Source: Vulcanimicrobiota bacterium (GTDB lineage: Bacteria > Vulcanimicrobiota > Vulcanimicrobiia > Eremiobacterales > Eremiobacteraceae). Taken from it: DNA of 64,000 nucleotides. The stretch's first letter is position 1. The number at the start of each line of letters is the position of its first letter. A program made the position numbers and the translations under genes. Shown one piece after another: positions 1 to 64,000 of this stretch. The stretch spans positions 1-64,000 of the forward strand of contig JABCYQ010000014.1 in NCBI GenBank assembly GCA_013290125.1. The letters run 5' to 3'. The notes beneath the pieces were generated by a model, which was not told where the DNA came from, did not search any database, and saw only the letters and a list, made by a program, of their open reading frames with translations.

Positions 1-156
1 CCATCGTCCGCCGCGGCACCACCGGTCGATGTCTGCGCCGGGGACGCGGCGGAACATAGGGATGACCAACATCCGCCGCTCGACTTCGGCGGCTCTCGCC
101 TTTCGACGCCCCGGCTATCGACATCGCCTATGATGCCGTGGCGACGCGTCGACAAC
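1..156. other. Left-edge stretch, no gene recognised
   Basis: No recognisable coding or RNA feature. The first forward frame is open from the window edge to a TGA at 229-231, so this could be the end of a gene that starts outside the window. Its translation is rich in Pro, Arg and Ala, matches no family I know, and runs into the inverted-repeat element at 157-292, so chance openness in GC-rich DNA is as likely. Confidence 0.3.
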
Positions 157-292
157 GGCCGGCGCGGCATGCCCAAGCGAGGCGTTGAACGAGGAGCGGA
201 GCCATGGATGGCGAGAGCGACGAAGTGAACCGAGCGAGAGAGCGAGCTGGATGCGAGCGAAGGAGCGTCCTCGCGGGGCATGCCGCGCGGCC
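157..292. repeat. Long inverted-repeat element with purine-rich loop
   Basis: An arm at 157-174 (GGCCGGCGCGGCATGCCC) is the near-perfect reverse complement of 276-292. A second inner pair (GCGAGG near 177-182, CCTCGC near 269-274) extends the stem. The loop is about 85 bp and repeats GAGCGA/GCGAG-like motifs. It lies between the window edge and the terminator of the small Lys-rich gene. It could be a small non-autonomous mobile element, a structured RNA, or a REP-like composite. No transposase is nearby. Confidence 0.5.
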
Positions 293-321
293 ATTGCGGT
301 TGCGCCTCCGGCATCAAAATA

Positions 322-353
322 GAAGAGAGCGAAACTTTCGTCTCGCTCTCTTC
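322..353 (-). terminator. Rho-independent terminator of the Lys-rich microprotein gene
   Basis: Read on the minus strand, an 11-bp perfect stem (GAAGAGAGCGA / TCGCTCTCTTC, loop 333-342) is followed directly by TATTTT. It starts 14 nt after the stop codon of the small gene at 367-444, so that gene looks like its own transcription unit. Confidence 0.8.
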
Positions 354-366
354 AGCCTATAAAAGC

Positions 367-444
367 TTAGCGCTTCTTGGCCTTTTTGGATTTCTTAGCG
401 GCCTTTTTCGTTGTTTTCTTTGCCGCCTTTTTCTTAGCTGCCAT
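367..444 (-). CDS. Lysine/alanine-rich histone-like microprotein (25 aa)
   Basis: The reading frame encodes only Met, Ala, Lys, Thr, Ser and a final Arg, in a repeating KKAAKK pattern; 14 of 25 residues are basic. It resembles the C-terminal tails of histone H1-like or HupB proteins but stands alone. Support for a real gene: a strong SD (GGAGGTG, 452-458 on the minus strand) 7 nt from the ATG, and a strong terminator 14 nt after the stop. The protein should be unstructured and able to bind DNA, RNA or polyphosphate. It lies downstream of the XdhC gene on the same strand, 138 bp away. Function is inferred from composition alone. Confidence 0.72.
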   Translation of the reverse strand: MAAKKKAAKKTTKKAAKKSKKAKKR

Positions 445-582
445 TGGTGCTCACCTCCATCCTGCGGAGCAATGGAGTGCGCTCATAACGAGCTCGGTGT
501 TCGCTATTCGCTCAAACGTTCGATAGAACCCTTCTTTTCGGAAGTGACGCAAAAAGAATCTTTGAGCTGCGATTTGCGCGCA

Positions 583-1647
583 TCACGTGTGAATTTTTTG
601 TTCGACGCGATCGCGCAACGGCGCACCGCGATGTCCATACTTCGCTGCGATCATCTCCGCGAGCACTGCGACTGCGATTTCTTCCGGCGTCTGCGCACCG
701 ATGTCGAGTCCGATCGGCGCGCGCACGCGATCGATCGCTTCGTTCGCGAATCCAAGCTGCGCAAGCCGTTCCCGCCGCGCCGCGTGCGTCCTTTTGCTGC
801 CGATAGCACCGATGTAGCGCGGCGTCGCGCGCAGAGCGATCTCGATCGACGGGTCATCGAACTTCTCATCGTGGGTGAGTATCGCGATGTACGTGTTGTC
901 GTCCAGGCCCATGCCGGGCAGCACGTCTTCGGGCCAACCAACCGCGAGCGACGCCGCCTTTGGAAATCGCTCCGCATGGTTCAGTCGTGGGCGCGGATCC
1001 ACGATGGTCACGCGAAAACCCGCCTGCGAGGCGAGCTCGCAGAGCGCCGCGGCGATGTGCACCGCTCCGACGATGATGAGCCGATCCTTTTGCACGCCGA
1101 CGTCGATGAACACCCGACGATCCGCGATGGTCACAGTTTCAGATCGACCGCGCTCGATGAGCAGCAGCGCGGCTGCGGTCACGTCGCGGTCGAATCGCTC
1201 GTCGCCGAGGCTGCCTTGCATCGCACCACCGGCGACGACGACGGCTTTGCTCGCCGCGTCTATAGCGTCTCTATCCAATCGCGTGCAAAGTGCAGCGCGC
1301 GCGCCGGAGGCGAACACGCTGCGCAGCACCGCAAGTTCCGGGAGCTTTTCGATCAGGACGTCGATCTCGCCGCCGCATGACAGACCGATATCCCACATCA
1401 TCGCACGGTTGATGCCGAAGCGCTCGATCTTCGGCGGGGAACCGTCGAGCACGGATTGGGCGGCTTCCGCGACGGCCGCCTCGACACAGCCGCCGCTCAC
1501 AGAGCCCGCGATGCGTCCGGCGTCAGAGACGATCATCTTCGCACCTTCGCCGCGCGGCGCCGATCCGTCGACCCGGACGACCGTCGCAAGCGCGACCTTT
1601 TCGCCCGCTTCCGTCCAAGCGGTAGCGAGATCGATGATGTCCATCAT
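583..1647 (-). CDS. XdhC/CoxI family molybdenum-hydroxylase maturation factor
   Basis: 354 aa. The N-terminal XdhC/CoxI region has VDGSAPRGEGAKM and the GSVSGGCVE motif (about residues 27-60). The C-terminal Rossmann domain begins with LIIVGAVHIAAAL and ends its strand with VDPR. Members of this family bind and sulfurate molybdopterin cofactor and help insert it into xanthine dehydrogenase or aerobic CO dehydrogenase. The chosen ATG (1647) overlaps the TGA of the upstream VWA gene as ATGA, so the two are probably translationally coupled; a second ATG follows at once. It is last in a CoxD-CoxE-XdhC-like operon. No hydroxylase subunits lie in the window, so the client enzyme is unknown. Confidence 0.88.
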   Translation of the reverse strand: MMDIIDLATAWTEAGEKVALATVVRVDGSAPRGEGAKMIVSDAGRIAGSVSGGCVEAAVAEAAQSVLDGSPPKIERFGINRAMMWDIGLSCGGEIDVLIEKLPELAVLRSVFASGARAALCTRLDRDAIDAASKAVVVAGGAMQGSLGDERFDRDVTAAALLLIERGRSETVTIADRRVFIDVGVQKDRLIIVGAVHIAAALCELASQAGFRVTIVDPRPRLNHAERFPKAASLAVGWPEDVLPGMGLDDNTYIAILTHDEKFDDPSIEIALRATPRYIGAIGSKRTHAARRERLAQLGFANEAIDRVRAPIGLDIGAQTPEEIAVAVLAEMIAAKYGHRGAPLRDRVEQKIHT

Positions 1648-2903
1648 CGCGCCAACGCCACTGGCGGCACGCCCTGTCTGCGCAGAGGCCGGCGATGGTC
1701 GACGGTCTGCAAGAGCTCCGCGAGCTCGACGAGGCTGCGCAGGTTGTTCGCCGGGAGAAAATCGTCCACGTACGGCAGCGCGGCGCGCATGCCGATCGTC
1801 TGCGGCCGATAGCCGGCCGAGCCGAGAAGCGGGTTGAGCCAGATCAAACGATATGCGCTGCGCTGCAGGCGGCGCATCTCCTTCGCGAGCAGACGCACGT
1901 CGCCGCGGTCCCAGCCGTCGCTGATGATGATAACGATCGCGCCGCGCCCCAACACTCGTCGCGCCCACGTGCGGTTGAAGTGGAAGAGGCTATCGCCGAT
2001 CCTCGTGCCTCCAGCCCAATCGGCGACGCTCGAAGCGATCTCATCGAGCGCAAGCCGCGTGTCGCGATGGTGGAGTTGATGGGTGACGCGCGTCAAGCGC
2101 GTGCCGAAGACGAACGCTTCCACAGATCCGAGCGCGTGTCGCACGGTGTGCACGAAATGAAGCAGCAGGCGTGAATACCGGTCCATCGATCCCGAGATAT
2201 CGCACAGCAGCACGAGATCCCGACGCTTGGTCTTGCGCCCGAGCCGGTACAGCTCGACCACTTCGCCGCCGCGGCGAAGGCTCGAGCGCAGCGTGCGTCG
2301 TGCATCGAAGGCGTCCGCGCCGGCGCGCGCAACCATTCGACGCGTTCTGCGCCGCCCTAAATCCCACACGCCGGGTTGCGCCAACCGGCGGGCGGCGTCG
2401 AGCTCGGCAGAGGTCATCTCGGCGAAGTCCTTCGCGTACAATCCTTCGTCTGCCGAAAACGTGAAGGATCGATCGGCGTCTTTCGCCGCGTTGAGCGAAG
2501 CTGGTCGTGCTGCACCGCCGTCGGCTGTGCGCGGATCCAGCGGTGCACCGGCAGTCGGTGCTTGCGTAGGATCGCCCGACTCGGATGGCCCCTCGCGATC
2601 GACCGGATCGTCGCGATCGCGCGGCACCCCATGGATCGGCGCGGTCGCATCATCCGCTCCGCTTACGCGCGCACGCCAGAACGCGTCGAACGCGATGTCG
2701 AAGCGGTCCAGTTCGTCCTTCGTCCGCACAAGTGTCGATCGTGCCGCAGCCTTCACGTCGTCGCGTCGTTCAAGTCCGACGCACTCGAGAGCGCTCGCCA
2801 GCAGCACCATGCGATCGGGCTGCGCGCGAAATCCGTGAGCGCGCAGTGCACGTCCGAAAACCAAAACGTTTCGAGCGAGGTTGGAGAAGTCGGCGTCGCG
2901 CAC
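1644..2903 (-). CDS. CoxE-like von Willebrand factor A domain protein
   Basis: 419 aa from a GTG 2 nt after the stop of the MoxR gene; longer versions would run deep into that gene. The C-terminal half is a VWA domain with an intact MIDAS signature, LLCDISGSMDRYS, followed by a conserved GGTRIG turn and IIISDGWDRGD. The N-terminal half is charged and poorly conserved. CoxE proteins pair with MoxR AAA+ ATPases (CoxD) in chaperone complexes that mature metalloenzymes such as CO dehydrogenase. The gene order here (MoxR, VWA, XdhC) fits that role. Cytoplasmic; no signal peptide. Confidence 0.87.
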   Translation of the reverse strand: MRDADFSNLARNVLVFGRALRAHGFRAQPDRMVLLASALECVGLERRDDVKAAARSTLVRTKDELDRFDIAFDAFWRARVSGADDATAPIHGVPRDRDDPVDREGPSESGDPTQAPTAGAPLDPRTADGGAARPASLNAAKDADRSFTFSADEGLYAKDFAEMTSAELDAARRLAQPGVWDLGRRRTRRMVARAGADAFDARRTLRSSLRRGGEVVELYRLGRKTKRRDLVLLCDISGSMDRYSRLLLHFVHTVRHALGSVEAFVFGTRLTRVTHQLHHRDTRLALDEIASSVADWAGGTRIGDSLFHFNRTWARRVLGRGAIVIIISDGWDRGDVRLLAKEMRRLQRSAYRLIWLNPLLGSAGYRPQTIGMRAALPYVDDFLPANNLRSLVELAELLQTVDHRRPLRRQGVPPVALAR

Positions 2904-2905
2904 GG

Positions 2906-3820
2906 TTAGGTCCCGATCGCGGCTTGTCGCGCTCGGGCCACGCGCATTCCCATCGCGCCGTCCGCGACCTTTTTCACGTCCTCTTGGTATTTGAGCAGGC
3001 ACCCGATCGTCTCGACGGCCACGCGCTCATCGATCTCTTGCGCGCCGAGCGCGACGAGCGCCGCCGCCCAGTCGATGGTCTCCGCGACGCCCGGATGTTT
3101 GTACAGAGGCTCAGCGCGAAGACCTGCGACGAACGCGCACGCCAAGCGAGCCAGACGCGCCTCGATGCCCGGAACTTTCGACGCGACGATCGCGGATTCG
3201 CGCTCGATGTCCGGATAGTCGATCCACTGATAGAGGCAACGCCGTTTTAGCGCGTCGTGGACCTCTCGCGTTCGATTGCTCGTCAGAACGACGATCGGCG
3301 GAACCGTTGCCTTGAACGTGCCAAGTTCCGGAACCGTCACCTGATTGTCCGAAAGTACCTCGAGCAGAAACGCCTCGAACTCCTCATCCGCCCTATCGAT
3401 CTCGTCGATGAGGAGAACTGCAGGCGGGCCGCCGGAATCATCGATCGCCTGCAATAGCGGCCGCTTCACAAGAAACGCTGGGCCGAATATCTCTTGTTCG
3501 AGCGCCGCGCGCTCAGCGACGCTCGCGGATTCCGCCAACCGAATGTGGAGGATCTGCTTCGCGTAGTTCCACTCGTACAGCGCGTGATTGGCATCGAGGC
3601 CTTCGTAGCATTGCAGCCGGATGAGCCGGCGGTCGAGCATACGTGCGAGCACTTTAGCGACTTCGGTTTTTCCGACACCCGCTTCGCCCTCGAGAAAAAG
3701 CGGTTTGCTCAGCGAGAGGGCGAGAAATATCGTCACGGCGAGCGGACGATCGGCGACATACTCACCGCGCCGGAGCAGCGCTTCGACGTCGTCGACGGAG
3801 GCCGGAATCTTTGGATTCAC
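2906..3820 (-). CDS. MoxR-family AAA+ ATPase (CoxD-like)
   Basis: 304 aa, GTG start. Walker A is GEAGVGKTE (about residues 42-50), Walker B is LLIDEIDRADEEFE, and sensor/arginine-finger segments (TSNRTREVHDALKRRC) follow. MoxR ATPases remodel or insert cofactors into client enzymes with a VWA partner; the VWA gene starts immediately downstream. It is the first gene of the three-gene operon and is divergent from the thioredoxin-like gene, so the promoter should lie in 3821-3879. The closest relatives I recall are CoxD proteins of aerobic CO dehydrogenase clusters, but the substrate here cannot be stated. Confidence 0.9.
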   Translation of the reverse strand: MNPKIPASVDDVEALLRRGEYVADRPLAVTIFLALSLSKPLFLEGEAGVGKTEVAKVLARMLDRRLIRLQCYEGLDANHALYEWNYAKQILHIRLAESASVAERAALEQEIFGPAFLVKRPLLQAIDDSGGPPAVLLIDEIDRADEEFEAFLLEVLSDNQVTVPELGTFKATVPPIVVLTSNRTREVHDALKRRCLYQWIDYPDIERESAIVASKVPGIEARLARLACAFVAGLRAEPLYKHPGVAETIDWAAALVALGAQEIDERVAVETIGCLLKYQEDVKKVADGAMGMRVARARQAAIGT

Positions 3821-3879
3821 GTGAGCCGCTTCGGGGCGGCGTGCGCTTACCCTACTTCACGGGCAGGTCGCGCGGGGAG

Positions 3880-4437
3880 ATGCGCGTAACTAAAAAACGT
3901 GTGACTCGTTTTCTGCTCGGCGGCCTCGCGGTTGCGGTCGCCGTCGTCGTTCTCCTGGCCATGTTCGTGCCGAGCGACTTCGACCGAGACCTGCAGATGC
4001 ACCGCGGCCCGGCGCAACTCATCGGTGCGCGGATGCCCGACGTCAAGGTCGAACGCCTTGGAGATGGCCCGATCGATACGAACGCATTTCGCGGCCGCGA
4101 CGTTCTCGTGAATGTCTGGGCGACGTGGTGCGGACCGTGCCGACGAGAGATGCCGGCCTTGGAACGTCTGTCGAAAGCTGAAGGCGATCGCTTGCTCATC
4201 GTCGCGATCGACCAAGGCGAGGATGCATCGACGGTCGATTCGTATGCGAAGCGATTCGGGGTGTCGTTCCCTGTCGCCGTGGACGACGAACAGACGGTCG
4301 GTACGGTTCTGCATCTCATCGGCCTGCCCAGCTCGTTTTTCGTCGACCGAACGGGGACCATCCGCGATGCGGTCGACGGTGAGATGACCTACGACATGAT
4401 GACGTCGAAGGCGCGCTCCCTTATCGCCGGAGGTTGA
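3880..4437 (+). CDS. TlpA/ResA-like membrane-anchored thioredoxin
   Basis: 185 aa. Residues about 10-30 form one membrane anchor, leaving a periplasmic thioredoxin fold with the redox motif WATWCGPCRREMP and the cis-Pro loop near GLPSSFFVDRTG. Such proteins reduce disulfides in apocytochromes or copper-site proteins outside the membrane. Three cupredoxin-like lipoproteins follow directly, so a role in keeping their copper-ligand cysteine reduced is an attractive inference. The ATG at 3880 puts the anchor at the N terminus; an in-frame upstream start would overlap the divergent promoter. Confidence 0.88.
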   Translation: MRVTKKRVTRFLLGGLAVAVAVVVLLAMFVPSDFDRDLQMHRGPAQLIGARMPDVKVERLGDGPIDTNAFRGRDVLVNVWATWCGPCRREMPALERLSKAEGDRLLIVAIDQGEDASTVDSYAKRFGVSFPVAVDDEQTVGTVLHLIGLPSSFFVDRTGTIRDAVDGEMTYDMMTSKARSLIAGG

Positions 4438-4447
4438 GCGGCGCGAC

Positions 4448-5140
4448 ATGAAAGGATCCATTCCCATGCCAGTTCTTTCGCCGGCCGCCCGATTGGCGGT
4501 GCTTGCCGCCGCCACCGTCGCCGGCATCATCATCGTCGGCGCGGGCGGCTGCTCGAGCAAATCGGTGATCTCCCCGCCGCATCCGCGGCCAAGCCCGTCG
4601 ATCTCGCCGTCGCCTCTGCCGTCGGGGTCGCCGACGCCGACGCCGTCACCAACGCCCGCATACTTCATCGCTCTGGCATACGCGCAAGCATCACCGACCA
4701 TCGACCCGACGTACGGCCAAGTCGACGGCATGTCGTCGATACCAGGACCGATCGTCAGCCCATCGCCGTCTATGAATCCGTTCGCCACGCCTGGACCGTC
4801 GCAGATCATCGCGGTCAACACCGGACAAAAAATACGCTTCTATAACTATGACGTCGGCGCGCATACCGCGTCGAACAACGGCACCTTGCCGTTTGCGGGA
4901 GCCACCTGGCCGCCGACGTTCAACAACATCACCGGCACGAGCGCGAGCCCCCAGGGCGACGTCATTTCAGACGTCAACTTCTCGACGGGAACGCTCGCAC
5001 CCGGATCGCTGACCGCGCCGAGCCCTTCGCTCGACTACTTCACAGGCGCGCCAGGCATGTATTTCATGGCGGACTTCTATACGTACAATCCGATCCAACA
5101 GGGCGCCGTGCCGCTCCGGACCATCTTCATCGTATTCTGA
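4448..5140 (+). CDS. Cupredoxin-like lipoprotein, copper ligands lost
   Basis: 230 aa. Signal peptide with lipobox ending GAGGC (Cys about residue 35), then a Pro/Ser/Thr spacer of PSP/PTP repeats (about 43-70), then a beta-rich domain. It shares a DPTYG motif near the domain start and a terminal RTIFIV strand with the lipoproteins at 5287 and 6151. It keeps the first possible ligand His (GAHTASN), but the Cys-X2-His-X5-Met loop is replaced by ADFYTY with an insertion. It probably keeps a cupredoxin-like fold without type-1 copper. An internal ATG at 4466 with AAGGA upstream is a good alternative start. Confidence 0.72.
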   Translation: MKGSIPMPVLSPAARLAVLAAATVAGIIIVGAGGCSSKSVISPPHPRPSPSISPSPLPSGSPTPTPSPTPAYFIALAYAQASPTIDPTYGQVDGMSSIPGPIVSPSPSMNPFATPGPSQIIAVNTGQKIRFYNYDVGAHTASNNGTLPFAGATWPPTFNNITGTSASPQGDVISDVNFSTGTLAPGSLTAPSPSLDYFTGAPGMYFMADFYTYNPIQQGAVPLRTIFIVF

Positions 5141-5160
5141 TATCCGGCCATCGGAAACCT

Positions 5161-5189
5161 GAAAGAGGACGGCCGAACCGTCCTCTTTC
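5161..5189 (+). terminator. Rho-independent terminator after the first cupredoxin-like gene
   Basis: A perfect 12-bp stem (GAAAGAGGACGG with its complement, loop CCGAA) starts 20 nt after the stop codon and is followed by TTATTA. It separates the first lipoprotein gene from the second. Confidence 0.82.
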
Positions 5190-5286
5190 TTATTACATCC
5201 CGTTTTCACGCCGCTTTAAGTCCCCACCCATAGGCTTGAGGTGAGCAGACCTTCGTCTGCCGCCCTCGCATTGGGAGAATTTTGAG

Positions 5287-5895
5287 ATGTTTCGACTTTC
5301 ATCATCGCTTGCCAAAGTCGCCTTGGCGGCGTTCGCCATAGCGGCTGCTACCGTTGCGGGTTGCGGCGGCGGCGGCGGGTACGGTGGTGCCGCCCCGCCC
5401 GGACCAGGGCCGCAACCGTCCGCAAGCGCCGTACCCTCGATCACGATCGTCCTCTTCGCGCGAAATGTCGGATCGGTGAACGACCCGACGTTCGGCACAA
5501 TCCAGGGCTTCACCCAAACAGCAAATTCACAGGTCTTGGGTCTAACGCCCGGACAACAGATCATGTTGAAGAACGGCGACAACGTCACGCACACGTTCAA
5601 CGTCTACTCCGCATACCCGACGCCGCCGCCGGTCGGTGGCACGCTGGATACGAGCGCCTCGGGAACGACCATGTTGGCGGCCGGCTATCGCAGTGGTCCG
5701 ATCACCGCGGGTTCGAGCGTCGGTCCGCTGACCGTCACGAATTCGACGGGCAATCTGTTCATCGCGTGCGCTTTCCACTTCGGCAGCAACGGGATGCAAG
5801 ATGGAATGATCGTCAACGTCAACGCGACACCGGGTCCGCAAGCAACCGCTGCGGGCGGAGGCGCGTCGCCGCCGCCGTGCCACTACTACTGCTGA
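5287..5895 (+). CDS. Cupredoxin-like lipoprotein with type-1 copper ligand pattern
   Basis: 202 aa. Signal peptide with lipobox TVAGC followed by a Gly run and a short Pro-rich spacer. The domain has DPTFG near its start, a His in DNVTHTFN, and a C-terminal loop CAFHFGSNGM, which gives Cys-X2-His-X5-Met. With the upstream His this matches the His/Cys/His/Met set of plastocyanin-like type-1 copper sites. It is probably a cell-surface electron carrier or copper-binding protein. The tail (about 178-202) is Gly/Pro/Cys/His-rich (PPPCHYYC) and could add metal binding. The ATG has GGGAG about 9 nt upstream. Confidence 0.75.
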   Translation: MFRLSSSLAKVALAAFAIAAATVAGCGGGGGYGGAAPPGPGPQPSASAVPSITIVLFARNVGSVNDPTFGTIQGFTQTANSQVLGLTPGQQIMLKNGDNVTHTFNVYSAYPTPPPVGGTLDTSASGTTMLAAGYRSGPITAGSSVGPLTVTNSTGNLFIACAFHFGSNGMQDGMIVNVNATPGPQATAAGGGASPPPCHYYC

Positions 5896-5915
5896 ACGCG
5901 ACCTGAACGGATCGA

Positions 5916-6029
5916 TGAAGGGGCCGGCTTTATGCCGGCCCTCGGTCGATGAAGGGGCCGGCTTTATGCCGGCCCTCATTTTTCAAGGGCCGATATAAAA
6001 TCGGCCCCTTCATAAAATCGCCCCTTCAG
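5916..6029. repeat. REP-like palindrome cluster 1 (BIME-like)
   Basis: Two direct copies of TGAAGGGGCCGGC-TTTAT-GCCGGCCC (5916-5943, 5950-5977) are followed by one inverted copy (about 5984-6012) and a half copy ending at 6029. It fills the gap between the second and third cupredoxin-like genes. The stem variant here is GGCCGGC rather than the commoner GGCCGAC, with matching changes on both arms, so the hairpin is conserved. Confidence 0.85.
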
Positions 6030-6150
6030 TCGGGTTTCAGGCATCGCAATTAGCATGTGACGAGCGGGTGCGGCGTTACGCCCTGTCGCCGCACCCGCAG
6101 AAAAATCGGACCGGCATCGCGCCGCTCCATGTCGAAGAGGATCACTCGTC

Positions 6151-6771
6151 GTGAGGAAGTCAGAGATCATAACGGTGGCCAGATGTGCGGGTCTCGCGCT
6201 TGCGCTAGCAGCCGCCGTAACCGCGGGTTGCGGAGGCGGTGGTTACACGACGCTTTACGGCCCGGGCCCGCGTCCGCACACATCCCCGTCGATTGCGCCG
6301 TCACCCACACCGTCGACGTCGCCTTCGCCCTCGCCGTCGACGTCACCGTCGCCGACCACGGCGATCGTCGCCGTCAACCTGACCGGGGAGTTGCCCGACA
6401 ATGATCCCACGTATGGCACGCTACTTGGGTACTCCAATTCGACCGGATCGCCGAACAACCAGTCTTCCGTTGTGCATCTCACGATGGCAACGCCCGTGAT
6501 GTTCGACGATTTCGACGGCGTGAATGTGCACACGGGCAGCTTCCTCGGCGACGCATCGGCCAATGGCGCGAACTTCCCGACTACATTCACAGGCAGTTTC
6601 AACCAGTCGCCTGCCGGCGCGATCATCAGCACCACGAATTTCAGCTCCGGAATTCTCAACCCGAACGGGGTGTCGCTCGTCTACAATTCCGGTCCGCCCG
6701 GCTTCTACATGTTCGGCTGCTACTTCCACTACGTCTCGAACGGCATGCGCACGATCATCATCGTCCAGTAG
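6151..6771 (+). CDS. Cupredoxin-like lipoprotein with type-1 copper ligand pattern
   Basis: 206 aa, GTG start. Signal peptide with lipobox TAGC and Gly run, then a long Ser/Pro/Thr spacer (about 43-68) that would extend the domain from the membrane. The domain carries DPTYG, a His in GVNVHTGS, and the loop CYFHYVSNGM (Cys-X2-His-X5-Met), the same spacing as in the gene at 5287. Predicted to bind one type-1 copper at the cell surface. It overlaps the convergent lipoprotein gene by 14 bp. Redox partner unknown. Confidence 0.75.
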   Translation: MRKSEIITVARCAGLALALAAAVTAGCGGGGYTTLYGPGPRPHTSPSIAPSPTPSTSPSPSPSTSPSPTTAIVAVNLTGELPDNDPTYGTLLGYSNSTGSPNNQSSVVHLTMATPVMFDDFDGVNVHTGSFLGDASANGANFPTTFTGSFNQSPAGAIISTTNFSSGILNPNGVSLVYNSGPPGFYMFGCYFHYVSNGMRTIIIVQ

Positions 6772-7141
6772 GAGCTGCAGTACCGATCGCGACATCCGCG
6801 AGCGTGATCCTGACCGTGCCGTCGACGACCTCGACGTGCACGGTCTTCGTTTCGCGCGTCGAGAATATCGCCCACGTGGCTTGCGACGTAGCGTTGTCGC
6901 GCGCGAAGCGCGCGCTTCGCGGCATATGCACCTCGTACCAATCGGCGACGCTTCCAAATCCGTCAGGCGAGCTGAAGACCGCGAGCCGGCCGGCGACGGA
7001 ACCGGACTCCGACACATGCGGATAGACCGGCATGCCCGCGAAGGAGCGAGCGCGCTGATCCGAATCTGTTAGATGGTGAGGAGCGCACGACGAGAGCAAC
7101 ACGAGCGCACAGGCTGCAACAGCATGCAGCGCGCGCGACAT
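6758..7141 (-). CDS. Small lipoprotein of unknown function
   Basis: 127 aa. The start at 7141 gives a clean signal peptide and lipobox (LLSSC, Cys about residue 19). The mature part has MPVYPH, a short alpha/beta region with DGFGSVADWYEVHMP, and no Cys after the lipid site. It resembles short secreted proteins seen beside biosynthetic genes in many genomes, but I do not recognise a named family. It begins 5 nt after the stop of the Mrp gene on the same strand, so the two are likely cotranscribed. Confidence 0.7.
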   Translation of the reverse strand: MSRALHAVAACALVLLSSCAPHHLTDSDQRARSFAGMPVYPHVSESGSVAGRLAVFSSPDGFGSVADWYEVHMPRSARFARDNATSQATWAIFSTRETKTVHVEVVDGTVRITLADVAIGTAAPTGR

Positions 7142-7146
7142 GGGGA

Positions 7147-8190
7147 TCAGTCGCCGACGCCGGCGGCCGCCGCGGTCGGCATCACGTTTGCGAAGTTCTT
7201 TGCGAGCACCGTATAATCGGGCGCTTCGTATTCCTCGATGCGGCCATCGTCGCATAGTTGCGTCAGCGCCGGGTCGATCGGCAACTGCGCCAAAAGCGGC
7301 GCGCCGCTCTCGACGACGAGCTGCACGCCTTTGCTCGCACCGAAAAGTTCGAAGCGCTTGCCCGTCTCATGATCGGTGAAGTACGACATGTTCTCGACGA
7401 GACCGATGACGGGCACGTGCAACTGCTTCGCAAATTTCAGCGCTTTGCTGACGATCATCGTCGCGAGGCCTTGCGGCGTGCTCACCATCACGACGCCATC
7501 GACGGGAAGCGCCTGCAGAACTGTCAACGGCGCGTCCGACGTGCCCGGCGGAAGGTCGATGAGCAGATAGTCGAGAGCGCCCCACTCGAGATCGTTGTAG
7601 AACTGGCGGATCGCGTTCGACACCATCGGTCCGCGCCAGATCACGGCTTGGCTGTCGCTATCGAGGATCAGGTTCATCGACATGACTTGGATGCCGCTGC
7701 GCGACGCGGGCGGGTGCGGCTTCTTATCTTCACCTTGATACGGCCGGGCGGTGATGCCGAAGATCTTCGCCATGCTCGGTCCTGTGATGTCGGCGTCGAG
7801 GACGCCGACTTCGTAGCCCAGCCGTCGCAAGGCAACGGCAAGGAGACCCGTCACGAGCGATTTCCCCACGCCGCCCTTTCCCGACATGATAGCGACGACG
7901 TGTTTTATGCCGGGCTTTCTCGTTTTTGCAGGAGGCGGCACGGTCGCGTGGTCGTGCGCCGGCTTGGCGCGCGCCGGCGGAACCGTTCCGTCCGCGATGT
8001 AGCGCTGCAGATCCGACATCAACGCGTCGAGGTCCAGGCTATGGACGGCGGCTCCTTGACGTATCGTCTCACGCGTCGACACATGGCAACCGGCGCACGG
8101 GAGTCCATGCGCGCCGAACACGCGGTCCGACCCTGGATGCGATTCGACGACTTCGCGGATCGTGACGTCGGCTGAAAGGGGAGACTGCAT
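7147..8190 (-). CDS. Mrp/NBP35-type P-loop ATPase with N-terminal DUF1858-like domain
   Basis: 347 aa. Residues about 1-70 look like the DUF1858/ScdA-N redox-disulfide domain (GLPCAGCHVS). A Pro-rich linker leads to the ATPase with deviant Walker A SGKGGVGKS (about 103-111), Switch I (DADITGPS) and LIDLPPGTSD. Mrp proteins act as iron-sulfur scaffolds or carriers. The usual C-terminal CPxC after ENMSYF is absent here (TDHETGKR follows), so the conventional bridging cluster site is missing, and the N-terminal Cys pair may take its place. Confidence 0.87.
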   Translation of the reverse strand: MQSPLSADVTIREVVESHPGSDRVFGAHGLPCAGCHVSTRETIRQGAAVHSLDLDALMSDLQRYIADGTVPPARAKPAHDHATVPPPAKTRKPGIKHVVAIMSGKGGVGKSLVTGLLAVALRRLGYEVGVLDADITGPSMAKIFGITARPYQGEDKKPHPPASRSGIQVMSMNLILDSDSQAVIWRGPMVSNAIRQFYNDLEWGALDYLLIDLPPGTSDAPLTVLQALPVDGVVMVSTPQGLATMIVSKALKFAKQLHVPVIGLVENMSYFTDHETGKRFELFGASKGVQLVVESGAPLLAQLPIDPALTQLCDDGRIEEYEAPDYTVLAKNFANVMPTAAAAGVGD

Positions 8191-8338
8191 GTCTCGTTCT
8201 TCTAGCGTCCCGAAAAGGACCCTCCCCCTTGCTCGCGAAGCCCCGTCACATCTCGCATTCCTTCACTATTTCGACGGCTTGCCGCATCTCGCGTTAGCCC
8301 GACAATCCGTTTTCATTGCTAGGGGAGATTCCAAGACG

Positions 8339-9628
8339 ATGCTGCGCAACATCGGCGCTCCGCGCACGGCCTCAGCCGCTCTGCTCGTTCTCGCGTTTGC
8401 ACTCGCCGGGTGCTCGGGTTCCGGCTCCGGTTCCAATGCTACTTCTAACGGCACGGCCGGCGCGAGCGCCGGGGGCAACGCCGCCGGCGGCACCGTCATC
8501 AAGATCGGCGCCGACCTGCCGATCTCGGGCGCGGATGCCTCGGATGGCGTTCCAACCAAGCTGGGCGTCGAACTCGCGATCATCGACGCCAACAAGCAGA
8601 ACCTCGTGCCCGGATTCACCCTGCAGACGGACATCTTGGACGATGCGGTCAACGGCGTGCACAATCCGAGTCAAGGCGCGAAAAACGTACAATCGTTTGC
8701 GAGCGACGACGCGGTGCTCGGCATCGTCGGGCCGTTCAACAGCAACGTCGCGAAGGCGGAGATACCCCTGACCAACAGTTTGGGGATCGCGCTAATCAGC
8801 CCCGCCACCACAAACCCCGATCTCACGAAGGGCCCGAAAGCGCTAGAACTGCGCACGACCAATCCGCAGACGATCACGTTCTTCCGCGTGTGCGCGACTG
8901 ACGATATCCAAGGCCCGGTCGGTGCCGACTATGCCTATAACGACCGCCACCTGCGCAAAGCATACTTGATCGACGACAACGAGACATACGGCCGCGGCGT
9001 CGCGGACGCTTGGGGAGCGCAATTCATAAGCGATGGCGGCACCGTCCTCTCGCACGATCACATCACGAAGGGTCAGCAAGATTTCCATGCGCTGCTGACG
9101 CGCGCGGCGGGAGCCGCACCTGACGTCGTCTTTTACGGCGGCGTCACCGCGAACGGCGGCGGCCTGATCCGCAAGCAGATGAGCGAAAGCGGCATCGGCA
9201 ACGTCGCGTACTTCGGCGCCGACGGCGTGCGAAACGATCAATTCCTCACCGACGCCGGCGCCACCGCCGACAACGTCTACGCGACCGTCGCGGCGGTGAA
9301 CGCGAGCACGATACCCGCAGCGAAGCAGTTCCTGACAGACTACCAGACCCAGTTCAATCAACCGGTGGGCTCGTATTCGGCGGCCGGCTACACGGCGGCG
9401 ATGGTCTTGATCAAGGCCATCGGACTCGCGTCCAAAGCCGACGGCGGCAAGATGCCGACGCGCGCGGAAGTGCTCTCGCAGCTTCGCTCGATCAAGTCGT
9501 TCCAAAGCATCATGGGGCCGTTCGCATTCGATGCCAACGGCGATACCACGAATAAGATCATCTCGATCTGGGGCGCGCAAAAAGACAAGTGGGTGTTCTT
9601 GACTCAGCGGAAGTTCGCCGCCAAGTAA
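8339..9628 (+). CDS. LivK-type ABC transporter substrate-binding lipoprotein
   Basis: 429 aa. The ATG at 8339 has AGGGGAG about 11 nt upstream and opens a signal peptide with lipobox FALAGC followed by a Gly/Ser linker. The mature protein is a type-I periplasmic binding fold (DLPISGADASDGVPTKLGVELAI; GIVGPFNSNVAKAEIPLTNS). It captures branched-chain or other neutral amino acids for the permease that follows. First gene of a five-gene liv operon (8339-13155), with 6 nt to the next gene. The exact ligand cannot be read from sequence. Confidence 0.9.
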   Translation: MLRNIGAPRTASAALLVLAFALAGCSGSGSGSNATSNGTAGASAGGNAAGGTVIKIGADLPISGADASDGVPTKLGVELAIIDANKQNLVPGFTLQTDILDDAVNGVHNPSQGAKNVQSFASDDAVLGIVGPFNSNVAKAEIPLTNSLGIALISPATTNPDLTKGPKALELRTTNPQTITFFRVCATDDIQGPVGADYAYNDRHLRKAYLIDDNETYGRGVADAWGAQFISDGGTVLSHDHITKGQQDFHALLTRAAGAAPDVVFYGGVTANGGGLIRKQMSESGIGNVAYFGADGVRNDQFLTDAGATADNVYATVAAVNASTIPAAKQFLTDYQTQFNQPVGSYSAAGYTAAMVLIKAIGLASKADGGKMPTRAEVLSQLRSIKSFQSIMGPFAFDANGDTTNKIISIWGAQKDKWVFLTQRKFAAK

Positions 9629-9634
9629 CGCTTC

Positions 9635-10567
9635 GTGTTCGAGATCCATAACTGCGCGCCGCAGTTCATACAGCAACTCATAAACGGCGTCGCGCTAGGT
9701 GGTTTGTACGCGCTCATCGCGCTCGGCTACACGATGGTGTATGGCATCATCGAGCTGATCAACTTCGCACACGGCGACGTCTATACGCTTGGATCGTTCA
9801 TCTCGCTGTCGATCTTGGGCCTCATCCCGCTCGCGACGATCTCCAACCCCACGGTGCTCGGCCTGATCGCTTTGGCCGTCATCATCTTGGCGGCGCTGCT
9901 CTGCGGCATCATCGGCGTGCTGATAGAACGCCTCGCGTACCGGCGCCTGCGCAACGCGCCGCGCCTTGCGCCGCTGATCACAGCCATCGGCGTGTCGTTG
10001 ATCCTCGAGAACATCATGCAGATCTGGAAGGGCAACTCTGAGGTCTCGTTTCCTCAGTTCCTTCCCGATCACTGGCACCAGATCGGCGGGGTTCGATTCG
10101 ACGATCGCTCGCTGATGGTGGTCGTCGTCAGCCTCGTCTGCATGATCCTGCTCAACTTCTTCGTCTTCCACACGAAGCTCGGCAAAGCGATGCGCGCGAC
10201 GGCGCAGGACCGCGACGCAGCGCAATTGATGGGCATCAACGTCAACTCCACGATTGCCTGGACTTTTTTCATCGGTTCCGCGCTCGCGGGCGTGGCGGGC
10301 TTCATCTCAGGCATGTACTACGGCACGACGTTCTTCTTGAACGGCTATCAGGCCGGTCTGAAGGCGTTCACGGCGGCGGTGCTCGGCGGCATCGGCAATA
10401 TCACGGGCGCCATGCTCGGCGGTTTTGTCATCGGCATCATCGAGACGATGACGTCGGGCTGCATCTCCGATCAGTGGTCGGAAGTCGCGGTGTTCGCCAT
10501 TCTTATCTTGACGCTGGTCTTCCGGCCAAGCGGTCTGCTCGGCCAGCAGCTGCCGGAGAAAGTGTGA
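9635..10567 (+). CDS. livH: LivH-type branched-chain amino acid permease
   Basis: 310 aa, GTG start. An integral membrane protein with about eight hydrophobic segments and the family signature GGLYALIALGYTMVYGIIELINFAHGD at its N terminus (quoted parts: GYTMVYGII, NFAHGD). A cytoplasmic EAA-like loop, GKAMRATAQDRDAAQLMGIN, contacts the LivG/LivF ATPases. Lies between the binding protein and LivM. Confidence 0.92.
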   Translation: MFEIHNCAPQFIQQLINGVALGGLYALIALGYTMVYGIIELINFAHGDVYTLGSFISLSILGLIPLATISNPTVLGLIALAVIILAALLCGIIGVLIERLAYRRLRNAPRLAPLITAIGVSLILENIMQIWKGNSEVSFPQFLPDHWHQIGGVRFDDRSLMVVVVSLVCMILLNFFVFHTKLGKAMRATAQDRDAAQLMGINVNSTIAWTFFIGSALAGVAGFISGMYYGTTFFLNGYQAGLKAFTAAVLGGIGNITGAMLGGFVIGIIETMTSGCISDQWSEVAVFAILILTLVFRPSGLLGQQLPEKV

Positions 10568-10574
10568 GGAGCGC

Positions 10575-11678
10575 GTGCTGAACAGCCTCGTCACGTGGCT
10601 GCCGTTCGGCCTTTCGCGCTACACTGGCCGGCAGGTGCTGTTCGGCGGATTCATCGTCCTCGCACTCCTGCTGCTGCCGATCGTCGACTCGAACAGCTCG
10701 CACGTCTCCGCGGTCGCCGACGCCGGTTATATCCTGCTGTTGGCTTTTGGCTTGAACATCATCGTCGGCTACACCGGGCTTCTCGCTCTCGGTTTCGCCG
10801 CGTTCTTCGCGATCGGCGCCTACACGTACGCATTCGTCGCATCACCGCAGCTCGCAAGCCCTGCGCACCCGGATGGCTACCACGTCTCGTTCTGGCTCAT
10901 GCTGCTCGTCAGCGCAGCCGTGGCCGCCGCGTTCGGCGTGATCCTCGGGGCGCCGACCTTGCGGCTGCGCGGCGACTATCTCGCAATCGTCACGCTCGGG
11001 TTCGGCGAGATCGTGCCCCAGCTGTTCCAGAATCTCGACAAGTGGACCGGCGGCCCGGATGGCATCGCGGCCGTGGACCAGCCCGTGCTCTTCAACTACC
11101 ACTTCGGCTTCAATCCGACGCCGTACTATTATCTCTACATGGCCGTGATCTGCATCTGCCTGGTCTTGCTCGCGAACTTGCGCAACTCCAGGCTCGGACG
11201 CGCGTGGATGGCGATCCGCGAAGACGAGCTCGCGGCCGAGCACATGGGCATCAATACGATGACGGCCAAACTTCTCGCGTTTTCGATGGGCGCGGCGTTT
11301 GCGGGTGTGGCCGGAGTCATCTATGCGGCGAAACTGAGCACGATCAGCCCAAGCGGTTTTGACTTCAACATGTCGATCATGATCCTGGCGGCGATCGTGC
11401 TCGGCGGCATGGGCAATCTTTCCGGCGTGTTGCTCGGCGGGTCCATCGTCGCGATGCTCAACTTCCTGATCCTGCCACAGGCGTCGAACTGGGCGCACGC
11501 GATCGGCGCGAGCGTTCACAGCACATTTCTCATGAACGTGGACCTCACGCAATATCGCTTCATGTTATACGGCATCATCCTCGTGCTGGTCATGTTGTTC
11601 AGACCGGAGGGCCTGATCCCGAGCGCTACCGTTCGCGCAGAACTGCGCGAAAGCATGAAGAGCCCGGAGGTGGCGTGA
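10575..11678 (+). CDS. livM: LivM-type branched-chain amino acid permease
   Basis: 367 aa, GTG start with GAGGA just upstream. About ten hydrophobic segments. The family signature GFGEIVPQLFQNLDKWTGG and the ATPase-contact loop RLGRAWMAIREDELAAEHMG are present. It pairs with LivH to form the transmembrane channel. Its TGA overlaps the livG ATG as ATGA. Confidence 0.92.
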   Translation: MLNSLVTWLPFGLSRYTGRQVLFGGFIVLALLLLPIVDSNSSHVSAVADAGYILLLAFGLNIIVGYTGLLALGFAAFFAIGAYTYAFVASPQLASPAHPDGYHVSFWLMLLVSAAVAAAFGVILGAPTLRLRGDYLAIVTLGFGEIVPQLFQNLDKWTGGPDGIAAVDQPVLFNYHFGFNPTPYYYLYMAVICICLVLLANLRNSRLGRAWMAIREDELAAEHMGINTMTAKLLAFSMGAAFAGVAGVIYAAKLSTISPSGFDFNMSIMILAAIVLGGMGNLSGVLLGGSIVAMLNFLILPQASNWAHAIGASVHSTFLMNVDLTQYRFMLYGIILVLVMLFRPEGLIPSATVRAELRESMKSPEVA

Positions 11679-12439
11679 TGGCGCTCCTCTCGCTGCAGGG
11701 CGTGACCAAATCGTTCGGTGGACTGACGGCGGTCAAAAACCTAACGTTCGACGTCGAAGCCGGCGCGATCATAAGCCTGATCGGTCCGAACGGCGCGGGC
11801 AAATCCACCGTCTTCAATCTCATCACGGGCATCTACATGCCGTCCTCTGGTTCGATCGTCTTCGACGAGCACGCCATCGAGGGCCTGAAACCGCACTCAG
11901 TCGCAGCGCGCGGCATCTTGCGCACGTTCCAGAACATCCGCCTCTTCTCGCACATGACCGTGCTCGAGAACGTGCTCGTCGGCCGGCATGCGCGCATGCG
12001 CTCGGCCGCGTGGGACTGCGCGTTCCGCACGCCGTTCGCGCAAAAAGAGGAGCGCAGTTCCGACGCAGCCGCGATGGAACTGCTCGAGTGGATCGGCCTA
12101 TCGCGCTTCGCGACGGAGTGGGCGCGCAATCTTCCGTACGGCATGCAGCGGCGGCTCGAGATCGCGCGCGCGCTGGCGTCCGAACCGAAGCTGCTGCTGC
12201 TCGATGAACCGGCGGCGGGCACGAATCCGGCCGAGAAAATCGGTCTCATGAAGCTTGTGCAGTCGATCCGCGACCGCGGCGTGACCGTACTGCTCATCGA
12301 ACACGACATGAAACTGGTCATGGGCATCTCGGACTACGTCCACGTCCTCGACTACGGTGAAGAGATCGCGCACGGCAAACCCGATGCCGTGCGCCACGAT
12401 CAGCGCGTCATCGAAGCTTATCTCGGAAAAGGCGCATGA
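11678..12439 (+). CDS. livG: LivG-type ABC transporter ATPase
   Basis: 253 aa. Walker A GPNGAGKST, the LivG form of the signature motif (PYGMQRRLEIARALA), Walker B LLLLDEPAAG and the switch His (LIEHDM) are all intact. The ATG at 11678 is preferred over the GTG one codon earlier because GGAGG lies 7 nt before it and it overlaps the livM stop. Hydrolyses ATP to drive amino-acid uptake. Confidence 0.93.
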   Translation: MALLSLQGVTKSFGGLTAVKNLTFDVEAGAIISLIGPNGAGKSTVFNLITGIYMPSSGSIVFDEHAIEGLKPHSVAARGILRTFQNIRLFSHMTVLENVLVGRHARMRSAAWDCAFRTPFAQKEERSSDAAAMELLEWIGLSRFATEWARNLPYGMQRRLEIARALASEPKLLLLDEPAAGTNPAEKIGLMKLVQSIRDRGVTVLLIEHDMKLVMGISDYVHVLDYGEEIAHGKPDAVRHDQRVIEAYLGKGA

Positions 12440-13155
12440 CGCAGCCCGTTCTCGCGTTGTCCGGCATCGAGACCTACTACGGGCGCATCCAGGCTTTGCG
12501 CGGCGTGACCCTCGATGTCAACGAAGGCGAGATCGTCGCGCTCATCGGCGCGAACGGAGCCGGCAAGACCACGACGCTGCGCACGATTTCCGGACTCCTG
12601 AAGCCTGCGCGCGGAAGCGTTCGTTTCCGGGGCGAGGATCTGGCGCCGTATTCAGCCGATGCGATCGTGCGCATGGGCGTCGTGCACTCGCCCGAGGGAC
12701 GGCGAATTTTTCCGCGCATGAGCGTGCGCGAGAATCTCGAGCTTGGGGCGTTCGCGCGCACCGACGGATCTGGGATCAAGAACGATCTCGCGGAAGTGCT
12801 CGCGCTCTTCCCGCGATTGAGCGAACGCATGACGCAGCGCGGCGGTACGCTCTCCGGGGGCGAGCAGCAGATGCTCGCGATCGCGCGCGCGCTCATGTCG
12901 CAGCCGAAGGTCCTGTTGCTCGACGAACCGTCGATGGGTTTGTCGCCGATCCTCGTGGACACGATCTTCTCGGTGATCCGCGACATCAACAAACGCGGCG
13001 TGACGATCCTGCTCATCGAACAGAACGCGCGCAAGGCGCTGCAAGTGGCGTCGCGCGGCTACGTGCTCGAAACGGGTGCGATCGTGAAGGCCGGCACGGC
13101 TAACGCGTTGCTCAACGACGACGACGTGCGAAAGGCATACCTCGGCGAAGACTGA
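12436..13155 (+). CDS. livF: LivF-type ABC transporter ATPase
   Basis: 239 aa. Walker A GANGAGKTT, signature LSGGEQQMLAIARAL, Walker B LLLDEPSMGL and switch LIEQNAR are present. The start overlaps the livG stop by 4 bp. Last gene of the liv operon; a REP-like hairpin lies 31 bp after its stop. Confidence 0.93.
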   Translation: MTQPVLALSGIETYYGRIQALRGVTLDVNEGEIVALIGANGAGKTTTLRTISGLLKPARGSVRFRGEDLAPYSADAIVRMGVVHSPEGRRIFPRMSVRENLELGAFARTDGSGIKNDLAEVLALFPRLSERMTQRGGTLSGGEQQMLAIARALMSQPKVLLLDEPSMGLSPILVDTIFSVIRDINKRGVTILLIEQNARKALQVASRGYVLETGAIVKAGTANALLNDDDVRKAYLGED

Positions 13156-13185
13156 TTATTCCGATCTGTAAATTTAGGGGCCGTC

Positions 13186-13213
13186 TGAAGGGGCCGACTT
13201 TATGTCGGCCCTC
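13186..13213. repeat. REP-like palindrome, single copy (locus 2)
   Basis: One copy of TGAAGGGGCCGAC-TTTAT-GTCGGCCC sits between the convergent ends of livF and the XRE regulator gene. The hairpin could act as a bidirectional terminator or mRNA stabiliser. Confidence 0.85.
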
Positions 13214-13214
13214 G

Positions 13215-13448
13215 TCAATCGTCCTTCGAATTCAGATCCGCGTCATCCCGATCGTACTCGAGGATATCTCCCGGTGTACACTCGAGCACGAGGCAGAGCT
13301 TTGACAGCGTGTCGAATCTCATGCCCCGTACCTTGCCCGTGCGCAACAAGCTGAGTTGGGTTTCCGAAAGGCCGATCTTCTCGGCTACATCGCGGGCGCG
13401 CAGCTTGCGCCGCGCCAGCATGACATCTAACGTGACGCGCACCGGCAT
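13215..13448 (-). CDS. XRE-family helix-turn-helix regulator (YozG-like)
   Basis: 77 aa, nearly all one HTH_XRE domain: MLARRKLRARDVAEKIGLSE, recognition helix QLSLLRTGKVRGM, then FDTLSKLCLVLECTPGDIL. The CxPGDIL ending is typical of the YozG-type group that pairs with DUF2975 membrane proteins. Its ATG overlaps the TGA of the DUF2975 gene (ATGA), so the two are coupled. A likely self-operator of three ACTTTAAGT sites lies upstream of the pair. Confidence 0.9.
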   Translation of the reverse strand: MPVRVTLDVMLARRKLRARDVAEKIGLSETQLSLLRTGKVRGMRFDTLSKLCLVLECTPGDILEYDRDDADLNSKDD

Positions 13449-13924
13449 CAGACGAACTGATCCAATTTCGATTGCAGCTTCTGTCCTTGCCGCGCGAGCA
13501 GGATGAGCACGAGCCCGACTAGAGCAAGGGTGACGTTCTCGACGTCGAGATCCATTCTGACGCCGCGCATCTCGCTGAACCCGTTGCCGAATAGATAGAT
13601 GAGGCTTGGCTGCACGACCGCGGCGGCAAACGCGCCGAGCATGAGACAACCTCCGATGTTTTTAAGCCCGCATACCACGGCGGGGCCGAACGCGTCGCCA
13701 CGATCCATGCGGACGATGGCCTCAGACGCCGCCCAGAGCGCCCACAAGTAGAAGGCGGGCGCAAGCAGGCTGACCCAGTACACTGGGGTCATCATGACTT
13801 TGCTGCCGCCCTCGAGATGAAGAAGCTCAGGCGCGCCCAGATTCGCGAAGAACAGCGAGAGCCCGAGCGCCAGGGCCATGAATCGGGTTAGCAAGGCTGC
13901 AAAGGGGACGGATGGTCTGGGCAC
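13448..13924 (-). CDS. DUF2975-family membrane protein
   Basis: 158 aa from a GTG preceded by AGGAG at 6-7 nt spacing. Four predicted membrane helices (about residues 9-30, 45-65, 85-110, 130-150) with little outside the membrane. DUF2975 proteins are usually cotranscribed with a small XRE regulator, as here, and may sense a membrane signal or sequester the regulator; that role is inferred from context only. Confidence 0.82.
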   Translation of the reverse strand: MPRPSVPFAALLTRFMALALGLSLFFANLGAPELLHLEGGSKVMMTPVYWVSLLAPAFYLWALWAASEAIVRMDRGDAFGPAVVCGLKNIGGCLMLGAFAAAVVQPSLIYLFGNGFSEMRGVRMDLDVENVTLALVGLVLILLARQGQKLQSKLDQFV

Positions 13925-13941
13925 TGAAATCTCCTGCTTAA

Positions 13942-13992
13942 ACTTTAAGTTATTTATATACAACACAGTTTACTTTAAGTACTACTTAAAGT
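13942..13992 (-). promoter_or_regulatory. Operator/promoter region of the DUF2975-XRE operon
   Basis: Three copies of ACTTTAAGT or its inverse occur at 13942-13950, 13972-13980 and 13984-13992. The last two form a 21-bp near-perfect palindrome (one mismatch, at the centre). The 60 bp around them are strikingly AT-rich for this genome and include TATATA/TATAAA as a possible -10. The position, just upstream of the operon start, suits autoregulation by the XRE protein. Confidence 0.7.
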
Positions 13993-14048
13993 CAAGCCCG
14001 ATTTCGGCCGGCTGTATAGGGAGCACCGCTTTCCCGCGCGGTCGTTAC

Positions 14049-14150
14049 CTGGGCCGACTAGCGTCGGCTCCTTCAGAGAAACGGCCAGGGCCGACATAAA
14101 GTCGGCCCCTTCAGGCTGTCGGCCCCTTCAGGCTGTCGGCCCCTTCAGAG
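14049..14150. repeat. REP-like cluster (locus 3), partly degenerate
   Basis: Holds one variant inverted unit (GGGCCGACTAGCGTCGGCTC, about 14050-14075), one full inverted unit (about 14085-14113), then two direct 17-bp half units (GGCTGTCGGCCCCTTCA). All point toward the beta-propeller gene end. The repeated half units suggest slippage or stepwise decay. Confidence 0.8.
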
Positions 14151-14171
14151 AATCGCCAGCCGGGGAGCGAG

Positions 14172-15161
14172 CTATGGTGGGGTCAGCTGCATGATGAAGT
14201 CGGTCTGACTGCCGCCGTACGAGATCCAGACCGCATGCGTGGACGGATCCACGGCCACCGTGTGCGCGTGTTCGGGCACGATCACATCCGGCAGCGCGAC
14301 GAGTCCAGTCGTCGTCTCCTGGACGACAGAGAGCAAGCCGGTACCGCTCGCGCAGTACACGCGCTGCGTTCCCGGATCGAATGCGATTTGATCCACACGC
14401 GGCGCGATCGGCGCCTGGCCCATGATCGCTCCCGACTTCATATCCATCATCACGAGTATCCCGTTTGATCCTGCGATGAACATGCGCGCCGCCGCCGAGT
14501 CGATCGCCTGGCCGTGCGGCGTGGTCGCCGGCAGCGTCGACCACGTCGCAGTCACGGCATTGGTCGCCGGATCGATGACGAGCACCGCATTCGTTGAGAC
14601 GATGTTCTGATACAGCTTGTCGGTGCCCGGATCGTAGTTCAGATACTCGGGATCTTGCGGAATCGTGATCACCGGTCCAGGTTTGTTCGTGCGGCCGCTC
14701 ACGGTGAAGATACGAGTCCCTGCGTCTTCGTCGACGTAGACCGTGTTGTTCTTCGGATCGAAAGCCATCGCGTCGCCCGGCCCGGGCGTCAACGGTCTGT
14801 CGTTGAGCACGAGATTGTCGCGGTCCACGACAGCCACCACGCCTTCGACGGTGCTGACGAAATATTTGCGGTCCTTGACGTCGATCGCGATGCCGTGGGC
14901 CGATCCGACGTTCACCTGACGCAGCAACGCGCCGGTGTCGAGGTTGAAGACGTCCATCGACTTCGATCCCGTGTGCGCGACGAGCAGATAGCGCCGCGCG
15001 GCGTCCACGTACATATAGTCGAACGACCCAGGCGAGCGAGGCACGGCGATCGCGGGCTTGGCGATGAGCGGAGCGGGCGAAGCGTCTGCACGAGCCGTCT
15101 GCGGTGCGGCTGCGAAAACGAAGCAAAGCGCGATTGGGGCAATGAGCCAGTGACGACGCAT
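14172..15161 (-). CDS. Secreted YncE/YVTN-type beta-propeller protein
   Basis: 329 aa with an N-terminal signal peptide (cleavage after about ADA, residue 27). The rest is seven-bladed propeller sequence with repeats of the type VDAARRYLLVAH, IDVKDRKYFVS, FDPKNNTVYV, YDPGTDKLYQN and FDPGTQRVYCASG. Such proteins scaffold binding in the periplasm or bind DNA or cofactors; no catalytic residues are evident. Starts 10 nt after the methyltransferase gene and is the last member of a six-gene minus-strand run. Confidence 0.82.
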   Translation of the reverse strand: MRRHWLIAPIALCFVFAAAPQTARADASPAPLIAKPAIAVPRSPGSFDYMYVDAARRYLLVAHTGSKSMDVFNLDTGALLRQVNVGSAHGIAIDVKDRKYFVSTVEGVVAVVDRDNLVLNDRPLTPGPGDAMAFDPKNNTVYVDEDAGTRIFTVSGRTNKPGPVITIPQDPEYLNYDPGTDKLYQNIVSTNAVLVIDPATNAVTATWSTLPATTPHGQAIDSAAARMFIAGSNGILVMMDMKSGAIMGQAPIAPRVDQIAFDPGTQRVYCASGTGLLSVVQETTTGLVALPDVIVPEHAHTVAVDPSTHAVWISYGGSQTDFIMQLTPP

Positions 15162-15171
15162 GTGGTCGCTC

Positions 15172-16008
15172 CTATCCGGTTTTGACGCCGACGCCGATGC
15201 CGTCGCCGACGGGCAAGATCACGGCGCGCAGCGATGGGTGTGACAAGAAACGCGCGTTAAACCTTCTGATGCCGACGGTGGCGGGATCATCGTCGTTCGA
15301 AGGAACGGTGGAGGCGCGGTGGCTCCAAACCAGATTGTCTGCTACGACAAGGCCGCCCGTCCTGACATTCGGCAGCACCGCTTCCAAGTAGTCCGCATAT
15401 TCGGTCTTCACCGCGTCGATAAAGACAATATCGAAGCGGCGGTCGCCGAGATCCGCGATGACGGCGAGCGCAGGCCGTTCCACTATCTCGATCCGCTCCG
15501 CAACGCCGGCCTCGGCGAATAGCGCACGCGCGGTTACCGCTCTGCCGTTATCCGGTTCGACCGTGACGATCGAGGCGCCGTCAAACGCCTGCGCCATCCA
15601 CAGAGCCGAGTAGCCGTTCGCGGTCCCCAATTCGAGGATGTCCCTCGGCTTCGCCAGCGACACGAGGAGAGCGAGCAGCCTCGCGCTCGCGACATCTAAC
15701 AGCGGGATCGAGTCGCGCTCGCATTCCACTTTTGTCCGCTGGAGCAGCGGAGACAATTTCGAACTCAGCGATTCGATGTAGGCGTCATCGCGCGCGACGT
15801 CGCTTTGTACGGGTTCCGACGCGGCGGCGATCGCAGGGCGCAGAGCGGCCATGAGTTCGGCGGCGCGGCGCGCGCCGCTAGCAAGCGTCGCGAACGTCGC
15901 GCGATCGTCGTCCGCCTTCGACCGCCTCTCGCCGAGTTCGGCGCCGACCAGAATGCCGCCCACCGCGTTCGACAGATCGTGGAAATTTTCGCGAGGTGTC
16001 CGCGTCAC
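15172..16008 (-). CDS. Histidine-kinase-like DHp domain fused to class I O-methyltransferase
   Basis: 278 aa from a GTG that overlaps the oxidoreductase stop (GTGA). Residues about 8-60 resemble a histidine-kinase dimerisation domain: NFHDLSNAVGGILVGAELG has the HDxxN phospho-acceptor pattern, and RRAAELMAALRP fits its second helix. No ATP-binding kinase domain follows. Residues about 80-278 are a caffeoyl-CoA/catechol-type O-methyltransferase: ILELGTANGYSALWMA (SAM motif I), VTVEPD, FDIVFIDAVKTEYADY and VVADNLVW. It may be a methyltransferase dimerised or regulated through a phosphorylatable His. Substrate unknown. Confidence 0.82.
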   Translation of the reverse strand: MTRTPRENFHDLSNAVGGILVGAELGERRSKADDDRATFATLASGARRAAELMAALRPAIAAASEPVQSDVARDDAYIESLSSKLSPLLQRTKVECERDSIPLLDVASARLLALLVSLAKPRDILELGTANGYSALWMAQAFDGASIVTVEPDNGRAVTARALFAEAGVAERIEIVERPALAVIADLGDRRFDIVFIDAVKTEYADYLEAVLPNVRTGGLVVADNLVWSHRASTVPSNDDDPATVGIRRFNARFLSHPSLRAVILPVGDGIGVGVKTG

Positions 16009-17084
16009 GAACCACGCCCCTTTCGTATGACGATGCGCACGCTGCGACGCGCGCGTGCGGATCGCCGCGCGGCGTCGAGGACGGTCTGCACGCGCAGGCC
16101 ATCCAAGAATGTCGGCGCGCTCGAGCTCCCGCCGCGCATCGCGGCGATCGCTTCGCCGAGAAACGTGTAGAACGCGGGTACGAGGCGATGCGAGCCGGGC
16201 GGGAATTTCTTGCGCGTACGCGCAGGCGCAGTAACCGGAACCGCGCCCTGGCCCTCTCGAATGCCGAAGAGCTGATTGCCGTCGATCCGCAGTACGCCTT
16301 TCGTGCCGCTGACGATGATGGTGGATGTAGCTGCCGCCGCCGTCGCGCATAGCTCGATCGACGAGATGACGCCGCTCGCGTGGACTAGACGGACGCTCGC
16401 ATTGTCGTCCGCGTCGACGGTTCCAGCAGCCCCCTGCCGCCGCGGCTGCTGTTTGACTTTCGTCGCGAGCGTCGCGTCGACTTCGCGGACTTCGCCCGCA
16501 ATCGTCCGGCAGAAATCAATGGCATGCGAGCCGATCGCGCCCAAGATGCCGCCGCCGCATTTCGCCTGCGATTGCCAGCCAAAACGGTAGTCCCCGCCGG
16601 CCGCCATCCAACTCGAGATCTCGACAAACGCGATACGTTCGACCTCGCCAAGCCACCCGTCGTCGACCAATTCGCGCATTCGTAGCCGCTCCGGCAAAAA
16701 GCGGAACTCATGATCGATCAGCCCGACGCGCTTCGCTTTGTGCGCCGCCTCCACCAGCGCGCGCGCCTCACGCTCGTTCATCGCGAACGGTTTTTCGCAG
16801 ATGACGTGCTTGCCCGCGCGCAGAGCGGCGAGCGCGATCGGCGCGTGCAGGTGCGGCGGCGTCACGATGCTGACGAGTTGCACGTCGTCGCGCGCGATCG
16901 CCTTGCGATAGTCGTCGGTGAAGAACGGAACGCCGAACGTCTGCGCGGTCAAGCGCGCTCTATCCAACGACTGCGAAGCCACGGCCACGAGTTTCGTCTC
17001 GGGGTGCGCGGCGATCGCCGGCATCTGACATCGCGCGCCGAAACCCGTTCCGATCACGGCGACTCCGATCTGATCAGTCGGCAT
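16005..17084 (-). CDS. Gfo/Idh/MocA-family NAD(P)-dependent oxidoreductase
   Basis: 359 aa. Rossmann start VAVIGTGFGARCQMP, then the family motif CEKPFAMNEREARALVEAAH with the catalytic-region Lys, and the C-terminal alpha/beta sheet domain (GGILGAIGSHAIDFCR carries the usual His). These enzymes oxidise or reduce sugars, inositol or related polyols. Located between PolB (12 nt upstream) and the methyltransferase (4-bp overlap), which may act on related compounds. Confidence 0.9.
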   Translation of the reverse strand: MPTDQIGVAVIGTGFGARCQMPAIAAHPETKLVAVASQSLDRARLTAQTFGVPFFTDDYRKAIARDDVQLVSIVTPPHLHAPIALAALRAGKHVICEKPFAMNEREARALVEAAHKAKRVGLIDHEFRFLPERLRMRELVDDGWLGEVERIAFVEISSWMAAGGDYRFGWQSQAKCGGGILGAIGSHAIDFCRTIAGEVREVDATLATKVKQQPRRQGAAGTVDADDNASVRLVHASGVISSIELCATAAAATSTIIVSGTKGVLRIDGNQLFGIREGQGAVPVTAPARTRKKFPPGSHRLVPAFYTFLGEAIAAMRGGSSSAPTFLDGLRVQTVLDAARRSARARRSVRIVIRKGRGS

Positions 17085-17096
17085 CTGTCCTCATTC

Positions 17097-19211
17097 TCAT
17101 AGCAATGTGAGTTGGTCCGGATCTTCCACCGCCGCGCGGCGCGCCTCGTCCGGCACGAGGTCGCCGAACCGACCGACGAAATCCGCGATGCGCTTGAGGA
17201 GATGTCCGCGATCCTCGTCGCCGGCGTACTCCTCCAACAACGCAAGTTCGCCGCCTTCGCGCCGATAGACGTTCACTTTGTCGCCCACGACGACGCCCTT
17301 GTCGAGCAGCGCCTGCGCCAGGCGGCGATTACCCGGCGCGCTGAACGTCTTCTGCGTCACCGATTCGCGCCGCGCGAACGCGAGTGGTTCGAACCCGCCG
17401 GTTCGGACGCGCTCGACCGCCTCGCGTACGAGCGGAGCCACATCGGCTTGACGGCCTTGGATGAGTGCAGACGCTATCGCACGCAACATCGTGGAGCCGA
17501 ACGGCTCATCGCGGTTCGACTTGAGCGCCGAGCCGCGTAATACTATTTCGCCGCCGGCCCGCTCGAGCGCGTACGTCTTCGCCTTGAGCGAGAGCATCGC
17601 CGGATAACGCTCCTCCACGACGAGGTTGAGGCCTTCGCCGATCGCAGCATTCGCGCGCGCGACGATTCCGACCGGATCGCCTCCTGAGGGCGGCACGAAG
17701 TACGCGCCATCGGTATCTGCTTCGATGACCAGACATTCTTGCGCGCGCAGCTCGGCCACGATCTGTTCGAGCACCGCGCGCCCGGCTTCCGTGATGGCGC
17801 CGGCGGCGGTCGCGTCGTTGAAATGCAGACCGTTGGTCCCGAGGAATCCATAAAACGAGTTGATCAGTATTTTGAAGGCGTTCTGCAATCCGTCGGCGGC
17901 GAGGTCGTCGCGGCCCTCCGCGCGGGCGCGTTCCGCGATGCGCTTCGCCTCGATGCGCCGCAGACGCAACGCCGTGAGCAACGGAAGGAAGACGTCGAGG
18001 TCATCGTCTTGCGGTTTAATGCCGCGCGAGATCATGATGGACGGATAGAGACTCTCGACGTCGCACTTGACGACGTTTCGGAAGAGCCCGGTCTCGAACG
18101 CGACGGTGAATCCGCCCGCCACCGGACCGACGGAGCGCGGACGCGGGATCGAGTGGCGCGCATGGAGATACGCGCGGACCATCAACCGCTCGATGCGGCT
18201 GCCGATTCCGACCCATGCCAAGCCCTGCAGCGACTCGGGCACGAACTGAGCCTGGTAGAACTCGTTCGGCGTGACGAGATTTGAAAGCCGTTCGGCGTCG
18301 CGCGCGTCGTCCAGACAGTAGGCCTTGAGCTTGGCTCGTTCGGCCGGATCCGCCCAGAGGCGCCGCATCTTGGACGCGTCGACCATCGCACGATCTACGA
18401 CGCCGATGCCGAGATGTCGCACGATCGACTTGAGTTTGTAGTTCGGCAGGCGGCGACCGACGTCCCAACGCAGCGCGCCGAAGAACGTGTCGTTGACTTG
18501 CCGGCCGTGAATGCGGTAGTACTTGACCAGCATGCCGTTCTGGCCGGAACGCCGGATCGAATCGTCGCGCTGCAGCGGCGTGCGTCCGTCGCGGCCGAGC
18601 AGAAGCGGAACACCGGCGCGCCGAGCGCGCTCTTCGAGATACCAGAGATCGAAATTGAAGATGTTATGGCCTTCGACGATGTCCGGATCGCGTTCCCGGA
18701 CGATGCGCACGAACTCGGCGATGAGCGCGCCTTCATTCTCGAACTCGTCGAGCCCGAGGACGCGTTCAAAACCCGCGTTGTCGCGAACGCCGATGAGGCA
18801 GATCTCGGCACCATCCCTGTGCGGCACCACGTCGAGCGTCTCAAGATCGAACTGGAGTCGGCGAAGGTCGGAGAAGAGCAGGCCCTTGTAGAACGTCTCA
18901 CCGCTCGCGACTAAATGCGCCGTGATCGGATCGAGGTAGACGAGCCGTTGGTCCGCTGCGAGATTGGCTGCGATGCTCGCGATGCGGGTAGCCTCTGCGC
19001 CGATCAGAAGATGGCGCATCGGGTGGCGTCCGGAAAGCTCGATAGATCCGGCCAGCGACCGCCGCGCCACGAGCCACGCCTGCAGCGGCACGTCGACCCG
19101 TTCCACTCGATCGCCGACGCGTCGATAGGTCCGTGCTATCCCCGCTCCGGCATCCGGTTCGACGGCCACGATTCCTTGGGTCGCGCCTGCGCCGGCGAGT
19201 ATCCCTTCCAT
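17097..19211 (-). CDS. B-family DNA polymerase with 3'-5' exonuclease
   Basis: 704 aa from the ATG at 19211; a GTG at 19220 is also possible. Exonuclease motifs are present: LQFDLETLDV (Exo I), EGHNIFNFDLWYLEE (Exo II) and AYCLDDARDAERL (Exo III). Polymerase motifs are intact: A, DVESLYPSIMIS; B, NAFKILINSFYGFLGT; C, VIEADTDGAYF. About the size of archaeal-type replicative or repair PolB, without an intein. In bacteria such enzymes mostly act in repair or lesion bypass. Its neighbours are not replication genes. Only 82 bp separate it from the secreted-protein gene upstream. Confidence 0.93.
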   Translation of the reverse strand: MEGILAGAGATQGIVAVEPDAGAGIARTYRRVGDRVERVDVPLQAWLVARRSLAGSIELSGRHPMRHLLIGAEATRIASIAANLAADQRLVYLDPITAHLVASGETFYKGLLFSDLRRLQFDLETLDVVPHRDGAEICLIGVRDNAGFERVLGLDEFENEGALIAEFVRIVRERDPDIVEGHNIFNFDLWYLEERARRAGVPLLLGRDGRTPLQRDDSIRRSGQNGMLVKYYRIHGRQVNDTFFGALRWDVGRRLPNYKLKSIVRHLGIGVVDRAMVDASKMRRLWADPAERAKLKAYCLDDARDAERLSNLVTPNEFYQAQFVPESLQGLAWVGIGSRIERLMVRAYLHARHSIPRPRSVGPVAGGFTVAFETGLFRNVVKCDVESLYPSIMISRGIKPQDDDLDVFLPLLTALRLRRIEAKRIAERARAEGRDDLAADGLQNAFKILINSFYGFLGTNGLHFNDATAAGAITEAGRAVLEQIVAELRAQECLVIEADTDGAYFVPPSGGDPVGIVARANAAIGEGLNLVVEERYPAMLSLKAKTYALERAGGEIVLRGSALKSNRDEPFGSTMLRAIASALIQGRQADVAPLVREAVERVRTGGFEPLAFARRESVTQKTFSAPGNRRLAQALLDKGVVVGDKVNVYRREGGELALLEEYAGDEDRGHLLKRIADFVGRFGDLVPDEARRAAVEDPDQLTLL

Positions 19212-19293
19212 TGTGTACACTAGCCCGGGCCTTCCCTCGCGTCGCTTCGCCGTCCCTCTCGCGGGCTTTCGAACACGAGGCCGCTCGAGCGCG

Positions 19294-20364
19294 CTAGGAC
19301 TGCGTGGGTGTTGGGGCCGGTGGCGGCGATGCGATGGGTTGATCGCTGGACAGGCCGATCGGAAGCGGTGCGAGGGATTCACCCGGCGAGGGTGTCACGG
19401 GCGCGTAGGGCGTGGGCGTCGCGCCCGCGCTGCCGCTTATCACGCCGCTCGGCATCGCAGCCGGGTGGAGCACAGGTACTGGCGATCCTGGCGAATAGAC
19501 GTTTGCAGCGTTGGCGTGCGCGCCCATTTGGTTTCCTGAAATGCCGATGCCGGGCGAAATTCCGGGGACCGGCGGCGTGCCGGCGACGAGGCTGACGAGT
19601 TTCACGATCCAATGCGCTGTGAGCGAATACGATCCGTGCTTGCCGTGCGCGTCGACCGCGTTGCCGTTGCCGGCTAGCTCGAGATCGGTGCCGACCAACA
19701 AGTGCCTGGCCGGTTGAAAATACGCTTCGCCGGTCAGGACGGCAGCGCCGATCAGCCGTACCGCGCCGAACTTAGAGAGCTGAGGCTGGCCCGCAACGGC
19801 CGCAACGCCGGTCAACACTGCTTGCAGCATCGTATCGGCAAGCGCGCCCGACTTGAAGTTCGCTTTGCCGTGGATCTGCGCGCGCGCATGTGCGAAAGGC
19901 AGCATGAGATCGCCCGAACCGTGCCACTCGGTGCCGATATCGAGCGACGACGCGTCCAGACCGTTCAGAACGAGCGACGCCGGCGACAATCCGTCGAACG
20001 CCGTATTCGCGGCGCTGCCGTCGGCCGCGATGACAGGGCTGTCGCTCGGCGCAGCCGCTGCAGAGCTCTGCCGCAGTGCGCCGGCCGTCGCGATCGCAAG
20101 AACCGGTGCGCCGGCGTCCGTGAATCCCTCTACGGTGAGCGCCAAGCTGCTCGCATCGTGAAGCAGCGACGTCTGCGCAACGATAGTTCCGTCGGCGCGC
20201 GCGAAGCGCACGGTGAGCTTGGCGTCGCGCGCGATCGCATAGACCTGCTGCTCGCCCGTACCGTACGCGTGACCCGGCAGAAAAATCTGTCCGCCCGCCG
20301 CGGCGATGGCAGCCGTGAGGATGAATCCGAGTGCCGCAACGGGTGCGGCTTCGCTCGCTCTCAC
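19294..20364 (-). CDS. Secreted protein of unknown function with Pro/Thr-rich tail
   Basis: 356 aa, GTG start. An N-terminal hydrophobic segment (about 10-28) looks like a signal peptide or anchor. The middle is Ala/Gly/Ser-rich with predicted beta strands, and the last 60 residues are Pro/Thr/Ser-rich (PTPTQS end). No enzyme motif seen. It starts 3 nt after the stop of another secreted protein with a similar Thr/Pro tail, so the two probably work together, perhaps at the cell envelope. Confidence 0.7.
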   Translation of the reverse strand: MRASEAAPVAALGFILTAAIAAAGGQIFLPGHAYGTGEQQVYAIARDAKLTVRFARADGTIVAQTSLLHDASSLALTVEGFTDAGAPVLAIATAGALRQSSAAAAPSDSPVIAADGSAANTAFDGLSPASLVLNGLDASSLDIGTEWHGSGDLMLPFAHARAQIHGKANFKSGALADTMLQAVLTGVAAVAGQPQLSKFGAVRLIGAAVLTGEAYFQPARHLLVGTDLELAGNGNAVDAHGKHGSYSLTAHWIVKLVSLVAGTPPVPGISPGIGISGNQMGAHANAANVYSPGSPVPVLHPAAMPSGVISGSAGATPTPYAPVTPSPGESLAPLPIGLSSDQPIASPPPAPTPTQS

Positions 20365-20367
20365 CGT

Positions 20368-21279
20368 CTATCGACCTGTCGCGATGGGACTTGGGGTTTG
20401 CGTGTAGACCGGTGCGGGAGTCTGCGGCGCCGGCGTGCTCGTGGCCGCGGTGGCGTTCGGCGTTGCAGTCGAGACCGCCGTGACCGCAAGCGCGCCGCCC
20501 TGCTTCCAAGAACGCAACTGCAAGTTGACGGTTTCGGTTTTGCTGATGTGCTTGACGTCCGTTCCGGCCACCGCGACATCCGTCTGCCCGCGCACCGCAC
20601 ATCCGATCAGAAGACCGAGTGCTGCGTCGTAGTATACGGTTCCGCCCGTGGCGATCGTGCCGGAGGCCGGCGCACCCGCGATCTGCGCTACGAATTGACC
20701 TCTTGCCGTCTGCTCGATCACGCTGGCCTGATAAGTCTGGTATTTCTGCAAGCCGGTGACACGGCTCATGACGGTCATCGTCTCGCCCGCCCCGCCTGTC
20801 GGCACGCCGGTTTTCCACGTCGAACCCGAGACGAGCGCGCGCGCGCCGAATCCTTTGCTGACGCCGTTGATGTAGCCGAGCGCTTGATCGATATCTTCAC
20901 CGAGCAAAGGCTGCGCGGCATCGGCGCGGATCTCGCCTTCGGGCGTCAGCGCGGCGCGCCACGATTGCGCTACGTCGACCGGTTGTCCGTCCGCCGTGCC
21001 CTGATAGACGACTTTCAACAAGCCGTGAGCTGTGCCGTCTGCATCGACCCGATCTATGGACAACGTCTCGGTGCCCGCGCCGCTTGCGTCGCTGGTCATC
21101 GACGTACGCGGGTCGGCGCCGATGGCGTGCATCTGCACTTCGAGGTTGAAGTCGTAGATGACCGTATCGCCCGGCGCGAACGAGCGCTGCTCAACCGGTG
21201 CCGATGCGGCGCCGAAACAGAAGAGCGCGACGAAGAACGTCGCGATCGTCGTGGCGGTTCTTCTGTGTGCGCCGACCAT
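20368..21279 (-). CDS. Secreted protein of unknown function
   Basis: 303 aa from the ATG at 21279; a TTG ten codons upstream is possible. Signal peptide (about residues 12-34). The mature protein is beta-rich (TVIYDFNLEVQMHAIG; GTVYYDAALGLLIG) and ends in a Thr/Pro/Ala tail similar to its downstream neighbour. The FAPGDTVIYDFNLEVQM style recalls secreted proteins that bind lipid or surface polymers, but I know no named family. First gene of the minus-strand run that includes PolB. Confidence 0.7.
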   Translation of the reverse strand: MVGAHRRTATTIATFFVALFCFGAASAPVEQRSFAPGDTVIYDFNLEVQMHAIGADPRTSMTSDASGAGTETLSIDRVDADGTAHGLLKVVYQGTADGQPVDVAQSWRAALTPEGEIRADAAQPLLGEDIDQALGYINGVSKGFGARALVSGSTWKTGVPTGGAGETMTVMSRVTGLQKYQTYQASVIEQTARGQFVAQIAGAPASGTIATGGTVYYDAALGLLIGCAVRGQTDVAVAGTDVKHISKTETVNLQLRSWKQGGALAVTAVSTATPNATAATSTPAPQTPAPVYTQTPSPIATGR

Positions 21280-21320
21280 AGCTGCAGGTTTGACAGCGAG
21301 CGCACCCAAACCCTCGCAGC

Positions 21321-21959
21321 ATGCGCGCCGCTCGCTCGCTCTGCGATTGCGTCATGCGCGGTCGACGAGTGTCCGCTGCGCTACTATTCGTTCTCGCGCT
21401 CTCGTGGATCTACGCGGCCGTGCCGGCGCGAGCAGATGATCCGTACGATTCACCGTTCGCCGTGGCAGTGCGCGAGAACACGCAGCGCTTCCGTCTGGCG
21501 ATGTGGGCGCGCGCGGACGGCTACGTGCAATCCACCGACACGGTCGCTGGCGTCGGCGTCATGTACACGGATCACGACGATTTCAACTCGCCGGATCTCG
21601 CACACCCGACCGTGCTCGTCTTCAACGAGGCCGGACAACTCGTCGCTTGCGGCTATCAGTTCGCGCAGGGCACCACACCGCCGGCCGACTTCTCAGCCGT
21701 GCCCGCTTCCGCGTGGTATGCGATTCCGCGGCACCTGCACTACAACATCACGGTTGGCGACAAGACGTACTTCGCGCAAGCCGCGTGGGATGGCGACGCC
21801 CAACCCACCGCGGCCGAGCTCATCAAACGCGGGCTGATGCCGTCCGACGGCACGCTGTTGTTCGCATTCGTGCACCCTGCGACGCGCGCGCTGCTCGTGT
21901 GGGCCTGGCTGCCGAACGCTGCGGGCTTATTCGCGGGCGAGAATTCGCTGCTTCCGTAA
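21321..21959 (+). CDS. Secreted protein of unknown function
   Basis: 212 aa with a signal peptide (about 12-38, cleavage near ARA-DD; a start at codon 12 is equally possible). The mature part contains DGYVQSTDTVAGVGVMYTDHDDF and many aromatic and Asp residues, with one Cys. No recognised domain. Divergent from the secreted-protein/PolB operon, with about 41 bp between starts, so the two may share a regulatory region. Confidence 0.65.
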   Translation: MRAARSLCDCVMRGRRVSAALLFVLALSWIYAAVPARADDPYDSPFAVAVRENTQRFRLAMWARADGYVQSTDTVAGVGVMYTDHDDFNSPDLAHPTVLVFNEAGQLVACGYQFAQGTTPPADFSAVPASAWYAIPRHLHYNITVGDKTYFAQAAWDGDAQPTAAELIKRGLMPSDGTLLFAFVHPATRALLVWAWLPNAAGLFAGENSLLP

Positions 21960-21967
21960 CCGTCGTT

Positions 21968-23089
21968 TTAGAGAACTTTCTCCAGACGAGGGTTGGGATT
22001 GTACGGCCGGCCTGCCTTGTGGCATTCGCGCATCGCGCCGTCGATCTCGACGAGTGCGATGTCGGCCGTGAAATCGAATTTGCCTTCGAAGAGCACTGAT
22101 CCGACCGCGTACGCGTCGACTGGAATGCTGTTCGCCTCGAACGCCAATATTTTTTCAACGTTGAAACCGCCGGAGACGATGATCTTGACACGCGTGTGCC
22201 CGGCTGCGTCCAGGGCGCGGCGGACGTTGAGGACGAGTTCGGCGTTCACGCCAGTAGGATCGAACGTGCCCATCTGATCGAACAGGCTTTTATCCACGAG
22301 CGTTTCGGCCGTGTCCAGCCGCACGCCCCATAGCCGGTCACCAAGCTCGGTCGCGCACGCGAGCGCCGTATTCACGCAGTCGTTGTCGAAATCCACGAGC
22401 GTGATCACGTTGACGCGCGGATCGACGAGCTGCGCGAACTTGCGCACGGCGAGCACGGTATCGCCGCCGTATGCCGCGATCAAGCTGTGCGGCACGGTTC
22501 CCAACCCGCGGCTGCCCCACCACTCGGCTTGCGCGTCGGTGCTGACGCCGAGCGCGCCGCTGATATAGGCGGCGTAGCCGTCACCGGTCTGTACGAGGTG
22601 GTGATCGAAGCGCGCTGGGAAAAATAAGACGTTCTTCCCGCTCGCCGCGGCGACGACGGCGCTTGTGTTGGTGGCGACTTTCGTGCGCCGTGCGAGGACG
22701 CCGAGATAGTCTGTCTCGAGATGGGCGAAGAGCGTGTAGTCGCCTTCGATCGTCATGACCGTCTCGTACGGTGCGATCCGGTCGCCGTCGTGCAGCGCGC
22801 GCAGATCGAGTCCGCTCCAGCCGTTTTCCCACGCGCCTTCAGGGCTCTCGCAGCCGCTGCAAAGTTTGACGATCGCGATCGCTTCATCGATCCCGCACAA
22901 CACCGCCTGTTTCTTGTTGAAGACCTGCATGCAGACGCGCGGCCGATGGCCGTCGCGGATGAGGACTTCTTTGACGCGATTGAAGTAGGCATCGCTATAG
23001 TAGCCGGCGCGCATCTTGTCGACGGGCAAGTTGAAGACGGCGGGATCGAGGCGGCGTCGTGCAGGTACGGTCGTCATGGAAGTGGCCAT
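21968..23089 (-). CDS. pncB: Nicotinate phosphoribosyltransferase
   Basis: 373 aa from the ATG at 23089; another ATG at 23077 is possible. It has the NAPRTase order: YYSDAYFNRVKEVL, FNKKQAVLCGIDEA, GDYTLFAHLETDYLGVLARR, FFPARFDHH, GTVPHSLIAAYGGDTV, VDFDNDC and IIVSGGF (phosphate-binding loop). Converts nicotinate and PRPP to nicotinate mononucleotide in NAD salvage. It belongs to the shorter group typical of many non-proteobacterial genomes. Divergent from the PolX gene. Confidence 0.88.
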   Translation of the reverse strand: MATSMTTVPARRRLDPAVFNLPVDKMRAGYYSDAYFNRVKEVLIRDGHRPRVCMQVFNKKQAVLCGIDEAIAIVKLCSGCESPEGAWENGWSGLDLRALHDGDRIAPYETVMTIEGDYTLFAHLETDYLGVLARRTKVATNTSAVVAAASGKNVLFFPARFDHHLVQTGDGYAAYISGALGVSTDAQAEWWGSRGLGTVPHSLIAAYGGDTVLAVRKFAQLVDPRVNVITLVDFDNDCVNTALACATELGDRLWGVRLDTAETLVDKSLFDQMGTFDPTGVNAELVLNVRRALDAAGHTRVKIIVSGGFNVEKILAFEANSIPVDAYAVGSVLFEGKFDFTADIALVEIDGAMRECHKAGRPYNPNPRLEKVL

Positions 23090-23141
23090 CACGTTCTTGC
23101 GACGCGGGGCGCCGGCCTGTGCGGCGCGAACGCTGACCTCT

Positions 23142-24869
23142 GTGACGAACGCACAGATCGCGGCCCGGCTCGGCGAGATCGCCGCGCTCATGGAATTCGA
23201 CGACGAGCCGTTCTTCAAGATCAAGGCTTACGAACGCGCCATGCGCAGCCTCGAAGACGCGGAGACGCCCGCGCGCGAGTTGCTCGCCGCGCACACGTTG
23301 ACCGAACTGCCTGGCGTAGGCGCCGCGATCGCGAAGAAGATCGATGAGATCGATCGCACGGGCACGTGCCCGTACCTAGATGAATTGCGCGGCAAATTTC
23401 CGCCGACCATTCTCGAGTTGCTGCGAGTGCCCGGCGTCGGCGCAAAAACGGCTGTTTCTCTCTTCAGGGATCTTGGCGTCACCGGCATCGCCGATCTTCG
23501 TCGCGTCGTCGACGACGGTTCCATCTCGAAATTGCCGCGGCTCGGCGCAAAGGGCATCGAGAATCTGCGCGCTGCGCTAGCGCAGCTGCAGGAGCGCACG
23601 AAACGGATGCGCCTCGGCGATGCATGGCCGCTCGCGCAAGCCATCGTGGCGGCGCTTGCTGAAAGCGGCCTCGCGAAAAACGTGACCGTCGCCGGGAGCG
23701 CGCGGCGTATGGAGCCGACGGTCGGCGACTTGGACATCATCTGCACGAGTTCGCGCGGTGCGGCGGCCCTCGAATTCTTCACGAAGCTGCCGCAGGCCGA
23801 GCGCATCGTGGGCCGGGGCGAGACCAAAGCCACCATCTGGGCGTCCCCGGGTATCTCGGTCGATTGCCGCGTGGTGCCGCACAAATATCTCGGGAACTTG
23901 CTGCAACATTTCACCGGCAACAAAGCGCACAACGTACTTTTGCGCGAGTACGCCAAAGCGCGCGGCCTTAAAGTCAGTGAATACGGCATAGAAGATGTGG
24001 AGAGCGGCAAAGTCCGCGCGATGAAGACGGAGGAGGAAGTCTACGAGGCGCTCGGCATGCAGTACATCCCGCCGGAGCTGCGCGTCGGCTTGGACGAAAT
24101 CGAACGCGCTCGCGCACGCACGCTGCCCGAACTCATCTCGCTTGACGACATCCGCGGCGACTTACACGCGCACACGACGTGGAGCGATGGGTCGCGCAGC
24201 ATCGAAGAGATGGCCCGCGCGTCCGCGGAACGCAAACGAACGTATCTTTCGATCTCGGATCACTCGCCCGGCCGCGCCGTTGCGCATGGCCTAGACGAGA
24301 AACGGCTTGCCGAACAAATGGCTGAGATCAGATCAGTGCGCGACAAGTACGGCGTGCATTTGCTCTGCTCATCGGAAGTGGACATCCGGGCGGACGGCAC
24401 GCTCGATTGGCCGGATAAAACCCTTGCGAAATTGGACATCGTGGTGGCCTCGATCCACTCCGCGTTCTCGCGCTCGAAGGACGAGCAGACGCAGCGGCTG
24501 CTCAAAGCGATCCGGAATCCGTACGTCAACATCATCGGTCACCCGACCGGCGCTCAGATCGAAAAGCGCGCGGGTTACGAATTCGATACGGACGCGGTGT
24601 TCCGCGCCGCGGCGGAAACCGGAACTGCGCTCGAGATCAATTCCAATCCCATGCGCCTCGATTTGAACGCATCGCTGGCGCGGCGAGCGAAGGAGCTAGG
24701 CTGTACGATCGCCATCGACACGGATGCGCATGGCATCGACTGGCTGGATCACATGTTCTACGGCGTCGGCACGGCGCGCAAAGCCGGCTTGACGAAGGCC
24801 GATGTATTGAACGCACGCCCGCTCGCGGGCGTCCTCGACTTCGTAAAACGCAAACGCCCAATACGATAG
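23142..24869 (+). CDS. polX: Bacterial PolX: DNA polymerase beta-like with PHP exonuclease domain
   Basis: 575 aa from GTG 23142, matching the usual bacterial PolX length. N-terminal helix-hairpin-helix segments (LPGVGAAIAKKI, VPGVGAKTAVSLF), nucleotidyltransferase palm with GSARRMEPTVGDLDII, and C-terminal PHP domain (DLHAHTTWSDGS, SDHSPG, GHPTG, DTDAHG). It fills short gaps in repair and has Mn-dependent exonuclease activity. Its stop is followed within 3 nt by a REP-like palindrome. Confidence 0.92.
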   Translation: MTNAQIAARLGEIAALMEFDDEPFFKIKAYERAMRSLEDAETPARELLAAHTLTELPGVGAAIAKKIDEIDRTGTCPYLDELRGKFPPTILELLRVPGVGAKTAVSLFRDLGVTGIADLRRVVDDGSISKLPRLGAKGIENLRAALAQLQERTKRMRLGDAWPLAQAIVAALAESGLAKNVTVAGSARRMEPTVGDLDIICTSSRGAAALEFFTKLPQAERIVGRGETKATIWASPGISVDCRVVPHKYLGNLLQHFTGNKAHNVLLREYAKARGLKVSEYGIEDVESGKVRAMKTEEEVYEALGMQYIPPELRVGLDEIERARARTLPELISLDDIRGDLHAHTTWSDGSRSIEEMARASAERKRTYLSISDHSPGRAVAHGLDEKRLAEQMAEIRSVRDKYGVHLLCSSEVDIRADGTLDWPDKTLAKLDIVVASIHSAFSRSKDEQTQRLLKAIRNPYVNIIGHPTGAQIEKRAGYEFDTDAVFRAAAETGTALEINSNPMRLDLNASLARRAKELGCTIAIDTDAHGIDWLDHMFYGVGTARKAGLTKADVLNARPLAGVLDFVKRKRPIR

Positions 24870-24872
24870 ATT

Positions 24873-24902
24873 TGAAGGGGCCAACGCTAGTCGGCCCCTT
24901 CA
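24873..24902. repeat. REP-like palindrome (locus 4) forming the PHP gene stop
   Basis: One unit with both outer tails (TGAAGGGGCCAACGC and TAGTCGGCCCCTTCA). The right-hand TTCA supplies the TGA stop (24902-24900) of the minus-strand PHP gene, so the repeat overlaps coding sequence by a stop codon. It lies between convergent gene ends. Confidence 0.85.
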
Positions 24903-25733
24903 GAACGATCCGAGGCGCGAGAGCAGCTCGGCCGACACTTCGAAGCGCGGGTTGACGTAGGAGCCCTGAAAATAACCGTGATAATCGCTGCCGCATGTGG
25001 TCAGTAGTCCACGATGGCGCGCGATCGCGCACAGTTCGTCTTGCGCCGCGCGATCATACGCGGCATAGTTCGCTTCGATAGCATCCATGCCGTCCAACAG
25101 TTTCAGCCAACCGCTTCCTTCTCCAATGCGGTGCGGATGGGCGAGCACGGCGATACCGCCCGCGGTGCGGATCGTCGCGGCCGCAGCGGCGGGCGTCGGC
25201 AGCTCGGCGTATGCTGACGCAGGCAGCGCGCGGAAGAATGCGCTGAATGCCGAATGCACACGTTTCGGGTCGCCGCCTTCAACGCCGCGGACGCACAGGC
25301 GCTCGATGAGAGCGGGCAAGCGGACGGCGCCGCCGGCAAAATCGCGCTCCCACGAGATGTCGTGACCGTCGCGCGTTAAAGATTCCACCCAGCGGCGCTG
25401 ATTTTGGGCAAAGTTGTCGCGCGCAATAGAGCACGCGCGCGCGAGGCTGGCATCGCCGTCGCGAAATCCAAATCCAAGCACGTGGATCACGCGTTCAAGC
25501 GCATAGGTCGTCATCTCGATGCCGGGCACAAACGTCACGCCGCGAACGGCGCACTGTTTCCGGGCGTCAGCATGACCCGCGGTCGTGTCGTGATCGGTCA
25601 GCGCGAGAACTCCGACGCCGGCGTCGACGACGACATCGACCAGAGCAGACGGCGACAGCTCGCCGTCGCTCTCGAAACTGTGGAGATGAAGATCAGCGTC
25701 CAACGCGGGCGCGGATCGGCTGGGGACCGTTAT
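24900..25733 (-). CDS. PHP-domain metal-dependent phosphoesterase (TrpH/RNase AM-like)
   Basis: About 277 aa. PHP motifs: DLHLHSFESDGELSPS, LTDHDTTAG, PGIEMTTY, VLAHPHRIG and CGSDYHG. Related to TrpH/YciV, which trims 5' ends of structured RNAs and short oligonucleotides. Start uncertain: there is no ATG or GTG in a sensible place. ATA at 25733 overlaps the uppS TAA stop as ATAA; TTG at 25703 would begin four codons before the metal motif; an ATG at 25829 would overlap uppS by 100 bp. Last gene of a four-gene operon. Confidence 0.85.
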   Translation of the reverse strand: MTVPSRSAPALDADLHLHSFESDGELSPSALVDVVVDAGVGVLALTDHDTTAGHADARKQCAVRGVTFVPGIEMTTYALERVIHVLGFGFRDGDASLARACSIARDNFAQNQRRWVESLTRDGHDISWERDFAGGAVRLPALIERLCVRGVEGGDPKRVHSAFSAFFRALPASAYAELPTPAAAAATIRTAGGIAVLAHPHRIGEGSGWLKLLDGMDAIEANYAAYDRAAQDELCAIARHRGLLTTCGSDYHGYFQGSYVNPRFEVSAELLSRLGSF

Positions 25734-26470
25734 GCTCCGCCGAAGCGGCGCGCGCGCCGGCCGAAATCCGCCACGGCAAGCGCCAATGTCTCGCGCGTGA
25801 AGTCGGGCCAGTAGACGTCTGTCATCCACAACTCGGTGTAGGCGACTTGATAGAGCAGGAAGTTCGACAGCCTGGCCTCGCCGCCCGGGCGGATGAGCAA
25901 ATCGGGATCTGGCAGATCGTGCGTGTGCAGGTACGAGCCGATGGTGTTCTCATCGATGGATTCCGGATCCAACGATCCTGCGGCGACGTCGCGGGCCAGC
26001 GCTCGCGCGGCATCGCCGAGCTCCGACCGGGCACTATAGTTGACGGCCAGATTCAGAACGGTGCCGGTGTTGGCGGCGGTCTTCTCGACCAGGTCCGCGA
26101 GCGCGCGGCGTGCAGCGGGCGGCAGCGCCTCTGGATGGCCGATGATCCGCACGCGGACGTTCTCGCGGATCAATCCCGCGAGTTCGTTGCGCGCAAACGC
26201 GCAGCACAAGTCGAACAGCACCGAGAGTTCCGCGTCGTCGCGTTTCCAATTCTCCGTCGAGAAACCGTAGACGGTCAGATATTCGATCCCGAGATCGCTG
26301 CATGCGGTCGTCGCCTCGCGCAGCGAGATGATGCCTCTGCGATAGCCTTCGACGAGCGGCAGCCCGCGCTCGCGCGCCCACCGGCGATTCCCGTCCATGA
26401 TGATAGCGATGTGGCGCGGCAGCTGATCGGGTACGGCCTCCGGCGAAGGCGCGATTTTTCTGATGATCAT
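25730..26470 (-). CDS. uppS: Isoprenyl (undecaprenyl) diphosphate synthase
   Basis: 246 aa with all cis-prenyltransferase motifs: HIAIIMDGNRRWAR, the YGFSTENWKR stretch, NLAVNYSARSEL, and DLLIRPGGEARLSNFLLYQ with the aromatic YTELWMTDVYWPDF end. Condenses isopentenyl units into the lipid carrier for cell-wall polymers. Sits 2 nt after the winged-helix regulator gene. Confidence 0.93.
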   Translation of the reverse strand: MIIRKIAPSPEAVPDQLPRHIAIIMDGNRRWARERGLPLVEGYRRGIISLREATTACSDLGIEYLTVYGFSTENWKRDDAELSVLFDLCCAFARNELAGLIRENVRVRIIGHPEALPPAARRALADLVEKTAANTGTVLNLAVNYSARSELGDAARALARDVAAGSLDPESIDENTIGSYLHTHDLPDPDLLIRPGGEARLSNFLLYQVAYTELWMTDVYWPDFTRETLALAVADFGRRARRFGGA

Positions 26471-26472
26471 CG

Positions 26473-26889
26473 TCAGGTGGTGACCAGACGCGGCATCGTG
26501 CGACCACGTGCAGCCGATTGCGAATCCTCTGCGCGCACGTGCACGTCGCGCACGACGGACTCCAATTCATCCACGTACGCGAGGAAGCGGGCGCGACCGC
26601 TCTTCGTGATGCGGCAGACACTCGTCGGACGGCCGGATCCGGTGTGACGCGCGATCGTGACGATGTCGACTTCAGAAAGCGCGTGCAGGTGCCGGCTCAG
26701 GTTGCCATCGGTGAGCCCGCACGATTCTTGCAGTTCTGTGAAACTCAATCCATCCGGATGCGCGATCAAACACGTACAGACGGCTAAGCGCCCGCGTTCG
26801 TGAAAGATCCGTTCGAGTCCGGCGTACGCGAACGGCGCGTCGGCCGCTTGGCCGGCGTTCGATTTGCGCGCAGTTTTCCTGACGCTCAT
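26473..26889 (-). CDS. Winged-helix transcriptional regulator (ArsR/MarR-like)
   Basis: 138 aa. Residues about 18-100 form a winged helix: FHERGRLAVCTCLIAHPDGLSF, recognition region LQESCGLTDGNLSRHLHAL, wing RHTGSGRPTSVCRITKSG, and an Arg-rich tail. This type is commonly encoded with a small multi-pass membrane protein, as here (4-bp ATGA overlap). Likely a repressor of its own operon; ligand unknown. Confidence 0.85.
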   Translation of the reverse strand: MSVRKTARKSNAGQAADAPFAYAGLERIFHERGRLAVCTCLIAHPDGLSFTELQESCGLTDGNLSRHLHALSEVDIVTIARHTGSGRPTSVCRITKSGRARFLAYVDELESVVRDVHVRAEDSQSAARGRTMPRLVTT

Positions 26890-27497
26890 GCTGTTTGACG
26901 AGACTCCTCTTCGCGGGCGAGAACGTAACCGATGTACGTCTGGACGAGACCGAAGCCGATCGGCATGACCCACCACGACAAGGGCAGGTCAGGGTTGGGT
27001 GAGAGCAGCAGTGCGACGCCGATGCAGGCGAACAGCACGCCGGCGGAGACCACGGGTTGCGGAACCATCGAGCGCGACGAGAACAGGCCGACCGCGTAGC
27101 ACGAGTACCAGACGCCCGGAAGCATCGCATACATCTCGTGCGCGGCGAGCGCCGCGCTCAAGACCGCGCCGAGGATCACCGCCGGCAGGATGCTCAAGCC
27201 GGCAGTTCGCGTCTGGCTTCGCGCTTGCAAACCAGCGGTTCGCGCGTACCAGATCCCTAGCGCGCCATAGTTGACGACCAGCGCCACGCCGAGGCACGCG
27301 GACCAAATCGTAAGATAGGTGTAGATCTCCGTGGAGCTCTGCGGATTTGGCGCGAGGACGAACTGGACGAATCCTGCGCCGACTGCGCATAACCCGCTGA
27401 AGGCGGCTGCCGGACCAGAGTAACCGCGAAATTGTTGACAATTCGCGAGGCGGTCTCGCACTTCGGCGAGATCGGCGATAGCACGCTCGACTTCCAT
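26886..27497 (-). CDS. Multi-pass membrane protein paired with the winged-helix regulator
   Basis: 203 aa with about six hydrophobic helices after a short N-terminal helix (MEVERAIADLAEVRDRLANC). Features include FRGYSGPAAAFSGLCAVGAG and WWVMPIGFGLVQTYIGY. No transport motif seen. The pairing with a winged-helix regulator is recurrent in Acidobacteria-like and related genomes; a signal-sensing or regulator-sequestering role is inference. Confidence 0.72.
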   Translation of the reverse strand: MEVERAIADLAEVRDRLANCQQFRGYSGPAAAFSGLCAVGAGFVQFVLAPNPQSSTEIYTYLTIWSACLGVALVVNYGALGIWYARTAGLQARSQTRTAGLSILPAVILGAVLSAALAAHEMYAMLPGVWYSCYAVGLFSSRSMVPQPVVSAGVLFACIGVALLLSPNPDLPLSWWVMPIGFGLVQTYIGYVLAREEESRQTA

Positions 27498-27675
27498 CGG
27501 GCGTTTACTTTGCGAGACAAAGCATCCGCTCCTACCGAGCGGCCTTGGGAGATGCAAGCAGGCGGTTCGACGATTGCACGACAATGTACCCCATGCCCCT
27601 ATATTAGGGCGGGCCTTGCGGACAGCCGCTCGCTCTTTACAGGCAGCGTTTTCAAGGGTACGATTGATGAGCGGT

Positions 27676-27691
27676 GCGGGGTATACCCCGC
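27676..27691 (+). promoter_or_regulatory. Perfect palindrome, probable CsoR operator
   Basis: GCGGGGTATACCCCGC is a 16-bp perfect palindrome, ending 21 bp before the csoR start. CsoR-family operators are built from short G/C runs around a TA-rich centre, so this suits autoregulation. The SD (AGGAG, 27698-27702) follows directly, so bound repressor would cover the promoter or early transcript. Confidence 0.7.
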
Positions 27692-27712
27692 CAGCCTAGG
27701 AGCGGACCAAAC

Positions 27713-27991
27713 GTGCAGAATCCGACCTTCAAGGACAAAACAGCACTCGTCTCGCGCTTGCACAAGATCGAGGGTCAGGTCCGCGGATTGGCTCGTATGG
27801 TCGAGTCCGACGAATTCTGCATCGACATCCTCACCCAAATCGCGTCCGCACGCTCGGCGCTTGAGAGCCTCGGCATGGTGTTGCTTCAACAGCACGTCGA
27901 AGGCTGCGTGCGCGATTCATTCAAAGCCGACTCCGGTACCGAGCGGGTCGAAGAACTTATCGCGGCGGTCAACCGCTTCATAAAAACGTAG
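27713..27991 (+). CDS. csoR: CsoR-family copper-sensing repressor
   Basis: 92 aa from GTG 27713, with AGGAG 10 nt upstream. All-helical DUF156 fold: LVSRLHKIEGQVRGLARM, then a ligand set of Cys (DEFCIDI), His and Cys (QQHVEGCV), the Cys-His-Cys pattern of Cu(I) sensors rather than Ni (RcnR) or formaldehyde (FrmR) sensors. Binding of Cu(I) releases DNA. No copper exporter lies nearby; the next gene, ilvE, starts 21 nt later with its own SD, so they may share a transcript. Confidence 0.85.
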   Translation: MQNPTFKDKTALVSRLHKIEGQVRGLARMVESDEFCIDILTQIASARSALESLGMVLLQQHVEGCVRDSFKADSGTERVEELIAAVNRFIKT

Positions 27992-28012
27992 CGAAGGTAG
28001 GAGCATCAGCGC

Positions 28013-28960
28013 ATGGATCTCGACGACGTAACGATCTACCACGGCGGCCAATTCAAGGCATATGGTGACGCACGCATCGGCCTGCTCACGCACGGCCTGA
28101 ACTACGGCACTGGCTGCTTTGAAGGTATTCGCGGCTATTGGAACGCCGCAGAGAATCAGCTCTACTTCTTCCGCCTCGCCGAGCACTACGATCGCATGCG
28201 CTCGTCCGCGAAGCTGCTCATGCTCACGTTGCCTGAAGACACGGAAGCGCTCTGCCGCAATACGTTGGAACTGGCGCGCCGCAACGATTATCGTCAAGAT
28301 GTCTACGTGCGTCCGATCGCGTTCAAATCATCCGAAGAGATCGGGGTCCGGCTGCACAACGTCAAGGGCGATTTTGCGATCGTCGCGGTGCCGCACAAAT
28401 CTTATTTCGACGCGTCGAGAGGTCTGAAGGTCGGCGTCGCATCGTGGCGCCGGATCGACGACAACAGCGCGCCCGCGCGCGCGAAGCTGACCGGCGTCTA
28501 CGTCAGCTCGGCGCTCGCCAAGACGGAGGCCGTCGAGAACGGCTTCGACGAAGCGATACTGCTGTCGTCTGACGGTCACGTCTCTGAGGGAAGCGCGGAG
28601 AACCTGTTCATGGTGCGCGGTGGCCGCGTCATCACGCCGCCCGTCACGGACAGTATATTGGAAGGCATCACGCGCGACTCGCTGATCGAGTTGTGCCGTA
28701 CCGAGTTGAACATCGAAGTCGTGGAGCGCAGCATCGACCGGAGCGAGTTGTACGCGGCCGAAGAGATTTTCTTCTCGGGCACCGCCGTCGGCGTCGGGCC
28801 GGTCATCGAAGTCGATCGCCGGCTGGTGGGCGATGGGAAGATCGGACCCATCTCGACCGCACTCGGTGATCTGTATGCCAAAGTAACCCTAGGCAAGATC
28901 GCCCAGTACCGGCAGTGGGTGACCCCCTGCTTTCCCTCGCTCGTAGCCGGCGCGGTCTAG
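28013..28960 (+). CDS. ilvE: Branched-chain amino acid aminotransferase
   Basis: 315 aa. Class IV PLP fold: THGLNYGTGCFEGIRGY, Arg in YVRPIAFKS, and the PLP Lys in ARAKLTGVYVSS; then ENLFMVRGG and TAVGVGPVIEVD. Transfers amino groups between glutamate and branched-chain 2-oxo acids. SD TAGGAG is about 9 nt before the ATG. Length normal. REP-like hairpins begin 13 bp after its stop. Confidence 0.92.
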   Translation: MDLDDVTIYHGGQFKAYGDARIGLLTHGLNYGTGCFEGIRGYWNAAENQLYFFRLAEHYDRMRSSAKLLMLTLPEDTEALCRNTLELARRNDYRQDVYVRPIAFKSSEEIGVRLHNVKGDFAIVAVPHKSYFDASRGLKVGVASWRRIDDNSAPARAKLTGVYVSSALAKTEAVENGFDEAILLSSDGHVSEGSAENLFMVRGGRVITPPVTDSILEGITRDSLIELCRTELNIEVVERSIDRSELYAAEEIFFSGTAVGVGPVIEVDRRLVGDGKIGPISTALGDLYAKVTLGKIAQYRQWVTPCFPSLVAGAV

Positions 28961-28973
28961 CCGGCACCCGTTC

Positions 28974-29055
28974 TGAAGGGGCCGACTTTATGTCGGCCCG
29001 GCTTATATAACGTAGGCCGACATAAAGTCGGCCCCTTCATTCTGTCGGCCCCTTC
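28974..29055. repeat. REP-like pair plus half unit (locus 5)
   Basis: A direct unit (28974-28999) and an inverted unit (29013-29039) form a BIME-like pair with a 13-bp spacer (GGCTTATATAACG), followed by a half unit (about 29043-29055). Lies just after ilvE and may end its transcript. Confidence 0.85.
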
Positions 29056-29400
29056 GCGCGTGTCGGCACGTTTCCACGATGTGGTAGTGCGATCTAACCA
29101 TACGAAGAGATATCAAGTAGCAGGTGTGACCGACGTCACTTGTGAAGGCGACTCCATCAAAGTGCGGCTGTGGTCTAGACCATGGTTCGTACGGAGACAG
29201 TTTCGAGGACGGTTGAAACCGGACTGACGCTGCCCTAGATTCGAGCGGTTAACAACCGGTCGGATTTTGCGACAGCCGGGTCCGAGACTCGCGAATCTCG
29301 AGACCGCCGTGGGCCGGCGATCTCGAGAAGCGGAGTCAGCAAAGGACGTCAGCCGCGCCCGAGCTCGCGAGCAAGACCGAAAAGAAGGAGCCCTTCAGCC
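29056..29400 (+). other. Long non-coding leader before the Gly/His-rich microprotein
   Basis: 345 bp with no credible ORF. It contains a CRP-like site (29125-29140), a 12-bp perfect palindrome (29171-29182) and several short stems near 29205-29310, such as CGGTTGAAACCG and CGAGA...TCTCG. Comparison by eye with c-di-GMP and c-di-AMP riboswitch cores gave no match. It may be a structured 5' leader or an independent small RNA. Confidence 0.4.
29125..29140. promoter_or_regulatory. CRP/FNR-type binding site (TGTGA-N6-TCACT)
   Basis: TGTGACCGACGTCACT has the GTGA-N6-TCAC core of CRP-family sites. A very similar site (core GTGACCGAAGTCAC, one difference) lies at 30943-30956 on the other side of the HD-domain gene. 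No CRP-family regulator is encoded in the window. Confidence 0.5.
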
Positions 29401-29523
29401 ATGCATCTTCACGAACTCGGTGGCGTTTTATACAACGTCCTCCACAGCCTAGGCGGCGTGCTAGCCAGCATCGGCCACTTCATGCACACGTTCGACACGG
29501 GAATTTTCCCGGGTCTGCGCTAG
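29401..29523 (+). CDS. Gly/His-rich 40-residue microprotein
   Basis: 40 aa, too short for most gene finders. AAGGAG ends 10 nt before the ATG. The peptide has two tandem 11-residue repeats, each starting LGGVL (LGGVLYNVLHS, LGGVLASIGHF), five His and a short hydrophobic face, then TFDTGIFPGLR. It could be a small membrane or secreted peptide, or a metal-binding peptide. Its last 63 bp overlap the convergent HD-domain gene. Supported by SD and repeat structure only. Confidence 0.55.
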   Translation: MHLHELGGVLYNVLHSLGGVLASIGHFMHTFDTGIFPGLR

Positions 29524-30828
29524 ATTCTCAAGTAAGTCAACTAACCCCGGATCGTACAGCGCTCCTCCGCCTGCATTTAGGCGGGCGAGCGCTGTCTCTT
29601 TATTGACCATCTCGGTTCCATCGTAACCGGTAAGCATCGCGACGTATGCGCGCGCGATCGCGATGATGCGCGACGCAAGCGGAATCGCGTCGCCGCGAAG
29701 CCCGCGCGGTCCGCCGGCTCCGTCAAAGTGTTCTCTGTGGAACTCGATCCAATCGGCGATCTCGCGCGGCAGCAGCGCGTCGGAGCTGCGTACCATCACG
29801 GCGCCGATCCGCGGATATGACATGTATTGCGCTATCTCGGCTTCCGTCAGCCCGACGTTCATGCGCACGCGATACGGAATTCGGCACTTGCCGATCTCGT
29901 GCAGTTCGGCGGCGAGTCCGACCATCGCGACCTCGCGTCTGCTCATCGCAAGGTTTCGCGCCATGCTTTGCGCGATGTTCCGGACTTCGCGACCGAACTC
30001 TACTGACTCGGCCTCAAGCAGGTGCGAGAGATCGCGGACGAGCGCTGTGGCTTGGTCCTGAGCGCGATCGAGTTTCAAGAGTTTCACGGATGTGCCCAAC
30101 GTCTGTTGGACAAAGTTGATCTGAGCCACGACGATGTAGAATAGAGCCGTGGCAAGTATTCCACCAAAACTATACATGGCCACTAACATGTAGGCATACA
30201 GCGATGCAACGATGCCAGGTCGAACGAGCGCGAGGACCGGAAATCGGGCACCCATGATGCGCGAACCAAAAGCGACTAGTATGTTCGTTGAGGTCTGCCA
30301 TGCGATGCCGACGCAGATAACGCCGACAAAGAAGATCGCGGGCTCGGCGATGGGCCAACGCGCCATGGTGTCGCGGAGGACCGCCCATATCGCTAACATC
30401 GCGTATGAACTTATTGTCGCCGCGCCGATCTGACAACCCAGCGCGAACGGAGCTGCCGCCGGGGCGATCTCGCCGTCGCGAAGTCTTCGTATCTGAATCG
30501 TAGAGACGGCGATCGCGCCGATGACGATTGCCCACGCACCAAGGGAGATGGCCGACGCGGCCATGATCGCGGTCAGCGGAGCGACGGTTGATCCGGCGGC
30601 CGTCTGCGACCGTTCGGCAAAGACGACGAACGCCGACACGATGATGACGGCGAAAACGGTGCTGATCCGTGTATCGAACGTCGGTGGAAACGCGAGCAAG
30701 AGCGCGGCGCCGGCCGCAGCGAGCAGCACGTAAAACGCGCGCGTGGCGACAAAGCGCCACCGCTCGGTATGCGCGACTTGTTGCTTGTCGACTGCCGCGA
30801 CGTGCGTGCTCAATCCGTCCCTATACAT
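29461..30828 (-). CDS. Membrane protein with degenerate HD-GYP domain
   Basis: 455 aa from ATG 30828; a TTG at 30852 would add eight residues. The first 250 residues hold about seven membrane helices (MASE-like sensor). The C-terminal third is HD-GYP-like, but key residues differ: the first metal His is missing (EFGREVRNIA), the HD pair reads LHEIGK, and the GYP loop reads EHFDGAGGPRGL. Active HD-GYP proteins hydrolyse cyclic di-GMP; this one may have altered chemistry or act only as a sensor. Confidence 0.8.
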   Translation of the reverse strand: MYRDGLSTHVAAVDKQQVAHTERWRFVATRAFYVLLAAAGAALLLAFPPTFDTRISTVFAVIIVSAFVVFAERSQTAAGSTVAPLTAIMAASAISLGAWAIVIGAIAVSTIQIRRLRDGEIAPAAAPFALGCQIGAATISSYAMLAIWAVLRDTMARWPIAEPAIFFVGVICVGIAWQTSTNILVAFGSRIMGARFPVLALVRPGIVASLYAYMLVAMYSFGGILATALFYIVVAQINFVQQTLGTSVKLLKLDRAQDQATALVRDLSHLLEAESVEFGREVRNIAQSMARNLAMSRREVAMVGLAAELHEIGKCRIPYRVRMNVGLTEAEIAQYMSYPRIGAVMVRSSDALLPREIADWIEFHREHFDGAGGPRGLRGDAIPLASRIIAIARAYVAMLTGYDGTEMVNKETALARLNAGGGALYDPGLVDLLENLAQTRENSRVERVHEVADAG

Positions 30829-30839
30829 GCCGTGCCGGG

Positions 30840-30860
30840 CGTCACGTCCCAACCGTGACG
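30840..30860. promoter_or_regulatory. Inverted repeat upstream of the HD-domain gene
   Basis: CGTCACG-TCCCAAC-CGTGACG, a perfect 7-bp inverted repeat with a 7-bp spacer, lies immediately upstream of the ATG at 30828 and overlaps the alternative TTG start. Likely a regulator site or a leader hairpin for the HD-domain gene. Confidence 0.45.
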
Positions 30861-30942
30861 CGCCGCACGGCGAGTCCTATAGAATGACTATCGTTGAATT
30901 GGACCGATATGAGAAGCGGCGCGTGCCCTAGTCCGACCGGTC

Positions 30943-30956
30943 GTGACCGAAGTCAC
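30943..30956. promoter_or_regulatory. CRP/FNR-type binding site (GTGA-N6-TCAC)
   Basis: GTGACCGAAGTCAC lies about 115 bp upstream of the HD-domain gene start. It matches the site at 29126-29139 at 13 of 14 bases, so the two may bind the same regulator. Confidence 0.5.
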
Positions 30957-30987
30957 GTACAGCCGTTCGATAAACCGCTGGTCTTGG

Positions 30988-31887
30988 TCAGCGAGCGGCT
31001 GGAGATTCGGTCAGGAACGCGCGATACGTCAATTTCGACGCCGTTCGGATGAACTTCTCACCGTCGTCGAGGTCCTCCAGGTGCGTCGCGAACACGCAGA
31101 TGACGTATGGCGCGCCTTCGAGGTAGACCACGCCGACATCGTTGAGCGTGTCGTGCAGCGTTCCGGTCTTGTGCGCGATCGCGAGGCCTTTCGGCAGATC
31201 TTTCGGGATGAGTGTGTTGTGACGCTGCTCGGTGAGGATCGCGAGCATTCGATCGCACGCATCGTCCGTGATGATGCGCCGTTCGGCGATCATGATGAGC
31301 AGGCGCATCATCTCGTTCGCCGTCGTGCGCAAGCTTCGGATGTCGCCATCGGATCGGATGCTGTCGCCTAAGCGCGTCTGCGAGAGCCCGAGGCCGTCCA
31401 TCGTCGCGTTGACGTTCTGGCGGCCGACGAGCCGGATGAGCATGTTCGCGGCGGTGTTATCGCTTTGTGTGATCATGAGCCGCACGAGCTGGTCGACGGT
31501 GTAGCGGTTGCCCCACGGCGCGTCGCACAACGAGCCGTAGCCCGAGTCCCGATCGGCGTCGGTGAGCGCGACCGTGGAGTCCAAACTGAATCGTCCCTGC
31601 GCGATCTGCCGAAAGACCTCGACCATGACCGGGATCTTGATCGTGCTCGCGGCCGGCAAATTGACGTCGCCGTTGATCGCGATCGCGTGGCCGCCGCTCA
31701 AGTCCGCCACGGAGATCGCGACGATACCCGGCGAGAGAGTCGCCAGCCGTTGGAGTTGAGGTTCAAGCGCAGTCAGCGGCGAGCCGAGCCACGCGTCGGT
31801 CGTGTCCGCGATCGCGGCCGGCTGTATGTTCGACGCCGCCAGCAGCAGACAGCACGTCAGCGCGGCAGCAATCGTTCGCCACATCAT
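30988..31887 (-). CDS. Class A beta-lactamase-like serine hydrolase
   Basis: 299 aa with signal peptide (about 1-27). Catalytic motifs: STIK (SxxK), QSDN (SDN) and HKTGT (KTG). The region where class A enzymes carry Glu166 (ExxLN in the omega loop) reads LGDSIRSDGDIRS, so the deacylating Glu is missing. It might therefore be a poor beta-lactamase, or a peptidoglycan-acting or regulatory relative. Located 41 bp downstream of the nucleoside ABC operon on the same strand. Confidence 0.85.
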   Translation of the reverse strand: MMWRTIAAALTCCLLLAASNIQPAAIADTTDAWLGSPLTALEPQLQRLATLSPGIVAISVADLSGGHAIAINGDVNLPAASTIKIPVMVEVFRQIAQGRFSLDSTVALTDADRDSGYGSLCDAPWGNRYTVDQLVRLMITQSDNTAANMLIRLVGRQNVNATMDGLGLSQTRLGDSIRSDGDIRSLRTTANEMMRLLIMIAERRIITDDACDRMLAILTEQRHNTLIPKDLPKGLAIAHKTGTLHDTLNDVGVVYLEGAPYVICVFATHLEDLDDGEKFIRTASKLTYRAFLTESPAAR

Positions 31888-31928
31888 ATCTATAGTATAT
31901 CGTCAAGCCGAAGCGCGTGCATTAACCG

Positions 31929-32795
31929 CTAGCGCTCGTATGGTACGCCGTCCGAAGCGGGCGGGCGGGCGCGGCCGATAAAGCCCGCGATCGCCACGAT
32001 CGTCAAAAGATACGGCAGCATCTCGAGGAATTGCGCGGGCACCGCGCCGCCCTGCAGCACGATCTGCAAGCTCGAGAACAGCGCGAAGAACGCGCAGGCT
32101 CCAGCGGCTCCGAACGGCGTCCACTTCCCGAAGATCACGGCTGCCAGCGCGATGAAGCCGCGGCCGGCCACCATGCCGTCGGAGTAGATGTGCGTCTCGC
32201 CCACGGAAAGGTACGCGCCGCCGAGCGCCGCGAGGGCGCCGCCGGCGATCGTGGCCGCATAGCGGTAGGCCACGACGTTGATGCCGGCGGTCGCCGCGGC
32301 TCGAGGTTCTTCACCGACGGCCCGCAGGTGGATGCCGATACGCGTCCGATAGAGGATGACGTGCACGACGACGACGAGCGCAAGCGCCACCCACGTCAGC
32401 ACGGCCTCATTTCGCAGACCCGGAACTTCAGGCGATGCTCCCGGCTGGCCGAAGACCGTCGAGACGAGGTACGCCGTCATGCCGAGCGTCAGGATATTGA
32501 TCGCCATGCCGACCACGATCTGATCGGCCGACTGCGCTAGCGCGAAATATGCGAGCACAGCGGCAAGCGCCATGCCCGTCAGTACGGCGACGAAAATCGC
32601 GAGCACGACATCGTGCGTCCGGTACGATGTGACGACGGCTGCGAAGGCGCCGCCCGCCATGATGCCCTCGAGCGCGATGTTGACGATGCCGCCGTTCTCT
32701 GAGATCACGCCGCCCAGCGCTGCGAAGATGAGCGGCGTCGCCTTCTTGGGCAGCACCTTTGCCACCGCCAACGCGATAAGCCACGGCGTGCTCAC
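31929..32795 (-). CDS. ABC transporter permease, BMP/nucleoside type (YufQ-like)
   Basis: 288 aa, GTG start that overlaps the upstream permease stop (GTGA). About nine hydrophobic segments, with GGVISENGGIVNIALEGIM near the N terminus and the coupling loop RIGIHLRAVGEEPRAAATAGI. Forms the heterodimeric channel with the protein at 32792-33835 for nucleoside or related uptake. Confidence 0.9.
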   Translation of the reverse strand: MSTPWLIALAVAKVLPKKATPLIFAALGGVISENGGIVNIALEGIMAGGAFAAVVTSYRTHDVVLAIFVAVLTGMALAAVLAYFALAQSADQIVVGMAINILTLGMTAYLVSTVFGQPGASPEVPGLRNEAVLTWVALALVVVVHVILYRTRIGIHLRAVGEEPRAAATAGINVVAYRYAATIAGGALAALGGAYLSVGETHIYSDGMVAGRGFIALAAVIFGKWTPFGAAGACAFFALFSSLQIVLQGGAVPAQFLEMLPYLLTIVAIAGFIGRARPPASDGVPYER

Positions 32796-33835
32796 GAGTC
32801 ACCTTCGATCCGCGCTGGACGCCGGGCGAGCATGAGACCGACCGGCAGCTTGCGCGCGGCGACGAACAGGATGACGAGCCCCTCGACGACCGAGATGAGA
32901 TCTTTCGGCACGCCCGCGAGAGACTGCATCGCCAACGCGCCGTTCTGCAGCGCGCCGAAGAAGAGCGCGGAGAAGATAACGCCGATCGGATTGGTAGCAC
33001 CGAGCAGCGCGACGGCGATGGACGTGAAGCCGTAACCGGGTGAGAGCTCAGCGTTGAAGCGGTGCAGCAAGCCGAGAACTTCGGTGGCGCCTGCGAGTCC
33101 GGCAAGCGCGCCGCTCATAAGCATTGCGCGCACGATGACGACGCGCGGATCGACGCCTGCATAGCGCGCCGCGCGCTCGGATTTGCCGACCGCGCGCAGC
33201 TCGTACCCTGCGACCGTTCGCCCAAGCCACCACCAGAGATACAGCGCGAGAAGAATCGCGAGCGGCAGCGCGGCCGTCAGCCGCGTATTTGCGATGATCG
33301 GCGCCATGACCGCCGTCGCGGCGATCGGCGCCGTCTCTGGCGCACTCAGGTCGCCCCTCAACGGCCCGCTGACGAGATAGCTCGATCCGAGGAACGCGAC
33401 GTAGTTGAGCATGATCGTCGTGATGACTTCACTCGCGCCGAAGCGCGCGCGCAATACGCCGGCGATACCGCCCCATATCGCGCCGCCGATCGCGCCGGCG
33501 AGAAGACACAATGGTATTTCGATGATCGCCGGGGCATGCAACGCCGCGCCGGCGATAGCCGTGCTCAGCCCGCCCGCCACGAGCTGCCCCTCGGCGCCGA
33601 TGTTGAAGAGGCCTGCGCGAAACGCCACGGCCACGCCGAGCCCGGCGAAAAGCAGCGCGGTTGTCTGAACAAGCGTTTCGGCGGAACCTTGCTTTGACCC
33701 GAACGCGCCGTGCAAGAGGGCGCCGAACGCCGCTATCGGATTCGTGTGGAAGGCCAGCATGACGAACGAAGATACGATCAGCGCGAGCGCAAGCGCGCCC
33801 ACCGGGCCGGCCGCGTGCCGCAGCGCATCACGCAA
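32792..33835 (-). CDS. ABC transporter permease, BMP/nucleoside type (YufP-like)
   Basis: 347 aa, TTG start with GGGAG upstream; no ATG/GTG alternative keeps the first helix. Characteristic FRAGLFNIGAEGQLVAGG and the coupling loop GYELRAVGKSERAARYAGV. The start lies inside the 25-bp tandem duplication that also holds the stop of the ATPase gene. Partner of the permease at 31929-32795. Confidence 0.9.
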   Translation of the reverse strand: MRDALRHAAGPVGALALALIVSSFVMLAFHTNPIAAFGALLHGAFGSKQGSAETLVQTTALLFAGLGVAVAFRAGLFNIGAEGQLVAGGLSTAIAGAALHAPAIIEIPLCLLAGAIGGAIWGGIAGVLRARFGASEVITTIMLNYVAFLGSSYLVSGPLRGDLSAPETAPIAATAVMAPIIANTRLTAALPLAILLALYLWWWLGRTVAGYELRAVGKSERAARYAGVDPRVVIVRAMLMSGALAGLAGATEVLGLLHRFNAELSPGYGFTSIAVALLGATNPIGVIFSALFFGALQNGALAMQSLAGVPKDLISVVEGLVILFVAARKLPVGLMLARRPARIEGDS

Positions 33836-33874
33836 CGGAGTTTACTCCCGCATCACGCAACGGAACTGACTCCC
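33825..33874. repeat. 25-bp imperfect tandem duplication spanning a stop codon
   Basis: Copies at 33825-33849 and 33850-33874 begin GCATCACGCAACGGA and match at 22 of 25 bases. On the minus strand the upstream copy contains the ATPase stop (TGA, 33855-33853), and the second copy supplies the TTG start of the permease. The duplication thus forms the gene junction. Confidence 0.85.
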
Positions 33875-35388
33875 GCCATGCAGGCTCCGAGTTGCGCGTC
33901 CGTCGCGGACTCTGCTGCGAACTCGCCTGCGATCCGACCTTCGCTGAAGACGACGATACGATCAGAGAGCGCCCGGATCTCGTCAAGGTCGAATGAAATG
34001 AGCACGATACTCGCTCCGCGATCGCGGACGTCGCGCAGCCTCCGATGGATGGTCGCGGCGGCGCCGATGTCGACGCCGCGAGTGGGAGCAACGCAGATCA
34101 ACATCCGCACGTCGTCGGTCATCTCGCGGCCCACGATGAGTTTTTGCTGCGTGCCGCCGGAATACGCCACGGCGGATTTCGCCGGATCAAATCCCGCCAG
34201 CGAATAGCGCGCGTCGATCGCGCTTGCCAGTCGCTGGCCGAGCGGAAGGTCGAGGCGCATGCCGCGCCTCGTGCGCCGTTGATCACCGAGCAGCGCGTTT
34301 TCGGCGGTGTCGAAGTCGAGCACGAGCCCTTCGCGCTGCCGGTCGGCGGGGACGTAGCGCATGCCTGCGGATCGTCGAGCCTCCGCCGAGAGCCGGGAGA
34401 CATCGCGTTCCGCAAACGTCACGCTTCCGCCCGAAGGCGGCCGAAGTCCGTAGAGCGCTTCTGCGAATTCGGTCTGTCCGTTGCCTTCGACGCCGGCGAG
34501 CCCGAGGATTTCGCCCGCGCGCACGTCGAGGCTCACGCCGCGAACTGCCGGCAGGCGATCGTCGTTCAAGACGCTCAGGTCGCGGACAGCGAGTGCGACG
34601 TCGCCCGGCGCCGTGCGGCGCGGCTCGCGCGCATCCAAGTCGATGACTTTGCCCACCATCAGTGTGGCGAGCGTCGCGGCGTCGGCGCGGTCGATCGGCA
34701 ACGACCCCGAGACTTTACCACGGCGTAAGACCGTGACGCGATCCGCAAGCGCCATGACTTCCTTGAGCTTGTGCGCGATGAGAATGACCGCGCGGCCTTC
34801 CGACCGCAGGCGTCTGACGACATCGAAGAGAGCCGCGGTCTCGGCCGGCGCGAGCGCTGCGGTCGGTTCGTCGAGGATGACGATGCGTGCATCGCGCTCG
34901 AGGACTTTGAGGAGCTCGACTTGTTGACGCGCGCCGACATTGAGCGCTTCGACCCGCGCCGCAGGGTCGAGCCCGAACTTGTAGCGCGCCGCGAGTTCTC
35001 TGACTTCGGATTCGGCCGCCGCGCGGTCGGTAAAGCCACCGCGCGTGCGTTCCCGACCGAGCAGCACGTTCTCCGCGACCGTGAAGCGGTCGATGAGCAA
35101 GAAGTGCTGGAACACCATGCCGATGCCGGCACGCATCGCGTTGGAGCACGACGCGAACGATACGTCTCGGCCTTCGATGCGAATGGAGCCGCCGTCCGGG
35201 CGAAGAACGCCGTAGAGCACGTTCATCAGCGTGCTCTTGCCCGCGCCGTTCTCGCCGATCAGCGCGTGGACTTCGCCGAAGTGCACATCGAAGTCCACCG
35301 AGTCGTTTGCAACGAGCGAGCCGAAGCGCTTGGTGATGCCGTGAGCCGACAGCGCGGGCGGTGGAGCGGCCGGGCCGCTTTGGATCAC
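33853..35388 (-). CDS. ABC transporter ATPase with two nucleotide-binding domains (YufO-like)
   Basis: 511 aa. First domain: Walker A GENGAGKST, signature NVGARQQVELLKVL, Walker B VILDEPTAAL. Second domain: degenerate Walker A (LAGVEGNGQTEFAEAL), intact signature YSGGTQQKLIVGREM. That pattern is typical of sugar/nucleoside importers (RbsA/YufO group). Start overlaps the BMP lipoprotein stop by 4 bp. Confidence 0.92.
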   Translation of the reverse strand: MIQSGPAAPPPALSAHGITKRFGSLVANDSVDFDVHFGEVHALIGENGAGKSTLMNVLYGVLRPDGGSIRIEGRDVSFASCSNAMRAGIGMVFQHFLLIDRFTVAENVLLGRERTRGGFTDRAAAESEVRELAARYKFGLDPAARVEALNVGARQQVELLKVLERDARIVILDEPTAALAPAETAALFDVVRRLRSEGRAVILIAHKLKEVMALADRVTVLRRGKVSGSLPIDRADAATLATLMVGKVIDLDAREPRRTAPGDVALAVRDLSVLNDDRLPAVRGVSLDVRAGEILGLAGVEGNGQTEFAEALYGLRPPSGGSVTFAERDVSRLSAEARRSAGMRYVPADRQREGLVLDFDTAENALLGDQRRTRRGMRLDLPLGQRLASAIDARYSLAGFDPAKSAVAYSGGTQQKLIVGREMTDDVRMLICVAPTRGVDIGAAATIHRRLRDVRDRGASIVLISFDLDEIRALSDRIVVFSEGRIAGEFAAESATDAQLGACMAGVSSVA

Positions 35389-36443
35389 TTCGTTGCGGCC
35401 AGGTGCACCGGAACGAACGCCTTCAATTGGACGAGCGTCGACGGCACGACGAGTTTGCCGGCCACGATCAACTTCTCGTACGCCTTCTCTGTGGCGAGCG
35501 CGCCCGCCGGCAGGTAGCGGCGCGTATACTTCATCTCTGTGAGTCCGACGCCGCCTTCCTTTAGTCCGAACACCAGATTGCCGCGCGGGAAATCCGAGCG
35601 TGAAGCGTCGGCCGCGAGCGCGAGCACCGCGTGATCAACATGCTTCAACGCGCTCGTGAGCACTTTGCCGGGCGCGATGCCATCTTGATCTGAATCGACG
35701 CCGATGACATAGTAGCCCGCCGGGCGCGACTGCGCTTCATCGATCGCGCCGAGCCCGCACTTCCCTGCCGCCGCATAGACGATATCTGCGCCTTGATCGA
35801 AGAGCACGCTCGTGTATTCTTTGCCGCTGGCGACGTCGTCGAACGAGCCGGTGTACTTCACGAGCATCGTCGCGTGAGGATTCACCGATTCCACACCGGC
35901 GGCGAAGCCCGCCTGGAATTTTTCGATCAGCGGCGATTCGATTCCGCCGAGGAATGCCACGACGTTCTTTTTTGTCGTCAGGCCGGCGATCACGCCGGCG
36001 AGAAACGAACTCTCTTCCTCTCGAAACGTGATCGATGTGACATTCGGCTGATCCACGTCCGAGTCGATGATGGCGAAGTGCGTGGCCGGGTACCGCGGCG
36101 CCACGTCGTTCAGTGAATCGTGCATCAAGAAGCCGATCGCGAAGATCAGATCGTTGCCCTGATCGGCGAGCGTTGAGAGATTCGGTTCGTAGTCGGTCAC
36201 CGAGCGCGACTGCAAGACCGTCACTTGCGCGCCGAGCTGCGTCTTAGCCCATTGGAGACCGCGATTAGCTGAATCGTTGAACGACTTGTCGCCTAGGCCG
36301 CCCACGTCTGTGACCATCGCGAGTTTGATCGGTGAATTAGTACCGGTCGCGTTTGTGCCAGACGCGGCCGTCGATCCGCTGCCGCCACTCGAACAACCGG
36401 CGAAGAGCGCGGCCGCAGCCGCCAATATGAACAGACGCCGCAT
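35385..36443 (-). CDS. BMP-family substrate-binding lipoprotein
   Basis: 352 aa. GGAGG lies 9 nt before ATG 36443. Signal peptide and lipobox (ALFAGC), Gly/Ser linker, then a PnrA/Med-type domain: VTDVGGLGDKSFNDSANRGLQ, NDLIFAIGFLMHDSL, and GADIVYAAAGKCGLG. Captures nucleosides or similar for the permease pair. First gene of the operon reading down to 31929. Confidence 0.92.
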   Translation of the reverse strand: MRRLFILAAAAALFAGCSSGGSGSTAASGTNATGTNSPIKLAMVTDVGGLGDKSFNDSANRGLQWAKTQLGAQVTVLQSRSVTDYEPNLSTLADQGNDLIFAIGFLMHDSLNDVAPRYPATHFAIIDSDVDQPNVTSITFREEESSFLAGVIAGLTTKKNVVAFLGGIESPLIEKFQAGFAAGVESVNPHATMLVKYTGSFDDVASGKEYTSVLFDQGADIVYAAAGKCGLGAIDEAQSRPAGYYVIGVDSDQDGIAPGKVLTSALKHVDHAVLALAADASRSDFPRGNLVFGLKEGGVGLTEMKYTRRYLPAGALATEKAYEKLIVAGKLVVPSTLVQLKAFVPVHLAATK

Positions 36444-36531
36444 GAGAAAAGCCTCCGGACGACGGCGATGGTCCCGTGTGGGACCTACGCCGCCACTCGA
36501 ATTGTCGCCTTCCGATACCTTGTGCCGTCGC

Positions 36532-36735
36532 TCAGGGCCGCGGAAAGGCGACAACCTGCCAGCCGAGGTTCGAGTGACAAACGACGAAGACGTGATTCTC
36601 GCTTACGGCCACTCCTGCTGAGTTTCCGGGCCTCGCCTCAAGGACTGTGCGCCCGTTATCGACATTTACTCCGCGTAGCTCGCCGTCAGCGAAGCCAATG
36701 TAGGCAGTGTCGCCCGCGACGGTCAGGTTGGAAAC
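36532..36735 (-). pseudogene. Truncated PQQ-type beta-propeller fragment
   Basis: The frame from about 36735 encodes VSNLTVAGDTAYIGFADGEL and then GVNVDNGRTVLEARPGNSAGVAV, single-blade sequence of PQQ/YncE-like propellers. No start codon, SD or remaining blades are present; upstream it runs into the terminator palindrome. Probably the end of a decayed gene between the BMP operon and the TonB receptor. Confidence 0.5.
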
Positions 36736-36774
36736 GGGTTGATTAGTGCGTTCCTGGGTGCCCGAAAATACAAT

Positions 36775-36812
36775 AACGAACGCCACTGTCAAATTTGACA
36801 GTGGCGTTCGTT
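36775..36812 (-). terminator. 38-bp perfect palindrome, terminator of the TonB receptor gene
   Basis: The arms begin AACGAACGCCACTGTCAAA and are exact complements over all 38 bases, so the stem reaches 17-19 bp with almost no loop. On the minus strand it is followed by TTATTGTATTTT, about 20 nt after the receptor stop. A strong rho-independent terminator, unusual in its length and perfection. Confidence 0.8.
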
Positions 36813-36831
36813 GCAAGACCTACGATTTGTC

Positions 36832-39420
36832 TTAGTGCAGCGAGCCCCACCGATGGTCGAACGTCACGGTGAGCACGTGTGGTGCATGCACGAATGCGGT
36901 GGTGCAGTAGAACCCGGCTTTCCCGAAGCAGCTTCCCGTATAGCCCGGCGCCGCCGGATACGGCACGCCGTTTTGGAAGTTCGAGAACAATCCGGAGTTG
37001 GCGTTGAAGATGTTGGACCAGCCGACGTGCAGCGTATCGTCGCCGATCGGCGTGTTATAGGAAGCGTTGTAGACCCAGAACGGCAGCACGTTGAAGCTGT
37101 TGTTCTTGGCGAAATAGTCCGCGCCGAACGTGGCTTCGGCGTGCGCGCGGTTGTGGTACTCGACCTGCCAGCCTTCCTTGTGGATCGGCACGCCGAGGTA
37201 TTGTTGATTGTCCACGACGTTGCCGAGAATGACTTGAGTCTGCACATCCACTGCGGTCGGGTAGGCTGACTGAATATTGTAGTAGGGATTGATGTTGAAG
37301 TTGTTCGTCACGGCGATGGACGCGTTGGCCTCGATGCCCTGGAAGACCGTTCCAGCGAGATTCACCGGTTTTTGGATGAAGAGGATGGGCGTCGAACCGT
37401 CCGGACATTTCGGCGGTGTGGGGCTCGGGTCGAAGCATAGTCCAGCCGGAGCGGGAAACGCACCTGTGAAGATGTGGTCTGTCAGATTCGTGCGATAGAG
37501 GTCGAGTCCGACGCTGCTGGCGCCGAACAGCTGCTGCCAACCGATATCTCCGCCGGTCGCAGTCTCAGCCTTGAGGTCCGGGTTACCTGAAGAAGCCGCA
37601 CAGAATTGGTTTGGCGGCGGCGGGCAGCCGGCCGCTGTGCCGGAATCGCTCGAATTCGTATCGAGGTTGGGATTCAAATCGGAAAGCCGCGGCGCGGCGA
37701 AACCGGTGCCGATCGAAGCGCGGATGACCGTCGAATCGTTCGGTTTGTTGACGACCGCGAGACGCGGATCAAAGCGCTTGACTTTCAACGTGTCGTAGTC
37801 GCTGTAATAACCCGCCGCCGTGAGGTCGAACTTGGGACTGAGCGCGTCGTCGTCGCGAACCAGATACGTGCGCTCGATCTCCGTTGCTTGACCGTTGGGG
37901 GCTTTAGAGAAATCGATAGCGGTCGTCGGTATGAATCCGCCGGAGAAGTTTGAAGCGCTGCCGAAGTTGTAGTAGTCGCCGTTCGCGCCGAAGCCGGCGA
38001 TGAGCGTGTTGTTCCCAAAAACCTTGGTCCAAGTCGCGCTGTCGCCCGTCAGTCGATCGGCTGACGTCTGAATGAAGCAGCAGCCGACGTTGAAACTGGA
38101 GTTCGGGGTGGCGGAATTCTCGCCATCGACGACGCGGCGAATCCATTGGTGATACGTGCGCAGCTCAAGATCACCGCCGCCGATCGTGCTATGCAAATCG
38201 AAGCCATAACGCGGTTGGATATTCCAGACGTAGTTGCCGGGGAATCCGAAGAAATACGGGTTGCCGTTAGGGTCGAACACGCAGGTCGTGTTGTTGGAAA
38301 AGCATACCTGGCTCGGATTGGACAGGAGTCCCGTCTGGTCGCGGATGTCGGATTCGTCTGAGACGGTCAGAACTCCATACGTCGAATTCGAGAGGTCGTA
38401 GCGGATCTTTCCCAACGCCGAGCGCACCTTGAATGCGAGCGTGGGATTGGTGACAAAGCCGATTTCGCCTGGATTGAACGAACCGTAGTCCGCTCGGAAC
38501 GAAGGCGGGATGAATCCTTGCGTGCTGTATTGATGGACATCGAATAGATACCCGAAGCGGCCGATCGTGTTTGTCTCTGAGAGGTTATAGTCTGCCGAAC
38601 TGTAGCCGCTGACACCCAACTGGAGCTCGCCGCCTTCCGTCGCAGCCGGATCACGCGTCACGAGGTTCACAGTGCCGCCGATGGTATTGGCGCCAAACAA
38701 CGACGTGCCGCCGACGCCTTTCACGACCTCGACGCGCTGATAGATCGCCGGCGTCAACGCGGAGACGTCGAAGTCGCCGAACTGGCCGTTGCGAAGTGGT
38801 TGACCGTCTTGGAGCACGAGGACCTCGTAGCCGGTATTGCTGCCGCCGGCAAAGCCGCCTGATCCCCGAATCGTAACGGTTGCGACGTTTCCCGGCGCGC
38901 CGTTGTCGAAGTGCTCAATCGTGACGCCCGGCGTCGTTTCGAGCAAGTTCTGTACTTGTGGTGCGGCCTGATTCAGATAGGTCTGGCTGGTGATCGTCGT
39001 TGTGGCGGCCGACGAGTGGTTGAGGACTTGATGGCCGATAGCTACAACGCGCCCCAGCGACGAGATCGTGGCGCCGCTGACCTGTTGCAAGAACACGGCG
39101 AGTGAGAACTGCTGGCCGTCTGCAAGGGGGAACGGCGAGGTATCGAACGAGAGAAATTGCGAAGCGGAGGCCCGCAACTCGTATGTTCCCGGCGTCAGTC
39201 CGGTGAATGCGAATTTGCCCGTCTTATCGGTCGTGGCGCTTTGGGATCCGCCGTTGACGAGCAACAAAACTTTCGCGCCGCTGATGGGCGCTCCCGACGT
39301 TTCGCTGACAACCGTGCCGCTGATCGACGCAGTCGCGGCGGCGCGCGCCGGTCCGCCGCTGAAGAATAGGGAAATCGCCGCGAGCATGAGCGCCGCGAGC
39401 GGCGTGGCCTTCTTGAACAT
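36832..39420 (-). CDS. TonB-dependent outer-membrane receptor with carboxypeptidase-regulatory-like domain
   Basis: 862 aa from ATG 39420 (GGAG 6 nt upstream). Signal peptide (about 1-27), a CarboxypepD_reg-like beta domain (ASISGTVVSETSGAPISGA; GKFAFTGLTPGTYELRAS), plug domain (QNLLETTPGVTIEH; VEVVKGVGGTSLFGANTIGG) and a long beta-barrel. Imports a large or scarce nutrient using TonB energy; a TonB-like protein is encoded at 45018-45812. Ligand not predictable. The last strand ends in WGSLH. Confidence 0.9.
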   Translation of the reverse strand: MFKKATPLAALMLAAISLFFSGGPARAAATASISGTVVSETSGAPISGAKVLLLVNGGSQSATTDKTGKFAFTGLTPGTYELRASASQFLSFDTSPFPLADGQQFSLAVFLQQVSGATISSLGRVVAIGHQVLNHSSAATTTITSQTYLNQAAPQVQNLLETTPGVTIEHFDNGAPGNVATVTIRGSGGFAGGSNTGYEVLVLQDGQPLRNGQFGDFDVSALTPAIYQRVEVVKGVGGTSLFGANTIGGTVNLVTRDPAATEGGELQLGVSGYSSADYNLSETNTIGRFGYLFDVHQYSTQGFIPPSFRADYGSFNPGEIGFVTNPTLAFKVRSALGKIRYDLSNSTYGVLTVSDESDIRDQTGLLSNPSQVCFSNNTTCVFDPNGNPYFFGFPGNYVWNIQPRYGFDLHSTIGGGDLELRTYHQWIRRVVDGENSATPNSSFNVGCCFIQTSADRLTGDSATWTKVFGNNTLIAGFGANGDYYNFGSASNFSGGFIPTTAIDFSKAPNGQATEIERTYLVRDDDALSPKFDLTAAGYYSDYDTLKVKRFDPRLAVVNKPNDSTVIRASIGTGFAAPRLSDLNPNLDTNSSDSGTAAGCPPPPNQFCAASSGNPDLKAETATGGDIGWQQLFGASSVGLDLYRTNLTDHIFTGAFPAPAGLCFDPSPTPPKCPDGSTPILFIQKPVNLAGTVFQGIEANASIAVTNNFNINPYYNIQSAYPTAVDVQTQVILGNVVDNQQYLGVPIHKEGWQVEYHNRAHAEATFGADYFAKNNSFNVLPFWVYNASYNTPIGDDTLHVGWSNIFNANSGLFSNFQNGVPYPAAPGYTGSCFGKAGFYCTTAFVHAPHVLTVTFDHRWGSLH

Positions 39421-39617
39421 CGAATGCTCCAATATTAGAAGACGTCGGTTGCAAGGGGTTCCGAACGCTGTTCTTTCGTTTAACGTTCGGGTTTTTGGCT
39501 TTTCGACCGGTTCCTCGCCTGCCGAAAAATGGGGGAAAAGGCGGAATATTCTTTCGTTCAGAGCAATACGCAAACGCATTCGCATTATCCACAGGCTGTG
39601 CATAGGAGTCTCCGGCG

Positions 39618-40532
39618 ATGATAGAGCGGAGCGCTAGACGCATCGATCTTATCGGCGTTCCGATCGATCTCGGCGCTGGAAGGCGCGGCGTGCGTCTGGG
39701 TCCGGACGCGCTCCGGGCGGCGAAACTGAAAGAACAGCTCGAGGCGCTGGGCTGCGACGTCCGCGACCGCGGTGACGTTGGGGTCCCGCGAGCAACACAC
39801 GAAGAACCGGGCGGGCGAGGCATGCCGCGGTACATCGATGTGGTCCGTACCGCGTGCGCAAACACCGCGGACGCAGTCGAGGCATCGATGCGAGATGGAG
39901 CATTCCCGATAGTCCTGGGCGGCGACCACTCGTTAGCCACGGGCGCGCTCGCGGGGACCGCACGCGTCGTCGGCGGGCAGGGGCTCATCTGGATCGATGC
40001 GCACGCCGACTTGAATTCGCCCGCGTCCACCCCAACCGGAAACCTGCACGGCATGTCGCTCGCATCTGCGATGGGCGACGCGCCGGATATCTTCCCGCCG
40101 GCACAATTTCACACACCGGCGGTCGATCCGAAGCGCACCGTCTTCATCGGGCTGCGCGATTTGGACGAGCGCGAACGCGTGGTGATCCGCGAACGCGGCA
40201 TGACCGCGTTCACGATGACCGACGTCGATCGCTATGGCATGGCCGAATTGATCAATCGCGCGATCCAGACCGCGGGCCGGGGTCCGGCGAGCGCGCACAT
40301 CAGCCTCGACATCGATGCGGTGGATGCATCGTTCGCGCCGGGAACCGGAACGCCGGTTCCGGGCGGGCTCACGTATCGAGAAGCGCATCTTGCGATGGAG
40401 ATGCTCGCGGAGAGCGGCGTCGCGCACTCCATGGAGTTGACGGAGGTCAATCCGATCCTGGACGATCACAACGCGACGGCACGACTTGCGACCGGACTCA
40501 TCTGCTCGCTGATGGGCAAACGCATCCTCTAG
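39618..40532 (+). CDS. rocF: Arginase
   Basis: 304 aa. Binuclear Mn motifs: [29 protein letters not shown] and [11 protein letters not shown], plus [10 protein letters not shown]. The NSPxTxxxGNxHGM form favours arginase over agmatinase. Converts arginine to ornithine and urea; an Orn/Lys/Arg decarboxylase lies at 55.6-57.0 kb. SD AGGAG before the ATG. Its stop lies in a short tandem duplication. Confidence 0.92.
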
Positions 40533-40582
40533 TGAGACGCATCCTTTAATGAACGGACCCGCGCGACGCATCCGCTAGCGCT
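40520..40582. repeat. 17-bp tandem duplication around the arginase stop
   Basis: ACGCATCCTCTAGTGAG (40520-40536) is followed directly by ACGCATCCTTTAATGAA (40537-40553; 14 of 17 match), with a weaker third copy at 40566-40582. The first two both carry in-line stop triplets. The arginase stop is in copy 1; an ATG (40549) is formed at the end of copy 2; copy 3 is just before the first membrane helix of the phosphate transporter. Confidence 0.75.
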
Positions 40583-40604
40583 CGTCGCCCTTGTCGCGCT
40601 TGCG

Positions 40605-41561
40605 GTGGCGGGCACCGTTATCACCGGCGCAACCGACGGCGGTAATCTGCTCGCGGCAGCCGCGTCGAGCCGCACGATTCCGGTGCCGCGCGCGCTGATC
40701 ATCATCATCGCCGGAGTGTTCGCGGGTCCGCTGCTGTTCGGTACCGCTGTCGCGTCGACGATCGGATCGGGCATCGCCGACTATTCGCGCCTCGGCCCTT
40801 TGCTGCTCGGGGCCGGAATCGTCGGCGCGATCGGAGCGCAATCCGTCGCATACTTCGCGCGCGTGCCGACGAGCGGTTCCGTCGCACTCGTCGGCGCGAT
40901 GGTCGGCTCGCTGTGGGCCGGACCTGGACTTGCAGTCGTGCATTGGAGCGGCGTCGAGAAGGTGGCGTTCGCGCTGGTCGCCTCGCCGATCGCGGGTTTC
41001 GCGGCTGGTGCGTTCGTCTATGCGGTCTTGATCGCAGCGCTGTCGCCGCTATCGCGAAAGGCCGGAGAGCGCCTCATGCGCCTGCAATACGTGGGCATCG
41101 CGCTGCAAGCTCTGGGTTATGGCGCGAATGATGCCGAGAAGACGGTCGGAATCCTTACCGCGGCGGCGGTCGTAGCAGGCGGCGCTTCGTCCTTCGCCGT
41201 TCCCTTCTGGGCGATCGTCGTCACCGCGCTTGCGTTCGCCGTTGGGTTGATGTTCGGCGGTCTGCGAATCGCGAAGACGGTTGGCAACCAGCTGTTCTCG
41301 ATCCGTCCGCAGCATGCGCTCGCTTTTCAAATCGCTGCTGCTGCGACCGTGTTAGGCGCCGCGGCAGTCGGCGGACCGGTGAGCACGACGCAGACGACTG
41401 CGAGCGCCATCATCGGGGTCGGTGCGAGCGCTAACCTGCGAGCGCTGCATTGGCGCACAGCTGCGAAAATCGTCGTCTCTTGGCTTTTGACGGCTCCGAT
41501 TGCGTTTGGCGCCGGCGCGGCGGCCACGGAGCTTACACACCTGCTGCTTCCCCGAGGTTAG
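40605..41561 (+). CDS. pit: PiT-family inorganic phosphate transporter, start unclear
   Basis: About 318 aa, with the duplicated PiT signature: VITGATDGGNLLA near the start and GYGANDAEKTVG in the second half; about nine helices. The only canonical start is GTG 40605, which cuts off most of helix 1. The frame stays open upstream (LALVALVALAV) but has no ATG, GTG or TTG before the stop at 40533-40535. An ATG at 40549 (MNGPARRIR) is out of frame by one base. The gene may be frameshifted, or use a rare start. A PhoU-like gene follows. Confidence 0.82.
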   Translation: MAGTVITGATDGGNLLAAAASSRTIPVPRALIIIIAGVFAGPLLFGTAVASTIGSGIADYSRLGPLLLGAGIVGAIGAQSVAYFARVPTSGSVALVGAMVGSLWAGPGLAVVHWSGVEKVAFALVASPIAGFAAGAFVYAVLIAALSPLSRKAGERLMRLQYVGIALQALGYGANDAEKTVGILTAAAVVAGGASSFAVPFWAIVVTALAFAVGLMFGGLRIAKTVGNQLFSIRPQHALAFQIAAAATVLGAAAVGGPVSTTQTTASAIIGVGASANLRALHWRTAAKIVVSWLLTAPIAFGAGAAATELTHLLLPRG

Positions 41562-41566
41562 ACGCG

Positions 41567-42184
41567 ATGTGGTTGACGAATCTTTTCGGCTCGGCGCATA
41601 GCGACCGATTCTTTCGATTGCTTCGCGACCATACTCGCGTGCTCTGCGAAGCCGCCGACCTTCTCAAAACTTACGTCGCCGGCGGCGACTCGTCGCTGCC
41701 AGACGCGATTGATTTGCTCGAGCACCGCAGCGACGAGATGGTCTTGCGCATGACCGAGGCGCTCAAGGACACGTTCGTCACGCCGATCGACCGCCAGGAT
41801 CTCTACGGCCTCACGGAAGCGATCGATGACATGGTCGTGTATCTGAACAACGCGGCGCGTGAGGTCAGGCTGATGCGCGTCACGCCGACCCCGCAGATGA
41901 TCGAGATGGCGAGAATTCTCGCGCAGGCAGCGCGCGATGTCGACGGCGGTATAGATGCGCTGGCACGCGATCCGAGTCGAGCGTCGGAGGCCGGCCGCGC
42001 AGTCATGCACGCTGAGAGTCTGGTGGAGAACATCTATCGGGACGTGATCTGCACGCTATTTGATAGCGACGATTTGCACAGCGCGCTCAAGCTGCGCGAG
42101 ATCTACCGCCATCTGAGCAACTGCGCCGATCGCGCAGATTCGACCGGCCGTCTGATCGGCAAAATCGTGGTGAAGACGACGTGA
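41567..42184 (+). CDS. PhoU-like DUF47 protein, partner of the PiT transporter
   Basis: 205 aa, helical. Contains FRLLRDHTRVLCEAADLLKTYV, EHRSDEMVLRMTEALKDTFVTPIDRQDLYGLTEAIDD (quoted parts: TFVTPIDRQDL, LTEAIDD) and CADRADSTGRLI. DUF47 proteins are usually encoded beside PiT transporters and probably control phosphate import or metal binding. Starts 5 nt after the pit stop, so cotranscribed. Confidence 0.9.
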   Translation: MWLTNLFGSAHSDRFFRLLRDHTRVLCEAADLLKTYVAGGDSSLPDAIDLLEHRSDEMVLRMTEALKDTFVTPIDRQDLYGLTEAIDDMVVYLNNAAREVRLMRVTPTPQMIEMARILAQAARDVDGGIDALARDPSRASEAGRAVMHAESLVENIYRDVICTLFDSDDLHSALKLREIYRHLSNCADRADSTGRLIGKIVVKTT

Positions 42185-42218
42185 CGCGTGGACGATTCCC
42201 GTGAAGAGGGCGACCGTA

Positions 42219-42284
42219 GAAGGGGCCGACTTTATGTCGGCCCTACGTAACGTCACGTGGGCCGATATAAAGTCGGCCCCTTCA
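42219..42284. repeat. REP-like inverted pair (locus 6)
   Basis: A direct unit (42219-42244) and an inverted unit (42257-42284) face each other across CGTAACGTCAC. They occupy the gap between the convergent ends of the PhoU-like and metal-hydrolase genes, as for the pair at 28974-29039. Confidence 0.85.
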
Positions 42285-42290
42285 GACAAT

Positions 42291-43010
42291 CTATAGTTGA
42301 CCGGTCAGCGTCTGGCCGGGCGTCATCTCTAAAATGCGCAGACCTGAAATATCCGCGGTCAGCTTGCGCAGTTCGTCTGGGGTCCCGGTGAGGATCGGAA
42401 ACGTCCCGTAGTGCATCGGGATGACGAGTTTTGCACCGATCAACCTTACCGCGTACGCGGCCTGCTGCGGATCCATCGTGTAGTGACCGCCAATAGGAAG
42501 CATGACGATGTCCGGTTTGTAGATGTCGCCGACGATCTTCATGTCCATCGTCGCGGCGGTATCGCCGGCGTGATAGATCCGTATTCCGTTCTCGAACGTG
42601 AGTACGTAGCCGGCGGCTTCGCCTCCGTAGATCAGCGCATCGCCGTCGGCGATTCCGCAGCTATGCGTCGCGTGTGTCATAGTCGCTTTGATGCCGGCCA
42701 CCTCGACCGTTCCGCCTTTGTTCATGCCCTTCGTGTCTTCGACGCCTTGCTTCCCGAGCCAGACGCACGTCTCGACGATGCCGACGCACGCGCTCTTGTG
42801 TCGCTTCGCTAGAGCTACGACGTCGCCCATATGATCAGAGTGCGCGTGCGTGATGAATACGGCGTCGACCGCTTCCTGTCTCTTGAGTCGTGGCGGGCAC
42901 GCGGGATTCTGTTCGAGCCACGGATCCACCATCACGTGCTTGCCGTCCGGCGTTTTGAACGCGAACGTCGAATGTCCGCACCACGTGATCTCGAGCGCGC
43001 CGATATCCAT
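42291..43010 (-). CDS. UPF0173 metal-dependent hydrolase
   Basis: 239 aa, metallo-beta-lactamase fold: ITWCGHSTFAF, the metal motif THAHSDHMGDV, THATHSCG, GDTAATMDMKIVGD and PMHYGTFP. A conserved, small YtkL/UPF0173-type protein of unknown substrate. Cytoplasmic. Divergent from the EEP-like gene with 56 bp between starts. Confidence 0.88.
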   Translation of the reverse strand: MDIGALEITWCGHSTFAFKTPDGKHVMVDPWLEQNPACPPRLKRQEAVDAVFITHAHSDHMGDVVALAKRHKSACVGIVETCVWLGKQGVEDTKGMNKGGTVEVAGIKATMTHATHSCGIADGDALIYGGEAAGYVLTFENGIRIYHAGDTAATMDMKIVGDIYKPDIVMLPIGGHYTMDPQQAAYAVRLIGAKLVIPMHYGTFPILTGTPDELRKLTADISGLRILEMTPGQTLTGQL

Positions 43011-43066
43011 GCGAGTAGATTTTTATCCACAAGGTCCTTTCCCTACCGTTCATAAACGCCGTCGCA

Positions 43067-43801
43067 ATGAATCACTTGCGCGTGCTGACGCTGAACGGTG
43101 CTTCGTTCGACCATTCACCACTCGCAACGTTGATCGCATTGGCGCCGGATATCGTCGCCGTGACCGATGCGACCGCGTCCACTGTCGCAGCGTTCGCCGG
43201 TGCGCGCGGCATGCGTTCGACGACGATGACGACGGCTTCGGCAAATGGTGAGACCGCCGCCGTTCTATGGCGCTCCGATATCGCCGTCGACTCAACCGAT
43301 CGTTTCGCATTGGGCCAGAACGGGGCATCGGCGAGCGCGTTGCGCATATCGTTTTTGCACGCCGGCGATCCGGTGAGCGTGTTCTGCGCGAGGTTGTCGC
43401 CGGACCCGGCATTGGGCGTCGGCCAGCAGGCGCGCCTGGGCGGGCTGATCGATGCGACGCGCGGCGCCGTCCTTGCGGCTTGCGAGAATGTCTGCGCGCA
43501 ACCCGGCGTCCGATGGTCGCGCTGCGGCGATGCGTGGCTCGGCGCCCAACGGCGATTCCTCGCACTTCCGCCGCACACGGACATCGGGCGGCTCGCGCGC
43601 AGCTCGTTCGGGCTTGCGCCGCGATCACCGAACACCGTAGCGTCACAGGCTCGCGGTCCAGCGTGGTACTGCTCCGATGAGTTCAGCGTGCTCGAGTCGC
43701 GATCGATAGCGGCTGGGAACTCCGCCAACCCCGCGCTCCGTTTCGCCGACGTCGCGCTGAAATCGGTGCTGAACGATCCTCACGTCGCGGTCGCGCTTTA
43801 G
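43067..43801 (+). CDS. Endonuclease/exonuclease/phosphatase-like protein with degenerate active site
   Basis: 244 aa. The start LRVLTLNGASFDHSPLATLI resembles the EEP superfamily start (LRVLTxNxxx), including the Asn. The conserved Glu strand reads PDIVAVTDA, with no Glu, and the final SDHxPV motif reads NDPHVAV. Fold similarity is an inference from spacing. If true, it is a pseudoenzyme or has changed chemistry. Its stop lies in a 21-bp tandem duplication shared with the queG end. Confidence 0.5.
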   Translation: MNHLRVLTLNGASFDHSPLATLIALAPDIVAVTDATASTVAAFAGARGMRSTTMTTASANGETAAVLWRSDIAVDSTDRFALGQNGASASALRISFLHAGDPVSVFCARLSPDPALGVGQQARLGGLIDATRGAVLAACENVCAQPGVRWSRCGDAWLGAQRRFLALPPHTDIGRLARSSFGLAPRSPNTVASQARGPAWYCSDEFSVLESRSIAAGNSANPALRFADVALKSVLNDPHVAVAL

Positions 43802-43828
43802 TACTTGGCGGTCGCGCTCTAGCTCTTG
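43787..43828. repeat. 21-bp tandem duplication holding two convergent stops
   Basis: GCGGTCGCGCTTTAGTACTTG (43787-43807) and GCGGTCGCGCTCTAGCTCTTG (43808-43828) match at 18 of 21 bases. Copy 1 gives the TAG stop of the EEP-like gene (43799-43801); copy 2 gives the TAG stop of queG on the other strand (43821-43819). Confidence 0.85.
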
Positions 43829-45015
43829 ATATCTGTGACGGCGCTCTGCTCTGCAAGACGAGCGAGCGCCGCCTCGGTTTCGCTTCGCACCCACGCATCT
43901 TGCTCGCGATCCAGCAATTCACTCAGTGCGGCGCGTCCTTTATCGCCGTTCAGGCGCGGTCCGAGCTGACCAAGCGCCCAAGCCGCGTGCCCTCGAACAG
44001 TCGGTTTGCGATCGGTCAGCGCTTCGATCAGCGGCGCGATCGCGCGTTCGTCGCGCGAGTTGCCGAGCGCGACCGCGGCGTTGCGCTGCAGGACGGCTTT
44101 ACCGCGCCAGGCCATCGATGTCGGTTTGAACCATTTTTTGTAGCGGCCCTTGGTCATCAGCAGTACGCTCGGAAGATCCACGGAGGTTCCGATCTGCGGC
44201 AGCGGTGAGAACGTTCCGCGCATGCAATCCGCGCCGCGCTCTTTGCGCTCGTTGACCGGACAGAACGTCTGACAGTCATCGCACCCCCAGATGCGGTTCC
44301 CGATGTGCGCGCGGAATTCGATCGGTATCGGGGTCTTGAGCTGCGTCAGATCGGATATGCAACGGCGCGCGTCGATCGCACCGTCGGGCCCGATCGCATT
44401 GGTCGGACAGCGGTCGATGCAGACGCGGCACTCCCCGCAGTTCTTCGCGAGCGGCTCGTCCGGCGCAAGATCGAGTGTCGTGATCAGCTCGCCGAGCAAC
44501 ACCCACGAACCGTGCTCGCGCGTGAGGACGTTTGCGTTCTTGCCGTACCAGCCCAATCCGGCGCGCACGGCGGCAGCGCGATCCACGAGCGGTCCGGTGT
44601 CCACGCAGACGAGACACGACTCGCCGCTGAACTCCGATTCGATCCACGTCGCGAGCTGGCGTAACTTGCCGCCGATCACGCGATGGTAGTCGTTGCCCCA
44701 CGAATGGCGCGAGACTGCGCCGCGCAGACCGGGCGCGTACGGATCGTGCGGTTGGTCGTTTGTCGCGTATGTCATGGCGGTGCAGACGATGCTGCGCGCT
44801 CCGGCTAGCGCCTGCGATGGATCGGTGTGCCGCGCGATCTTCTCCGGCGGAAAACGCCACTGGCCGAGCATGCCATCGGCTGCGCGACGTTCGAAGACGG
44901 ATTTGGTCTTTGCAAACGGATCCGCCGCCGCCACACCGACAAGGTCGAATCCAAGTTCGAGCGCGCGAGCGACGACGCGAGCCTTCGCGTCGCGGCGAGC
45001 GGCATCGCCGTTCAA
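43819..45015 (-). CDS. queG: Epoxyqueuosine reductase
   Basis: 398 aa, TTG start 2 nt after the TonB-like gene stop; no better in-frame start. Cobalamin/reductase core (VCVDTGPLVDRAAAVRAGLGWYGKN; quoted part: GPLVDRAAAVRAGLGWYGKN), two 4Fe-4S motifs (NCGECRVCIDRCP and CDDCQTFCP), and C-terminal HEAT-like repeats (NAAVALGNSRDERAI; VRGHAAWALGQLG). Performs the last step of queuosine synthesis in tRNA. Confidence 0.92.
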   Translation of the reverse strand: MNGDAARRDAKARVVARALELGFDLVGVAAADPFAKTKSVFERRAADGMLGQWRFPPEKIARHTDPSQALAGARSIVCTAMTYATNDQPHDPYAPGLRGAVSRHSWGNDYHRVIGGKLRQLATWIESEFSGESCLVCVDTGPLVDRAAAVRAGLGWYGKNANVLTREHGSWVLLGELITTLDLAPDEPLAKNCGECRVCIDRCPTNAIGPDGAIDARRCISDLTQLKTPIPIEFRAHIGNRIWGCDDCQTFCPVNERKERGADCMRGTFSPLPQIGTSVDLPSVLLMTKGRYKKWFKPTSMAWRGKAVLQRNAAVALGNSRDERAIAPLIEALTDRKPTVRGHAAWALGQLGPRLNGDKGRAALSELLDREQDAWVRSETEAALARLAEQSAVTDIKS

Positions 45016-45017
45016 GA

Positions 45018-45812
45018 CTACGCCGGGCTTGTGGTGTTGTTCGGGAATTCGAGCGTGCAGACGCCGTGCACCGGCAGACCGTTGAGCGTTGCCGGCGAGT
45101 ACGCGGACTGCTTTGCCGCCGCAAGCGCCGCTGCGTCGAAGTCGGCATTGCCCGAGGACTGGGTCAACGTGACGCTGATGATTTCAGAGTCGGGGCCGAT
45201 CTCGACGTCCACTCGCGCCGACCTGGCCGTCTCCGGCAGTCCGGCAGGCAACGGTGCTTCGCGGACGACGCGTGCCGGATTGTCGTCGCCCCAGACGACA
45301 TTGTTCGCGAGTTCATCGCTATTGCCGCCCGTGTATGCCGCTGCTGAGGTCGCCGAATGCGATTGCGCGTTGGGCACTTCGGTCGCGGAGACTCGCGGCG
45401 CCGTCTCGTCGGCCGGCCTGAATTTCGCCGGCCGGTCGAGCGATATCTGGGCGACGCGGCGGGATGCTTTGTGAAGCGGCGCGACGCGTCGCTCTGCGCC
45501 GAGCTCGAGATACTTCAGCATCGCGACGTTCAAGGCTGTGCGCTTGGCGATGATGGGCGTCGGGGTCGGAGTCGGGGTGGGCTTTTCAATCGGATCGCGG
45601 ATCGAACGCGAGAGCGTGATGACCGATACCGCGTCCTGATCCGACGGACCGGCATTGCGCCACCACGGTGACATGGCAGCTACGGACGTGCCGAAGGAGA
45701 CATGCAGCAGACCGGAGCCGATGATGAAGAGCGCGAGCCCGAAGAGCACGCGCTTACGTATGCGAGGTTTCTCGACAAGGGAAACGCTGGAAGCCGGAAT
45801 CTGGTCGAACAT
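45018..45812 (-). CDS. TonB-like energy transducer
   Basis: 264 aa from ATG 45812 with GGAG upstream. One membrane anchor near residues 20-45, a Pro/Thr stretch (PTPTPTPTP), a linker, and a C-terminal TonB domain: VDVEIGPDSEIISVTLTQSS, then NADFDAAALAAAKQSAYSPA. Couples the inner-membrane proton force to an outer-membrane receptor such as the one at 36832. No ExbB/ExbD in the window. Confidence 0.88.
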   Translation of the reverse strand: MFDQIPASSVSLVEKPRIRKRVLFGLALFIIGSGLLHVSFGTSVAAMSPWWRNAGPSDQDAVSVITLSRSIRDPIEKPTPTPTPTPIIAKRTALNVAMLKYLELGAERRVAPLHKASRRVAQISLDRPAKFRPADETAPRVSATEVPNAQSHSATSAAAYTGGNSDELANNVVWGDDNPARVVREAPLPAGLPETARSARVDVEIGPDSEIISVTLTQSSGNADFDAAALAAAKQSAYSPATLNGLPVHGVCTLEFPNNTTSPA

Positions 45813-45934
45813 GCGACTGCTCCGGAGAAAGATTGCGTGGCGTAGTCTGCCTGCCCGCGTCTGCTTCCACCCACGCAGTGCCCGCGCCTTTGGCGAAAGC
45901 ATGGGCTTGTGCCGCTAGGAAGAACACCCTTAGG

Positions 45935-46198
45935 GTGATCGACGCTTCTCTCCCGAAACTGAAATTGTACAAGGCCGACTGGTGCGGATACTGCGTTCGG
46001 GTGATGCGCAAACTCGACGAGCTGGGACTCGCATATGAAGGCGTCGAGGTGCCGATTCCGCACCGCGACAGGCGCGAAGTGATCGCCGTCTCAGGTCAGC
46101 CGGAAGTGCCCGTATTGGTGGACGGCGACGTGGTCATCGACGACGACGACAGGATAATCCCGTACCTCGATGCGCGCTACGGCCATAAGCCAGAGTGA
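45935..46198 (+). CDS. Glutaredoxin
   Basis: 87 aa from GTG 45935. Glutaredoxin/GST-N fold: LKLYKADWCGYCVRVMRKLDELG with active CGYC, cis-Pro loop QPEVPVLVDGDVVIDD, and YLDARYG ending. Reduces disulfides or handles Fe-S clusters. Divergent from the TonB-like gene. Start uncertain within about 15 codons; the one chosen gives a normal length. Confidence 0.85.
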   Translation: MIDASLPKLKLYKADWCGYCVRVMRKLDELGLAYEGVEVPIPHRDRREVIAVSGQPEVPVLVDGDVVIDDDDRIIPYLDARYGHKPE

Positions 46199-46203
46199 CG
46201 TTT

Positions 46204-46310
46204 TGAAGGGGCCGACTTTAAGTCGGCCCTGGCGAACGTAACGTAGGCCGACATAAAGTCGGCCCCTTCAGACAATGGTAACGTGGGCCGACATAAAGTC
46301 GGCCCCTTCA
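46204..46310. repeat. REP-like cluster of three units (locus 7)
   Basis: One direct unit (46204-46230) and two inverted units (about 46244-46270 and 46283-46310) between glutaredoxin and gdhA ends. The last unit runs straight into a 19-bp tandem repeat array. Confidence 0.85.
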
Positions 46311-46382
46311 GATAATCCGGCGACGTTCAGATAATCCGGCGACGTTCAGATAATCCGGCGACGTTCGAAAAATCTGGCCACG
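46307..46382. repeat. 19-bp tandem repeat array next to the GDH stop
   Basis: Three identical units TTCAGATAATCCGGCGACG (46307-46325, 46326-46344, 46345-46363) and a fourth diverged unit (46364-46382). The fifth 19-mer frame contains the gdhA stop (46395-46393). The first unit overlaps the terminal TTCA of a REP-like palindrome. Confidence 0.9.
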
Positions 46383-46392
46383 TTCGAGTGCG

Positions 46393-47679
46393 TCAGGCGT
46401 AGAAGCCGCGCGCTTCGTATGCTTCAGCGACGCGACGGATCGCAACCATGTACGCCGCTGTGCGCAACGTCGTCTTGTGGCTCGCCGCGGTGTTCCACAC
46501 TTCGTCGAAGTTCTCGCGCAGAACGTCGCGCAGTCGCTCGTTGACCTCGCGCTCACGCCAGTAGTAGCCGGCCCGGTTCTGCGCCCACTCGAAGTACGAG
46601 ACAGTGACGCCGCCAGCGTTCGCCAAGATATCTGGGATGATCGTCACTCCACCTTGTGCGAGCATGGCGTTCGCGCCGGCGGTCGTGGGGCCGTTCGCGC
46701 CTTCCGCGATCAGATGCGCTTTGATGCGTTTGGCGTTTTCTTCTGTGATCTGGTTTTCGAGGGCAGCCGGCACGAGGATGTCGCAGGCGAGTTCGAGGAC
46801 CTCGTTGCTTCCGATCGGCGTTCCGCCCGTGAAGCCTTCAAGGCTGCGCTTCTTGTTCTTCTTGTTCGAGACGAACTCGATCGCGGCCGGGATGTCGATG
46901 CCATCCTTATTATGGATGCCGGTGAACTGATCGCTGATCGCGATCACCTTGGCGCCTTGTTCGTGCAGCAGCTTCGCCGAAATCGAACCGACGTTGCCAA
47001 ACCCCTGGATGGCGATCGTCGAACCTTTGATCGTGCGGCCCATCTTCTCAAGGGCCGCTTCGATCGTGATCATCACACCGCGGCCGGTTGCCTCGACGCG
47101 CCCGCGCGAACCGCCGATGCACAAGGGTTTGCCCGTCACGACGCCCGGCGTATGGTTGCGCAAGTGCATCGACACGGTGTCCATGATCCAGCCCATCGTC
47201 TGCGAATTCGTGTTGACGTCAGGCGCGGGCACGTCTTTATCGGGTCCGATGATCTCGATGATCTCCGCCGCGTAGCGCCGCGTGAGACGCTCCACTTCGC
47301 CGATGCTCAGCTTGGTCGGATCGCACGTGACTCCGCCCTTAGCGCCGCCGAATGGCAGATCCACGACCGCACATTTCCACGTCATCCAAAACGCCAACGC
47401 CGTGACTTCGTCTAACGTCACGCCCGGGTGATACCGCACGCCCCCCTTCGCAGGTCCTCGCGCGGTGCTGTACTGCACGCGGTATCCCGTGTACACTTCG
47501 AAGTCGCCGTTGTCGCGTTGGAACGGCAATGACACGATCACTTGCCTCGACGGGTGCGTCAGCACGCGGCGCATATTCGCGTCAAGGTCGAGTTTCGCGG
47601 CCGCTTCGTTGAAATAGGCGATGCCTTCGCCGAACACGGAGGCTTCGTGCAGCGGCTGTAAATCGTTCTTTGCTGGCAT
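46393..47679 (-). CDS. gdhA: Glu/Leu/Phe/Val dehydrogenase family (glutamate dehydrogenase)
   Basis: 428 aa. Substrate Lys region KGGVRYHPGVTLDEVTALAF, catalytic Lys motif PFGGAKGGVTCDP, then the Rossmann GFGNVGSISAKLL. Catalyses reversible deamination of glutamate. Third gene after mscS and ychF (15-nt gap), so probably in one transcript. Confidence 0.92.
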   Translation of the reverse strand: MPAKNDLQPLHEASVFGEGIAYFNEAAAKLDLDANMRRVLTHPSRQVIVSLPFQRDNGDFEVYTGYRVQYSTARGPAKGGVRYHPGVTLDEVTALAFWMTWKCAVVDLPFGGAKGGVTCDPTKLSIGEVERLTRRYAAEIIEIIGPDKDVPAPDVNTNSQTMGWIMDTVSMHLRNHTPGVVTGKPLCIGGSRGRVEATGRGVMITIEAALEKMGRTIKGSTIAIQGFGNVGSISAKLLHEQGAKVIAISDQFTGIHNKDGIDIPAAIEFVSNKKNKKRSLEGFTGGTPIGSNEVLELACDILVPAALENQITEENAKRIKAHLIAEGANGPTTAGANAMLAQGGVTIIPDILANAGGVTVSYFEWAQNRAGYYWREREVNERLRDVLRENFDEVWNTAASHKTTLRTAAYMVAIRRVAEAYEARGFYA

Positions 47680-47694
47680 TGGCGCGGCTTTCTG

Positions 47695-48782
<1,088 letters not shown>

Positions 48783-48786
<4 letters not shown>

Positions 48787-49625
48787 GTCGAGTCTGTATC
48801 CGATTCGCCGCGCGCAGGTTCAGGCGCACCGCCGGGAAGCCAGCCGCGATCCTGCGCCGCGATCGCGATCCGCTCGCGGATGCGCGCGCGAGTCGCCGCC
48901 GTCGCCACGCTCGCCGTGGGTATGTCGATACGAAACGTCACAGAGTCCGAACCGAAATCCGACAGATAGACTTCGATGCCGTCGATGGGTACGTTCTCGG
49001 CGCTGGCCGCCGATCGCGCTATGTCGGCAAGCTGCTTGCTCATATCCCCGATGCTGCGCCGCAGCGGCAGCGTCAGCGATATCCACGACGACCGCGCAAG
49101 GCGGCTCGCGTTGGCGACCGTGACGATGTTGCCGTTGGGGATGGCGACACGTCGGCCTTTGTCGTCGAGCACGACCGTGAGGCGCAGGCCGAGCGATTCG
49201 ACCGTGCCGGTGATGATGCCGTTCACGATCGTGACGATCTCGACGGTGTCGCCGATCTCGTAGATGTCGTCGAAAAGGAAAAGCAGGCCCGTGAGCACGT
49301 CGCGCACGACCGATTGCGCGCCGAACGCGAGGCCGGCCGTGATGAATCCGGCCGACCAGATGGCCGGCGAGACGTCGATGCCCCAGATGCTCAAGCATGC
49401 GAGGACGATGGCGACGAGCGTGACGCCCGCCACAACGGACTTGATGAGCGATCCGAATGTCGCCGCCCTTGGGATGAAACGCGTGGCGAATTTCCGGGCG
49501 AAAAGCCTATCCACGAGCGCGACGAAAAGCCGCCAGAGGATCAGACAGACGGCGACCGCGATCGCCGATTGCCAAAGGCGCGTCACGACAAGATTCACGT
49601 CGACTGCGTGTGAGTCTAAAGACAT
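48783..49625 (-). CDS. MscS-family mechanosensitive channel
   Basis: 280 aa. Two to three N-terminal helices, then the pore-lining helix and beta domain: GLAFGAQSVVRDVLTGLLFLF (quoted part: GAQSVVRDVLTGLLFLF), DTVEIVTIVNGIITGTVESLGLR (quoted part: GTVESLGLR), IPNGNIVTVANASR, and a C-terminal alpha/beta domain. Releases solutes on osmotic downshock. First in the mscS-ychF-gdhA run. Confidence 0.9.
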
Positions 49626-49739
49626 GGCGGACGGTCCCTTTTGCTTGCCGCCCGGGCACCGGCCTTCCAGGAACGGTCAATTTTCGGCCCGAAGGGCAGT
49701 AAAGGTCGTACACCAAGGGCAAGCGAGGCCGCATGCGTC

Positions 49740-50216
49740 ATGCGTCAGATGAAGGTAGACAAACTCGGGATCGATTTGCTGACGCACGACCCGGTCGTCA
49801 TCCTCAAGGATGTCGACGGCAAGCACTATCTCCCCATCCTGATCGGACCGTTTGAGGCCACCGCGATCGCCATGGCGCTCGAAGGCCAAGCGGCGCCGCG
49901 CCCGCTGACGCACGACCTCATGAAATCGCTGCTCGACAACGTCGACGCGAAGGTCACGAAGATCATCGTCCACGACATGCGCGACGGCACGTTTTACGCG
50001 AAGATGGTGATCGAGACGAGCGGCGAGACCAAAGAGATCGATGCGCGGCCCAGCGACTGCATCGCGGTCGCGTTGCGGTGCGACGCGCCGATCTACGTCA
50101 CCGACAAGATCGCGCTCGAAGAGGCGGTCCTCGATCAGAAGTCTGAAGAAGAGGACATCGAGCGCTTCAAGAAATACATCGAGACGCTCAAACCGAGCGA
50201 TTTCAAGAAGTCGTGA
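49740..50216 (+). CDS. Bifunctional nuclease-family (DUF151) protein
   Basis: 158 aa. Single BFN domain: PVVILKDVDGKHYLPILIG, EATAIAMALEG, PLTHDLMKSLLD, and RPSDCIAVALRCDAPIYV. Members have DNase/RNase activity or act as stress proteins; the fold is well conserved but substrate is unknown. A 9-bp hairpin lies just after its stop, ahead of mtnP. Confidence 0.9.
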   Translation: MRQMKVDKLGIDLLTHDPVVILKDVDGKHYLPILIGPFEATAIAMALEGQAAPRPLTHDLMKSLLDNVDAKVTKIIVHDMRDGTFYAKMVIETSGETKEIDARPSDCIAVALRCDAPIYVTDKIALEEAVLDQKSEEEDIERFKKYIETLKPSDFKKS

Positions 50217-50233
50217 GCGGAAGTTCAAGACGA

Positions 50234-50256
50234 GCGGCCGGTCGCCAACCGGCCGC
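50234..50256 (+). terminator. Hairpin between DUF151 and mtnP genes
   Basis: A perfect 9-bp stem, GCGGCCGGT-CGCCA-ACCGGCCGC, 17 bp after the DUF151 stop. Only a weak T run follows (TTCGATTTG), so it may attenuate rather than end transcription. Confidence 0.55.
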
Positions 50257-50277
50257 TTCGATTTGTGTGGATGGAGT

Positions 50278-51087
50278 ATGCGATTGAAGAACGCGGCCGA
50301 GATCGGGATCTTCGGAGGCTCCGGTTTCTATTCGCTCCTTGACGGCAAGCGTGAAGTCAAAGTCGAGACGCCGTTCGGCGCTCCGAGCGATGTGATCGCA
50401 CTGGGCGAGATCGCGGGGCGTAACGTCGCGTTTCTGCCCCGCCACGGCAAGTCGCACTCGCTTCCGCCGCACATGATCAACTATCGAGCAAACGCTTGGG
50501 CCATGAAGGAGCTCGGTGTGTCGCGCATTATCGGACCGTGCGCGGCGGGCTCGCTCCAGGCGGGCGTGAAGCCGGGCCACTTCGTCGTCTGCGACCAGCT
50601 CATCGACCGCACCAACGCTCGCAAAGACACATTTTACGACGGGCCGATCACGACGCACATCTCCTTCGCCTACCCGTACTGCCCGCAGCTGCGGGGCTTG
50701 GCCGCCGAAGTCATAAAGGCGCGCGATATCACGTGTCACGACAAAGGCACCGTCGTCACGATCCAGGGTCCGCGCTTCTCAACGCTCGCCGAGAGCCGCT
50801 GGTTCTCGTCCCTCGGTTGGGAAGTCATCAACATGACGCAGTATCCCGAGGCCTATCTGGCCCGCGAGCTTGAGATGTGCTACGCTACCATCGCGCTCAT
50901 CACCGATTACGACGCGGGGTTGGAAGGCGTCGCCGGCGTCACGCCGGTCACGCACGAAGGAGTGCTCGAAGTTTTCAACGCGAACAACGAGCGGCTCAAG
51001 GGCGTGCTCTTCGGCATGATCGAGCGCATGCCGGACGAGCGCACGTGTTCGTGCGGCTCGGCTCTCACGGGCGCCCGTCTTGGCTGA
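50278..51087 (+). CDS. mtnP: S-methyl-5'-thioadenosine phosphorylase
   Basis: 269 aa. Signature motifs IGIFGGSGFY, LPRHGKSHSLPPHMINYRAN, GPRFSTLAESRWF, and NMTQYPEAYLARELEMCYA. Cleaves methylthioadenosine with phosphate in methionine salvage. ATG follows GGATGGAGT. The next gene, holB, overlaps its end by 8 bp. Confidence 0.93.
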   Translation: MRLKNAAEIGIFGGSGFYSLLDGKREVKVETPFGAPSDVIALGEIAGRNVAFLPRHGKSHSLPPHMINYRANAWAMKELGVSRIIGPCAAGSLQAGVKPGHFVVCDQLIDRTNARKDTFYDGPITTHISFAYPYCPQLRGLAAEVIKARDITCHDKGTVVTIQGPRFSTLAESRWFSSLGWEVINMTQYPEAYLARELEMCYATIALITDYDAGLEGVAGVTPVTHEGVLEVFNANNERLKGVLFGMIERMPDERTCSCGSALTGARLG

Positions 51088-52123
51088 TCTGCCGCCGCCG
51101 TTCGTCGGTCAGCGACACGTCGTCGAATATTTCGCCCGGCTCGGACCCGAACGTCTCTCGCAGGCCTATCTGCTGCACGGCCCGCGCGGCACCGGCAAAC
51201 TCACTTTTGCGCGCATGCTCGCGTGGACGCTAAACTGCGAGCGGCCGACTTCGTTTCCTCTCGGCTTTTGCGGCGTCTGCGGTCCCTGCGTGCGCGGCTT
51301 GAACGGATCGTCCGGCGACATCCTCGAGATCGACGTCGAGTTCATACAGGCCACGGCCTCCACAGAACGCAAGACCGACAAACTGGGCATGGATCAGGTG
51401 CGCGCGATCATCGAACGCATGCAGCTCAAGTCGTTCGAGGGCGGCCGGCCGATCTGCATCATCCCAGGCTTCGACACCATCACCACAGAGTTCGTGCCGA
51501 ACGTCTTGCTCAAACAGATCGAAGAACCTGGACCGCAGAAACTCTTCTTGCTCACCGTGGAGCGGGAAGATGCGGTGCTTCCGACTATCCGCTCGCGTTG
51601 CACATCGATCCGCTTCGACCGGCTTACGGAGTCCGACATCACGCGCCAGCTGACCGCGTACTATGGCATTGCGGACGAACAGGCGACCACGTTCGCGCGC
51701 CGCTCGCTCGGAAGTCTGGGCGATGCACTTGCGGAACGTGAGGGCGCCACATCGGACATCCGCGAAGCCGCGCGCTCTTGGGTGTTGGCGTGTCTGACGC
51801 GGCCGGATCGGCTTCCGGAGATGGTTGATTTCGGCAAAGACGCGCCGCGCGAGGTCCTCGATGAGACGCTTCGTCAGGCGCGCATCACGGCGCGCGACGT
51901 GATGGTGCGCTCGATCTCTGGCGACGACGCGCTCTTCGACATCGCCCAGCGCGAACGTTACGCGCGTGCGCAGAGCGCGATGGGGGAGTCCGCGACGGTG
52001 CGGACCGCAAAAGCACTCGGGTTCATCGACGAAGCGATCCTCATGGCCCACGACACCTATGCCGCACCGGCCACGATCTACGGTTGGCTGCAAGTGCAAC
52101 TCCGCTCGCTCGCCGCATCGTAA
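51080..52123 (+). CDS. holB: DNA polymerase III delta-prime subunit
   Basis: 347 aa, TTG start overlapping mtnP by 8 bp. Clamp-loader fold: FVGQRHVVEYFARL, LLHGPRGTGKLTFARMLA (modified Walker A with Lys-Leu), a Zn-binding CGVCGPC, and TIRSRCTSIRF (sensor/SRC motif). Helps load the sliding clamp. Gene order recalls the yaaO-tmk-yaaQ-holB cluster of Bacillus, here split onto two strands. Confidence 0.85.
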   Translation: MADLPPPFVGQRHVVEYFARLGPERLSQAYLLHGPRGTGKLTFARMLAWTLNCERPTSFPLGFCGVCGPCVRGLNGSSGDILEIDVEFIQATASTERKTDKLGMDQVRAIIERMQLKSFEGGRPICIIPGFDTITTEFVPNVLLKQIEEPGPQKLFLLTVEREDAVLPTIRSRCTSIRFDRLTESDITRQLTAYYGIADEQATTFARRSLGSLGDALAEREGATSDIREAARSWVLACLTRPDRLPEMVDFGKDAPREVLDETLRQARITARDVMVRSISGDDALFDIAQRERYARAQSAMGESATVRTAKALGFIDEAILMAHDTYAAPATIYGWLQVQLRSLAAS

Positions 52124-52130
52124 TCCGACG

Positions 52131-53315
<1,185 letters not shown>

Positions 53316-53915
53316 CGGCGTCGCGGATCTCGATCGCGATCTCGTCCTGCGATCGCGTGCCGTCCACGACGATGAAACGCTGCGGCGCCGCGGCCGCTAG
53401 TCGCCGATAACCGTCTGCGACGCGCTCGTGAAAAGCCGATGGCTCGGCTTCGAGCCGATCGGGAAGTGCCGACCGCGATCTCAGGCGCTCGCGCGAGAGT
53501 TTGACCGAGACATCCAAGAGAAACGTGATGTCCGGCTCGAGACGCTGCGTCGCGAACATCGTGATGTCCAGCAGCGTCTGTATCGGAAGGCCGCGGCCGA
53601 ATCCCTGATACGCAAGCGTCGCATCCCAGAAACGATCGCATACCACGAGCCGGCCCTCGGCGAGCGCCGGCTCGATGACCTTATCGCACAGTTCCGCGCG
53701 CGACGCGCTCAGGATCAGCGTTTCGGCCTGCGGCGAAAGACGCCCGAGCGGATCGATCAGCAATCGCCGCAACTCTTCGCCGAGCTGCGTGCCGCCCGGC
53801 TCGCGCGTGAAGACGAACGGCACCGACGTGCCGGATAGGTAGTCGTGCAGGAGCCGGATCTGCGTGGACTTGCCGGCCCCTTCGATGCCTTCGAACGAGA
53901 CGAACAGACCCGAGC

Positions 53916-55529
53916 CTATTGCGCCGCATCCTTATACACGCGCACGCGCCGATTGGGTTCTATGCCGGTGGAGCGCGAGAGCAGATGATATTTCTCCACC
54001 ATCTGATGCTGCAGACGGCGGACGTACGATGATTGCGGCGAGAGCTCGACCGGTTTGTGATGCAGCATTACTTTGTACACCGCCTCTTCGGCTTCGCGCA
54101 TCGCGAGCTCTTCGTCGTCCACGGTGGGGAGATCGTAGAGATCTTTGAGACATGTCTGGATCTGCGCCGTGGTGTTGGTCTTCAGCGCGTAGATCGGGAT
54201 GTTCTGCGCCGCGATCTCGCGCAGCCGTCCGTTGTCGCGCCGCTCGAGTGCTTTAAGGGTCAGGACGACATCTGCGTCATCCCACTTGCGCGCGATGAGC
54301 GCAGGAACGCGCAAGTTGGCGACGGCGCGCTCGATCTTCGATCGGCTCACGCCGTATGGGAAGATCCGGATGATGTCGGTGGCGGGTTCGTCGTCGTCTT
54401 CGTCGGCAAGGGCGAAGACCGATGGCGTCGCGTTGCGATCGTAGCCGTGTGACCGCGTGTGCGTGTGGGCGGGGGCGGAATTATAGCGCGTCTGCACGCT
54501 CTGCGCTTCCGCTTCTTGCACCACTTCGACTCCGCCGCCGTCGGTCCGAACCCTGATCTCCGGTTTCGGTTCGTGGCTGCGCAGCATCGCGTCCACGACG
54601 TCGGCGACCGGCGCGTGCAGCGCCAGCCGATCGCGGTCTTGGATCTCGATGACGACGTCGAATGTGGGCGGCGCCTTGCGTTCGAGCACGGTCTTGCGGG
54701 TGCCGCGGCGCTTGGCTTCTTCGTCCGAGAGAGTCACCGCGCCGATGCCACCGACTAGATCGGAGAGCGTGGGATTCATGAGGATGCTCTCGAGGTCCAA
54801 GCCGTGCGCCGTCCCTATGAGCTGCACGCCGCGTTCGGCTATCGTGCGGGCCGCGAGCGATTCGGCCTCGGTGCCGATCTCGTCGATGACGATCGCCTCG
54901 GGCATGTGGTTTTCAACCGCTTCGATCATGACGGCATGCTGATTGAGCGGCACGTCGACCTGCATGCGCCGCGCGTGGCCGATGCCTGCGTGCGGGATGT
55001 CACCGTCGCCCGCGATCTCGTTCGACGTGTCCACGATGACCACGCGCTTGCGCAAGTCGCCCGAGAGAACGCGTGCCACTTCGCGCAGCATGGTCGTCTT
55101 GCCGACGCCGGGCTTGCCCAACAATAGTATGGACTTGCCGGAACGCACGACGTCGAGGATGATATCGATCGTGCCGTAGACCGCGCGGCCGACGCGGCAC
55201 GTGAGGCCGATGATCTTGCCGTTGCGGTTGCGCAGACAGGAGATGCGGTGGAGCGTCTGCTCGATCCCGGCGCGGTTGTCCTTACCGAATTCGCCGATGC
55301 GGGCCACAACGGCCGCGATGTCGTCTGCGCTGACCGGGATCTGCGACAGATAACAGAAATCGGACGGGAAGCGAGCTTCGGGGAGCCGCCCAAGGTCGAG
55401 AATGACCTCGATGAGTTCTTTGAAGTTCGGAAGATTGACGAGCGCCTGCCGGATGGGTGGGGTGAAGATGTCGAGTAGTGCGTAGAGTTCCCAGTCGCCG
55501 GTATCGGGGTGGGCGAGGTCCTCTTTCAA
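53916..55529 (-). CDS. R3H-domain AAA ATPase (Ycf45/SpoIIIAA-like)
   Basis: 537 aa, TTG start with GAGGTGA upstream. Residues about 130-300 are the ATPase: LLLGKPGVGKTTMLREVARV, VDTSNEIAGDGDIPH, and IVIDEIGTEAESLAARTIAERG (quoted part: VIDEIGTEAE). The C terminus carries an R3H nucleic-acid domain (RRLQHQMVEKYHLLSRSTG). Common in Cyanobacteria and related groups, function unknown, perhaps RNA-related. Between the decarboxylase and tmk genes, same strand. Confidence 0.9.
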   Translation of the reverse strand: MKEDLAHPDTGDWELYALLDIFTPPIRQALVNLPNFKELIEVILDLGRLPEARFPSDFCYLSQIPVSADDIAAVVARIGEFGKDNRAGIEQTLHRISCLRNRNGKIIGLTCRVGRAVYGTIDIILDVVRSGKSILLLGKPGVGKTTMLREVARVLSGDLRKRVVIVDTSNEIAGDGDIPHAGIGHARRMQVDVPLNQHAVMIEAVENHMPEAIVIDEIGTEAESLAARTIAERGVQLIGTAHGLDLESILMNPTLSDLVGGIGAVTLSDEEAKRRGTRKTVLERKAPPTFDVVIEIQDRDRLALHAPVADVVDAMLRSHEPKPEIRVRTDGGGVEVVQEAEAQSVQTRYNSAPAHTHTRSHGYDRNATPSVFALADEDDDEPATDIIRIFPYGVSRSKIERAVANLRVPALIARKWDDADVVLTLKALERRDNGRLREIAAQNIPIYALKTNTTAQIQTCLKDLYDLPTVDDEELAMREAEEAVYKVMLHHKPVELSPQSSYVRRLQHQMVEKYHLLSRSTGIEPNRRVRVYKDAAQ

Positions 55530-55552
55530 GATAACGTCACCTCGTGCGATCG

Positions 55553-57043
55553 TTATGGAAGCACCCGGACGGTGCGGAGCGAGTCGTCCACGGGGCCTTG
55601 GATGTGAATGCCCGCGCGGAGTTCGCGTGTGAGATAGTCGATGGTTTCATCCGTGATTCGTTCGCCCGGGCATAATATCGGGATGCCGGGCGGGTATGGC
55701 GTTATCACCTCCACACAGATCCGGCCTGCGCTTTCGATGAATGGCACTTCGACGTAATCGCTCAAGAACGCCTCTCGCGGCGTGACAACTGCGACAGGGA
55801 TGGGCGGCAGCGAATACGCGTCGCGATGGCGGCTAACAGGCACGCCAAGCTCCGCTTGCTCTCCGTCGCCGATCGAGCGCCCCTTTGCCAATGCGGCGAT
55901 CGCACTGACGAGCGCATCGACCGATCTCTCAGTATCTCCGATCGTTATCGTCCCGACGAGATTGAAGTGATCCGCCAGGTCGAACTGGACCTTGTAGCGC
56001 TCGCGGAGGATGCGGTCCGCATCGTAGCCGGTCATGCCGAGCTCTCTCACATGGACGACGATGCGCGTCTCATCGTAGCCCGCGACGCCGGGTCGGCCGA
56101 TCTGCTCCGGCCCCATGCAGTAGATGCCGGGGATCGCGTTCAGTCGTGCGCGCGCATCGCGCGCCAGTGCAAGCGCTCTGCCGAGCAGCGTCTCTCCCTC
56201 GGTGGCCATCTGCATGCGCGCCACGTCGAGACTGGCGAGCAGCGCGAGCTGCGGGCTCGTGCTGGCGAAGATTCTTAATGTCGCTTCGAGCCGACCGGTA
56301 TCGATGCGCGTGCCGACGACGTGGAGCATGGCCGCTTGGCTCATCGCGCCCAAGAGTTTGTGGGTCGAATTGACGCATGCGTCGGCTTTTGCGGCGGTCG
56401 CCGACTGCGGCAGGGCGGGATGGAAATGCAGATGCGGACCCCACGCTTCATCTACCAGCAGCAGCTTGCCGCGCGCATGCACGATGTCGGCGATGGCGGC
56501 GAGGTCGGCGGTAGCGCCGTAGTACGTCGGGCTTGTGAGGAACACGGCGACCGCGTTCGGTTCGTCGCGCAGGCCTTTTTCGACGGTTGCCGGCGTGACC
56601 GCATGGTCGACGAAGAGTTCATGGTCGAGCTCGGGTTTGAGGTAGACGGGTCTCGCGCCGCTGAGGATCAACGCGCTCAGCGCAGATTTATGGCTATTGC
56701 GCGGAAGAAGAACGGTGTCGCCCGGGCGCACTGCGGTCATTAGCATGGCCTGATTTCCGGCGGTCGATCCGTTGACGAGGAAGTAGCTGTGGTCGGCTCC
56801 GTATGCGGCGGCTGCCAGCTCGTGCGCGAGTTTGATCGGGCCTTCGGGCTGACTCAAGTCGTCGAGCCCGAGGACTTGCGTCAGGTCGATCTTCAGGATG
56901 TTGTCGCCGATGAAATCTCGCAGCAGCGGGTGCATTCCGACGCCATGCTTGTGTCCGGGCGTGTGGAACGAGACTACACCGTCGTTGACGTAGTCACGAA
57001 GCGCATCGAAATAGGGCGTGTTGGATTGGTCGAGGCGCGACAC
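55553..57043 (-). CDS. Orn/Lys/Arg decarboxylase, small type
   Basis: 496 aa, GTG with GGAGG upstream. Fold-type I PLP enzyme: FHTPGHKHGVGMHP, VNGSTAGNQAM, DEAWGPHLHFHP, and PLP Lys in STHKLLGAMSQ; C-terminal domain VEVPFIESAGRICVE, TPYPPGIPILCPGE. Decarboxylates a basic amino acid to a polyamine precursor; arginase at 39.6 kb can make ornithine. Bacillus YaaO-like. Confidence 0.9.
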   Translation of the reverse strand: MSRLDQSNTPYFDALRDYVNDGVVSFHTPGHKHGVGMHPLLRDFIGDNILKIDLTQVLGLDDLSQPEGPIKLAHELAAAAYGADHSYFLVNGSTAGNQAMLMTAVRPGDTVLLPRNSHKSALSALILSGARPVYLKPELDHELFVDHAVTPATVEKGLRDEPNAVAVFLTSPTYYGATADLAAIADIVHARGKLLLVDEAWGPHLHFHPALPQSATAAKADACVNSTHKLLGAMSQAAMLHVVGTRIDTGRLEATLRIFASTSPQLALLASLDVARMQMATEGETLLGRALALARDARARLNAIPGIYCMGPEQIGRPGVAGYDETRIVVHVRELGMTGYDADRILRERYKVQFDLADHFNLVGTITIGDTERSVDALVSAIAALAKGRSIGDGEQAELGVPVSRHRDAYSLPPIPVAVVTPREAFLSDYVEVPFIESAGRICVEVITPYPPGIPILCPGERITDETIDYLTRELRAGIHIQGPVDDSLRTVRVLP

Positions 57044-57210
57044 GGCGATTGACCTCCGGGTGCTATAGGGAAGATGTGTCCGGAGGTTACCAGAACTCCC
57101 AGAAGTGACTGCACGAGGGGAGAAGCCGATCGATCGCCATCGCGCCCCATGTTCTTTTTTTGATGTAGGGCGGACCTCTATGGTCCGCCGCGCTTCGCCC
57201 GCGTTTGATT

Positions 57211-57254
57211 TGAAGGGGCCGACATGCCTGAAGGGGCCGACTTTATGTCGGCCC
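57211..57254. repeat. REP-like half unit and full unit (locus 8)
   Basis: A direct half unit (TGAAGGGGCCGACATGCC, 57211-57228) and a full direct unit (57229-57254) in the 237-bp gap between divergent decarboxylase and quinone oxidoreductase genes. The only locus between divergent genes; elsewhere the repeats sit at gene ends. Confidence 0.8.
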
Positions 57255-57281
57255 GCGTTTGGTGCGGATGCGCGTATTTAG

Positions 57282-58232
57282 ATGAAGGCCCTTCGCCTCA
57301 AGGCTTTCGGCGGTACCGACGTACTCGAAATCGCCGACGTCCCCGAACCCCGACCGCCTCAAGACGATGAGCTAGTCGTGCGCGTCCGCGCGGCCGGCGT
57401 CAACCGTGCCGACACACTGCAGCGACGCGGTTTTTACCCCGCGCCGCCCGGATCGCCGCCTGACATTCTCGGTATGGAGTTCGCCGGCGAAGTCAGCGCC
57501 GTTGGCCCGGGCGTTCGCGATCTCCGCGTCGGCGATCGCGTCATGGGACTTGTGGGCGGCGGCGCACAGGCCGAGTTCGTCTCGACGCGCGAACCTCTCG
57601 TGCTGCGCGTGCCGGATTCTGTGAGCGACGTCGAAGCCGGCGGCATCCCCGAAGCGTATATCACGGCGCACGACGCACTCTTCTCACACGCCTCGCTTGT
57701 CGCTGGCGAACACGTACTGATCCATGCGGTCGGCTCCGGCGTTGGACTGGCCGCGGTTCAACTGGCAAAGGCAGCGGGTGCTGCGACTTACGGTTCGGCG
57801 CGTTCGCCCGCCAAAGCGTCTCGGGCGAAAGAGTTGGGGCTTGACCATATCGTGGATCCAAAATCGCTCGAGTTCCCAACCGTCGACATCGTCATCGACT
57901 TCGTCGGCGCGGATTATCTGCAGCGCAATGTCGCTTGCTTGGCCATGCGTGGCCGACTCGTATTCGTTTCGACGTTGAGCGGAGCGCGCGCGGATCTCGA
58001 CATCTCGATGCTGATGCGTAAGCGCCTCAGACTTGCGGGCACGATGATGCGCAATCGCGACGACAACGAAAAGGCCCGTGCGACGAAGGCATTCGGCGCG
58101 ATGCTGCCGTTCTTCGCCGATAGGCGCATCGTCGTGCCGATCGACCGCGTCCTACCGTTAGGACAAGCCGCGGCGGCGCATACAGCGATGGAAGCCAACG
58201 AGAATTTCGGAAAGATCGTCCTGACGCTCTAG
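57282..58232 (+). CDS. Quinone oxidoreductase-type zinc-free alcohol dehydrogenase family
   Basis: 316 aa. MDR fold: RAAGVNRADTLQRRGFYPAPPG (quoted part: GVNRADTLQRRGFYPAPPG), GMEFAGEVSAVGPGV, and nucleotide-binding AVGSGVGLAAVQLAKAAGA, without the Zn-binding Cys set. Reduces quinones or enoyl compounds with NADPH; TP53I3-like. Start by position; SD weak. Confidence 0.88.
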   Translation: MKALRLKAFGGTDVLEIADVPEPRPPQDDELVVRVRAAGVNRADTLQRRGFYPAPPGSPPDILGMEFAGEVSAVGPGVRDLRVGDRVMGLVGGGAQAEFVSTREPLVLRVPDSVSDVEAGGIPEAYITAHDALFSHASLVAGEHVLIHAVGSGVGLAAVQLAKAAGAATYGSARSPAKASRAKELGLDHIVDPKSLEFPTVDIVIDFVGADYLQRNVACLAMRGRLVFVSTLSGARADLDISMLMRKRLRLAGTMMRNRDDNEKARATKAFGAMLPFFADRRIVVPIDRVLPLGQAAAAHTAMEANENFGKIVLTL

Positions 58233-58268
58233 GCGGCCGCGTGATATACTCGGCATGAGGCAAAGACC

Positions 58269-58808
58269 ATGCTCGAGATCGACGTTCCGCAGACGAAGCC
58301 GGCGACTGAATGGGTCAATGGCCGGGCGCTGCAAAAGATGAATCCGCGAGAGCGGCACAGCCGCGCTCAGGGAGCGTTTCTCGTCGCGCTGTTGGCCTGG
58401 GCTCATGAGCACGGCGCCGGACGCGTTGGGGCTGAATGGGACTTCCGACTAGCGCCGCCGGGTGAGCCAAGGCGGCCGCTCGTCCCCGATGTCTCGTACC
58501 TTTCGTATGTGCGGGTCAGCTACGATGACGATGACGGCGCAAGCATTCCGATCGTCGCGCCAAATGCAGTCGTCGAGGTGTTTTCACCAGGCGATGCGCG
58601 ACGCGACGTCGACGAAAAGATACGCGTCTATCTTGCTTCCGGCACCGAGGTGGTATTCACGGTCGATCCGATCAAGAGAGTCGTTGACGTGTGCGATGCA
58701 CGGGGCCGTAAGCGATTCATTTGCGGGGATGTTTTGACGCACGAATCGCTCGCCGGATTCAGACTTCCAGTCGCAAAGATCTTCGAGAAAGTCGCTCCGC
58801 GCGACTGA
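58269..58808 (+). CDS. Uma2-family (DUF820) PD-(D/E)XK nuclease-like protein
   Basis: 179 aa. Contains the Uma2 motifs: PDVSYLSYVRVSYD, VVEVFSPGDARRDVDEKIR, YLASGTEVVFTVDP, and the Asp/Glu-x-Lys core. Widespread and often multicopy in Cyanobacteria and related genomes; role unknown. GAGG 9 nt before ATG. Confidence 0.88.
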   Translation: MLEIDVPQTKPATEWVNGRALQKMNPRERHSRAQGAFLVALLAWAHEHGAGRVGAEWDFRLAPPGEPRRPLVPDVSYLSYVRVSYDDDDGASIPIVAPNAVVEVFSPGDARRDVDEKIRVYLASGTEVVFTVDPIKRVVDVCDARGRKRFICGDVLTHESLAGFRLPVAKIFEKVAPRD

Positions 58809-58814
58809 TTTGCT

Positions 58815-59069
58815 CTAGGACAGTGGCCAGCGTTTCAAGCGCCACACAACCCACGCGCATGCCACGAACATAGCAAAGATCGGCGAGAGGATCAGAATGA
58901 TATGCGCAGTGTCGAACACGCGCAAGAGTAAAGGGTTGAAGACCATCATTCTTTCTTGAATCGTCTGAAGCAAGCCATTAGCGCCCCAGCCCAACCCGCC
59001 TCCGACAACCGGCGCGACTACTAAGGTCGGAAAAAGCGCGATCGGGCTTTGCGCACGTGCTACCGTCAC
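58815..59069 (-). CDS. Small membrane protein, two helices
   Basis: 84 aa, GTG immediately after the stop of the next gene upstream (TAAGTG). Two hydrophobic segments (about 10-30 and 52-75). Unknown family. Third and last of a tight trio of small membrane proteins. Confidence 0.5.
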   Translation of the reverse strand: MTVARAQSPIALFPTLVVAPVVGGGLGWGANGLLQTIQERMMVFNPLLLRVFDTAHIILILSPIFAMFVACAWVVWRLKRWPLS

Positions 59070-59306
59070 TTATGCGATCGGGAAGAACACCAAGCCGAGC
59101 ACCACGCCGAAGAGCGTGTCGAATAGTGTGGGGTATACACATTCGCCGAAAGTCGGCAGGTCCGCCCCATAGAGAAAGTGTTGCGCCACGAACAACGCGC
59201 AGCTGACAGCGGACAATCCGAGGCCGGCCAGCGCGCCGCCGGCTGCGCCGTACGGCATCGCTTGGACGAACCTCTTAAGCTCGCCAAGTATCGCAGCTTG
59301 CATCAT
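59070..59306 (-). CDS. Small membrane protein, two helices
   Basis: 78 aa from ATG 59306, which overlaps the upstream stop (ATGA). A GELKRFVQAMPYGAAGGALAG start then two helices, one with SAVSCALFVAQHFLYG. Unknown family; probably works with its two neighbours. Confidence 0.6.
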   Translation of the reverse strand: MMQAAILGELKRFVQAMPYGAAGGALAGLGLSAVSCALFVAQHFLYGADLPTFGECVYPTLFDTLFGVVLGLVFFPIA

Positions 59307-59752
59307 TTCCGCTGCATCGGCGGACTGAAGTATCCCTGCCAACCGTCGTCACGCCGGCGCCGCTCGGAATTTGCAAAGATCGCTATGCAACTTAGCCAGA
59401 ACCCGACCGACGCAGAGATCGACACCGGTGCAAACGGTCCTACGAACCTCAAGCCAAAGACGGCGATGAGAATCGTTCCGATCGCGACGCCGATCAGTGC
59501 GTTGAGCAACCGCTCTTTGCGCAAAAAGATCAGGTACGCGATCGGTACGAAGACGGCACCCCAGACCGTGCCAACAGTGGCCGCGAGATCCAGCGCGTTC
59601 AGGAACGGGACCGCTCGGAGCGATAGAATGATCAATCCGCACACGAAGCCGAACACGGCGCCAATCGGCACGCACGCGAGCGCGCGCCACCAGACCGCGA
59701 TCGAGCGAAGGCTCGTCGGATCTTCGGGTTCGCGGTTGGAATCGATCGTCAC
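59303..59752 (-). CDS. Membrane protein, four helices
   Basis: 149 aa from GTG 59752 (AGG about 10 nt upstream); a TTG at 59761 is less well placed. Four predicted helices with PIGAVFGFVCGLIIL and LNALIGVAIGTILIAVFG, and a basic tail. Starts 25 nt after the HNH gene stop. Confidence 0.65.
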   Translation of the reverse strand: MTIDSNREPEDPTSLRSIAVWWRALACVPIGAVFGFVCGLIILSLRAVPFLNALDLAATVGTVWGAVFVPIAYLIFLRKERLLNALIGVAIGTILIAVFGLRFVGPFAPVSISASVGFWLSCIAIFANSERRRRDDGWQGYFSPPMQRK

Positions 59753-59777
59753 GGTGCTCAACCTAGCGACGAAGGGA

Positions 59778-60308
59778 CTACGGTTCGATTCGTTCTTCGA
59801 TCGAGACGTGATACAAGAAGAGGTACTTGTACCACTCGCCAGGCAGCGTGTGGCGCTTCACCTGGATCCATGGGATGTACTTCGGCATGCGCGGCTTGCG
59901 CGCGAGATGCATGTTCGCGTCCTGCGGCGTGCGGTTGTTCTTGCGGTTATTGCACGCAAGGCAGGCGCAGACGAGATTTTCCCACGTGGACGGACCGCCG
60001 ATGCTCTTGGGCACCACGTGGTCGACAGTCATCGGGCCGTCACCCTTGCGCGTGCAGTACTGGCACGTGTAGTCGTCGCGCAAGAGCACGTTCTTCTTCG
60101 TGAGAGCCACTTGCTGACGGGGGCGCCGGATGTAGTAGAGCATGCGGATGATGGACGGCATTCGCATCTCGAACGTGGCGGCGCGGAGCGGGCGATCGTG
60201 GGTGTGGAGAACCTCGGCTTTGCCCGAGAACACGAGTTTCACCGCTCGCTGCAACGATGTGACGTTGAGCGCTTCGTAGGTGGCGTTCAAGACGAGGACG
60301 TCGACCAT
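59778..60308 (-). CDS. HNH endonuclease-family protein
   Basis: 176 aa. Zinc-binding CQYC...CLACNNRKN with catalytic VDHVVPKSIGG (HNH core) near residues 85-125, preceded by an N-terminal VLNATYEALNV domain. This compact form is a free-standing, conserved protein in many Cyanobacteria-like genomes and is not tied to a phage or an intron. Substrate unknown. Confidence 0.88.
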   Translation of the reverse strand: MVDVLVLNATYEALNVTSLQRAVKLVFSGKAEVLHTHDRPLRAATFEMRMPSIIRMLYYIRRPRQQVALTKKNVLLRDDYTCQYCTRKGDGPMTVDHVVPKSIGGPSTWENLVCACLACNNRKNNRTPQDANMHLARKPRMPKYIPWIQVKRHTLPGEWYKYLFLYHVSIEERIEP

Positions 60309-60380
60309 GCGAAGTCACGGACCCCCTGTACGCGCTTCATTTATCGCGATTCAGAGCGGTCCCCTGCCTTGCGATAGTCT

Positions 60381-60977
60381 TCAGCCTTTGACCAGCGCCT
60401 GTTCCACCATCTCCACGAAGTACCGATGGACCCGCACGTCATTGGTCAATTCAGGATGAAAGGACGTACCAAGGAACGAGTTCTGCCGGACCATGACGCC
60501 TTTGTCATCGACGGTTGCGAGGATTTTGGCGTCGCGGCCAGCTCGTTCGATCCACGGCGCGCGAATAAATATTCCCGGGAACGGTTTGCCTTCGATCCCG
60601 TCGATGTGCAGTCGCAGTTCGGCGCTTTCGACCTGGCGGCCGAACGCGTTGCGCTTCACTTCGATGTCGAGAAATCCGAGCGTCGGCTGTGACGATCCGA
60701 CGACGCTGCGCGCCATCATGATCATCCCCATGCAGGTTCCCCATATCGGTGTGCCGCGTGCGGCGAGTTCTCGCAGGGGCTTCACGAGACCGAACCGCTC
60801 GAGTACGATCGCGAGCGTCGTCGATTCTCCGCCGGGCAAGACAAGGCCGTCGACCTTTTCGAGGTCTTCAGCGGTCTTGACGCCGCGCGCCTTCGCGTCC
60901 GCGTTGCGCAACGCGTGGAGATGTTCTTCGACGTCGCCTTGCAGCGATAGCACGCCGATCGTGGGTCTTTTGGCCAT
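60381..60977 (-). CDS. pdxT: Pyridoxal 5'-phosphate synthase glutaminase subunit
   Basis: 198 aa from ATG 60977. Class I glutaminase: GVLSLQGDVEEHL, GLVLPGGEST, nucleophile in GTCMGMIMMA, and the SFHPELTND His/Glu. Supplies ammonia to PdxS. A REP-like unit (60995-61021) lies between the pair. Confidence 0.94.
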   Translation of the reverse strand: MAKRPTIGVLSLQGDVEEHLHALRNADAKARGVKTAEDLEKVDGLVLPGGESTTLAIVLERFGLVKPLRELAARGTPIWGTCMGMIMMARSVVGSSQPTLGFLDIEVKRNAFGRQVESAELRLHIDGIEGKPFPGIFIRAPWIERAGRDAKILATVDDKGVMVRQNSFLGTSFHPELTNDVRVHRYFVEMVEQALVKG

Positions 60978-60994
60978 GTGAATTCGTTCAACCG

Positions 60995-61021
60995 TGGGCC
61001 GGCATAAAGCCGGCCCCTTCA
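60995..61021. repeat. REP-like palindrome (locus 9) between pdxS and pdxT
   Basis: A single inverted unit of the GGCCGGC stem type (as at 5916). It lies inside an operon, 8 bp after the pdxS stop and 17 bp before the pdxT start, so it may tune expression of pdxT relative to pdxS. Confidence 0.85.
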
Positions 61022-61029
61022 ACAAAGAT

Positions 61030-61914
61030 CTACCAGCCGCGGCCGGCCAGCAGTTGGTCCTTTGGAATCTGCGAGATCTCGAGCCCGGCCATCGGCGCGC
61101 CGATGGATTTCGACGCTTCCATGATCTTCACCGGATCATCGAAGAAGTGCGTGGCGGCGACGATCGCCTTCGCCGTCTTCTCCGGCTCGGAACTCTTGAA
61201 GATGCCCGAGCCGACAAAGATCCCTTCGGCGCCGAGCTGCATACACAGCGCCGCATCTGCCGGCGTCGCGACGCCGCCCGCGACGAACATGACGACCGGG
61301 AGCCGGCCTGCCTTTGCGACGTCGCGCACGATTTCGATGGACGAGCCCAAATCGCGAGCGACGGAGACGAGCTCTTCCGTCGGCAAGGATGCAAGACGGC
61401 GGATATCGTCGTTGACCTGGCGGAGGTGGCGGATCGCTTCGACGATGTTGCCGGAACCTGCCTCGCCCTTCGTACGGATCATAGCGGCGCCCTCGGAGAT
61501 CCGGCGCAGCGCCTCGCCGAGATTGCGCGCACCGCAGACGAACGGCACGGTGAACTCGCGCTTGTCGATGTGGTAAGCATCGTCGGCCGGTGTGAGCACT
61601 TCGCTCTCATCGATGAAGTCAACGCCCATCGCTTGCAGCACCTGTGCCTCGACGAAGTGTCCGATGCGCGCTTTTGCCATCACCGGAATCGTGACCGCGT
61701 CCATGATGCGCTGGACGATCTCGAGATCGGCCATGCGCGCGACGCCGCCTTCTTTGCGGATGTCGGCTGGCACTCGCTCGAGCGCCATGACCGCGACCGC
61801 CCCGGCCGCTTGTGCGATGATCGCTTGCTCGGGCGTGGTGACGTCCATGATGACGCCGCCTTTGAGCATCTGCGCGAGACCGCGCTTGACTTTCTTCGTA
61901 CCTTTGTTCTTCAC
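61030..61914 (-). CDS. pdxS: Pyridoxal 5'-phosphate synthase subunit PdxS
   Basis: 294 aa. TIM barrel with catalytic Lys in [24 protein letters not shown] and [32 protein letters not shown], and [11 protein letters not shown]. Makes PLP from ribose 5-phosphate, glyceraldehyde 3-phosphate and ammonia from PdxT. Confidence 0.95.
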
Positions 61915-62043
61915 TGTGGATCGGCTCCTGACGGTGATACGCGTGCGTTTCTATCCTTAACCTAGCACACTCGCGCCGCGCTTGAGTACCCCTATGGGAA
62001 CAACCAAGACGCCGGAGCGGTCCGGCGCCCCCTAGTGAAGGTG

Positions 62044-62063
62044 TTGGTTGGTTGCCCAACCAA
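62044..62063 (+). promoter_or_regulatory. TetR-type operator palindrome
   Basis: TTGGTTGG-TTGC-CCAACCAA, a perfect 8-bp inverted repeat, ending 10 bp before the start of the TetR gene. A related half site (CAACCAAGAC) is at 62001-62010. Suggests autoregulation; the region also has a CG-rich hairpin at 62010-62027. Confidence 0.72.
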
Positions 62064-62073
62064 GAGCGCGGGC

Positions 62074-62709
62074 GTGCTTGAATCATCCGACACGCGTTCA
62101 AAAATCGTCGACAGCGCACGGTCTTTGTTCGCACGCAACGGCTTCGAACGGACGAGTTTGACTGCAGTCGCGCGCGACGCCGGCGTCAATGGCGGAAGCA
62201 TCTATCATTTCTTCCCTACTAAATACCGTCTGCTGTGCGCCGTGCTGCAATCGTATCTCGACGGCCTCAAGCCTGTGATCATGCAGCCGGCTTTCGCTTC
62301 CGCGAGCGACCCCATCGAACGGGTCTTCGCAGTACTCGACGGCTATCGAAAGCGAGTATTGGATTCGCAATTTCGATACCGCTGCCCCATCGGCGCATTG
62401 GCGCTTGAAGTCGCCGACCAAGACGACGAAGTCCGCGCGTTGATCGCGCAGAATTTCGCGAACTGGCGCGTTGAGATCCGCCGGTGCTTCGAAGCGGCCA
62501 AAGACCGTCTGAGCACCGACGCCGACCTCGACCAGCTTGCGTCGCTTGTACTCACGGTCATGGAAGGTTCGGTCATGCAGTGCGCTGCCGAGCAATCGAT
62601 CGAACCATTCGATCGATCGATCGCGCAGTTGCGAAAACACGTGACGAGTCTGTCGCGCGCGGCCGGACGTGAAGCGACGCAAAGAGAAAGGCGGAGATCT
62701 CGTGGATAG
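62074..62709 (+). CDS. TetR-family repressor (LmrA/YxaF-like)
   Basis: 211 aa from GTG 62074, chosen because the earlier GTG at 62035 would put the operator inside the gene. HTH: DSARSLFARNGFERTSL, AVARDAGVNGGSIYHFF. The C-terminal CPIGALALEVADQDDEVRALIA is typical of the LmrA/YxaF group. Heads a three-gene operon with a secreted lipocalin-like protein and an isomerase. Confidence 0.9.
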   Translation: MLESSDTRSKIVDSARSLFARNGFERTSLTAVARDAGVNGGSIYHFFPTKYRLLCAVLQSYLDGLKPVIMQPAFASASDPIERVFAVLDGYRKRVLDSQFRYRCPIGALALEVADQDDEVRALIAQNFANWRVEIRRCFEAAKDRLSTDADLDQLASLVLTVMEGSVMQCAAEQSIEPFDRSIAQLRKHVTSLSRAAGREATQRERRRSRG

Positions 62710-63226
62710 GCGACAGATAACGATCGTTGCGTGTGCGCTCGCTCTTGCGACGCTCGTCTCCGGCGCCTCGGCGCCGGTCAGGCCGATCGACAAACTGGGT
62801 TGGCTTGCGGGAGGCGTCTGGTCCGCGGACGCTTCGGGACTCGGCGGGAGCGTGACACGCATCGACACCCGCTACGAATGGACCCCGAATCGCAGCTTCA
62901 TCCGTTTTACAACCGACTTTGTCTCCGGCGGCAGCGCGAGCCCGCACTACGCGGGCGATCTCTTTTTTGATCCAGGCGAGCGATCGCTCATGATCTGGTA
63001 CATGGACGAGAGCAACGCGATCACGAGCGGTCACATGAGCGTGGATGGAAAGCTATGGACCATCTCGTTTCGCGGGGATGGGGATGTCGTCGGCGTCGCA
63101 GGCAGCGTCGACTATACGGTGGACATCGTGCGCACCGGGGATGACAGCTATACTTGGACGCTCTTTGCGGACGTCGATCACGCCAAGAAGCAAGTCTTCG
63201 CGCTCACCTATCGACGGTCGACATAG
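62702..63226 (+). CDS. Secreted lipocalin-like protein of unknown function
   Basis: 174 aa from GTG 62702 (GGAG 5 nt upstream), 8-bp overlap with tetR. Signal peptide (about 1-24), then LGWLAGGVWSAD, TRYEWTPNRSFIRFTTDF, and a repeated beta-strand pattern that resembles the DUF1579/lipocalin-like families. Likely binds a small hydrophobic molecule. Probable target of the TetR protein. Confidence 0.7.
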   Translation: MDRRQITIVACALALATLVSGASAPVRPIDKLGWLAGGVWSADASGLGGSVTRIDTRYEWTPNRSFIRFTTDFVSGGSASPHYAGDLFFDPGERSLMIWYMDESNAITSGHMSVDGKLWTISFRGDGDVVGVAGSVDYTVDIVRTGDDSYTWTLFADVDHAKKQVFALTYRRST

Positions 63227-63239
63227 AAATGACACCGCT

Positions 63240-63848
63240 ATGACACAGGATCGAGAAAGGTCGCTAGAGTTCTGGTTCGATTTCGCGAGCACGTACTCGT
63301 ACATCGCCGCCATGCGCATCGAAGAATTGTGCCGCACCGCGGACGTCGCTCTTCAATGGACGCCATTCTTGCTCGGCCCGATCTTCGGCTTGCAAGGCTG
63401 GAACGATTCGCCGTTCAACCTCAACGAGCGGCGCGGCACGTACATGTGGCGAGACATGGAAAGACTGACGGAGAAATTTCGGTTGCCTTGGATCCGGCCG
63501 ACGGCATTTCCGCGTGCTTCAACGCTTGCGGCTCGCGTCGCGTGTTCTATATCGGACGAGCCGTGGTGCGGAGATTTCATCCGCACGGTCTTCACGGCGA
63601 ACTTTGGTGAGGACCGGGATATCGGGGATGCAGCAGTGGTTGTCGACATCCTACGGCGCCTTGGCTTGCCTGGGGACGAGACCGTCGCCCGTGCATTGGA
63701 ACCCGACCAGCGTGGCCGGCTTCGCGCCAACACTGCCCGCGCGATCGAGTTGGGCATCTTCGGCGCGCCGAATTGCCTCGTGCGCGGCGAACTTTTCTGG
63801 GGCGAAGAGTCGCTCGATGATGCGATCTCTTGGACCGCCCATCCGTAG
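63240..63848 (+). CDS. 2-hydroxychromene-2-carboxylate isomerase-like (DsbA family)
   Basis: 202 aa. Kappa-GST/DsbA fold without a CxxC: FWFDFASTYSYIAAM with the catalytic Ser, PFLLGPIFGLQGWND, and GIFGAPNCLVRGELFWGEE. Isomerises aromatic ring-cleavage intermediates with glutathione, or acts in related detoxification. Last gene of the TetR operon. Confidence 0.88.
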   Translation: MTQDRERSLEFWFDFASTYSYIAAMRIEELCRTADVALQWTPFLLGPIFGLQGWNDSPFNLNERRGTYMWRDMERLTEKFRLPWIRPTAFPRASTLAARVACSISDEPWCGDFIRTVFTANFGEDRDIGDAAVVVDILRRLGLPGDETVARALEPDQRGRLRANTARAIELGIFGAPNCLVRGELFWGEESLDDAISWTAHP

Positions 63849-63860
63849 GGCGAACCTGGC

Positions 63861-64000
63861 CTAGTCTGAACGCCGCGGCACGATGAAACATGTCGACTGC
63901 GCGGTCGCATAGAGCTTGCCGGACGAGTCGCGCAACTGGGCCTCGGCGACGATGATGGTCTTGCCGCTGTGCAGGACCGTCGCGATGCACGCGACCTCGC
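63861..64000 (-). CDS. Hotdog-fold thioesterase, PaaI type (partial, 5' end outside window)
   Basis: The minus-strand frame from the window edge to TAG 63861 reads VACIATVLHSGKTIIVAEA, then QLRDSSGKLYATAQSTCFI and ends PRRSD. This is the last 40-odd residues of a PaaI/DUF4442-type acyl-CoA thioesterase. Convergent with the isomerase gene. Only the C-terminal strands are visible, so substrate is not assignable. Confidence 0.8.
   Translation of the reverse strand, partial: EVACIATVLHSGKTIIVAEAQLRDSSGKLYATAQSTCFIVPRRSD

Follow-up and report, generated by a model that had tools for sequence, protein, structure and literature searches.

The locus described here raises the question of why an O-methyltransferase of the bacterial family Eremiobacteraceae (phylum Vulcanimicrobiota) carries, ahead of its catalytic domain, a segment that resembles the phospho-acceptor hairpin of sensor histidine kinases, and whether this segment could place the enzyme under the control of two-component signaling. 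The fusion gene lies in a cluster on the reverse strand of the window (the whole stretch of DNA that was analyzed, 64,000 nucleotides), the relevant features of which are the following:

15172..16008, reverse strand: fusion gene encoding a HisKA-like N-terminal extension and an O-methyltransferase, 278 amino acids
15826..16005, reverse strand: HisKA (DHp)-like extension, residues 2-61, with the phospho-acceptor-type His10, the acidic Asp11 and Asn14
15967..15981, reverse strand: H-box core, H10-D11-L12-S13-N14
15190..15765, reverse strand: Methyltransf_3 domain (class I, SAM- and metal-dependent O-methyltransferase), residues 82-273
16005..17084, reverse strand: GFO/IDH/MocA oxidoreductase, upstream and translationally coupled
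14172..15161, reverse strand: secreted YncE-like beta-propeller, downstream
17097..19382, reverse strand: family B DNA polymerase, the constant upstream gene of the cluster

The extension consists of approximately 62 residues ahead of the methyltransferase, with the N-terminal sequence MTRTPRENFHDLSNAVGGILVGAELGERRSK, and is translated and subject to purifying selection. Compared with its counterpart in the sister species (G001), it shows 90% amino acid identity and a dN/dS of 0.067, with 30 of the 38 base differences falling in third codon positions; the dN/dS of the methyltransferase part in the same comparison is 0.19. The GTG start codon (16008-16006) has AAAGGGG ahead of it and shares bases, as GTGA, with the stop codon that ends the oxidoreductase gene upstream. 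An in-frame ATG at residue 53, together with short homologues that begin near residue 73, could be taken to mean that the enzyme starts at this internal methionine and that the extension is never translated. This is, however, hardly credible given the low dN/dS and the recurrence in relatives of a start codon at the same position with a purine-rich stretch upstream of it; the GTGA overlap with the preceding gene also argues against it.

The methyltransferase is a complete, ordinary cation-dependent enzyme of the SafC/TrmR/COMT-like kind that is present throughout the class. The match to PF01596 spans residues 82-273 (E-value 6.4e-32; 110.9 bits against a cut-off of 22), and the fold matches include SafC (5lhm), TrmR (5zw3), SynOMT (3cbg) and COMT structures. 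It shares the whole catalytic domain with SafC, SynOMT, TrmR and the catechol O-methyltransferases, including the SAM motif and the FID-x-x-K and DN pattern of the metal site, and differs from all of them by the added N-terminal HisKA-like hairpin. Residues D198, K201, D224 and N225, which by analogy with COMT we take to be the metal ligands, are invariant in the methyltransferases of the family. This is the sole clear PF01596 member in the genome, where one further match is marginal. A TrmR role, i.e., formation of mo5U in tRNA by methylation of 5-hydroxyuridine, is unlikely because TrhP (PF01136) and TrhO (PF17773), which make the substrate of TrmR, have no match in this 95%-complete genome, while the control genomes gave matches. 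The substrate is probably a small molecule, with a catechol-like compound as the default guess.

Within the extension, residues 10-14 read HDLSN. Next come AVGGILVGAELGERR, a short run of polar residues and a second segment that looks helical, RATFATLASGARRAAELMAAL. The Pfam HisKA model (PF00512; cut-off 26.9 bits) matches five of the seven family members that bear the histidine, each in the correct register and each below the cut-off (24.6 bits for the best relative and 12.4 bits for the window protein); in the extensions that lack the histidine the match is lost. A considerably stronger comparison can be made between profiles. A profile of the seven His-bearing extensions was compared, using hhalign, with eight aligned HisKA domains from kinases of the same genome, the latter having been chosen among open reading frames with a HATPase_c match and not by similarity to the extensions. 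The two align over 59 columns, His on His, with a score of 44.5 and a probability of 95.9%, whereas none of 200 column shuffles scored above 16.0 and reversal of the profile, a control that retains the helical periodicity, gave 9.5. A search of 117 genomes of the class with the extension profile retrieved, besides the fusion proteins, matches located mostly in open reading frames of approximately 300-900 amino acids. In 27 of the 29 non-self matches that were fetched and aligned, a kinase-type H-E-L-R motif falls on the histidine of the extension, and six of the class-wide matches, inspected by eye, resemble sensor kinases in which HisKA is followed by N- and G-box motifs. Pairwise identity with a kinase reaches 21 of 45 positions, for the extension of G004, with similarity that runs from before the H-box to beyond it; an example of such identity is MSDAVRDAGHELANQLSTVLALADLERRRAERG against MRQFVADAGHELRTPLTIVLGYIDLLRRRADEG. 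The kinase set behind these comparisons was partly preselected with the profile. A search of the PDB with the extension profile yielded nothing useful.

Judged by its sequence, the extension clearly derives from the DHp hairpin (HisKA) of a sensor kinase: the profile match, the shuffling and reversal controls, the in-register matches across the class and the pairwise identities all lead to this conclusion. The competing view, that an amphipathic helical extension has converged on HisKA and displays HDxxN by chance, can point to the single-sequence scores below the Pfam gathering cut-off and to the length of only some 60 residues, but it conflicts with the shuffled and reversed profile controls, with the class-wide matches in register and with identity that extends outside the H-box, and we regard it as very improbable. 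Chance resemblance can be set aside because the profile score stands well apart from its controls, because the class-wide matches align on the histidine and because the extension is translated and conserved. Thus, the N-terminal HDxxN motif and two-helix HisKA pattern claimed in a preliminary description of this DNA are borne out as sequence features (HDLSN at residues 10-14; hhalign score of 44.5 against 16.0 or less for the shuffles), and so is the claim that a full class I methyltransferase follows in place of an ATPase domain, given the PF01596 match (E-value 6.4e-32) and no HATPase_c or other ATPase-like domain after the extension anywhere in the protein. An HMM match to HisKA, which the same description proposed to look for, was obtained, although every individual sequence stays below the Pfam cut-off.

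The extension is present in 9 of the 14 genomes of the family, and seven of these nine, including the window genome, retain the phospho-acceptor histidine. The H-boxes are HDLSN (G000, G001), HELNN (G002), HELAN (G004, G011), HDVNG (G003) and HDLNG (G009), whereas the remaining two extensions, IDLER (G007) and RDLER (G010), are degenerate and represent natural His-minus variants. Three genomes (G005, G006, G012) encode a short enzyme without the extension, one (G008) has only a distant relative of the enzyme, and one (G013, 72% complete) gave no match. The histidine is among the eight invariant columns of the seven His-bearing extensions, even though identity to most relatives is only 32-41%. 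All seven have an acidic residue (D or E) at H+1; position H+4 is N in five and G in two, and is Arg in both His-less relatives. The proline that follows in HisKA at H+5 is lost, with A, V or Q in its place. The expectation that the histidine would be conserved among orthologues thus holds for the seven proteins with a recognizable H-box but fails for two, which have I or R at this position, and for those that lack the extension altogether. Elsewhere in the class and phylum, where 149 genomes were searched and 118 of them have the enzyme, nothing comparable matched the extension region. In G005 and G006 the gene of the short enzyme has the same four-base overlap with the oxidoreductase gene that the long one shows in the window, so that the extension appears to have been cleanly gained or lost at the 5' end of the gene; a tree of the methyltransferase domain did not separate loss from original absence in G005, G006 and G012. 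A plasmid search returned no record that covers 80% of the protein.

How might a transplanted DHp hairpin act on this enzyme? In the full-length structural model, one helix covers residues 5-24 and a second, at 33-81, extends into the methyltransferase (pLDDT of the extension 38-64, i.e., low), while the extension folded alone, without an alignment, comes out as one long, uninformative helix. The hairpin may pair with that of a second subunit to form a four-helix bundle, and the second helix of the hairpin, if the low-confidence model is taken as a guide, would run on into the methyltransferase. Such a bundle could be docked by the receiver domain of a response regulator, or be reached in trans by the ATPase domain of a kinase; either partner could phosphorylate or dephosphorylate the histidine, and two-component signaling would in this way tune the activity or the location of the methyltransferase. 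Self-phosphorylation by the usual route is not expected because the H+5 proline is gone and the ATPase domain is absent, so that the phosphate would have to arrive in trans, as it does in ChpT, which is a dimeric DHp protein and lacks autokinase activity (PMC3433190). In HisKA proteins, the acidic residue at H+1 is required for kinase activity and T or N at H+4 for phosphatase activity (PMC3510030), and in the phosphotransfer protein Ypd1 a large or charged residue at H+4 nearly abolishes acceptance of the phosphate from the receiver partner (PMC6341664). Retention or loss of the H-box seems to concern the motif as a whole, given that the His-less relatives have Arg, a charged residue, at H+4, and this pattern fits phosphotransfer or receiver docking better than it fits a pure scaffold.

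On this basis, the extension can be put forward as a putative dimerizing module to which a response regulator docks and with which it exchanges phosphate in trans, an assignment to which we give slightly less than an even chance. Nearly as likely is that dimerization is all that has remained. The HisKA-descended segment would then be no more than a hairpin for dimerization or scaffolding, or a helix that stabilizes the enzyme, its histidine having no part in phosphotransfer, and this is a serious possibility, if one to be held tentatively: two extension-bearing relatives lack the histidine (IDLER and RDLER), the relatives without the extension retain an apparently intact enzyme, and no partner kinase or response regulator is seen in the cluster. 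A scaffold, however, has no need for a conserved histidine with its adjacent acid in seven extensions that are often only 32-41% identical to one another, and the extensions from which the histidine is missing no longer match Pfam HisKA. The direction of action could also be the opposite one, with the extension acting on a response regulator as a DHp-type phosphatase or a phosphate sink that ties the output of the regulator to the methyltransferase. Five of the seven His-bearing members have at H+4 the Asn that HisKA proteins need for phosphatase activity (PMC3510030), but the other two have Gly at this position and the gene has no orphan regulator linked to it, so we consider this improbable.

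If phosphate exchange by the dimerizing module is nevertheless what the histidine was retained for, the fusion suggests that two-component signaling could reach the O-methyltransferase directly. Two-component outputs normally pass through the receiver domains of response regulators. The stronger version of the proposal, in which a metabolic O-methyltransferase is switched by phosphorylation of the transplanted kinase histidine, the putative output passing through that histidine and not through a receiver, must be considered rather doubtful. A DHp hairpin transferred to an unrelated enzyme, with its histidine and acid retained and its ATPase half lost, would provide a compact case of a part of a kinase reused as a regulatory module; His-plus, His-minus and extension-free relatives, all within a single family, offer ready-made natural comparisons.

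The fusion combines two known parts in a new way and, among the genomes of this phylum that were searched, is found in one family; within the literature consulted, no fusion of HisKA with an O-methyltransferase was retrieved. With the HisKA/DHp domains of sensor kinases (PF00512) the extension shares the register of the phospho-acceptor histidine, the adjacent acid and, along 59 columns, the pattern of the two helices, but it lies below the cut-off of that family and is fused to an enzyme, and the protein as a whole differs from sensor histidine kinases in the absence of HATPase_c, of a sensor and of the H+5 proline. Phosphotransferases of the ChpT type likewise combine a HisKA-like hairpin and a phospho-acceptor-type histidine with no autokinase activity to be expected of their own; ChpT, however, keeps a degenerate ATPase-fold domain (PMC3433190), whereas the second domain of the fusion is a methyltransferase. 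Membership in the ChpT family, for which the preliminary description had proposed an HMM search, and in the Spo0B family was rejected because neither Pfam family gives a match.

Across the family the genes keep one order, with the family B polymerase first, then the oxidoreductase where present, the methyltransferase and the beta-propeller, the last being the constant downstream neighbor of the methyltransferase. The neighbors named in the preliminary description, an oxidoreductase and a beta-propeller, are indeed there, as a GFO/IDH/MocA protein upstream and a YncE-like protein downstream. The oxidoreductase is present at the locus in G000, G001, G002, G005, G006 and G012, and G003, G004, G007, G009, G010 and G011 lack it cleanly at the corresponding junction. 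A link between the oxidoreductase and the extension was rejected, as the two vary independently and the six loci without the oxidoreductase bear the extension, either intact or degenerate. As for the family B polymerase (17097-19382, reverse strand), its nearest solved relatives are archaeal enzymes of the Thermococcales type (E-value 1.7e-32, compared with 9e-16 for E. coli Pol II). Beside the cluster, at 9635-13155 on the forward strand, are ABC transporter genes of the branched-chain amino acid type that encode two permeases and two ATPases, and this adjacency is conserved in several relatives.
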